From: Opitutales bacterium
Lineage (GTDB): Bacteria > Verrucomicrobiota > Verrucomicrobiia > Opitutales > T3Sed10-336
Assembly (NCBI GenBank): GCA_007130045.1
Contig: SLTG01000040.1
Location: forward strand, 1 to 35,890
Reading direction: 5' to 3'
Length of the DNA stretch: 35,890 nucleotides
The notes below the pieces were generated by a model. The model worked only from the letters and a program-made list of their open reading frames with translations. It was not told the origin of the DNA and did no database searches. Made by a program: the position numbers and the translations under genes. This document shows, one piece after another, positions 1 through 35,890 of the stretch. How positions within the stretch are numbered: the stretch's first letter is position 1; each line of letters begins with the position of its first letter.

Positions 1-324
1 AACTACCGCTACAACCGCCACCGAAAATCGAATCGAAAACTGAAACCTTGTAGTGGAGACCTTTCGTCGTTTATCAACGACTTACGCCAAAATCACCCTC
101 CAGTTGAGAAAGTCGGGTTAGCTTCCTGGGATTTCGGACTTCGGCGAGCTCAGTCGAGCACGGAAGCGCCGGTGCTGCGTTTCGATCCGAGGCTTGCCTC
201 GCCTGAGCAAATTTGGGCGGAATCTCCCGCCGATCCCGCTTCGATCCCGGCTGATCGAGCGCGGCACGGTAAGATTGATAAATTTATCTGGAGCTTTGGG
301 GCAATTCGGTGGGAGATAGGTGGC
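1..324. other. Region without a convincing gene
   Basis: No reading frame here looks like a real protein. The frame of the downstream ABC-F gene stays open back to a GTG at 172, but that extension has no family similarity and the ABC-F homology starts at 325. Short inverted repeats are present: GTCGTT-TATC-AACGAC at 66-81 and CGAGGC-TT-GCCTCG at 188-201. Neither is followed by a T-run, so neither is called a terminator. Confidence 0.5.
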
Positions 325-2283
325 ATGCTCTCGCTGGAAAACCTTTTCCTTCAATATGGGGGACGAAAACTCTTTGACGAAATCAACGCCAACATTTTGC
401 CGCACGACCGCATCGGCCTGGTGGGATCCAACGGCGCGGGCAAAACCACCCTGCTGAAGATTATTGCCGGAGAAGCGGATCCGGAACGCGGCCGGGTGGC
501 GCGCGCCCGTTACGTCACGGTGGGCTATCTGCCGCAGGACGGTCTCGCGGTTTCCGGGAAAACGGTGTATTGCGAGGCGGAAACGGCTTTTGAAGCGGTG
601 TTGGACGTCCGGCAACGTCTGGAGGCGCTGCACAAAGAGAGCGAAAGCCTGCCCGCCGATGATCCCCGTCAGCCGGAGTTGCTGGAGATCGAGGGCGAAC
701 TTCGGCACCGGCTGGAGGAACTGGATGCCTTCCGCATGAAGTCCAAGATCGAGAGCATTCTTCTCGGATTGGGATTTCGTATGGAGGACATGGACCGCCC
801 CACCCGCGAGTTCAGCGGAGGCTGGCAGATGCGCCTGGCCATGGCGAAACTCCTGCTGCGCGAGCCGTCCCTGCTGTTGCTGGACGAGCCCACCAATCAC
901 CTGGATATCGAGTCGCAGCATTGGCTGGAGAGCTACCTGCGAAACTACGACGGCGCTCTGGTCCTGGTTTCGCACGACCGCGCTTTTCTCGACACCCTCT
1001 GTACCCGCACCCTGGCCCTTTCCCTGGGCCGGCTTGAGGATTATTCGGGGAACTATTCCTTTTTCGAACGGGAAAGCGCTCACCGGAAGGCGATCCGGGT
1101 CCAGGCCCAGGCCAACCAGCAGAAAAAGATCGATCATACCCAGCGCTTCATCGACCGCTTCCGGGCCAAGGCCACCAAGGCGGCCCAGGTGCAGAGCAGG
1201 ATCAAACACCTCGAAAAGATCGATATCATCGAACTCGTGGAAGAGGAGGACCGCATCGCATTCCGTTTTCCCGAACCGCCCAGGAGCGGCCGCGTGGTGA
1301 TGGAGCTCCAGGGCGTCGCCAAGGCTTACGGCGATCTGACCGTTTTCCGCGACCTCGACCTCCGCATCGAGCGCGGCGACCGTATCGCCGTCGTCGGGGT
1401 CAACGGCGCCGGCAAGTCCACCCTCGCCCGCGTCCTCGCCGGCACCGAGACCCCCACCGCCGGCAAGCGGATCGAGGGCCACAATCTCAAACTCTCCCTG
1501 TTCGCACAGCACCAGGCCGAGGAACTCGACCCGAAAAAGACCGTCCTCGAATCCGCCGAAGAAGCCGCGCCCGACAAGACCGAAACGCGGGTCCGCACTC
1601 TACTCGGAGCGTTTCTCTTCAAAGGCGACGACGTGTTCAAACACGTCTTGGTCCTGTCCGGAGGCGAAAAAAGCCGGCTTGCGCTCGTCAGGATGCTCCT
1701 TCGCGCAGGCAATTTTCTCATCCTCGACGAACCGACCAACCACCTCGACATGCAGTCGAAACGTGTGCTTCAGGACGCCCTCAATGCTTTTCCCGCCACC
1801 TTCGCGATCGTCTCCCACGACCGCGCGTTCCTGGACCCGGTCGTCAACAAGGTGCTTGAAGTCAGCCATACCGGCCTCCGGCTGCTTCCGGGCACCGTGA
1901 CCGACTACCTTCGCAAACGCGAAGAGGAAAAGGCCGCCGGCCTCGGGCCGCGGGAATCCACTTCGGCCGGTCGCCGGGAAACCGGCGGTCTCTCTCCCAA
2001 AGAACGCCGCCGCCGCAAGGCCGTAAAACGGCAGCAGGCGGCCGGGCGACTCAAACCGTTGCGCGAACGAGCCGACGGCTTCGAACACAGGATCACCACC
2101 CTGGAGAAACGAAAAGAAGAACTCGAAGCCCAGATGGCCGACCCCGAATTCTACGGCAACGCCGCCGAAGCCCGCGCCACACTCCGCGAATACGACTCCA
2201 TCAAACTCGACCTTCAGGAAACCTACTCCGGCTGGAGCGCGGTCCTCGAGCAAATCGACTCCCTCGAAAGCGGAGCTACGTAG
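325..2283 (+). CDS. ABC-F family ATPase (Uup/YheS-like ribosome-associated factor)
   Basis: A 652-residue protein with two ABC ATPase domains and no membrane segments, the layout of ABC-F proteins. These act on ribosomes in translation, or in antibiotic protection, rather than in transport. Domain 1 has Walker A GSNGAGKTT (34-42), signature FSGGWQMR (163-170) and Walker B ending LLLLDEPTNHLD. Domain 2 has Walker A GVNGAGKST (358-366), signature LSGGEKS (444-450) and LDEPTNHLD (467-475). The charged linker between them (about 245-310) matches the P-site tRNA interaction region. Residues 557-650 form a basic then acidic coiled coil, as in Uup-type C-terminal domains. The start is ATG 325, with GGAG at 312-315; an upstream GTG at 172 would add 51 residues without homology. 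Family assignment is firm, the exact subfamily is not. Confidence 0.93.
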   Translation: MLSLENLFLQYGGRKLFDEINANILPHDRIGLVGSNGAGKTTLLKIIAGEADPERGRVARARYVTVGYLPQDGLAVSGKTVYCEAETAFEAVLDVRQRLEALHKESESLPADDPRQPELLEIEGELRHRLEELDAFRMKSKIESILLGLGFRMEDMDRPTREFSGGWQMRLAMAKLLLREPSLLLLDEPTNHLDIESQHWLESYLRNYDGALVLVSHDRAFLDTLCTRTLALSLGRLEDYSGNYSFFERESAHRKAIRVQAQANQQKKIDHTQRFIDRFRAKATKAAQVQSRIKHLEKIDIIELVEEEDRIAFRFPEPPRSGRVVMELQGVAKAYGDLTVFRDLDLRIERGDRIAVVGVNGAGKSTLARVLAGTETPTAGKRIEGHNLKLSLFAQHQAEELDPKKTVLESAEEAAPDKTETRVRTLLGAFLFKGDDVFKHVLVLSGGEKSRLALVRMLLRAGNFLILDEPTNHLDMQSKRVLQDALNAFPATFAIVSHDRAFLDPVVNKVLEVSHTGLRLLPGTVTDYLRKREEEKAAGLGPRESTSAGRRETGGLSPKERRRRKAVKRQQAAGRLKPLRERADGFEHRITTLEKRKEELEAQMADPEFYGNAAEARATLREYDSIKLDLQETYSGWSAVLEQIDSLESGAT

Positions 2284-2347
2284 TATCACATCGCCCGAAT
2301 ACGATCTTAGGCCAGGCGGCACCGGGAACAGGGCGAAGCCCGGCCCC

Positions 2348-5056
2348 TCACCCGAGCGCTCCGAGGAGTTTTTCGACTTCGGATTTCTTTTCCTTGAGTT
2401 CGTTCAACTGGCGGCGGACGCCGTCCACGATTTCCGGAGGGGCTTTGGACGTGAACTTTTCGTTCGCGAGCTTGTTCTCGCCGATCGCGACCTGTTTCTC
2501 CAGTTTCTGAAGTTCCTTGCCGAGCCGTTCCTTTTCAGCATCGACGTCGATGGATCCCGACAGGTCGAGCTGGATCGTCCCGAGGCGGGTCACCACCGCG
2601 GGCGCGGCTTCGCCGGCCGGATCGAAGGAGATTGCCGAGGCGCCGATCAGGAATTTCAGTTTTCCCAGAGCCCCTTCGATCTGTTGGCGCGTCCTCTCGT
2701 CGGCCTGGACAAAAAACGCGACGTCCTTCCGGTTCGCGAGGTTGTAATCGGCCTTCAGGCCGCGGGCTCTCGTGACGAATTCCTGCAGGCCGACCGCTTT
2801 CGCGTCGGCCCGTTCATTCAATGAGACCCCGGCGGTTTCCAGCGCCGCTTTCAACGCCGCCGCATCGGGCATTCGAACGTTCTGGATAAACTCCGACTCC
2901 GTCCCGTATCCAAGATCGTGCCACAATTCCTCCGTGATGAACGGAATGTACGGATGCAGCATGAGGAGAAGCTGCCGGATCACGAAATCCTGGATCGCCA
3001 GCCCGGTCTCCTTCACGGCCGGATCGTCGGACCGGGTCTTGGAAACTTCGAGATACCAGTCGCAGAAGTCCGTCCAAAAGAACGTGAACAGTTTCTGCGC
3101 GGCCCCGGTGAACTCGTATTTGTCCAACCCCCGGTCCACTGTTTCCGTCGCCTGGATCAATCGCAAGAGGATGAAGTGATCGTCGTCGTCGAGGGTTTCG
3201 GGACGCATTCGGGAAGCGACGGCCTCCCGCGAGCTATTGTCCTTTTTTCCGCCGGACATCTGACGGTAGCGGCAGGCATTCCAGAGCTTGTTGCAGAAGT
3301 GGCGCCCGGTTTCGACCCGGTCCTCGCTGAAACGGATATCCTGCCCCTTGGGCGCGATCAACATAATGCCGAACCGCAGCCCGTCGGCGCCGTATTTCTC
3401 GATCAATTCGATCGGGTCGGGTGAATTGCCGAGCGATTTCGACATCTTGCGTCCCTGAATGTCCCGGATGATGCCCGTGTAATAAACATCGCGAAACGGT
3501 ATGCGCCGCTCGACCGGTTCTCCCGGACGCATGAAATGCAGTCCCGCCATGATCATGCGGGCGACCCAGAAAAAGATGATGTCCGGACCGGTGACGAGCG
3601 AACCGGTCGGATAAAAATATTCGAGCCCGTGTGTTTTCTCCGCTTCCGGTTCGGGCCATCCCATTGTGGCGAACGGCCACAGCCAGGACGAGGCCCAGGT
3701 GTCGAGGACGTCGTCCTCCTGTTCCCAGTTTTCCGGGTCCTCCGGCGGCTTCGTATCGACATGCCAGTTCTCCGGCTTTGAGCGGTCTCCTCCTTTGCGG
3801 TACCAGACCGGGATCCGGTGCCCCCACCAGAGCTGCCGGCTGATGCACCAGTCCTGGATGTTGTCGAGCCAGTGCAGGTAGATCTTCGACCAGCGTTCGG
3901 GGAAAAACCGGATCGTCCCTTCCTTCACGACCGCCTTCGCCTCGTCCACGTTCGGATACTTGAGAAACCACTGTTCGGAGAGGCGGGGTTCGATCGGGAC
4001 GTCGGCCCGCTCGCTGAAGCCGACGCTGTTTTCGTAGGGCTCTTCGCGCATCAGGAGCCCCGCTTCGCGCAGTTTGCGCGCTGCGGCCTTGCGGGCCTCG
4101 AAACGATCCATCCCGTTGAACTCTTCGCCCGCCAATTCGTTCAGGACGCCGTCGGGACCGATCACCTCGCGAACCGGGAGATTGTGGCGAACGCCGATCT
4201 CGAAATCCGCCTTGTCGTGGGCGGGAGTCACCTTCAGAACGCCCGTGCCGAATTCGGGATCGATGTAGGAATCGGCGATGACCGGGATCGCTTCTCGCGG
4301 GAACGGTCGCCAGACCTTTTGCCCGACGAGGCGCCTGTAACGCTCGTCGTCCGGGTGGACGGCGACCGCCGTGTCCCCCATCAACGTTTCCGGGCGGGTC
4401 GTCGAGATTTCGAGGAATTCGCCCGGCCGATCGACCAGTTCATACCGCATGTGATAGAGGATGCTGTTCCGCGTCTTCATGATCACCTCTTCGTCCGAGA
4501 GAGCCGTGAGGCTCGCGGGACACCAGTTGACCATGCGCTTGCCACGATAGATCAGGCCCTCGCGGTAGAGGCGGACAAAAGCCTCCTGCACCCGGGCGCT
4601 GTAGTCGGGATCCATCGTGAACACCTCCCTATCCCAGTCACAGGAACAGCCAAGGCGTTTCAGTTGCTCGATGATGATGCCGCCGTGTTTCTCCTTCCAC
4701 TCCCACGCTTTCTCCAAAAATTTCTCGCGCCCTAGGTCGTGGCGGGTCAATCCCTCGTTTTGGCGCAGATCCCGCTCCACACGGGTCTGGGTCGCAATGC
4801 CGGCGTGGTCCGTGCCCGGGAGCCACATGGCCTCCTTCCCCTTCTGGCGGGCGCGACGGATCAGGATGTCCTGGAGCGCGTTGTTCAGGACGTGGCCCAT
4901 CGTGAGGACCCCCGTCACGTTCGGCGGGGGAATCACGATGCAATACGGCTCTTTGTCCGGATTCGGAGCACCCCGGAAACAATGGCGATCGATCCAGGTC
5001 TTATACCAACGGGATTCAACCCGGCTCGGGTCGTAGGATTTGCTGATTTCTGGCAT
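2348..5056 (-). CDS. valS: Valyl-tRNA synthetase
   Basis: A 902-residue class I aminoacyl-tRNA synthetase that charges tRNA-Val with valine in the cytoplasm. The N-terminal PPPNVTGVLTMGH (43-55) carries the HIGH-like motif. The CP1 editing domain shows STTRPETLMGDTAVAVHP around 218-235, and GRKMSKS (535-541) is the second ATP-binding signature. The anticodon-binding helical domain follows, and the last 65 or so residues form the coiled-coil arm typical of ValRS. The length is slightly under the 951 residues of the E. coli enzyme and nothing essential is missing. The gene is convergent with the ABC-F gene, with 64 bp between stops, and divergent from glnD. No strong Shine-Dalgarno precedes the ATG. 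Confidence 0.97.
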   Translation of the reverse strand: MPEISKSYDPSRVESRWYKTWIDRHCFRGAPNPDKEPYCIVIPPPNVTGVLTMGHVLNNALQDILIRRARQKGKEAMWLPGTDHAGIATQTRVERDLRQNEGLTRHDLGREKFLEKAWEWKEKHGGIIIEQLKRLGCSCDWDREVFTMDPDYSARVQEAFVRLYREGLIYRGKRMVNWCPASLTALSDEEVIMKTRNSILYHMRYELVDRPGEFLEISTTRPETLMGDTAVAVHPDDERYRRLVGQKVWRPFPREAIPVIADSYIDPEFGTGVLKVTPAHDKADFEIGVRHNLPVREVIGPDGVLNELAGEEFNGMDRFEARKAAARKLREAGLLMREEPYENSVGFSERADVPIEPRLSEQWFLKYPNVDEAKAVVKEGTIRFFPERWSKIYLHWLDNIQDWCISRQLWWGHRIPVWYRKGGDRSKPENWHVDTKPPEDPENWEQEDDVLDTWASSWLWPFATMGWPEPEAEKTHGLEYFYPTGSLVTGPDIIFFWVARMIMAGLHFMRPGEPVERRIPFRDVYYTGIIRDIQGRKMSKSLGNSPDPIELIEKYGADGLRFGIMLIAPKGQDIRFSEDRVETGRHFCNKLWNACRYRQMSGGKKDNSSREAVASRMRPETLDDDDHFILLRLIQATETVDRGLDKYEFTGAAQKLFTFFWTDFCDWYLEVSKTRSDDPAVKETGLAIQDFVIRQLLLMLHPYIPFITEELWHDLGYGTESEFIQNVRMPDAAALKAALETAGVSLNERADAKAVGLQEFVTRARGLKADYNLANRKDVAFFVQADERTRQQIEGALGKLKFLIGASAISFDPAGEAAPAVVTRLGTIQLDLSGSIDVDAEKERLGKELQKLEKQVAIGENKLANEKFTSKAPPEIVDGVRRQLNELKEKKSEVEKLLGALG

Positions 5057-5310
5057 GGAAACAGCTAGGAGTAAGGGCGTTTCGGTCGCGATTTCAATCC
5101 TTTTGGCGTTTCATTCCAGAAAGAGTACGGCCTTCTCCAGGGCCGTTGACAACCCGCAAGTACGAAATTCCGGTGAAACACGACAAGATTTCCACACACA
5201 CAGTTCAACCCGCCAAAGCAGACAAACCTTACGGAGCCGGCTCCCGGTCTTCCATCTTGCATTGCGGCGCAATTGCGCTAGTTCCTGAATTAGGCGCAGA
5301 TATCGATACC

Positions 5311-8103
5311 ATGCTCAAACGAATCCAACAGCACGCGGCGTCCCGCCTCGACTTCGCCAACGAGTTGAGCGCGCCGGAACGGCTGGCAATCTACAAGCAG
5401 TTCATCAGCCTGGAGAACGAAATGATCCTGCGACGCCACAGGTCCGGCGAATCAGGACTGGGGATCGCGCTCGCGCGCTCCAGCGTCATCGACGTCCTCC
5501 TGCAACACCTGTTTTCGGAGGCCCGGCAAAAAATCGAGATTGACCGCGGAGCCCCCTCGCCGCCGGTTTGCCTTCTCGGTCTGGGAGGATACGGCCGAGC
5601 GGAGCTTTCCCCGCTGAGCGACATCGATATCATGTTACTATTCCCAGCAAAATCCCGGCGAACGGACCTGAAAACGTTCCAGGAAGCTCTGTCCAACGAG
5701 GTCCTTTATCCCCTTTGGGATCTCGGGTTGAAGGTCGGGCATTCCACCCGCACAATCAATGAAATGCTCGAAGAAGCCCGGAAGGACATCCGGACAAAAA
5801 CCTCTCTGCTCGACGCCCGGCTGATTGCCGGGTCCGAAGAACTCTTCGGCGTATTCGACCACGCCTACAGGAATTTTTACCAAAAGGAAGATCCGCACAA
5901 CTACCTTGAAGCCCGGCTGCGGGACCAGGCTGAACGGCGCAAGCGATTTCAGAACACGATTTTTCTCCAGGAACCGGATATCAAGAGCGGCGTCGGCGGC
6001 CTCCGCGATTACCAGAATACCTTGTGGATGGCGCGCATCAAGCTCGGCATTGACCGCATCGCCGACCTCTCAGCTCACAACTACTTGGGATCGAAAGAGC
6101 AGAAGGACTTCACCCGCGCATACGATTTCCTGATGCGCGTGCGAAACGACCTGCACTTCATCAGCAGCCGCCCCACCGACCTGCTCGATCTGGAAAGCCA
6201 GCCGGTGGTCGCGAAAAACCTCGGGTACGATCACGAAGACATCTTCAAACGGGTCGAGGCCTTTATGCGCGATTACTACACTCACGCCCGAACGATTTTC
6301 AGCACATCCCAGCTTCTCGAACAGCGCCTTGCCTTGCGCAAGGACGACGATTCGGCCGACCGGATCTCATTCCGCGAAGTCATTCGTTCCCGACGGTTCG
6401 AACGGCAGAAACAATTCGACGGCTTTTTGCTGCGGGGGGACGAATTGACCTGCGAAAGCCGGACTGTCTTTCGCAGGGATCCCGAACGGCTGATCCGCGT
6501 TTTCAGGCATTGTCAGCAATTGAACTGCCGAATGGATTTCGAGCTGGCCAGCCTGGTGCAGGACTCCCTCTACCTGATCACCGCCAGGCTCATCCGGTCG
6601 CCTCGGGCAAACCTCAGCTTTCGCACCATACTTGAGCAGGCGGGACAGGTTTATCCAGCGTTGATGCTGATGCACGAACTGGGCGTGCTCGGCAGGTTCG
6701 TTCCCGAATTCGGCAAACTGACGTGCCTGGTGCAGCACGAGTTCTACCACCGCTACACCGCCGATATCCACACTCTCAATACGCTGGCCGAACTGGACAG
6801 AATCTACGAAGAAAAAGAGGATCCCTCCGTCGATAAGTACAGGCACGCCCTCCGCCAGACATCCGATCCCAGGCTCCTTTACCTCATCCTTTTTCTCCAT
6901 GACATAGGAAAATCGGCCGGGGTTGCCGGTCATGCGGAAGCAGGCGCCAAAATGGCATGGAATATTCTGACACGCCTGGATGTGGAGGACAAGAAATGCA
7001 AAAGGATCGATTTCGTCATACGCAATCACCTTCAGATGACGCGCATCTGGCAAAAATTCGACGTGGAGGATTCCCGCACCACGGCATTGTTCGCCGAGCA
7101 GGTGGAGAATCTCGAAAACCTTCGCTACCTCTACGTCCACACGTTCTGCGACGCGCGAGGCACGGCGGCGAACCTCTGGAACAGCTTCAAGGACACCCTT
7201 CACACCCAGCTTTACGAGGCGACGGCGGAACGACTGACGCTCGGCGCATCGATCGACCAGAAACTCAACGAACAGAAAGAAATGACCTCCAGAAGCGTAA
7301 TCGAAAGAAAGATTCCCGGCATCGGCGAAGAGGAAATCACCGCCCATCTCAATCTCCTTCCTGAAACCTACTTTGTGAACACCGACACCGAAGAGATCGT
7401 TCTGCACATCAAACTGATTCACCGGCTGTTCGCCAATATCGCCGCAAAAAGCGGGGCCGAGGAGGCGCTGGTTCCGGTGATCGACTGGAAGGACGATGTC
7501 GACCGCAGCATCACAGTGGTCAACGTCGTCACGTGGGACCGGGCGGGTCTCTTCTGCAAGATGGCCGGATCGTTCATCGCCGCCGGCCTCAACATCCTCA
7601 CCGCCAAGATCGTCACCCGGCCCGACCACATCGCCATCGATACCTTTTACGTGGTTGAGCCGGGTCGAGGTATGGTTCAAAGCACGGAAGCCCGTGATAC
7701 GTTCGGCAAGACCCTGGAAAAAGCGCTTACCGCAAAAGAGGACGTCCTCCCGGATATCGTATCCGGAGTCCGGAGATCGAAAAAGAGAGAGCAGCCGCTG
7801 TATCGCCGACAAACGAGCCGACTGGATGCGAACATACCAACAGACGTCAAGGTTTACAATGAACTTTCGCTGAAACAAACGATCGTTGAGATCCAGGCCA
7901 ATGATCGAATAGGTCTCCTCTACGAAATTTCACGCACGCTCTTCGAATTCCGATATGACATCACGTTCGCACGCATCGCCACCGAACGCCATGTGGCTCT
8001 CGACACTTTCTATATCAAACCGATCGAAAACAACGAGGAGCGGGACGAAACCAACCTTTTAAAACTGCAGGAGGCGCTCGGCGCCGCGATAGCGCCCGAA
8101 TAG
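5311..8103 (+). CDS. glnD: Bifunctional PII uridylyltransferase / uridylyl-removing enzyme
   Basis: A 930-residue GlnD that would uridylylate PII under nitrogen limitation and deuridylylate it when glutamine is high. The nucleotidyltransferase motif GLGGYGRAELSPLSDIDIML places the catalytic acidic pair at D104 and D106. The family signature DIKSGVGGLRD is at 223-233. The HD hydrolase motif LFLHDIGKS has H530 and D531. Two C-terminal ACT domains (about 733-805 and 855-928) are the glutamine sensors. All four modules are intact; E. coli GlnD has 890 residues. The start is uncertain: ATG 5311 is where family similarity begins, but the frame is open to a TTG at 5146, which would add 55 residues. 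No glnB, ntrC or glnA lies in the window. Confidence 0.94.
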   Translation: MLKRIQQHAASRLDFANELSAPERLAIYKQFISLENEMILRRHRSGESGLGIALARSSVIDVLLQHLFSEARQKIEIDRGAPSPPVCLLGLGGYGRAELSPLSDIDIMLLFPAKSRRTDLKTFQEALSNEVLYPLWDLGLKVGHSTRTINEMLEEARKDIRTKTSLLDARLIAGSEELFGVFDHAYRNFYQKEDPHNYLEARLRDQAERRKRFQNTIFLQEPDIKSGVGGLRDYQNTLWMARIKLGIDRIADLSAHNYLGSKEQKDFTRAYDFLMRVRNDLHFISSRPTDLLDLESQPVVAKNLGYDHEDIFKRVEAFMRDYYTHARTIFSTSQLLEQRLALRKDDDSADRISFREVIRSRRFERQKQFDGFLLRGDELTCESRTVFRRDPERLIRVFRHCQQLNCRMDFELASLVQDSLYLITARLIRSPRANLSFRTILEQAGQVYPALMLMHELGVLGRFVPEFGKLTCLVQHEFYHRYTADIHTLNTLAELDRIYEEKEDPSVDKYRHALRQTSDPRLLYLILFLHDIGKSAGVAGHAEAGAKMAWNILTRLDVEDKKCKRIDFVIRNHLQMTRIWQKFDVEDSRTTALFAEQVENLENLRYLYVHTFCDARGTAANLWNSFKDTLHTQLYEATAERLTLGASIDQKLNEQKEMTSRSVIERKIPGIGEEEITAHLNLLPETYFVNTDTEEIVLHIKLIHRLFANIAAKSGAEEALVPVIDWKDDVDRSITVVNVVTWDRAGLFCKMAGSFIAAGLNILTAKIVTRPDHIAIDTFYVVEPGRGMVQSTEARDTFGKTLEKALTAKEDVLPDIVSGVRRSKKREQPLYRRQTSRLDANIPTDVKVYNELSLKQTIVEIQANDRIGLLYEISRTLFEFRYDITFARIATERHVALDTFYIKPIENNEERDETNLLKLQEALGAAIAPE

Positions 8104-8110
8104 CGCCCGA
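8089..8110 (+). repeat. Perfect 11-bp tandem duplication across the glnD stop
   Basis: ATAGCGCCCGA occurs twice head to tail (8089-8099 and 8100-8110). The junction between copies creates the TAG stop of glnD at 8101-8103. Because 11 is not a multiple of three, a slippage event here would have set the current C-terminus (AIAPE). The ACT domain ends before this point. Confidence 0.8.
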
Positions 8111-8228
8111 TTCCGAATGAAGAGCGGCCGGCGCGTTTCTTCTTCCTAGCCGCGTTCTTCTCGATCGCGACAGGCCGAACCGGCAACCGCCCGCCCTTTT
8201 CTCAACCACGAAAACCTGTCAAATCCAC

Positions 8229-9971
8229 ATGGACCGCCGCACCGAAGCTTCCGCAATCGACGCCCTGTACCGGATCAGCAGTCTCGCGGGAAAAACCGAT
8301 GATCCCGGCGAAGCGCTGGAATCGATCCTCGCGGAGATTGTCAAAACATTCGATGCCGACAGCGGGTCCATCGCCTTGATCAACCCCGACAGCGGCCGTC
8401 TTGAGATCGAAGTCTCCCACGGGCTCCCCACCGCTTCATCGAAAGTGCGCTTGAGACCCGGAGAGGGCGTCACCGGCTGGGTGGCCCTGCATGGCAAACC
8501 GCTGGTGATTCCCGACGTTCGATCCGACCCCCGCTACTTTCAGGTTCGCAAAGGCGTCCAATCGGAAATGGCCGCCCCCATGGAGGATCGCGGCCAGGTT
8601 ATCGGCGTGGTCAACATCGACAGCGACACACCCGATACGTTCAACGAAAACGATCTCAAGCTCCTGGTGCTTATCACCGCCGAGGCGGCCACCGTCGCAC
8701 GCGGCCTGTGGCTCATCCAACAGCTCAAGACAAAGGCCGCCCAGCTTGAATCAATGCTGACGATCGGGCGTCGGCTCGTATCCAAGCTTGAACTGCAGGA
8801 AATAATCGACGGCATCACTCTGGAGTCCCGCAGGATCATCGACTGTCCCGTATGCGCAATTTTCCTGATCAGCACCGACGGGGAACGATTGGAGCTCTAT
8901 TCGGTCAATGGCGGTTCGGGCGCATTCGCGAGGCTTCCTCCCCTCGCCATTGACGAAAACAGTATCGGCGTGGCGATCAGCCGAAAGAAGCAGGTGGAAG
9001 TTCTCGACCTGGTCAAGACCGAAGAGAGTTTTCCCGTGCTCGACGCGATCCAAAGCGAGGGACTCGTTTCGCTGTTGGCTTCGCCGATCGTTTACGAGGG
9101 CGAAGTCATCGGTGTTCTCAACGCCTATACATCTCACCAACACCGCTTCAACAACGAAGAAAAAGGGCTTGTCGCGGCAATGGCCAGTCTCGGCGCGGTC
9201 GCGATTCAGAACGCCCGACTCTACGCCCGCGTTTTTGAAAGCGAGGAAAAACTTCGCGTCGGAGAACGGCTCAACACTCTCGGCCTCCTCGCATCCGAGG
9301 TCGCACACGAGATCCGAAACCCTCTCACCGTCATCAAACTGCTGTTTCAATCGCTCGACCTGAGCTTTCCCGGAGACGATCCCCGCGCGCGCGATGTCTC
9401 GGTCATCGAAGAAAAACTCAACCACCTGGAAGCAATTGTCGGCAGGATTCTCAACTTCGCAAAATCCTCGGAAGAGCTCCACTCGCGCTGTACGCTTCAA
9501 TCAATACTCAACGACACCCTGATTCTCGTTCGCCTCAAGCTCGAACAGAGCAGGATTCACCTCGTGTACGACGAGCCTGCCGATCCGATCGAGATCGAAG
9601 GAAATCCCGGACAACTCCAGCAGGTGCTGCTCAACCTGATTTTCAACGCCATCCAATCCATGCCCGCCGGCGGCGACCTTCGTCTTGAGATGAAAAAGAT
9701 CTCGACCAGCGAGTCCGCCGCCTGGGCCGAGCTCATCATCACCGACACAGGCTGCGGCATTCCCCGAAACATCAGGGAACGTATATTCGATTCCTTTCTG
9801 AGCGGACGCCAGGAGGGAACCGGCCTCGGTATGGCCATCGTCAAACGAATCCTGGACGGCCACCACGGAAATATCGCTGTCGTTCGCTCCGATTCCGAGG
9901 GAACGTCGATCCGTCTGGCGCTGCCGCTTGCTGACGCCGGCGATCCCGGGAGTCCGGTCGAATTCCGTTAA
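8229..9971 (+). CDS. Soluble GAF-GAF sensor histidine kinase
   Basis: A 580-residue protein with no signal peptide or transmembrane segment, so a cytoplasmic sensor. There are two GAF domains (about 26-160 and 185-335), the first with the conserved SGSIALINP and GEGVTGWVALHGKP stretches. A HisKA domain follows with the phospho-acceptor H360 in EVAHEIRNPLT. The HATPase_c domain has N box QVLLNLIFNAIQS (465-477, N473), G1 DTGCGIP (506-512) and G2 GTGLGMAI (530-537). All catalytic boxes are intact. It lies 125 bp downstream of glnD on the same strand, which could suggest an NtrB-like link to nitrogen control, but no response regulator is in the window and NtrB normally has a PAS domain. The GAF ligand cannot be read from the sequence. 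Confidence 0.92.
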   Translation: MDRRTEASAIDALYRISSLAGKTDDPGEALESILAEIVKTFDADSGSIALINPDSGRLEIEVSHGLPTASSKVRLRPGEGVTGWVALHGKPLVIPDVRSDPRYFQVRKGVQSEMAAPMEDRGQVIGVVNIDSDTPDTFNENDLKLLVLITAEAATVARGLWLIQQLKTKAAQLESMLTIGRRLVSKLELQEIIDGITLESRRIIDCPVCAIFLISTDGERLELYSVNGGSGAFARLPPLAIDENSIGVAISRKKQVEVLDLVKTEESFPVLDAIQSEGLVSLLASPIVYEGEVIGVLNAYTSHQHRFNNEEKGLVAAMASLGAVAIQNARLYARVFESEEKLRVGERLNTLGLLASEVAHEIRNPLTVIKLLFQSLDLSFPGDDPRARDVSVIEEKLNHLEAIVGRILNFAKSSEELHSRCTLQSILNDTLILVRLKLEQSRIHLVYDEPADPIEIEGNPGQLQQVLLNLIFNAIQSMPAGGDLRLEMKKISTSESAAWAELIITDTGCGIPRNIRERIFDSFLSGRQEGTGLGMAIVKRILDGHHGNIAVVRSDSEGTSIRLALPLADAGDPGSPVEFR

Positions 9972-10443
9972 TCCCAATAAGAAACCGATGAGGGGCCAAG
10001 GTTACGCGATCCGGGGCGGACGTGAACGCGTCCGCGAAAACGACGGCTTTCGAAAGACCTTTCCCCTTTGATCGAACGATTCCGGAGGTTTGTTCCCGGG
10101 ATATCATGTCCCGGTCAATCAAGAAGAAGTGTTAAAATAGACCTGGAAAATACAGTATTTGTCCGGGAATAACTATTATTAATAAATTGTCTAATTGTGA
10201 ATAACATTCTCGAGTTTTACCTTGGCGGGCTGTTCGACGGAGAGGTAGTATCAAGACAATCTTGCTGCACATACATGACCGGGGAAGTCGAGAGTCCGTC
10301 ATTCCGTCTTCCGAATCGAACCGAATTCCCATCCACCTGCAGTTTACGAAGCGTGGAGTAACAGGCCGAAGCCGTTCAAATTCCAGGAACCTTCCATTCG
10401 AAACCGCATGCGGTTTCATCAAACCGATTCCACCTGTCCGGCA
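9972..10443. other. Noncoding region with hairpins and an AT-rich stretch
   Basis: No convincing gene in 472 bp. Two GC-rich hairpins are present: GCGGACG-TGAACG-CGTCCGC (10016-10035) and CCGGGA-TATCATG-TCCCGG (10096-10114). Neither has a T-tract, so a terminator for the upstream kinase is not proven. Bases 10125-10200 are much richer in A+T than their surroundings and are the likeliest place for a promoter of the downstream genes, though no clean -35/-10 pair was found. A perfect palindrome near the end is listed separately. Confidence 0.5.
10400..10417. promoter_or_regulatory. Perfect 18-bp palindrome, possible operator
   Basis: GAAACCGCATGCGGTTTC reads the same on both strands and ends 26 bp before the ATG at 10444. 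Its position in the presumed leader of the DUF6624-like and deaminase genes fits a dimeric-repressor operator. No regulator is known; chance and an RNA hairpin are alternatives. Confidence 0.35.
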
Positions 10444-10983
10444 ATGAATAAAGAATTGTTGAATCTGTTTCATGCGGATCAAGAAGATCATGATAAGGCC
10501 GTTAAATACGGCACGCCCGAATACCGGGAATGTCGCAGAAGAGAACTTCGCCGCAGGCAACGGGTCGCCGACTTGATTCAGGCGGGGAGGATCCAGGTGC
10601 CTGAGGATTATTACCGTGCCGCTGTCATTTTTCAGCGCGGCGAAGAACTCGACGACATCTGGCAAACCCACACGCTCGCCGTCGCCGCCGCAAAGTTGGG
10701 ACACCGCCCCGCGCGCTGGCTCGCCGCAGCCTCGCTCGACCGATGGCTCATGCACCAGGGGATGCCTCAAAAATACGGAACGAGTATTGTTCCGGATGGA
10801 AACGGCCACCGGGTCTGGGATGTCAATCCGTCCGTCAGCGACCGCGAACGCGCCCGATGGGACGTTCCGTCTCTGCGCGAATTGTACGCCCGTGCGCGAA
10901 CGGCCCCGCCCGAAACGATCTGCGAAGAGCGTTCGGATCCATGGTGGTTGGAGGAGGCGCGGCAGCGCTGGCATTCCTCATAA
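10444..10983 (+). CDS. DUF6624-like protein of unknown function
   Basis: A 179-residue, probably cytoplasmic protein with no signal peptide or membrane segment. The central part, with RAAVIFQRGEELDDIWQTHT, AVAAAKLGHRPARWLAAASL and DRWLMHQGMPQKYGT, resembles the conserved core of DUF6624-type proteins (tandem helices, then a 'DR.L...G.PQKYGT' motif). No catalytic motif is evident. The N-terminal 40 residues are highly charged. An in-frame ATG at 10408 would add 12 residues but overlaps the palindrome. The stop is only 3 bp before the deaminase start, so the two genes are almost certainly co-transcribed. The family assignment is from memory of the motif and moderate. Confidence 0.7.
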   Translation: MNKELLNLFHADQEDHDKAVKYGTPEYRECRRRELRRRQRVADLIQAGRIQVPEDYYRAAVIFQRGEELDDIWQTHTLAVAAAKLGHRPARWLAAASLDRWLMHQGMPQKYGTSIVPDGNGHRVWDVNPSVSDRERARWDVPSLRELYARARTAPPETICEERSDPWWLEEARQRWHSS

Positions 10984-10986
10984 TCG

Positions 10987-11466
10987 ATGCCGAACTCCGC
11001 CGACGAACGTTTCCTGGAAAAGGCCATCCATTTGGCCGAACGGCATTCGCGTGACGGAATTCACGGTCCCTTCGGCGCTGTTGTGACCCGCGGAAACGTC
11101 ATCGTCGGCGAGGGGTGGAACAGCGTGGTCGCCTCCAGCGACCCGACCGCTCACGCGGAGATCGGAGCGATCCGGGACGCGTGCCGGAATCTCGGAACGC
11201 ACAACCTCGCGGAATGCACCCTATACAGCAGTTGCGAGCCGTGCCCCATGTGCCTTGCCGCGATCTACTGGGCGCGGATTGAACGCATCGTGTTCGCGTG
11301 CAACGCCGCCGACGCGGCCCGCGCCGGATTCGACGACGCTGAGATTTATCAGGAAATAGAAAAGAAGTGGTCTCTGAGGAAGATCGCTTCGCGGCAATTG
11401 AATCGGGAGTCCGGCCTTCGCGTATTTGAAACGTGGATTCAGAATCCCCGCAAAGTCGAATACTGA
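10987..11466 (+). CDS. guaD: Guanine deaminase-like CMP/dCMP-type deaminase
   Basis: A 159-residue zinc hydrolase of the cytidine deaminase fold. H56-A-E58 provides the zinc ligand and proton shuttle, and C83-EP-C86-PM-C89 contains the PCxxC ligands. The whole chain follows the Bacillus GuaD pattern (GIxGPFGAVV, DPTAHAE, CPMCLAAIYWARIERIVF, then AARAGFDDAEIYQEI). It also has the short C-terminal tail ending in EY that closes the active site in that enzyme. The reaction would be guanine to xanthine plus ammonia, in purine salvage and nitrogen release. tRNA adenosine deaminase TadA shares the motifs, but the FDDxxIY segment and the tail favour GuaD. The gene is 3 bp after the DUF6624-like gene. 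Confidence 0.82.
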   Translation: MPNSADERFLEKAIHLAERHSRDGIHGPFGAVVTRGNVIVGEGWNSVVASSDPTAHAEIGAIRDACRNLGTHNLAECTLYSSCEPCPMCLAAIYWARIERIVFACNAADAARAGFDDAEIYQEIEKKWSLRKIASRQLNRESGLRVFETWIQNPRKVEY

Positions 11467-11628
11467 TTCACGGGAAAACTTCGGTCCCGTTGACACACGC
11501 CTATCGGTTGCATCGAATTGTCAACTGCTCCGGAGAAGCGGCTTTGGAGTTTCAGAATTCGAGTCGCCGGTCGCGCAGGTAACAGATTACGGATTGCCCG
11601 CAATCGAATTTTCGTGTAGAGACCGGAT

Positions 11629-13011
11629 ATGCGAATTTTTGTTTACTGCTTTCTCTTGTCGGCGGCGTTTGCCTTTCACTCGCCGTCGTCCGCCTCGTCC
11701 TCCTCGCCTGCGGCGCTCGCCACGGAGGGAGCCCCGATGGATTTCCGCCATATCATCCGTCATGCAAAGGAACAGGTGTTTCCCGCGGTCATCTACGTGA
11801 AATGTGTCCGCGAAACGATGGAAGGAGGCAGGCGGCAGACGATAGAGGTCGGCGGGAGCGGCGTGATCACCAACGGAGACGGATTGGCGCTTACCAACTG
11901 GCACGTGGTGGAAAACGCGCTCGAAGTGCGCTGCCTGCTTTCGGACGGGCGGGCAATGAACGCAACGGTTCTCGGCAAGGACCGGTTGACCGACCTCGCG
12001 GTCCTGCAATTGCATCCCTCCGAGGAGGACCTTCCCCTTCCCTACGCAACGCTCGGAGATTCCTCGGTCCTCACCGAAGGCGACTTCGTCATGGCGATGG
12101 GAGCGCCCTGGGGTTTGAACCGATCGGTTTCTCTCGGAATCATCGCAAGCACGGACCGCTACCTCCCGGGCAACAGCGAATACGGACTTTGGCTGCAGAC
12201 GGACGCATCGATCAGTCCCGGCAATTCCGGCGGTCCCCTTGTCAGCACCGAGGGAGAAATCATCGGGATCAACACTCTTGGAATCATGTGGGGCGGCACG
12301 ATCGGTTTCTCGATTCCATCGAATACGATTCGCGTCCTGCTTCCGCATCTGGTGGAACACGGATCGGTCAACTGGGCGTGGACGGGCCTGCAGCTCCAAC
12401 CCTTGCGGGACTTCGAGCGCAACATGTACTTTGATGCGGATACCGGCGTGATGGTCGCCGAAACGACCCCGGAGAGTCCCGCCCGCGCGGCCGGTGTGCG
12501 CGGCGGCGACCGAATCGTCGGAATCAACGGCGCGCGTCACACCGCCCTCACCTACGAAGACCTGCCGGCGATTCGACGGGAGATCGGACTGTTGCCGCCC
12601 GGTCAACCCATCGAGATCGACGTCGTCCGAAACGGCGAACCAATGTCACTGACGATTCATCCCCAGGAAAAGGGCCGCCTGGAAGGCGACCAGCTCGCGC
12701 TTCCGAGGTGGGACATCACGGTCAAGGCGATCAACCGCTTCGACACGTCCGATCTTCACTTCTACCATCCCAACGGCGTGTTCATTTACGGAATCCGCCG
12801 CCCCGGCAACGCCCAGAGGGCCGGCTTTGCCACGCGGGACATTATTATCGAGGTGGATGCCCGGCCGATCGAGACGCTCGAAGACCTGCAGCTTGCCCAT
12901 GCCCAGGCGATGGAGCGGATCGAGTCCCGCTCGCGCATTCCCTTCCTGATCATGCGACAGGGAAGAACCCGCCACCTCGTCCTGGATTTTGCTCGCGATT
13001 TCGAACGATAG
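11629..13011 (+). CDS. HtrA/DegP-type S1C serine protease with two PDZ domains
   Basis: A 460-residue exported protease. Residues 1-16 are a hydrophobic signal-like segment, followed by an Ala/Ser-rich stretch to about 33. The trypsin-like domain has an intact triad: H92 in TNWHVV, D122 in LTDLAVLQL and S200 in SPGNSGGPL. Two PDZ-like domains follow (about 262-345 and 372-452). The expected role is periplasmic quality control. A second, catalytically altered HtrA-like gene starts 41 bp downstream, so the two are probably one transcript. The N-terminal signal is short and its cleavage site unclear. HtrA/DegP/DegQ orthology is not assigned. Confidence 0.92.
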   Translation: MRIFVYCFLLSAAFAFHSPSSASSSSPAALATEGAPMDFRHIIRHAKEQVFPAVIYVKCVRETMEGGRRQTIEVGGSGVITNGDGLALTNWHVVENALEVRCLLSDGRAMNATVLGKDRLTDLAVLQLHPSEEDLPLPYATLGDSSVLTEGDFVMAMGAPWGLNRSVSLGIIASTDRYLPGNSEYGLWLQTDASISPGNSGGPLVSTEGEIIGINTLGIMWGGTIGFSIPSNTIRVLLPHLVEHGSVNWAWTGLQLQPLRDFERNMYFDADTGVMVAETTPESPARAAGVRGGDRIVGINGARHTALTYEDLPAIRREIGLLPPGQPIEIDVVRNGEPMSLTIHPQEKGRLEGDQLALPRWDITVKAINRFDTSDLHFYHPNGVFIYGIRRPGNAQRAGFATRDIIIEVDARPIETLEDLQLAHAQAMERIESRSRIPFLIMRQGRTRHLVLDFARDFER

Positions 13012-13052
13012 GCTCTTACGCTCTATTAAACACAACCAAAATAAAACCTCAC

Positions 13053-15251
13053 ATGAACCACCCTCACCTCACCCGAATTCTTGCTGCGATCCTTCTCACC
13101 GCGTTTGCCGCGCCCGCGTCGGCCGCTGACACCACGAACGACGCCGAATCAGCCGCCCGGATAATCGATAAACTCTCACCTTCCATACTGAAAGTCGAGT
13201 ACTTCCTTCGTTATGACGAAGGAGATACGCCATCGGGGAGGGGTTGGATGGAACGGTGTCCGAATTGCGGGGGATTCCACGGGGCCAGCCGTCTCGAACC
13301 GTTCGTGACTCAGGAACGGCCGATGGAGACGTTCGGCGTGCTCGTCGGTGAGACCGAGGTCGTCACTCCCCATATGATGATCCACCCGCGCTTCATCGAA
13401 CGCATTCGTGTGCGCCAGGGAGACCGGGTGGCAGAGGCCGACATCGCGGCGTACATGATCGATCAAAAGGCGGTCCTGCTCGCACTTCCCGCCCCCCTGC
13501 CCGAAGCGAAACCGCTGTCCTTCGGGGTGGCGAACGCAGCTGAAACCCCGGACAAACTCCTCGCGATTTCGTGGCAGCGGACGCTCGGCGAATGGACAGC
13601 GACCGTTCAACGATTCGACGGACCGGTCTCGATCGGCCCGAATGGAGAGGGATTCCGCACCGTTCCGGCAAACGTGGTGGTGGTCACCGAAAAAGGAGGA
13701 CCGGTGGCCGTAGTGATGGACGAACAGCTCCCGCTCGACGATTCGTGGAAGACGAGCCCTCTGGACTGGGCACGGATTTCGGCCGGCGAGATGGACGATC
13801 TCCTCGCGGAACAGGAACGGCGCATCAACCTGAGCGTCCTGCGCGCGTCGCTGCATTTCCGGAGTCCGCGGGATCTGGACGGCAGCGACCCGTACAGGTT
13901 GGGCATATCTTCAAGAAGGGCAAGGGATGGATCCGACACGGAACAATCCGCCGCGGCGCTTCTTGTCGAATCCGACCGGATTATGATTCTCGCGGATCTG
14001 CCGCAGGAGGTCACCGCGCGCCTCGACCGCATTCGGATCTATCCCGCGGAAGGGGAACCGGTCACCGCGGATTTCGAGGCCACCCTGTCCGATTACGGCA
14101 TTCTTCTCGCCCGCTTGAAAGAACCCATGCCGGACCCGCTGCACATATCGGATCGCTCGATCAAAGACCTTCGCGGCCGGCTTCTCATCGCCACCGAATT
14201 CGAAGTATCCGGGGATCAGTCGGTCGTCCGCCACGAACCCATCCGGATAGCGGACGTGCGTATGCGCCACCGGGGCCGCCTTTTCCCCGAATTGTCGGGC
14301 AATTACGAAACCACCTTTCTCTTCGAACCCAACGGCGGCTGGGTAGCGGCTCCCGTGCCGCTGCGGGACAAGAATCCGGAGGACGGACGCTGGCGCTCGC
14401 AGGAAACGCTCCTTCTTCCCGCAGCCGAGTTGGCGACCGTCCTGTCCGATATCGATTCACACATCGACCCGTCCAACATCCCGCGGTCCGAAGAGGACGA
14501 AAACCGTGTCGCATGGATCGGCGTGGAGCTTCAGGCGATGGACCCGGCACTCGCCCGCCAGCACCGCGTATCCAATCAGACGAACGACGGCCGCACCGGC
14601 GCTCTGGTCACCCACGTCTTCAGCGGTTCCCCCGCCGAGGAAGCGGGGATCGAGCCCGGCGACATCCTCCTTCGCGTTTACCCGCCGGACAACGACCGCC
14701 CTCACCCCGTCCGGCTTGAGGAGTCGCGGCACTACTACGACAGCTTTCCATGGGAGCACCTCGACGAAGTGCCGGAGGAGTATTACGAGTATCTCCCGGC
14801 CCCCTGGACACCCGCGGTAAATTCGTTCAACCGGATGCTCACGCGATTCGGGTACGGAAACACCGTTGACGTTGTCCTCGCGCGAAACGGCGAGCAGCAA
14901 AGGAAGTCGTTCGAAGTCGTTCTCGGTCCCCCGCATTACGAAGCGACGCCGGAACTTCGCGCCGACTCGATCGGGGCAACGCTCCGCGAACTGACATTCG
15001 AGACCCGGCGCTTCTACCGCCGGGAGGGCGACGACGGGTCCGGGCTTATTCTATCCCGGATCGAGCCGGGCACGCCCGCCTCGATCGCCGGGCTCAAGCC
15101 GTACGAGCTGATCACTCACGCGAACGGCTCGCCGGTGAACACGGTGGACGACATGAACGCCGCGCTGGAGGCCGGAGGCGAAGTTCGCGTCACCGTCCAA
15201 CGGATGCACCAGGGCCGAATCGCCATCATTCGCCCGAGGAACGGCGAGTAA
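13053..15251 (+). CDS. Secreted HtrA-like pseudoprotease with two PDZ domains
   Basis: A 732-residue exported protein. Residues 1-24 are a clear signal peptide with cleavage after ASA. Residues about 35-235 follow the order of a trypsin-like domain, but the nucleophile region reads TEKGGPVA (212-219) where the neighbour has GNSGGPL, so K214 sits at the serine site. The LTDLAVLQL aspartate site appears as DQKAVLLAL. Residues about 298-465 look like a second degenerate beta-barrel (SDYGILLARL at 346-355). PDZ-like domains lie at about 490-545 plus 598-625 and at 655-728. CPNC (69-72) is a CxxC insertion seen only in this protein. It most likely acts as a binding or regulatory partner of the upstream protease. 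The start is ATG 13053, immediately before the signal peptide. Confidence 0.82.
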   Translation: MNHPHLTRILAAILLTAFAAPASAADTTNDAESAARIIDKLSPSILKVEYFLRYDEGDTPSGRGWMERCPNCGGFHGASRLEPFVTQERPMETFGVLVGETEVVTPHMMIHPRFIERIRVRQGDRVAEADIAAYMIDQKAVLLALPAPLPEAKPLSFGVANAAETPDKLLAISWQRTLGEWTATVQRFDGPVSIGPNGEGFRTVPANVVVVTEKGGPVAVVMDEQLPLDDSWKTSPLDWARISAGEMDDLLAEQERRINLSVLRASLHFRSPRDLDGSDPYRLGISSRRARDGSDTEQSAAALLVESDRIMILADLPQEVTARLDRIRIYPAEGEPVTADFEATLSDYGILLARLKEPMPDPLHISDRSIKDLRGRLLIATEFEVSGDQSVVRHEPIRIADVRMRHRGRLFPELSGNYETTFLFEPNGGWVAAPVPLRDKNPEDGRWRSQETLLLPAAELATVLSDIDSHIDPSNIPRSEEDENRVAWIGVELQAMDPALARQHRVSNQTNDGRTGALVTHVFSGSPAEEAGIEPGDILLRVYPPDNDRPHPVRLEESRHYYDSFPWEHLDEVPEEYYEYLPAPWTPAVNSFNRMLTRFGYGNTVDVVLARNGEQQRKSFEVVLGPPHYEATPELRADSIGATLRELTFETRRFYRREGDDGSGLILSRIEPGTPASIAGLKPYELITHANGSPVNTVDDMNAALEAGGEVRVTVQRMHQGRIAIIRPRNGE

Positions 15252-15846
15252 CCGTCATCACTCCCACCATCCCCGCGGCGGGGTGTCCGGGAAAGGAACA
15301 GATGTAGTCGTATTCCCCTTCGATCTCGGGTGCGGTGAACGTGATCTCTTCGCTCTCGCCGGGTCCGAGGATGCGGGTTGCCGCAATGACCTCGTCCTCA
15401 CGGTCGGGAGGGATGTAATCGTTGTCCACATGGGGGATCGCCGCCGTTGCGAACGCGTTGACGTCGGTTCCGAGCGCGAGCAACACGAAATTATGCCCCA
15501 TCGTCTCCTTTGGCAGGCTGCCGATGTTCTCGAGGATCACGGTGACATCCTGCCCGGGTTCGACTTCGAACGTGGGCAGGCCGAACCGCATGTTGTCATC
15601 GCCCGTGATCTCGAACACCGCCCCATTGACTTCCTCCTCCTCGTCAACGGGATCCTCGTCGCGGGCCTCGGCTTCCTCCTCGGTCTCCGGCTCGTCGGCA
15701 TCGTTTTCCTCCTCTTCTTCCGTCACGGCCTCCTCCGGCGGCGGCAACGGAGGCCCGGGTTCCTCATCCCGCGCGCACCCGGTCAGGGAAAACGCAAGAG
15801 CGAGAACGGCCGGCAGACTGGACGGAATTCTTTGTATCGACTTCAT
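15226..15846 (-). CDS. Azurin-like blue copper lipoprotein
   Basis: A 206-residue protein with a lipoprotein signal (LTGC, lipidated C24). A very acidic, Glu/Asp/Pro-rich spacer (about 28-72) is followed by a cupredoxin domain. The type 1 copper ligands follow the azurin pattern: H118 in GHNF, C183 in YICSFPGH, H188 and M193. It should be membrane-tethered outside the cytoplasm and carry one electron. It is divergent from the caa3 oxidase operon with 237 bp between starts, so it may donate electrons to that oxidase; this is inference. The start is the ATG before the lipoprotein signal; an upstream in-frame start would add 7 residues. Its 3' end overlaps the convergent pseudoprotease gene by 26 bp. 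Confidence 0.9.
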   Translation of the reverse strand: MKSIQRIPSSLPAVLALAFSLTGCARDEEPGPPLPPPEEAVTEEEEENDADEPETEEEAEARDEDPVDEEEEVNGAVFEITGDDNMRFGLPTFEVEPGQDVTVILENIGSLPKETMGHNFVLLALGTDVNAFATAAIPHVDNDYIPPDREDEVIAATRILGPGESEEITFTAPEIEGEYDYICSFPGHPAAGMVGVMTVTRRSSGE

Positions 15847-15994
15847 AATTAACGACCCTAATACCAATTCGCCCGGGAATCAACCGCGACAATCATCACC
15901 CGCAACGCGGCAATATAAGCGGCCTCCAAACAAGCCTTGCTCAAAACCCGCCTCGTAAATACGCTTCAGCGACGGGAGGCATTCACATTCCCTC

Positions 15995-16038
15995 ACGCTA
16001 AGATTCTTATTTTGCTGTTCGCTATGCAAATTTAGCGT
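15995..16038. promoter_or_regulatory. Spaced inverted repeat in the azurin/cox divergent region
   Basis: ACGCTAA (15995-16001) and TTAGCGT (16032-16038) form 7-bp inverted arms 30 bp apart in the 237-bp region between the divergent azurin-like and coxB genes. The interval is AT-rich. It may be a two-site operator or part of the coxB promoter; chance is also possible. Confidence 0.25.
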
Positions 16039-16083
16039 TGCCTTTCCGGCCCTGATTCCCGCAAATCCTTCTTTTTAGCGACC

Positions 16084-17151
16084 ATGTTTTCATCGTCTTC
16101 CACAACGCGAAAGATCGCCTGGCTCACCGGCCTTCCTCTTCTCCTGCTGCTTCTGTCCGGGTGCAGCGGATACGATCCCATGGCCTGGCTTCGAGACGCT
16201 CCGCAATCCACCTTCGACGCCAAGGGCCCCGTCGCCGAGCAGCAGCTCCAACTTTTTTACGTGACCCTTTGGGTCACCGCGTTCATTTTCGTCACGGTCG
16301 GGAGCGTCCTCGCCTACGCCACGTTTCGCTTCCGGCAGCGGCCGGGCGATGCCGATAAACCGCCCCCGGCTCAGACCCACGGCCACCCGATCGTCGAAAT
16401 CAGCCTCATCGCCGCAGCGGTTCTCCTGCTGGTCATCATCGCGGTCCCCACGGTACGGGCGATCTACGATATTTACGAACTCCCGGACGACGAAGACATG
16501 CTGGTGATCGACGTCACCGCCTACCAATGGTGGTGGGCGTTCGAGTATCCGGAGGAAGGCGTCACCACGGCCAACGAAATCGCGATCCCGGTCGGACGAA
16601 AGGTGAAATTCAACCTCCGCACCTTCGACGTCATTCACAGTTTCTGGGTCCCCAAGCTCGGCGGCAAGATCGATATGATCCCGAACCGCGACAACTGGCT
16701 CTGGCTGCAGGCCGACGAACCCGGCCAATTCTGGGGGCAGTGCGCGGAATTCTGCGGGGAATCGCATGCAAACATGAAATTCCGCGTCTTCGCGTACGAA
16801 GAGGACCAGTTCCAGGAATGGCTCGAACACCAGCGTTCCGACGCGGTGGATCCGGAGGAGGAACTCGCGGTCGAAGGCAAGGAGCGGTTCCAGGGGCGGG
16901 GCTGCCTCGCCTGTCACACGATCCAGGGACACGACGCGATGGGCCTTGCCGGCCCGGATCTCACCCATTTCGGAAGCCGCGTTACTCTCGGTGCGGGGAT
17001 GGTGGAAAACACCGAGGAAAACCTCGTTCGCTGGCTGCGCGATCCCGACGGATTCAAACCGGGCAATCTCATGGCTCTCGATCAGAACGTTCAGAACCTG
17101 ACCGACGAAGACATTGCGGCCCTGACCGCGTACCTGAAATCTTTGCAATAG
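16084..17151 (+). CDS. coxB: Cytochrome c oxidase subunit II with fused cytochrome c (caa3 type)
   Basis: A 355-residue lipoprotein. The signal ends in LSGC (lipidated C27), followed by two transmembrane helices (about 57-79 and 104-124). The CuA cupredoxin domain has ligands H185, C220, E222 (backbone), C224, H228 and M231 in CAEFCGESHANM. A C-terminal cytochrome c domain (about 262-355) has heme motif C274-LA-C277-H278 and a probable distal ligand M330. The fusion makes this a caa3-type oxidase, in which the attached heme passes electrons to CuA. It is the first gene of the cox operon, with the coxA start 3 bp after its stop. Confidence 0.97.
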   Translation: MFSSSSTTRKIAWLTGLPLLLLLLSGCSGYDPMAWLRDAPQSTFDAKGPVAEQQLQLFYVTLWVTAFIFVTVGSVLAYATFRFRQRPGDADKPPPAQTHGHPIVEISLIAAAVLLLVIIAVPTVRAIYDIYELPDDEDMLVIDVTAYQWWWAFEYPEEGVTTANEIAIPVGRKVKFNLRTFDVIHSFWVPKLGGKIDMIPNRDNWLWLQADEPGQFWGQCAEFCGESHANMKFRVFAYEEDQFQEWLEHQRSDAVDPEEELAVEGKERFQGRGCLACHTIQGHDAMGLAGPDLTHFGSRVTLGAGMVENTEENLVRWLRDPDGFKPGNLMALDQNVQNLTDEDIAALTAYLKSLQ

Positions 17152-17154
17152 ACG

Positions 17155-19152
17155 ATGCCCATGCAGAACGAAGGAAGCAGCGCCAAAGTCATTACCGAGG
17201 AACGGGAATCGAAACCCGTAGGGCTGGCCCGCGCTTTCAAACGCCCCACCGCCACCACGGGACTGGTCGGATGGCTCACGACCGTGGACCACAAAAAAAT
17301 CGGCATCATGTACGGAGTTGCCGCCCTGTTTTTTCTGATCGTCGGAGGAATCGAAGCGCTGCTCATCCGCATGCAGCTCGCCGTCCCCAACAGCGAGCTG
17401 ATCTCCGCCCAGTTGTACAACGAGCTCTTCACCATGCACGGGACGACCATGATCTTCCTGGCCGTCATGCCGCTGGGCGCCGCGTTCTTCAATTACATCA
17501 TCCCCCTTCAGATCGGCGCTCGTGACGTCGCCTTTCCGCGCCTGAACGCATTCAGTCTGTGGACGTTTCTCGCCGGGGGAATCTTCATCAATACCGGGTG
17601 GATCCTCAACATGCTGCCGGCGATCGACAAAGCCGTTCCCAAGATCGGCTGGTTCGGCTACGCCAACCTGACCTCCGCTGAATTCTCCGGAATCGGCACG
17701 GATTTCTGGGTGTTCGGCCTCCAGATCCTGGGTATCGCTTCGATCGTTGCCGCGCTGAACTTCATCGTCACCATCATCAACATGCGGGCACCCGGAATGA
17801 CGATGATGCGAGTGCCGCTGTTCAGTTGGATGGTGCTCGTGACGTCCTTCCTGATCATCCTGGCTTTTCCCGCCATCACCATCGCCCTGGCCTGTCTCAT
17901 GATGGACCGCCTATTCGGCACCGGGTTCTACGAGCCGGTCTTCGGCGGTCAGCCGATCCTCTGGCAGCACCTGTTCTGGATCTTCGGTCACCCGGAGGTG
18001 TACATCCTGATTCTGCCCGCGATGGGCATCGTATCCGAAGCGCTCCCGACCTTTTCGCGCAAGCCGCTATTCGGGTACGCGATCATCGTTTTTTCCGGGG
18101 TGATCATTGGTGTCCTCGGTTTCGCCGTATGGGCGCACCACATGTTCACCACCGGCCTGAGCACGATCGCAAAAACCGCCTTCGCCCTCGCCACGATGGC
18201 GATCGCCGTTCCGACAGGGGTAAAGATATTCAACTGGATCGGCACGATCTGGGGAGGGCAAATCCGTTTCACGACGCCGATGATCTTTGCGCTGGGCTTC
18301 ATCTGGATGTTCATGATCGGCGGATTCAGCGGGATCATGCACGCGGCGGCCCCGGCCGACGGCCAGCAGCACGACACGTACTTCGTCGTCGCCCACTTCC
18401 ACTACGTGCTGATCGGCGGAAGCCTCTTCGCCCTGTTCACGGGCATGTACTACTGGATACCCAAGGTCTCCGGGAAAATGTTCAGCGAAAAGCTCGGGAA
18501 GTGGGTGTTCTGGACCATGTTCGCCGGCTTCAACATCACTTTCTTCCCCCAACACTTTCTCGGGCTCGGCGGGATGCCGCGACGCACGTACCAGTACGAC
18601 GCCGACATGGGCCTGAACACTTGGAACATGGTTTCGACAATCGGCGCGTTCATCCTCGGCATCGGAATCCTCCTCTTCTTTTACCACCTGGTCATGATGC
18701 TCAGGAAAGGCGCTCCGTCAGGCAACGATCCATGGGACGGGCGGACGCTCGAATGGAGCATTTCCTCCCCCCCGCCCGAATACAATTTCGCCGCCGTTCC
18801 CATGGTGACGTCGCGAGACGAATACTGGGCGCGCAAGATGATCCCGGAAAAGAAAAAGCTCATCGAGAACGAGAAACCCGAAAAAAGCATTCACATGCCC
18901 AGTCCCTCCTGGTTCCCGATGATCGTTTCGATCGGCATACTGATCGGCGCCTACGGGATGGCCTTTCTTAAATCGGGCTACAGCTTCGTCGGATTGGGCA
19001 CCCTTTTCTGGCCGATCGTCGGCCTGCTCATTATCACCGCCGGCATCTACGGATGGGCGTTCGAAGGCCCCGGAGGTTACCACCTCCACCCGGAAGAAGA
19101 GGAAGGAAGCGGAGGATATCGGAAAAAAGAACCTTCTGATAAATCAAAATGA
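17155..19152 (+). CDS. coxA: Cytochrome c oxidase subunit I
   Basis: A 665-residue polytopic membrane protein, the catalytic subunit that reduces oxygen and pumps protons. Heme a ligands are H95 (TMHGTTMIF) and H416. CuB ligands are H279 (GHPEVYI), H328 and H329. Heme a3 is bound by H414 (VVAHFHYVL). Y283 is the cross-linked tyrosine partner of H279. D124 in GARDVAFPRLN fits the D-channel entry and K357 in PTGVKIFNW the K channel, so this is an A-type oxidase. The chain is longer than the usual 520-560 residues: after a soluble linker (about 535-580) two more hydrophobic segments follow (about 585-605 and 614-636). It starts 3 bp after coxB and overlaps coxC by 4 bp (ATGA). Confidence 0.97.
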   Translation: MPMQNEGSSAKVITEERESKPVGLARAFKRPTATTGLVGWLTTVDHKKIGIMYGVAALFFLIVGGIEALLIRMQLAVPNSELISAQLYNELFTMHGTTMIFLAVMPLGAAFFNYIIPLQIGARDVAFPRLNAFSLWTFLAGGIFINTGWILNMLPAIDKAVPKIGWFGYANLTSAEFSGIGTDFWVFGLQILGIASIVAALNFIVTIINMRAPGMTMMRVPLFSWMVLVTSFLIILAFPAITIALACLMMDRLFGTGFYEPVFGGQPILWQHLFWIFGHPEVYILILPAMGIVSEALPTFSRKPLFGYAIIVFSGVIIGVLGFAVWAHHMFTTGLSTIAKTAFALATMAIAVPTGVKIFNWIGTIWGGQIRFTTPMIFALGFIWMFMIGGFSGIMHAAAPADGQQHDTYFVVAHFHYVLIGGSLFALFTGMYYWIPKVSGKMFSEKLGKWVFWTMFAGFNITFFPQHFLGLGGMPRRTYQYDADMGLNTWNMVSTIGAFILGIGILLFFYHLVMMLRKGAPSGNDPWDGRTLEWSISSPPPEYNFAAVPMVTSRDEYWARKMIPEKKKLIENEKPEKSIHMPSPSWFPMIVSIGILIGAYGMAFLKSGYSFVGLGTLFWPIVGLLIITAGIYGWAFEGPGGYHLHPEEEEGSGGYRKKEPSDKSK

Positions 19153-19778
19153 GTCAAGCCGTCGCAACGCACGACACCCATGAGGAGCACGGGGAGCACC
19201 CGACCTGTACGGGTATTCCGAACAAGAAAATGTTCATGTGGGCTTTCCTGGCCTCCGACTGCATGTTTTTCGGATGCCTGATCGCCACGCACATGGTTTA
19301 CCGGATTTCCCCGCCGCCCGGCTCGCCGGACCTTCAGGGTATCCTCGACATCGAGATCGTCTCGATCAGCACGTTCCTGCTGCTGATGAGCAGTCTCATG
19401 ATGGCGCTGAGCGTTCACGCGATCGGGAAAAACAACCTGAAGAGTTTCCGCCGCTGCATTCTCGCCACCGTGGGCATGGGCATGGGGTTCCTTCTCATTC
19501 AGAGCTACGAGTGGTACCACTTCGTCCACGAATACGACCTGACGCTCACCAGCAGTCTCTTCGGATCGACGTTCTACACGCTCACGGGAACCCACAAAAT
19601 CCACGTCATCATCGGCATTATCTGGCTGATGACCTACTATTTCTACTCGTTTTCGGGTAAAATGGACCACAAGTCGGAACTCGACGTGGAAGTGGCCGGC
19701 CTTTACTGGCACTTCGTCGACATCGTCTGGATCGTGATCTTCACGGTTGTTTTCCTCCTCGAATTCGTCGACATGTAA
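19149..19778 (+). CDS. coxC: Cytochrome c oxidase subunit III
   Basis: A 209-residue membrane protein with five predicted transmembrane helices (about 28-50, 72-92, 103-123, 139-162 and 185-207). This is the short five-helix form of subunit III found in caa3-type and related oxidases. The family features SDCMFFG in the first helix, YEWYHF after the third and WHFVDIVWIVIF in the last are visible. The N-terminus is His/Glu-rich. Translation is probably coupled to coxA through the ATGA overlap. Subunit III stabilises subunit I and proton uptake and has no cofactor of its own. Confidence 0.95.
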   Translation: MSQAVATHDTHEEHGEHPTCTGIPNKKMFMWAFLASDCMFFGCLIATHMVYRISPPPGSPDLQGILDIEIVSISTFLLLMSSLMMALSVHAIGKNNLKSFRRCILATVGMGMGFLLIQSYEWYHFVHEYDLTLTSSLFGSTFYTLTGTHKIHVIIGIIWLMTYYFYSFSGKMDHKSELDVEVAGLYWHFVDIVWIVIFTVVFLLEFVDM

Positions 19779-19791
19779 CCGGAGTCGAGCT

Positions 19792-20160
19792 ATGATCAAA
19801 CCGTTTCCCAACACACGCGACGACATCAACCGATTCTACACCTTCACCTGGCTGGCCATGTTCCTGGCCCTGATCACCGGAATCGAGATCGTGATCATCT
19901 ACATTCCGGCCCCCTACTGGCTGGTCGCAAGCAGCCTGGTCTTTCTTTCCGCAATCAAGTTCCTCGCCGTGATCTGGTGGTTCATGCACCTGAAATGGGA
20001 CAAGATCTTCTGCACCATTCTCTTTATGACGGGACTCATCCTCGCCGGCGGAATCGCGGCGGCCCTGCTCGCAATCTTCTACTTCGACCCGCACGAACCG
20101 ACCTACGATGACGATATGATGCAGGGGCCGCCGATCATCGAACACGTTGCGAACGTGTGA
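19792..20160 (+). CDS. coxD: Cytochrome c oxidase subunit IV (prokaryotic type)
   Basis: A 122-residue protein with three hydrophobic helices (about 16-36, 41-62 and 70-91) and a short acidic tail. The pattern KFLAVIWWFMHLKWD is typical of prokaryotic COX4. ATG 19792 has a good ribosome binding site, GGAG at 19781-19784, whereas an upstream in-frame start at 19747 would overlap coxC. The role is accessory, in stability and assembly of the oxidase. Confidence 0.9.
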   Translation: MIKPFPNTRDDINRFYTFTWLAMFLALITGIEIVIIYIPAPYWLVASSLVFLSAIKFLAVIWWFMHLKWDKIFCTILFMTGLILAGGIAAALLAIFYFDPHEPTYDDDMMQGPPIIEHVANV

Positions 20161-20194
20161 TTTCGCATCTGTAATTCGCCGCCCGTATTAGAGC

Positions 20195-21022
20195 ATGAAC
20201 TGGTGGCATTGGCATACGGAACCGGAGCTGATTGGAAGTCTGCTGCTAATGGCGTGGCTCTATGCGCTGGGGACCGGTCCTTTGCGTGCGAACATCGCGC
20301 CGGGCAAGCATTTCCCCAAGCGGGAAGCGGCCTGCTTTTACTCCGGGCTGGTCCTGCTCTACCTCGCCGTCGGGTCTCCGCTGGACCTCATGGGCGAGGT
20401 CTACCTGTTCAGCGCCCACATGTTCCAGCACATTTTGCTCATCTATCCTGTCGCAATCCTCATCATCGTCGGCATCCCCGGATGGCTCGCGGACGCCGCG
20501 CTCAAAGCGTCCGCGATCCGGGCGCCGATCCGTTTTCTGACTCGACCGGTTGTCGCCGGCCTGCTCTTCGCCTTCGTTCTGACCGCCTGGCACGTTCCCG
20601 CGCTCTACGACTGGGCGCTTCAGGACCGTCTCGTCCACAATATCGAACACCTGACCATGTTCATGGTCTCGCTCTGTGTCTGGTGGGTCGTTTTCAACAA
20701 GTCCAGCCGACTTCCCGCCGCCGGCTACGGAACCCAGATCCTTCTCGTTTTCTGCATCTCGGTCGCCAAGGTCCCCGTCGCCGCGTACCTGACCTTCGCC
20801 CCCGACGTCCTTTACCCCACCTACGAGTTCGCCCCGCGAATATTCGGGATCTCGGCCGCGGAAGATCAGGTTCTCGGAGGCGCAATCATGACTCTGCTCG
20901 CCAAGTTCGGCGGCATCTCAATCATGGCCTGGTCCTTTTACCAATGGGCACGATCGACAAGAAACGAGGAGGATTTCAAGTACTCCATCGAAAGCCTCGC
21001 GCCGAAACGAAGGGCGACATAG
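20195..21022 (+). CDS. ctaG: CtaG-type cytochrome c oxidase assembly protein (caa3_CtaG family)
   Basis: A 275-residue polytopic membrane protein with about seven hydrophobic helices. The family pattern is clear: an N-terminal WHWHTEPELIG, SPLDLMGEVYLFSAHMFQHILL in the third helix region, TAWHVPALYDWAL, and VHNIEHLTMFMVSLCVWW. The repeated His residues in or near helices resemble copper or heme handling sites, although this family's chemistry is not settled. This is the Bacillus-type CtaG needed for caa3 activity, not the Cox11-type protein that shares the symbol. It is last in the cox cluster, 34 bp after coxD. Heme O/A synthases and Sco are not in the window. Confidence 0.92.
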   Translation: MNWWHWHTEPELIGSLLLMAWLYALGTGPLRANIAPGKHFPKREAACFYSGLVLLYLAVGSPLDLMGEVYLFSAHMFQHILLIYPVAILIIVGIPGWLADAALKASAIRAPIRFLTRPVVAGLLFAFVLTAWHVPALYDWALQDRLVHNIEHLTMFMVSLCVWWVVFNKSSRLPAAGYGTQILLVFCISVAKVPVAAYLTFAPDVLYPTYEFAPRIFGISAAEDQVLGGAIMTLLAKFGGISIMAWSFYQWARSTRNEEDFKYSIESLAPKRRAT

Positions 21023-21117
21023 GCCGAAGGAACGTTACTCCGGCAGGTCCGACCCCGGGATGCGAACGGCTGGCCAAGGCCGTGCCCGTAAATCCCCGAT
21101 CAAAAATCCTCCATTCC

Positions 21118-21900
21118 TCAATCCTTCCTGACGGTCAGTAATTCGACTTTCTCGGCAAGCCCGCGGTTCTCGTCGATTTCAATCAGCGCCGCGGAGATGC
21201 GAACGTCGCCCGATGCCACTTCGAAGCGGCGCGGCATCCCGTCCAGGAACCGTTCCAGCACCGGCTTCACCTCCCGCCCCAGCACCGACCGGTAGGGTCC
21301 GGTCATTCCCGCGTCGGTCAGATAGGCGGTGCCCTTCGGCAGAACGGCCGCGTCGGCCGTCGGAACGTGGGTGTGGGTCCCGATCACCGCCGCAACCCGT
21401 CCGTCGAGGTACCACCCCAGCGCGATCTTCTCGGATGTCGCCTCCGCATGAATCTCGACGAGCACCGCGTCGGTCTCCGCCTTTAATTCGTCCACCAAAC
21501 GGTCGGCGGCCAGGAACGGGCACTGGTTCGGGTTCATGAACGTCCGCCCCATCACCGTGAACACCCCGAGGCGGAATCCTCCCTTTTCCACGACGAGACT
21601 GGTCTGTCCCGGACAGGCCGCCGCCATATTCGCCGGGCGACAAACGTAGTCGTGCGAGACAATCTCGCTCGGAAAGGATTTCTGGTCCCAGGCGTGGTCC
21701 CCGAGGGTAATCGCATCCACTCCGATGGAGGCGAGTTCGGCGGCGATTCTCCCATTCAGACCGGCGCCCCCGGCGGCGTTCTCCGCATTCGCCACCACGA
21801 TGTCGATGCCATGCTTTCGGCGGATTGACGACAGCCGCTCCGCCAGAAACGTCCTGCCGGGCCGCCCCACGATGTCCCCGATAAACAATACTTTTTTCAC
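21118..21900 (-). CDS. ymdB: YmdB-type metallophosphoesterase (TIGR00282 family)
   Basis: A 260-residue cytoplasmic phosphoesterase of the YmdB/DR1281 family, whose characterised members hydrolyse 2',3'-cyclic nucleotides. Candidate metal ligands are D9 (FIGDIVG), E40 and N41 (ANAENAAGG), D68 (TLGDHAWD), H151, and H176 with H178 ([10 protein letters not shown]). The family usually has Asn at the D68 position, a small departure. GTG 21900 was chosen because family similarity starts there; a TTG at 21936 would add 12 unsupported residues. The gene is convergent with ctaG and is not next to rny as in Bacillus. Physiological role here unknown. Confidence 0.9.
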
Positions 21901-22029
21901 CGGCCCATCATGACCCCCGCAATAAAAAAACTTCAACGCGGAAAACGAAATCCATCCGCACTCGAAATCTAACTTGCATATCCGGCCGGGAGTGAGTTAG
22001 TTCTTCTGTTTTTGAACCTGAATGAAGCC

Positions 22030-23805
22030 ATGAAAACCGATCCGTTAATCACCACCTTCCCAAAGCCTGAAATCGGCAAGGAAATGAAGGGCGCCGAAGC
22101 CGTCATTGATTGCCTCGTGCGCGAAGGTGTAGAGGTGATTTTCGCCTATCCGGGCGGCGCTTCACAAGACCTCCACCAGGCGCTGGCCAAGTGCGAGAAG
22201 ATCCGAACGATACTCCCGCGCCACGAGCAGGGCGGCGCCTTCGCCGCGGAGGGCTACGCGCGCACCACCGGCAAGCCGGGCGTTTGCATGGCCACAAGCG
22301 GACCGGGCGCGACCAATCTGATCACGGCGATCGCGGACGCCTTCATGGACAGCACTCCCCTGGTCGCGATTACCGGCCAGGTCAAACAGCAGTTCATCGG
22401 CAAGAGCGCGTTCCAGGAGACCGACATCTTCGGAATGACCCTTCCGATCGTCAAACACAGCTACTTGGTCCTCAAAGTGGAGGACATCCCTCATGTGATC
22501 AAGGAAGCCTTTCACATAGCCACTTCGGGACGTCCGGGTCCGGTCCTGATTGATATTCCCAAGGACGTTCAACAGACCATTTTCCAACCGGTTTACCCTC
22601 AGAAGGCCGAACCGAAGAGCTACGAGCCGAGTCCTCGCGCGGAGGACGAAGCGCTCAACGAAGTGATCGGTCTCGTCGCGCGGGCCGAAAAGCCGGTCCT
22701 CTACGTCGGCGGCGGAATTATTTCGGGCGACGCCCATGACGAACTTCTCAAGTTCGCCGAACGCGCGAACATCCCGGTCACAACCACGCTCATGGGTGTC
22801 GGCTGTTTCCCGGAAACGCACCCGCTTTCCCTGAAGTGGTTCGGCATGCACGGCACTGTCGCGGGGAACTATGCGGTTCATCAGTCCGACCTGCTCCTCG
22901 CCTTCGGCGTTCGCTTCGACGACCGGATTACCGGAGAGGTCAGCAAGTTCGCCCCGAATGCCACGATCGTTCACATCGACGTCGACGCGTCCGAACACAA
23001 CAAAAACAAGGTTGTCAAGTATCCGATCACCTCGGACATCAAGCACGCGCTTGGCCGGATGAACGAACTCATGGAGAAATCCGGGTTCAAAACGCCCGAC
23101 CGCGCGGCGTGGAGGGACAAGATTGAGGGCTGGAAAAAGAAATACCCGTTTTCGTTCAAAAAAAACGGCAACGACTTCGTGCTCGCCCAGGAAGCGATTC
23201 GAATTCTCTTCGAACTGACACGGGGCGATGCGATCATCACGACCGGCGTCGGCCAGCACCAGATGTGGGCAGCCCAATTCTACGATTTCGTACGGGCGCG
23301 GAGTTTTGTCAGCTCCCTCGGGCTTGGCGCGATGGGCTTCGGTTACCCGGCCGCGCTCGGAGCGAAGACGGCTTTCCCCGACCGCCAGGTCGTCGATATC
23401 GACGGCGACGGCTCGTTCCTGATGAACATCCAGGAACTCGCGACCGCGAAGATTGAGAATATCGCCGCAAAGGCGCTGGTCCTCAACAACCAGCACCTCG
23501 GAATGGTCGTCCAGTGGGAGGACCGTTTTTACAATAGCGCCCGCGCCCACACGATCCTGGGCGACAAGGAAAACATCGGCGGCCCGGAGAATCTCCCCGG
23601 CCTGTATCCCAACTTCGTGGAAATCGCCAAAGGTTTCGGAGTTCCAGGTCGCATGATCTACAAGCAGGAGGACCTGAGGGACGCGATTCAGGAAATGCTC
23701 GACTGCGACGGTCCCTACGTGCTCGATGTCATCGTTCCCTACACCGAACACGTCCTTCCGATGATCCCGGCCGGCAAGACCGTGGACGACATGATTATCG
23801 AATGA
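22030..23805 (+). CDS. ilvB: Acetolactate synthase, large (catalytic) subunit
   Basis: A 591-residue thiamine diphosphate enzyme catalysing the first common step of branched-chain amino acid synthesis: two pyruvate to acetolactate, or pyruvate plus 2-oxobutyrate. The cofactor-activating glutamate is E66 in PRHEQGG. The ThDP/Mg motif starts at GDGSF (459-463) and ends at NN (486-487). The FAD-binding middle domain is present, as expected for AHAS. The stretch [16 protein letters not shown] resembles the plant/cyanobacterial form of the enzyme. No ilvN regulatory subunit follows; the next gene is on the other strand. The start at ATG 22030 is preferred to a TTG at 22012; neither has a clear Shine-Dalgarno. 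Confidence 0.95.
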
Positions 23806-23808
23806 TGT

Positions 23809-24312
23809 TCAATTGATGATATCGAGGAGCTCGACCGTTTCGATCTTCCAATCGCCGTCTTCCCGGATCCATTCCACGCGGAAACGACGGGCTTCCCGGG
23901 CCTCGCCGCCGCTGTGCGACAAACTGCCCCGCCCGGTCAGCTCCATCACCGCGCTCTCGCCGTCTTCAGCGATCTCCAATTGCCGGTCGGTCGCCCGGAG
24001 GCTGAGTTCCTGCGCGTTTGCCCGGACCTGGACAATTGCCGCGGTCAATTCGTCGCGCCCGCTCACTCCCCCCGGAAACGGCCGCCCAAGGTCCAAGCTG
24101 AAATCGCTCGAAAAGTGATCCGCGATTTCACGGGCCCGGCTGACACCGACAAAAACCGTCTCGTTCCCGTCCTTGCCCGCCACTTCCACCAGCCGGTTCA
24201 CCTTGGAATGAATGATCCTTTCGTCATCCTCCAGCCAGAGGTAAAAGTACCCAAAATACAATGCGGCGCCCGCCACCAGCACGGCCGGGATCAGAATGCG
24301 AAGGTTCCTCAT
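23809..24312 (-). CDS. Membrane-anchored NTF2-like protein, function unknown
   Basis: A 167-residue protein with one N-terminal transmembrane helix (about 5-24). An extracytoplasmic domain follows whose pattern (a helical first half, then long strands ending in EWIREDGDWKIETVELLDI) resembles the NTF2/SnoaL-like fold. No catalytic residues can be proposed. The ATG chosen lies directly before the hydrophobic helix; an upstream in-frame start would add 15 residues. Its stop is 3 bp from the ilvB stop in a tail-to-tail arrangement, so it is not in the ilvB operon. The fold assignment is moderate. Confidence 0.7.
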   Translation of the reverse strand: MRNLRILIPAVLVAGAALYFGYFYLWLEDDERIIHSKVNRLVEVAGKDGNETVFVGVSRAREIADHFSSDFSLDLGRPFPGGVSGRDELTAAIVQVRANAQELSLRATDRQLEIAEDGESAVMELTGRGSLSHSGGEAREARRFRVEWIREDGDWKIETVELLDIIN

Positions 24313-24406
24313 GGCTTTTTTAATTAGACGATTCCCCCTCAATGCGCAATCCTTCACCGCAGGCTTGCCAAAATAACAGACGCCGGGCGCCCCCTCGCCC
24401 GATCCC

Positions 24407-25336
24407 TTACGCTCTTGGATGCGCCTTGCGGTAAACTTCCCGCAGGCGCCCGACCGAGACGTGGGTGTAGATCTGGGTCGTCGAGATGTTGACGTGTCCG
24501 AGCAATTCCTGCACCAGACGCAGGTCCGCCCCGTTGTTCAGGAGATGGGTCGCGTACGAGTGCCGGATTTTGTGCGGCGAAATATCCATCGGCAGTTCCG
24601 CGAGCGCGAGGTAACGTTTTAGGATCAATTGAACCTGCCTTGTGTAAAGCCGGCGTTTCCCGTCGTTCGTCAGAAGCACGGCGTCTTCGTATCCGGTCGC
24701 CGGAGCGAACTCGCTATTGAACTTCCGGAGGCACGCGAGCGCCACCGTCCCGAGTGGGCACAGCCGCTCTTTCTTTCCTTTCCCCATCACTCGGGCGACA
24801 CCGTTTGAAAGATCAATATTCCCGTAGCTCAGGCTCACCAACTCGCTCACCCGCAATCCCCCTCCGTAAAGCAACTCCATGATCAACCGGTCGCGCCAGG
24901 CCCGGAACGGTGAAATCGTCTCGTTCTCGAGCAGGCGCATCGGGCCGTCCAGCAGCGTTCGAATCTGTCGCTCGGTGAGAAACTTCGGAAGCGGCCGGTC
25001 GAGCTTGGGAAGATTGATTCCCGTGAACGGGTTCACGGTAATGGATTTCCGTTTGATCCAGTACCGGTAGAACGTCCGAAGGGCCGATACATGATTGTGG
25101 AGCGTGCGTTTCGAAAAACGGCGCTGCGCTTCGATCAGAAAACCTCGCACGCGGCGTGGCGGGATGTTCGCGGGGTCCGGCTCCCCTCCGCTCTCTTCCA
25201 CGAGCCAACGCAGAAAATCCTCAACCGCCGAACGGTAGTTGCGCACCGTGTAGCGGGAAAGGCGCCGCTCCGAGTGCAGGTAAGCGACAAATGGACCCAC
25301 CCATCGGGATTGCGGCGCTTCCGGTTGTTTTTCCAT
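24407..25336 (-). CDS. Xer-type tyrosine recombinase (XerC/XerD family)
   Basis: A 309-residue site-specific recombinase. The N-terminal SAM-like core-binding domain spans about 11-100. The catalytic domain has R162 (GGLRVSEL), K186/K188 in GKGKKER, H255 and R258 (PHKIRHSYATHLL), H281 (LLGHVNISTT) and nucleophile Y290 (YTHV). All active-site residues are intact and the length matches XerC/XerD, so the likeliest role is chromosome dimer resolution at dif. C or D cannot be decided from one copy. It lies 47 bp downstream of the deoR-type gene on the same strand. No attachment sites or cargo genes suggest a phage or integron integrase. Confidence 0.9.
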   Translation of the reverse strand: MEKQPEAPQSRWVGPFVAYLHSERRLSRYTVRNYRSAVEDFLRWLVEESGGEPDPANIPPRRVRGFLIEAQRRFSKRTLHNHVSALRTFYRYWIKRKSITVNPFTGINLPKLDRPLPKFLTERQIRTLLDGPMRLLENETISPFRAWRDRLIMELLYGGGLRVSELVSLSYGNIDLSNGVARVMGKGKKERLCPLGTVALACLRKFNSEFAPATGYEDAVLLTNDGKRRLYTRQVQLILKRYLALAELPMDISPHKIRHSYATHLLNNGADLRLVQELLGHVNISTTQIYTHVSVGRLREVYRKAHPRA

Positions 25337-25383
25337 TTCGTCACCCGTATCCGGGTTCAGGTTGTATTATTGATCGTTCACGT

Positions 25384-26172
25384 CTATATACGCGACACCT
25401 TTTCATCGGAGCCGATTCCGGCGCAAATCACCTCGATGTTCGCACGGCGAAGCGCGTCAACAAGTTCGCTCGGCGCCTTTTCGTCTGTGATCACGCAGTC
25501 GATACTGTCGAGACCGCAAACAAACGACATCGATTTGCGGCCGAATTTCTTGTGGTCGATGCAGAAAACCACTTTGCGCGCGGCACGGATCATCGCTTTC
25601 TGAATATCGATCAGGAGGGCGTGACTGTTATAGACACCCTCCTCGGTAATCCCGCTGCACCCCATGATCGCCACGTCCGCGTGCATCTCGGAAAACGCGC
25701 TGATAGTCAGCGGCCCGACAAGCACTCCCAGCCGCGGATAAAGCACGCCGCCGGCGACGACGATCTCCACAAGACTGGACGAAGCGAAGAGATTCGCCAC
25801 CGGCAGCGAGTTTGTCAGGATGTGCGGCTTCTTGTCACCGAGACGGCAGGCGACGTGGTAAACCGTCGTTCCCGCATCGAGAATCACGCTCTGGTCCGGT
25901 CGGATCATCTCCGCGCACACCCTTCCTATCGCTTCCTTTTCCTCGACCTCCCGAGTGTCGCGCATCCGGAATACGAATTCATCGCTCTTCGGCTGGACGA
26001 TCCGTGCCCCGCCATGTGTCCGCCGAATGTTCCCGCCCTCCTCCAATGCGGTCAGATCCCGCCGTACGGTCGATACGGAAACCTCGACATGACCGGCGAG
26101 TTCCTCCAGCGACGCGAACTCCACCCGTCGCAGGTATTCCTCCAGTCGTGACTGACGTTCTTCCGTCTGCAT
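25384..26172 (-). CDS. DeoR-family transcriptional regulator of the BMC operon
   Basis: A 262-residue regulator. An N-terminal winged HTH (about 5-58, SLEELAGHVEVSVSTVRRDL, then the IRRTHGGA wing) is followed by a DeoR C-terminal sugar-phosphate sensor domain with DAGTT (99-103), a ligand-binding motif of the family. It is divergent from pduL with 142 bp between starts, and a DeoR-type gene is a usual member of PVM microcompartment loci. It probably represses the operon until a sugar phosphate intermediate appears; the ligand is inferred, not visible. ATG 26172 was chosen; a TTG at 26181 would add three residues. Confidence 0.9.
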   Translation of the reverse strand: MQTEERQSRLEEYLRRVEFASLEELAGHVEVSVSTVRRDLTALEEGGNIRRTHGGARIVQPKSDEFVFRMRDTREVEEKEAIGRVCAEMIRPDQSVILDAGTTVYHVACRLGDKKPHILTNSLPVANLFASSSLVEIVVAGGVLYPRLGVLVGPLTISAFSEMHADVAIMGCSGITEEGVYNSHALLIDIQKAMIRAARKVVFCIDHKKFGRKSMSFVCGLDSIDCVITDEKAPSELVDALRRANIEVICAGIGSDEKVSRI

Positions 26173-26210
26173 GGTGATCAAAAGGACACTTTCGCCAGGC
26201 GCTTATTGAT

Positions 26211-26288
26211 AGATTTTGGGATTTTTTGGAATTTTATTGCCTTTTTTGCGTTTTTTTATTGACGCTGATTCCATCGGCTTCCCAGTAT
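26211..26288 (+). promoter_or_regulatory. Phased T-tracts and candidate promoter of the BMC operon
   Basis: Five T-runs (26214-26217, 26222-26227, 26232-26235, 26242-26247 and 26251-26257) are spaced 9-11 bp apart, close to one helical turn, which should bend the DNA. They end directly at TTGACG (26259-26264), a good -35 element. CAGTAT (26283-26288) is a weak -10 after an 18-bp spacer. ATTGAC (26258-26263) is repeated inverted as GTCAAT at 26292-26297. Transcription would start just before pduL. The T-tracts are observed; promoter and operator use are inferred. Confidence 0.5.
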
Positions 26289-26314
26289 CGAGTCAATCAA
26301 AAGATTTTGAAGCC

Positions 26315-26995
26315 ATGCAAAACCCTTCACCACCAGTGCCGGATCGAGCGGTAATCGAACATTTTGTCAGGCAGGCCGTCTATCGCCAACTGGGAAAACC
26401 GGTTCCCGCGACGGCCACCGCCCCGAATCCGCTCGTCGTCAATGTCAGCGCCCGGCACTGCCATCTGACGCAGGACGCCGTGGAACTTCTTTTTGGAAAA
26501 GGCCACGAACTCCGCGTCCACAAGTGGCTGTACCAGGAGGGCCAGTTCGCGGCTCAAGAAACCGTCACTCTGATCGGGCCGCGCAGCCGCGTGATTTCCA
26601 ACCTTCGGATTCTCGGCCCATGCCGCAATATCAACCAGGTCGAGTTGGCGTACACAGACGCCGTCGCCCTCGGTTTCGATGTTCCCCTCCGCCTTTCGGG
26701 CGACATCGACGGCACGCCCGGCTGCATGCTGATGGGACCCTCCGGTTTTCTGGAGATGCCCAACGGCGTCATTCGGGCGATGCGCCACGCCCACATGCAC
26801 CCGGATGACGCGGCGTTTTACGCCGTCAAGAACAAGGAGATGATGAAACTCCGCGTGGGCGGCCCCTGCGCCGTCACGTTCGAGGAGGTCCTCGTCCGCG
26901 TCGATGAAAGTGTTAAACTCGAAGTGCATATCGACACCGACGAAGGCAACGCCTGCAATCTTCGGGCCGACACGCCATGCGAACTTCTCAAATAA
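26315..26995 (+). CDS. pduL: PduL-type phosphotransacylase of the microcompartment
   Basis: A 226-residue enzyme that transfers an acyl group from CoA to phosphate, regenerating CoA inside the shell; here probably lactyl-CoA to lactyl-phosphate. Two PduL domains are visible. Metal-ligand motifs are H48-C-H50 (SARHCHLT) and H158-A-H160-M-H162 (RHAHMHP), with a conserved H205 in EVHIDTDEGNA. Residues 10-27 (DRAVIEHFVRQAVYRQLG) form an amphipathic helix followed by a Pro/Ala-rich linker, the form of an encapsulation peptide. First gene of the operon. The start is the ATG just before this peptide; the frame is open further upstream through the promoter region but without homology. Confidence 0.93.
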   Translation: MQNPSPPVPDRAVIEHFVRQAVYRQLGKPVPATATAPNPLVVNVSARHCHLTQDAVELLFGKGHELRVHKWLYQEGQFAAQETVTLIGPRSRVISNLRILGPCRNINQVELAYTDAVALGFDVPLRLSGDIDGTPGCMLMGPSGFLEMPNGVIRAMRHAHMHPDDAAFYAVKNKEMMKLRVGGPCAVTFEEVLVRVDESVKLEVHIDTDEGNACNLRADTPCELLK

Positions 26996-27039
26996 TCTCC
27001 CGAAGAGAATCTCAACCTGTCAAAATCAGATAAAATACC

Positions 27040-27309
27040 ATGAATGAAGCATTAGGAATGGTCGAAACCAAGGGTTACACCGGCAGCGTGGAAGCCAGTG
27101 ACGCCATGGTCAAAGCCGCAAATGTCAGCCTCGTTAAAACCGTCCAAATCGGCGGCGGTTTCATCACCGTCCTCGCCCGCGGGGACGTCGGCAGTGTAAA
27201 GGCAGCCGTCGATGCCGGTTCGTCCGCCGCGTCACGCGTCGGCGAACTCGTCAGTTCACACGTAATCGCCCGGCCTCATGAGGATCTCCTCAAGGTCTTC
27301 ATGAAATAA
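27040..27309 (+). CDS. BMC-H shell hexamer protein, copy 1
   Basis: An 89-residue single-domain BMC (PF00936-type) protein that forms hexameric facet tiles. Landmarks: [19 protein letters not shown], the inter-subunit lysine K25 in [20 protein letters not shown], and VIARPH (75-80) carrying the edge arginine. The pore loop reads IGGG (37-40) rather than the common IGSG, so the hexamer pore lacks the serine side chain. It lies 44 bp after pduL and 27 bp before the second copy. Confidence 0.95.
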
Positions 27310-27336
27310 TCCCGTAACCTTTTTTTCAATACGACC

Positions 27337-27615
27337 ATGGCACAGCAAGCATTAGGAATGATCGAAGTGCAGGGCCTTTGCGCCCTGCTCGAAGCCAGCG
27401 ACGCCGCCCTCAAGGCCGCCGACGTCACACTCGTCGGCTGGGAGAAGATCGGCAGCGGCTTCGTCACCGCCTTCTTCCGCGGCGATGTCGCCGCGGTGAA
27501 AGCCGCCACCGACGCCGCCGCCTCCGCCGCATCACAAATCGGCAAGGTAATCAGCGTCCAGGTGATCCCGCGCCCTCACCAGGAACTCGCAGGACTCGGA
27601 AGCTGGCTCGGGTAA
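27337..27615 (+). CDS. BMC-H shell hexamer protein, copy 2
   Basis: A 92-residue BMC-H protein with the canonical pore loop IGSG (38-41), the conserved lysine K26 (LKAADV) and VIPRPH at the edge. Tryptophan and glutamate precede the pore loop (GWEK, 34-37), unlike the other two copies. The short C-terminal tail GLGSWLG differs from its neighbours. A 128-bp gap without a gene separates it from the kinase gene. Confidence 0.95.
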
Positions 27616-27743
27616 TCGCCGCTCCGGACAAAGGAGGTTTCGCGTTTCAGGAACAGAAAATCTGTAATATTGAACCTGGAACTCCCTTTTCCGAATCCTG
27701 GCACCCGAACACTCCAGACCGTATCCAGACCGCAATTTCAGGC

Positions 27744-28958
27744 ATGAAGATCCTCGTCGCCAACCTCGGTTCGACTTCTCTAAAGTACCGCCTCTTCGAA
27801 TTCGAAGGAGAGCGGACGGAGTTGTTGCATCGCGGCGGCTTTGAACGGGTCAGCGATTACGCGAGCGCGATCGACGACTGCCTGAAAGACCTGGGGGAAG
27901 CGGGCGTGCTAGTGAGCGAGGAAGATCTGGCGGCCGTAGCCTTTAAGACCATTATGGCGAAAGACCGCAGCGGCTGCGTTCTCGTGGACGACGATGTGCT
28001 CGCTGCGATGGAGGCCTGCAATTACATCGCACCGGCCCACAATCCGCCTTACGTGGAGGGCATCCGGATTTTCTCGCGCAAGATGCCAGGCACTCCGATG
28101 ATCGCGCTCTTCGAGACCGCGTTCTACCAGTGGATCCCTGAAGCCACGCGCCGCTACGCGGTGCCGGAAGACTGGTACGAACTCGGCGTGCGGCGATTCG
28201 GTTTCCACGGGGCCAGCCACAAGTTTATCGCGGAGCGTTCCGCCGAACTCCTCGAAAGGCTGGACGTCGCGGAGCGGGCCAAGTCCCTCTACTCCGGCAA
28301 CGGCCCGGCGCCGCCTCCATCAGGGGCGCCGCCTCTGCGCGTAATCTCCTGCCACCTCGGCGGCAGTTCGTCGGTCACGGGCCTCCTCGACGGCGTGGCG
28401 ATCGGCAACAGTTTCGGCACGAGCCCGCAATCCGGTCTCCCGCAAAACAATCGCAGCGGCGACCTAGATCCTTTCGCGCTTCTCCACGTCATGCGAGAGA
28501 AGAATCTCTCGGTCGAAGAAGCCGAACGCGTCCTCAGCACGGAGTCCGGTCTCAATGCGCTCTCGGGAGGTTACAACGACCTGCGCGACATCAAGGAAAA
28601 GGCCGACGCCGGCGACGCCTGCGCCGCAACGGCGATCGACGTGTACATCGCCCAGATCCGGCACTGGATCGGCGCGTTTCACCTTTCCCTCAATGGGATC
28701 GACGCCCTGGTGTTCACCGCAGGCATCGGAGAGAACAATCCATGGCTGCGCGAAAAGGTATGCGCCGGTCTCGACCAGCTCGGCATCGCCCTCGACCCGC
28801 CGGCCAACGAGGCCGCAATCGCGACTGAAAAAGTAATCAGCACCGGCGATTCACGCGTCACGGTAATCGTCATCCCGACAAACGAGGAAGCCGTCGTCGC
28901 GCGCGAAGCCCGGCGCCTTCTGGTCCGCGAAAACCTGCCCGCCGGCCGGAAAAACTGA
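27744..28958 (+). CDS. ackA: Acetate kinase-family acyl kinase of the microcompartment locus
   Basis: A 404-residue ASKHA-fold kinase that would convert acyl-phosphate plus ADP to carboxylate plus ATP, in this locus probably lactyl-phosphate to lactate. Retained active-site residues, with Methanosarcina AckA equivalents: N7 (N7), H99 in HNPPYVEGI (H123), H155 in RFGFHGASH (H180), H204 in CHLGG (H208), R237 in NNRSGDLDP (R241) and E381 in PTNEE (E384). Two are changed: the R91 position is K68 (AFKTIM) and the D148 position is E124 (FETAFYQ). HLGGSSS replaces HLGNGAS, and a Pro-rich loop (186-197) is inserted. No encapsulation peptide is seen at either end. ATG 27744 starts the conserved MKILVANLGS. 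Confidence 0.88.
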   Translation: MKILVANLGSTSLKYRLFEFEGERTELLHRGGFERVSDYASAIDDCLKDLGEAGVLVSEEDLAAVAFKTIMAKDRSGCVLVDDDVLAAMEACNYIAPAHNPPYVEGIRIFSRKMPGTPMIALFETAFYQWIPEATRRYAVPEDWYELGVRRFGFHGASHKFIAERSAELLERLDVAERAKSLYSGNGPAPPPSGAPPLRVISCHLGGSSSVTGLLDGVAIGNSFGTSPQSGLPQNNRSGDLDPFALLHVMREKNLSVEEAERVLSTESGLNALSGGYNDLRDIKEKADAGDACAATAIDVYIAQIRHWIGAFHLSLNGIDALVFTAGIGENNPWLREKVCAGLDQLGIALDPPANEAAIATEKVISTGDSRVTVIVIPTNEEAVVAREARRLLVRENLPAGRKN

Positions 28959-29033
28959 CGCTCCCAATTTAACATGGTTAAGAAAACCACCAGGAAAAAA
29001 ACCGTAACTCAGACTCAGAACAAAGGAAGTTCC

Positions 29034-29324
29034 ATGTCACAGCAAGCAATAGGTATGTTGGAAACGCGCGGCCTCGTCGCCCTCATCGAGGGTACGGACG
29101 CCATGCTTAAGGCGGCCAATGTCGAACTGGCCGGCCCGATGAAACAGGTCGGCAGCGCCCTGGTCACCGCAACCGTTATCGGCGACGTCGCCGCGGTCAA
29201 AGCGGCCACGGACGCCGGCGTCCAGGCGGCCAAGGCAGTCGGCGGCGACGTCATCAGCGTGCATGTCATCGCTCGTCCTCACGACGATGTCTCTCGAATC
29301 CTGCCAAAGAAATCCTCGAAATAA
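29034..29324 (+). CDS. BMC-H shell hexamer protein, copy 3
   Basis: A 96-residue BMC-H protein with K26 (LKAANV), [13 protein letters not shown] and VIARPH. The loop before the pore is one residue longer than in copies 1 and 2 (AGPMKQ), and the pore reads VGSA (39-42). The tail ends in a lysine-rich PKKSSK. ATG 29034 has a good ribosome binding site (AAAGGAAG, 29022-29029). The frame is also open back to an ATG at 28974 without one, which would add a basic 20-residue N-terminus (KKTTRKK); this is less likely. It lies 6 bp before the first BMC-P gene. Confidence 0.93.
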
Positions 29325-29330
29325 ACGATC

Positions 29331-29648
29331 ATGTTCCTTGCGAAGGTGGAAGGATCCGTCGTTTCAACGAAGAAGGACCCGACGATGCACGGTCGCCGGC
29401 TTCTTCTACTGCGTCCTCAACTGGTGGATGAAGAGGACCCCTCGCGCTTCCGCCCGGGCTTGAACACAATTGTCGCCGTCGACATCATCGGCGCGGGCGA
29501 GGACGAGATGGTCCTGTTTTCACAGGGCAGCTCCGCCCGCCTGGCCGCAAACCTGAAGGACTGTCCCGTGGACGCCGTGGTCATCGGCATCGTGGATACG
29601 GTCGATGTATTCGGGAAGAAGATATTCAGCGCGAGCAATACTAAATGA
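29331..29648 (+). CDS. BMC-P (EutN/CcmL) shell pentamer protein, copy 1
   Basis: A 105-residue EutN/CcmL-type protein forming pentamers that cap the shell vertices. Landmarks: the N-terminal LAKVEGSVVST strand, MHGRRLLLLRPQLVDEE, VAVDIIGAGEDEMVLFSQGSSAR and AVVIGIVDTVDVF near the end. The GAGxxxxVLxxxGxxAR core is the family hallmark. It overlaps the aldehyde dehydrogenase start by 4 bp (ATGA), suggesting translational coupling. Confidence 0.95.
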   Translation: MFLAKVEGSVVSTKKDPTMHGRRLLLLRPQLVDEEDPSRFRPGLNTIVAVDIIGAGEDEMVLFSQGSSARLAANLKDCPVDAVVIGIVDTVDVFGKKIFSASNTK

Positions 29649-31144
29649 ACATGAACGAACAACAGGTCCAGGACATCGTCGCGGAAGTTCTCCGGAAGCT
29701 CGGGAAGGTTTCCTCCGCGCCCGCCGATTCAGGCGGCCGCGCGCCGGCGAATAACCCCGGGAACCCGCCGGCGCCCGCGCATCCCCGTCCCCGCCCGGCA
29801 CCCTCTTCGGGCGGACGCCGTTTCGGAATCTTCAACGACGTCCCGGCGGCGTGTCGCGCGGCTCACGACGCCTTCATTCAGCTCGGAGACAAGGGGCTCG
29901 AGGGACGGCGGAAAGTCATCGACATCGTCAAGAGCATGGCCGAAGACAACGCCGAACGCTGGGGTCGCGACGAACTCGAGGAAACGAAGATCGGAAGGCT
30001 CGATCACAAGATCGAGAAGCTGCAAATCCTCAAACTCGTGCCCGGCGTCGAGTTCATTCATCCCTTTGGAATGAGTGGCGACAACGGGATTACGATGGAA
30101 GAGTACACGCCGTTCGGACTTGTCGGCTCCGTCACCCCGGCAACGCACTCCGTCCCGACGATGAGCGGGAACATCATCAATATGGTGGCAGCCGGCAACT
30201 CGTGCATCTTCAATCCCCACCCCGGCGCCGCCCGCTGCGCCGCAGCGTCCGCCCGCGCCTACAACGAGGCCATCCACCGCGAACTGGGCATCGAGAATCT
30301 TATCTGCGTTATCGAAACGCCGACCTTGGAATCCTTTGACGCCATTTGCGCCGACGAACACGTCCGGCTCCTGTGCATCACCGGTGGCCCGGCCGTCGTC
30401 AAGGCGGCGATGAAAACCGGCAAACGCGCGATCTGCGCCGGTCCCGGCAATCCTCCCGTGGTCGTCACCTGCTGCGCCGACCACCGTAAAGCCGCCCAAT
30501 CGATTATCCAGGGCGGGGCCTACGACAACAACCTGCTCTGCATCGGGGAAAAGCAGGTCTTCGTCGTGGACCGCGTCGCCGACGAACTCATCGGCCACCT
30601 GGAACGCGAAGGCGCGGCCCGGTTGAAAACCGCCCAGATCGACAAACTCAAACAGGAAGCCTTCATTTGGCACCAGGACAACGGGAGTTCGCACGCGGCC
30701 ATCAACAAGGATCTTGTCGGAAGGGACGCGACCCTTCTTGCCGAACGAGCCGGCGCCACAGTCCCGTCCGGCACTCAGCTTCTCTTTGGGGAAACGGCCG
30801 CCGACGATGTTTTCGTCGAAGAGGAACAGATGATGCCATTTGTCCCGATTGTTCGAGTCCGGGACGTTCAGGAGGCGATTCAGCGCGCAAAAGAATCCGA
30901 GCACAATTATAGACACACCGCCATCATTCACACCCGCAACGTCGATCACATGACCGCCATGGCACGGGCGCTCGACACCAGCCTCTTCGTGAAAAACGGC
31001 CCCTGCATGGCCGGCCTCGGCCTCGGCGGCGAAGGCTACCTCAGCTATTCAATCGCCACGCCGACCGGCGAAGGTGTCACCAATCCCAGGACGTTCACGC
31101 GCACCCGCCGCTGCGTCATGGTCGATAACCTGAAGATTTACTGA
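29645..31144 (+). CDS. CoA-acylating aldehyde dehydrogenase of the microcompartment (PduP/EutE-like)
   Basis: A 499-residue enzyme that oxidises an aldehyde to acyl-CoA with NAD+, here probably lactaldehyde to lactyl-CoA. Residues 4-20 (NEQQVQDIVAEVLRKLG) form an amphipathic encapsulation helix. A Pro/Ala/Gly-rich linker (about 24-57) leads to the ALDH domain. The catalytic cysteine is C299 in YDNNLLCIGEKQ. The segment PATHSVPTMSGNIINMVAAGN (about 165-185) and the absence of the usual catalytic Glu loop fit CoA-acylating rather than hydrolytic ALDHs. The gene sits between pentamer genes in a run with 4-bp overlaps or gaps of 2-4 bp, so stoichiometric co-expression with the shell is likely. 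Confidence 0.93.
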   Translation: MNMNEQQVQDIVAEVLRKLGKVSSAPADSGGRAPANNPGNPPAPAHPRPRPAPSSGGRRFGIFNDVPAACRAAHDAFIQLGDKGLEGRRKVIDIVKSMAEDNAERWGRDELEETKIGRLDHKIEKLQILKLVPGVEFIHPFGMSGDNGITMEEYTPFGLVGSVTPATHSVPTMSGNIINMVAAGNSCIFNPHPGAARCAAASARAYNEAIHRELGIENLICVIETPTLESFDAICADEHVRLLCITGGPAVVKAAMKTGKRAICAGPGNPPVVVTCCADHRKAAQSIIQGGAYDNNLLCIGEKQVFVVDRVADELIGHLEREGAARLKTAQIDKLKQEAFIWHQDNGSSHAAINKDLVGRDATLLAERAGATVPSGTQLLFGETAADDVFVEEEQMMPFVPIVRVRDVQEAIQRAKESEHNYRHTAIIHTRNVDHMTAMARALDTSLFVKNGPCMAGLGLGGEGYLSYSIATPTGEGVTNPRTFTRTRRCVMVDNLKIY

Positions 31145-31148
31145 TACC

Positions 31149-31442
31149 ATGCAACTCGCGCGCGTCGAAGGCAACATCACCTCCACCGTCAAGCATCCCA
31201 GCTTCAACGGATGGCGACTGCTGATATGCCAGCCGGTCGACTCGGAAGGAACCGCTTCCGGATCCCCGGTGGTCGCGATCGATCCCTACGGCGCCGGCCT
31301 TCACGAATCGGTCATCGTCTCGACCGACGGCAAAGCCGCCCGGCGCGCGATCAACGACAACAAAAGCCCCGTGCGCCACATGGTCGTCGGAATTGTTGAC
31401 CGCAAGGAAGCGCCGGCAAAACCTTTGAGAAAGACAGCCTGA
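31149..31442 (+). CDS. BMC-P (EutN/CcmL) shell pentamer protein, copy 2
   Basis: A 97-residue EutN/CcmL-type vertex protein: LARVEGNITSTVKHPSFNG, WRLLICQPVD, VAIDPYGAGLHESVIVSTDG and HMVVGIVDR. It has the shared core of the first copy but a shorter middle loop. It starts 4 bp after the aldehyde dehydrogenase stop and ends 2 bp before copy 3. Confidence 0.94.
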   Translation: MQLARVEGNITSTVKHPSFNGWRLLICQPVDSEGTASGSPVVAIDPYGAGLHESVIVSTDGKAARRAINDNKSPVRHMVVGIVDRKEAPAKPLRKTA

Positions 31443-31444
31443 CC

Positions 31445-31750
31445 ATGCGTCTCGGAAAAGTCATCGGCCGCGTCACTCTCGGAAAGACCGCTCCCGAATT
31501 CGATGGAGCGCGTTGGCTGGTGGTCACTCCATACAACCGCGGGTACTTTCCGGACAGCCCCTACCCGGACGACGGCCGGCTCAGTTCGGATCCAAGCGTG
31601 GTCGTTTACGACAACCTCGGCGCGGGCGTCGGCGACACCGTCGGATTCATCGAAGGACGGGAAGCCGCCTCTCCCTTTTCGGAACGCATGGCCATCGACG
31701 CCATCAGCGGCGTGCTGGTCGACAAAATCAATTACCATCCTTTACCATGA
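31445..31750 (+). CDS. BMC-P (EutN/CcmL) shell pentamer protein, copy 3
   Basis: A 101-residue EutN/CcmL-type vertex protein: LGKVIGRVTLGKTAPEFDG, RWLVVTPYNRGYF, VVVYDNLGAGVGDTVGFIEG and ISGVLVDKIN. It is the most divergent of the three, with Tyr in place of Asp before the GAG core (VVYDNLGAG) and an acidic proline-rich loop (PDSPYPDDG). It overlaps the aldolase start by 4 bp (ATGA). Confidence 0.93.
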   Translation: MRLGKVIGRVTLGKTAPEFDGARWLVVTPYNRGYFPDSPYPDDGRLSSDPSVVVYDNLGAGVGDTVGFIEGREAASPFSERMAIDAISGVLVDKINYHPLP

Positions 31751-32820
31751 GAAGAGTCATCACCGAGAAAGAGATTAAGGAAATGTTGAGCCGGGGAGAG
31801 GATCCCGGTTCCATACCCGCCGACGCGCTTTTGACGCCTTCGGCCCGCGATCTCCTCAGCGGCAACGGAACGGCGGGCCCGCGCGCGCCTCAGTCAAACG
31901 CCGCCCCATCCGAGCCTCACATTCCCGATTACGAGTACAGATGGACGCCCGGATCCGACCCGAAGTCACCGGAAGAGATCCAGCGGTTTTTTAACTCTCC
32001 GGAAATCGCCCAGATAAAAAAGCGAATGTGCGATATCGGACGGCGTATCTGGGAAAAGGATTATGTGGACGGCAACGGAGGCAATCTCACCGTTCGCGTC
32101 GGAGACAATCTCATTCTCTGCACGCCGACTCTGATATCCAAAGGTTTCATGAAGCCCGCGGACATCTGCATGGTCGATCTGGACGGCAACCAGCTCGCCG
32201 GGACGCTCAAGCGCACCAGCGAGGTGAACACGCACCTGGGCATCATGAAGCGGCAGCCCAAGGCCAAGTCCTGCGTTCATGCCCACCCGCCGCACGCAAC
32301 CGCCTTTGCCGTCGCCTCGGTCAAACCGCCCACCTGCATGATCCCCGAAGCCGAAGTCTTTCTCGGGGAAATCGGTCTCGCGCCCTACGAAACGCCGGGC
32401 ACTCCCGAAAACGCGCGGGTGGTCGGCGAAATGGGCGTGGATCACCAGGCTATCATCATGGAGAACCACGGGGTCATCACCTGGGGCAAGGACATCGAAG
32501 ACGCCTACTGGAAGATGGAAAATACCGATGCCTACTGCAAGACGATCTGGGTAGCCTCCCAGCTCGGAAAAGGACTGAAGACATTCGGCCCCGAGAAACT
32601 GCAGGACCTCATCGAGATTCGCAAAAGTCTGGGAATGGAGGACAGACGCGCGGAGTTGAGGGAATGCGAGCTGTGCGACAACGGCGAATTCAGACCCGGC
32701 GTTACCTGCGCGGTTCCCGACAGGATCGACCGCCATACCGAAGGCGACCCGGAGGCGGAGGACATGGTCCGCGCCGTGACCGACCTGATCGAAAAGGAAC
32801 TTCGTCGAAACGGTGGATAA
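31747..32820 (+). CDS. Class II aldolase (fuculose/rhamnulose-1-phosphate type) with N-terminal targeting peptide
   Basis: A 357-residue zinc aldolase that would cleave a deoxy-ketose 1-phosphate into DHAP and lactaldehyde, the first step of the microcompartment pathway. The core spans about 85-285. Zinc ligands are H178 and H180 (CVHAHPPHA) and H241 (MENHGVIT), and the catalytic acid/base is E159 in RTSEVNTH. The usual family length is near 215 residues; the surplus is an N-terminal arm (1-80) and a C-terminal extension (about 290-357) with CELC at 307-310. The arm begins with an amphipathic helix (RRVITEKEIKEMLSRG) and then IPADALLTPSARDLL, which resembles the N-terminus of EutT. The exact sugar cannot be told. 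Last gene of the tight operon run. Confidence 0.9.
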   Translation: MRRVITEKEIKEMLSRGEDPGSIPADALLTPSARDLLSGNGTAGPRAPQSNAAPSEPHIPDYEYRWTPGSDPKSPEEIQRFFNSPEIAQIKKRMCDIGRRIWEKDYVDGNGGNLTVRVGDNLILCTPTLISKGFMKPADICMVDLDGNQLAGTLKRTSEVNTHLGIMKRQPKAKSCVHAHPPHATAFAVASVKPPTCMIPEAEVFLGEIGLAPYETPGTPENARVVGEMGVDHQAIIMENHGVITWGKDIEDAYWKMENTDAYCKTIWVASQLGKGLKTFGPEKLQDLIEIRKSLGMEDRRAELRECELCDNGEFRPGVTCAVPDRIDRHTEGDPEAEDMVRAVTDLIEKELRRNGG

Positions 32821-32865
32821 GCTGAACCGGATCGCGCTGAATGCCGATAATGTAAACGGAGGGGT

Positions 32866-32897
32866 TGATTTTGGATCTTGGATCGCTGATTTTGGAT
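32866..32897. repeat. Direct repeat TGATTTTGGAT, 21-bp period
   Basis: TGATTTTGGAT occurs at 32866-32876 and again at 32887-32897, two helical turns apart, in the 231-bp gap between aldolase and dehydrogenase. A close variant (AGATTTTGGGAT) lies at 26211-26222 before the BMC operon. It could be a shared operator, or low-complexity repeat of the kind scattered in such genomes. The rest of the gap shows no gene. Confidence 0.4.
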
Positions 32898-33051
32898 TTT
32901 CGAGTGGCCCGCTTCGCGTGCTGTGGAAATCCAGGGCAATGAGCGGAACAGCGTCCATCTGTCATTGCGCCAAGGGCAGGACTTCATTTCGCAATCCAAA
33001 ACAAGAACTCGCCAACTTTTTAACGACAAAAAAACCGGAACTAAGCAGACC

Positions 33052-33978
33052 ATGAAAACAACCATCATCGGAGGAGGAGGCCGAGTAGGCTCCTGTGCGG
33101 CATTCGCCCTGCAGTGCGGCGGCGGCGTATCGGAAATTCAATTACTCGATGCCAATCAAGAGATGGCCGAGGGCGAGGCGCTCGACCTCCTCCATGGCAG
33201 CGCGTTTTCCACGGACCAGCGGATCTATGCGGGAGACTACGACCGCGCAAGGGACAGCGATATTTTCGTCATCACGGCCGGTCTGAGAAGAAAGCCGGAC
33301 GAATCGCGACTCGACCTCATCAACCGCAACGTTTCACTCTTCAACCAGATCCTCGACAGCATGCTCGGCTCCGGGATGAAGAAAGACGCGATCGTTTTCG
33401 TGGTCTCGAACCCGGTGGACATTCTCACGCAGATCGCAACCGAGCGTCTCGGCCTTCCCTGGCAGCAGGTGCTGGGCCTGGGAACCCAGCTCGACACGTC
33501 CCGGTTCTGTTCGTTTATCGCCGAGGAACTCCATCTCGCCCCGACCCAGATCCGTGCGCTCATCCTCGGAGAACACGGCGACTCCATGGTCCCGATCTGG
33601 TCCAGCGCCGCGGTCAACGGGCTTCCGCTCGAAGGACTCCCGGAATTCACCCCCAATTTCCAGAACCAGGTCTTCGCCCGCACGCGCGGCAGCGGAGCCG
33701 AAGTGATCAAAAAGAAGGGCGGCGCCGGCTGGGCGGTGGGCATCACCATTCGCGACACAATCAACGCCATCGCCCTCGACCAGAAGCGCCTCCAGCCCGT
33801 CTCCTCCCTCCAGCACGGCGCCTACGGCATCCGGGACGTCTGCCTTAGCGTTCCAACCGTGGTCGGGCGCCAGGGCGTACTCGACCAGGTCGAAATCACA
33901 CTCTGGCCCAAGGAACAACTTGGCCTCCAGAACTCCGCCAAGGCCCTCAAGGAAACCCTCCAAAAGGTTCGGCAATAG
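33052..33978 (+). CDS. mdh: Malate/lactate dehydrogenase family oxidoreductase
   Basis: A 308-residue NAD-dependent 2-hydroxyacid dehydrogenase. The Rossmann motif is IIGGGGRVGS (5-14), and D33 after the second strand selects NAD. Catalytic residues: R86 (R109 of LDH), D148 with R151, and H175 in GEHGDS. The specificity position (Gln102 in LDH) is R80 in AGLRRKP, which by established LDH/MDH knowledge points to malate/oxaloacetate rather than lactate/pyruvate. Members of this family in PVM microcompartment loci have been proposed to be lactate dehydrogenases. No encapsulation peptide is evident. The 231-bp gap before it suggests its own promoter. The frame is open upstream to 32923 but homology starts at ATG 33052. 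Confidence 0.9.
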   Translation: MKTTIIGGGGRVGSCAAFALQCGGGVSEIQLLDANQEMAEGEALDLLHGSAFSTDQRIYAGDYDRARDSDIFVITAGLRRKPDESRLDLINRNVSLFNQILDSMLGSGMKKDAIVFVVSNPVDILTQIATERLGLPWQQVLGLGTQLDTSRFCSFIAEELHLAPTQIRALILGEHGDSMVPIWSSAAVNGLPLEGLPEFTPNFQNQVFARTRGSGAEVIKKKGGAGWAVGITIRDTINAIALDQKRLQPVSSLQHGAYGIRDVCLSVPTVVGRQGVLDQVEITLWPKEQLGLQNSAKALKETLQKVRQ

Positions 33979-34189
33979 GAAAACGATCACCCTTCTCGAG
34001 ACGGATTCGCTGTTGCAGCCGGACGGTGACGGTCTCTTCCCTTAGCGTTGGTTTTTCTCGGTTTCGGCTTTCGGGCGAGAATCCTGGCGGGTCGAAGTCG
34101 TTGTGCGTCTTCAAACCCGCCGTAGCTGTAGCTATTCAGGAAAACCCGACAAGAAAACAGGGGATTCCTTCTCTCACGTCTCCGGTGAG

Positions 34190-34207
34190 GATCTGAACAT
34201 TCAGATC
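34190..34207. other. Hairpin downstream of the pseudopilin gene
   Basis: GATCTGAA-CA-TTCAGATC is an inverted repeat with 8-bp arms, starting 27 bp past the pseudopilin stop on the minus strand. No T-run follows, so it may be an RNA 3'-end stabiliser or chance, not a proven terminator. The rest of 33979-34234 holds nothing recognisable. Confidence 0.35.
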
Positions 34208-34234
34208 CAGCTCAAGAATCCTGCCGCCGGCCGA

Positions 34235-34945
34235 CTATCTAAATCCGTCCCAAAAGATGTCCGTTTCGTCTTCCGGCATCATCCCTTCAGCGAACCGCTT
34301 AACATGTCCGTCGAAAAATACGACATTAGCGGATCCGGAATGCACGTAGTCCAACCTTTCGTGGTTCACCGAATTCCTCCAGTGGTTAGCCGACGAAGCC
34401 CAACCGCCCTCCAGCATAAACACTGTTGAAGCAGGGGAAGTTAAGTTGCTGAATTTGGCATGACTCAAGACAACGGTAGTAGAGGGGCTTCCGCCATGAG
34501 TGAGATGGTTCAGTGCATAGGTGTAAGCGGCTCGGCCCTGTACGGCTTCGCGTCCATGCTCGTTGTAGGCCGTCGGGCAGACGAAGAAGCTGTCGAGCCC
34601 AAGTTCCCCCAATGAATAGGGGGCGCCGGGCTGCGAAGGGTAGTCCAATCCATAAGGGATGAAATTCTGGTGCCAATAGTAAGTGTTCTGAAAACCGGTC
34701 TCGCGCCCCGCGTCGATGCGAACAGGAGGTATTTCGTCGTTGAAGTCATTTATCCAAAGGTGAAGCGTGTTGCCGGCCTGCCGCAAATTCGAAGCGCACT
34801 GAGCGGCACGACTACTCTCGCGCACCTGGGTGACAACCGGAATCAGGATAGCCGCGAGAATACCAATGATCGCAATAACTGTCAAAAGTTCGATCAGCGT
34901 GAAACCACGCGAATGAGATAAATAAGCAACTGGTTTGGACTTCAT
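34235..34945 (-). CDS. Type II secretion/type IV prepilin-like protein with H-X9-DG motif
   Basis: A 236-residue protein with a class III prepilin leader. Cleavage is expected between G14 and F15 in RGFTLIELLTVIAIIGILAA, E19 is the conserved +5 glutamate, and the hydrophobic helix spans about 15-38. The C-terminal part contains H202 followed nine residues later by D212-G213 (the H-X9-DG motif), a family seen in many copies in Planctomycetota, Verrucomicrobiota and Lentisphaerota. Cys50 and Cys123 could form a disulfide. Such proteins are thought to be pseudopilins; the function of this one is unknown. It stands alone, with no secretion genes in the window. Confidence 0.9.
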   Translation of the reverse strand: MKSKPVAYLSHSRGFTLIELLTVIAIIGILAAILIPVVTQVRESSRAAQCASNLRQAGNTLHLWINDFNDEIPPVRIDAGRETGFQNTYYWHQNFIPYGLDYPSQPGAPYSLGELGLDSFFVCPTAYNEHGREAVQGRAAYTYALNHLTHGGSPSTTVVLSHAKFSNLTSPASTVFMLEGGWASSANHWRNSVNHERLDYVHSGSANVVFFDGHVKRFAEGMMPEDETDIFWDGFR

Positions 34946-35291
34946 GTCAAATAGGAGTTGTCGAATTGGTGTTTATGCCTATAAGCCCACGGCTATCAGC
35001 TCCGTCATGACGGTCGCGAATCACAAAAAAGCATTCATTGAATAAAAATCATGAATGAACATATCCGTCGGCTTGAGTCTAAAATCTATCAGCCGTCTGA
35101 GCAAAAGCAAGCCTAACATTGAATATTTCCCTCCTCGGAGAAATCCGCGGGTCGGACAAACGGCAGGTGTGCGCAAATCTATGACTATTAATTTTTTGCG
35201 TTGCGGACAATCTTGGAGCATTTCGTGAGCAGATCGATCTTGCCGTTCCGTGATTAGGAAAACTCCGAAAATCCAGCCCTTTTCCGTTCTC
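34946..35291. other. Region without a recognisable gene
   Basis: No frame here has recognisable protein features, and base composition is lower in G+C than in the flanking operons. It contains a terminator-like hairpin for minus-strand transcripts, listed separately. Confidence 0.5.
35032..35057 (-). terminator. Weak intrinsic terminator-like hairpin
   Basis: Read on the minus strand, CATTCAT and ATGAATG form a 7-bp stem around a 12-nt loop, followed after one base by TTTTTT (35025-35030). The stem is AT-rich and so only weakly stable. It could end transcripts from the degraded reading frame upstream and shield the pseudopilin gene. Confidence 0.35.
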
Positions 35292-35633
35292 CTACACGAA
35301 ATTGCCCTTGGCCTGAAACGCGGGGACGACCTTGAACCAACCCCGGCAAACGTCACGGTAACGCTGCGAGTGCGCCAAGTTTAAGGACAAATTTTCATGA
35401 AGCCCAAAATTCTCAGCATTTCTGAAGAGATTCGAAGAGTCTACCCTGATATTCACGCCCGGGGGAGCGCGGTTGGTCACTGATTCAATACAACCAATGG
35501 CGACCTGCCTTTTGAGTTCCTCATAAATGCCTTCGTCATCGCACCGGCCCTCGTAAAAGCGACCGACTTTCCTGGCGGAGTCAGGTTTGCTGGTGAGTAC
35601 GACCTTGTGACTCGCAAGCCCGATTCTCTCCGT
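35292..35633 (-). pseudogene. Open frame without a start, probable gene remnant
   Basis: The minus strand is open for 113 codons, ending at TAG 35292-35294. The only usual start inside is a GTG at 35480. The sequence (for example KPDSARKVGRFYEGRCDDEG, then SLNLAHSQRYRDVCRGWF) looks protein-like in composition. It is bounded upstream by TGA (35634-35636), beyond which the same frame continues as EGSIAVGSL, so a nonsense mutation is possible. The family is not recognised. It may be a decayed gene or a chance open frame. Confidence 0.35.
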
Positions 35634-35801
35634 TCAAAGAGATCCAACAGCAATGGAGCCTTCCGCTGCTTATGGTATGCTTTTTAACGAAGAGAAAACG
35701 TCCTTTCGCGTACAATGAACCGCGTCGCCAACGTTGCGCAGAGTAGCTAACCTTCAAGCAGAGGAGGAAGGGCAAAATCCCAAACTCTGTTAAAATTTAA
35801 G

Positions 35802-35867
35802 GGTGGTTTCCCCTTGTTCGGTCAAGTATGACCGGATCTTGGAAGAAACAACAAAAAGGAAACCACC
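35802..35867 (+). promoter_or_regulatory. Nested hairpins overlapping a ribosome binding site
   Basis: GGTGGTTTCC (35802-35811) pairs perfectly with GGAAACCACC (35858-35867). Inside lies a second stem, CGGTCA-AGTA-TGACCG (35819-35834). The AAAGGA ribosome binding site (35855-35860) of the gene beginning at 35869 is partly inside the 3' arm. A -10-like TAAAAT (35791-35796) sits just before the structure. Confidence 0.5.
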
Positions 35868-35868
35868 G

Positions 35869-35890
35869 TTGAAAACAGATACCTACAAGA
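35869..35890 (+). CDS. Start of a gene cut by the window edge
   Basis: Seven codons (TTG start, then KTDTYK) preceded by AAAGGA at a spacing of 8 bp. Too short to identify. A transposase is one possibility, given the hairpin directly in front and the accessory surroundings, but nothing in these codons proves it. Confidence 0.35.

Follow-up and report, generated by a model that had tools for sequence, protein, structure and literature searches.

The PVM organelle serves the breakdown of plant and algal sugars. A PVM locus type that includes a DeoR-family regulator has been described (PMC4207490), and the same paper cites Erbilgin 2014 for the demonstration that the compartment functions in the use of L-fucose and L-rhamnose. 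The PVM route from lactaldehyde via lactyl-CoA to lactate is a published proposal (PMC4784909, PMC6620236, PMC8857213). The acetate kinase homologue of these loci in Planctomycetes and Verrucomicrobia, for which the published pathway ends with conversion of lactyl-phosphate to lactate, is listed as PvmG in PMC6620236 and called 'acetate kinase' in PMC4207490, the label usually given to this last step.

In acetate kinase (AckA), R91 and R241 touch the substrate carboxyl, and R91A variants of the M. thermophila and P. gingivalis enzymes have less than 1% of activity left, 0.6% or lower (PMC6461089). D150 of S. typhimurium AckA, the equivalent of D148, is a metal-site residue (PMC3475010), and the acyl pocket is formed by V93, L122, F179 and P232 (PMC5517563). 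N211 of M. thermophila AckA contacts the beta-phosphate and hydrogen-bonds to G239, and variants of these two residues lose 6- to 200-fold in activity (PMC4390882). PduW, the propionate kinase of PDU, is likewise an AckA-family protein that is encoded in a BMC operon and acts after PduL. The PPi-dependent acetate kinase of Entamoeba histolytica is a natural variant that is also altered at the equivalents of N211 and G239.

The window analysed here, a stretch of 35,890 nucleotides from an Opitutales bacterium, contains an operon that is a PVM-type microcompartment locus. A divergent gene upstream (25384..26181, minus strand) encodes a DeoR-family regulator with NCBIfam matches to DeoR/GlpR-type regulators. 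All other genes of the locus lie on the plus strand, beginning with the PduL phosphotransacylase (PTAC; 26315..26995; PF06130, 237.8 bits), the predicted source of lactyl-phosphate, whose N-terminal helix looks, as judged by eye, like an encapsulation peptide. Three BMC-H shell proteins are encoded at 27040..27309, 27337..27615 and 29034..29324 (PF00936; 93, 95 and 77 bits), and the kinase gene lies between the second and the third. Next come a BMC-P (EutN/CcmL) vertex protein (29331..29648; PF03319), a CoA-acylating aldehyde dehydrogenase (29645..31144; PF00171; NF011927, 582 bits against a cut-off of 403), a second, BMC-P-like vertex protein recognised by reading the translation (MQLARVEGNITSTVKHPS...; 31149..31442, end approximate) and a third BMC-P vertex protein (31445..31750; PF03319). 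The class II aldolase (31747..32820; PF00596, 156 bits) is the PVM signature enzyme that produces lactaldehyde; its best NCBIfam match is the L-fuculose-phosphate aldolase model, under the cut-off. A lactate/malate dehydrogenase homologue, the proposed NAD-recycling enzyme of PVM loci, is found at 33052..33978 (PF00056, PF02866). The window kinase shares its locus type, neighbours and family with PvmG. A published PVM-specific feature of PduL, the change of Gln77 to Tyr or Phe (PMC4784909), is absent from the window, where position 77 is Gln as in 95 of 109 PVM PduLs (Tyr in 6 of 109).

The kinase gene (27744..28958, plus strand) encodes 404 amino acids with no internal stops. Its N-terminus, MKILVANLGSTS, is the same start as that of the aligned relatives; a longer in-frame ORF from 27378 was therefore rejected as the kinase gene. 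Membership in the AckA family, as the original prediction had proposed, was confirmed by a score of 297 bits to PF00871 (acetokinase family; gathering cut-off 22 bits) and by an AF2 model (pLDDT 92.8) that superposes on 1G99 with a Z of 50.7 and an rmsd of 1.6 A over 371 residues, an AckA-type ASKHA fold at full length. The best match among known structures was 2IIR (E 5.2e-80), and the matches were acetate and propionate kinases. With TIGR00016 (ackA) the kinase scored 284.8 bits, just under the curated cut-off of 293.4, whereas a second, canonical AckA in the host genome scored 411.7 bits. In comparisons of the kinase with eight relatives, dN was about 0.17-0.31 and dS about 1.2-1.8. The gene encodes an intact AckA-family protein under purifying selection, and pseudogene formation or degeneration was rejected since dN/dS is well below 1.

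Active-site residues, numbered as in M. thermophila AckA, were compared between 116 PVM-type kinases and 52 other AckA-family proteins, including PduW and the T. maritima and M. thermophila AckA. The window kinase was placed by pairwise HMMER alignments to 1G99/1TUU and 2IIR. These alignments agree with the two replacements that had been proposed at the outset: AFKTIM of the kinase aligns with GHRVVHGG of acetate kinase, so that R91 corresponds to K68, and FETAFYQ aligns with FDTAFHQ, so that D148 corresponds to E124. F67-K68 (27942..27947, plus strand) replaces H90-R91, with F and K each present in 115 of the 116 PVM-type sequences (one gap) and H-R in all 52 others. At the metal site, E124 (28113..28115, plus strand) is Glu in 116/116 and Asp in 52/52. 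K91 and E148 thus show no exception among the PVM-type sequences that span these columns (115 and 116), and the question raised with the prediction, whether the two residues are specific to this locus type, is answered in its favour. R91 and D148 are visible in the printed alignments of the T. maritima, M. thermophila, M. smegmatis and P. gingivalis AckA and K. pneumoniae PduW chains, and the PVM-type substitutions were seen in no acetate or propionate kinase examined. The replacements are neither chance nor a one-off; they are fixed in the PVM-type clade. From the canonical carboxylate-binding Arg pair the window kinase retains R241 and has Lys for R91, and from the metal-site pair Asp148 and Glu384 it retains E384 and has Glu for D148.

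Further changes lie around the phosphate. The reported replacement of HLGNGAS by HLGGSSS was confirmed as CHLGGSSS against CHLGNGSS, in which G207-S208 of the PHOSPHATE2 loop (28362..28367, plus strand) takes the place of N211-G212; G and S are each found in 116/116 of the PVM clade, and N in 45/52 and G in 52/52 of the others. N235-N236 in LOOP3 (28446..28451, plus strand) replaces G239-T240 (N in 111/116 and N in 115/116, against G in 50/52 and T in 52/52). L233 is altered as well (Q229 in the kinase). In the acyl pocket, A98 (28035..28037, plus strand) stands for L122, with Ala in 116/116 PVM-type sequences and Leu in 46/52 others. N211 and G239 vary in some non-PVM AckA too, for example in the canonical AckA of the host, which has an unusual His and Ala at these positions. 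Relative to canonical AckA (M. thermophila 1G99/1TUY, T. maritima 2IIR), which has the same fold, the PVM kinase therefore differs by R91K, D148E, H90F, L122A, N211G, G212S, G239N and T240N.

The claim that the other active-site residues remain was correct for part of the site. The window kinase keeps N7, S10, S12, K14, H123, H180, H208, R241, D283, R285, G331 and E384, but H90, L122, N211, G212, L233, G239 and T240 are replaced, and every one of these replacements is shared by 95% or more of the PVM clade. R241, G331 and E384 are conserved in all 168 sequences. D283 and R285 are found in 116/116 of the clade, with one and two exceptions, respectively, among non-PVM proteins, and N7, S10, S12, K14, H123, H180 and H208 are present in at least 114 of 116 PVM-type rows, the three His residues in every one. 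Most of the metal, phosphoryl and adenosine residues of canonical AckA are thus retained in the PVM kinase. Eleven of 13 changed conserved columns fall inside literature-defined active-site motifs (Fisher p = 0.018, a value that is only indicative because the motif list was drawn from the literature after an earlier column table had been seen).

The PVM kinase also differs from canonical AckA in length. In the main PVM clade about 23 N-terminal residues are missing, and some 20 residues that form a short helix and a Pro-rich loop are inserted at residues about 173-197 (window 28260-28335). A deep-branching pair of loci (L034/L035) has the N-terminal segment and no such insertion.

The original prediction explained the altered positions by a reshaped acyl pocket. 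R91 and D148, however, contact the carboxyl group and the metal, so that neither shapes the pocket. The acyl-pocket change is L122A, the only clade-wide one among V93, L122, F179 and P232 (V93I occurs in the window kinase and 25 others of the clade). The acyl-pocket idea alone also does not explain the phosphate-loop changes N211G, G212S, G239N and T240N. In sequence, N211G and G239N resemble an exchange of places between two residues that are hydrogen-bonded to each other in M. thermophila AckA. R91K/D148E and N211G/G239N may be compensating swaps that preserve the carboxylate, metal and phosphate contacts, and L122A would make room for a larger acyl group.

Since R91 is essential in characterised AckA and N211 and G239 variants are strongly impaired, the same changes could mean that the protein has lost kinase function and acts as an acyl-phosphate phosphatase, regulator or scaffold. 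This is very improbable. Charge is preserved at 91 (R to K) and 148 (D to E), R241, H123, H180, K14, N7, E384, D283, R285 and G331 are essentially invariant, and the low dN/dS likewise argues against it. Loss of function, which had been offered as an alternative, is unlikely on these grounds, and its companion, a phosphatase role, gained no positive support. The adenosine motif is also present: G331 is found in 116/116 and I332 in 106/116 PVM-type kinases, both in the window kinase. This differs from the PPi-dependent Entamoeba enzyme (PMC5517563), and the adenosine pocket of the PVM kinase is not expected to be blocked. PPi dependence was judged unlikely, as the window kinase has G331-I332 and not the occluding residues that replace them in PPi-dependent enzymes. 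The protein is probably an active kinase and would use ADP and ATP. The sequence evidence all points to action as an acyl-phosphate kinase, in which two canonical sequence features of acetate kinase fail. A lack of R91 could nevertheless make the enzyme slow, given the effect of R91A in characterised AckA; no kinetics of R91K or D148E mutants were found in the papers covered.

PVM-type kinases were surveyed by a scan of 289 genomes from the host phylum. Twenty-eight of these, the host included, had PVM-type matches of at least 418 bits, and no other match exceeded about 230 bits. Two further PVM-type kinases, in G010 and G125, were recovered as split matches; they lie in PVM-type loci and have the same substitutions. 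A scan of genome contigs gave at least 588 loci, of which the best 80, a set biased towards sequences near the query because it was chosen by score, came nearly all from Verrucomicrobiota, with one Sumerlaeota record; the comparison of PVM-type kinases is almost wholly one of Verrucomicrobiota sequences. BMC-H genes lie near the kinase in 80/80 of these best loci, PduL in 73/80, the aldehyde dehydrogenase in 73/80 and the aldolase in 63/80, with the contig ending early at many of them. The loci from the scan of the host phylum have the same neighbours as far as their short flanks extend. The viral contigs scanned held no relatives of the kinase, and matches in the plasmid collection were all below 60% identity and, among those listed, of canonical AckA or PduW type by name.

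In a tree of 68 rows, one branch with a support of 100/100 separates 45 PVM-type rows from 23 others. PVM-type kinases form a monophyletic, BMC-only clade. The branch is long, with 1.09 changes per site, which would fit drift of the substitutions along one long-diverged lineage, in a kinase that acts broadly on short-chain acyl phosphates (acetate, propionate, lactate, glycolate) and has no real specificity for lactyl-phosphate. The variation of N211 and G239 outside the clade fits this, and AckA is often promiscuous, the S. typhimurium enzyme accepting formate, acetate and propionate (PMC3475010). We nonetheless regard drift as unlikely: the changes are fixed and concentrated in active-site motifs, L122A is universal in the clade, and a separate canonical AckA coexists in the host genome. 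Membership in a BMC operon is not in itself the cause of the change, since PduW, from another BMC operon, retains H90, R91, L122, D148, N211 and G239, and has V93A instead. The PVM kinase is a genuine variant within a known enzyme family, fixed and confined to this organelle, and the substrate assigned to it from the pathway is a likely one.

The host genome bears on the substrate. A phosphoketolase gene directly adjoins the host's canonical ackA (L001 2835-4130, G000:C114). Phosphoketolase is a producer of acetyl-phosphate. A canonical AckA beside it suggests a division of labour, with acetyl-phosphate going to the canonical AckA and lactyl-phosphate to the PVM kinase. In many genomes with a PVM kinase no second AckA was returned by searches that scored limited candidates, an absence that is not firm; the PVM kinase there might also serve acetate.

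For the supply of lactaldehyde, the host has, close together on one contig, a gene for a RhaI-like L-rhamnose isomerase and one resembling rhamnulokinase. Their scores, 497 bits to TIGR02635 and 376 bits to TIGR02627, fall short of the curated cut-offs. RhaA (PF06134) is absent from the host genome, and the RhaI-type isomerase is present instead. With these isomerase-like and sugar kinase-like genes and the operon aldolase, the host would be able to make lactaldehyde. A fucose isomerase match (29.8 bits), with no NCBIfam match, was not used as evidence. That weak signal, the aldolase scores under every curated NCBIfam cut-off among the matches listed and the known promiscuity of class II aldolases (PMC4207490) would be in keeping with an aldolase that cleaves another sugar phosphate in the host too, and a kinase whose substrate is a different 2-hydroxyacyl phosphate, for example glycolyl-phosphate. 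This we consider improbable in view of the two closely spaced rhamnose genes of the host and of the fucose and rhamnose use reported for the compartment.

Lactyl-phosphate is left as the most likely substrate, an assignment drawn from the neighbouring genes, and a lactyl-phosphate kinase is the best fit to the pathway. L-rhamnose, and perhaps L-fucose, would be isomerised and then phosphorylated, and the aldolase inside the shell would cleave the product to DHAP and L-lactaldehyde. The aldehyde dehydrogenase would convert L-lactaldehyde to lactyl-CoA, and PduL would convert lactyl-CoA to lactyl-phosphate. In the last step the PVM kinase would phosphorylate ADP with lactyl-phosphate and so yield L-lactate and ATP. 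Since neither end of the kinase has an obvious encapsulation peptide, this step probably takes place outside the lumen. Overall, the kinase is probably the dedicated acyl-phosphate kinase of the PVM microcompartment, in the PvmG position, with L-lactyl-phosphate and ADP as its likely substrates. That the PVM-only clade rebuilt its carboxylate and metal contacts (R91K with D148E) and its beta-phosphate loop (the N211G and G239N reciprocal swap) to become a dedicated 2-hydroxyacyl-phosphate (L-lactyl-phosphate) kinase is a more tentative proposal, somewhat short of an even chance. Against lactyl specificity counts V93, the main length-limiting residue, which is kept or is the larger Ile, as in the window kinase. 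The Gln at position 77 of the window PduL also counts against the pathway reading. A dedicated kinase of this sort would, to our knowledge, have no precedent. Its role in the pathway has been published before, and the coordinated active-site change is apparently the new part; no description of it was found in the PVM literature covered, outside of which lies Erbilgin 2014, which may mention it.

Should lactyl-phosphate prove to be its specific substrate, the enzyme is wrongly labelled 'acetate kinase' in Verrucomicrobiota genomes by the hundred, and the use of fucose and rhamnose, a real carbon flux in algal blooms, owes its ATP yield to a distinct enzyme. The PVM clade would then offer a natural experiment on R91, D148, N211 and G239, which count as essential or important residues of acetate kinase, as well as a sequence signature to mark PVM kinases in metagenomes.

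Several minor observations concern the rest of the locus. PVM PduLs have an invariant Tyr (109/109) at rPduL residue 73, which is Leu in S. enterica and Lys in R. palustris PduL. The LDH/MDH homologue (33052-33978) scores under the L-LDH cut-off and has Arg, in AGLRRKPDESR, at the LDH/MDH position, common to 27/27 PVM-type homologues found; lactate dehydrogenases have Gln at this position, and malate dehydrogenases have Arg. The aldolases fall into two groups by their identity to that of the window: most loci whose kinases are closest to the window kinase have values of roughly 45-56%, and many Opitutales-type loci whose kinases are more distant have 56-64%. This suggests aldolase replacement or a mosaic locus. 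Three PVM loci (L064, L095, L100) come from records with the titles Klebsiella pneumoniae, Proteobacteria and Candidatus Sumerlaeota. Mislabelling of bins probably accounts for the first two. The Sumerlaeota locus, whose kinase has a deep position within the PVM clade, may reflect a genuine transfer.
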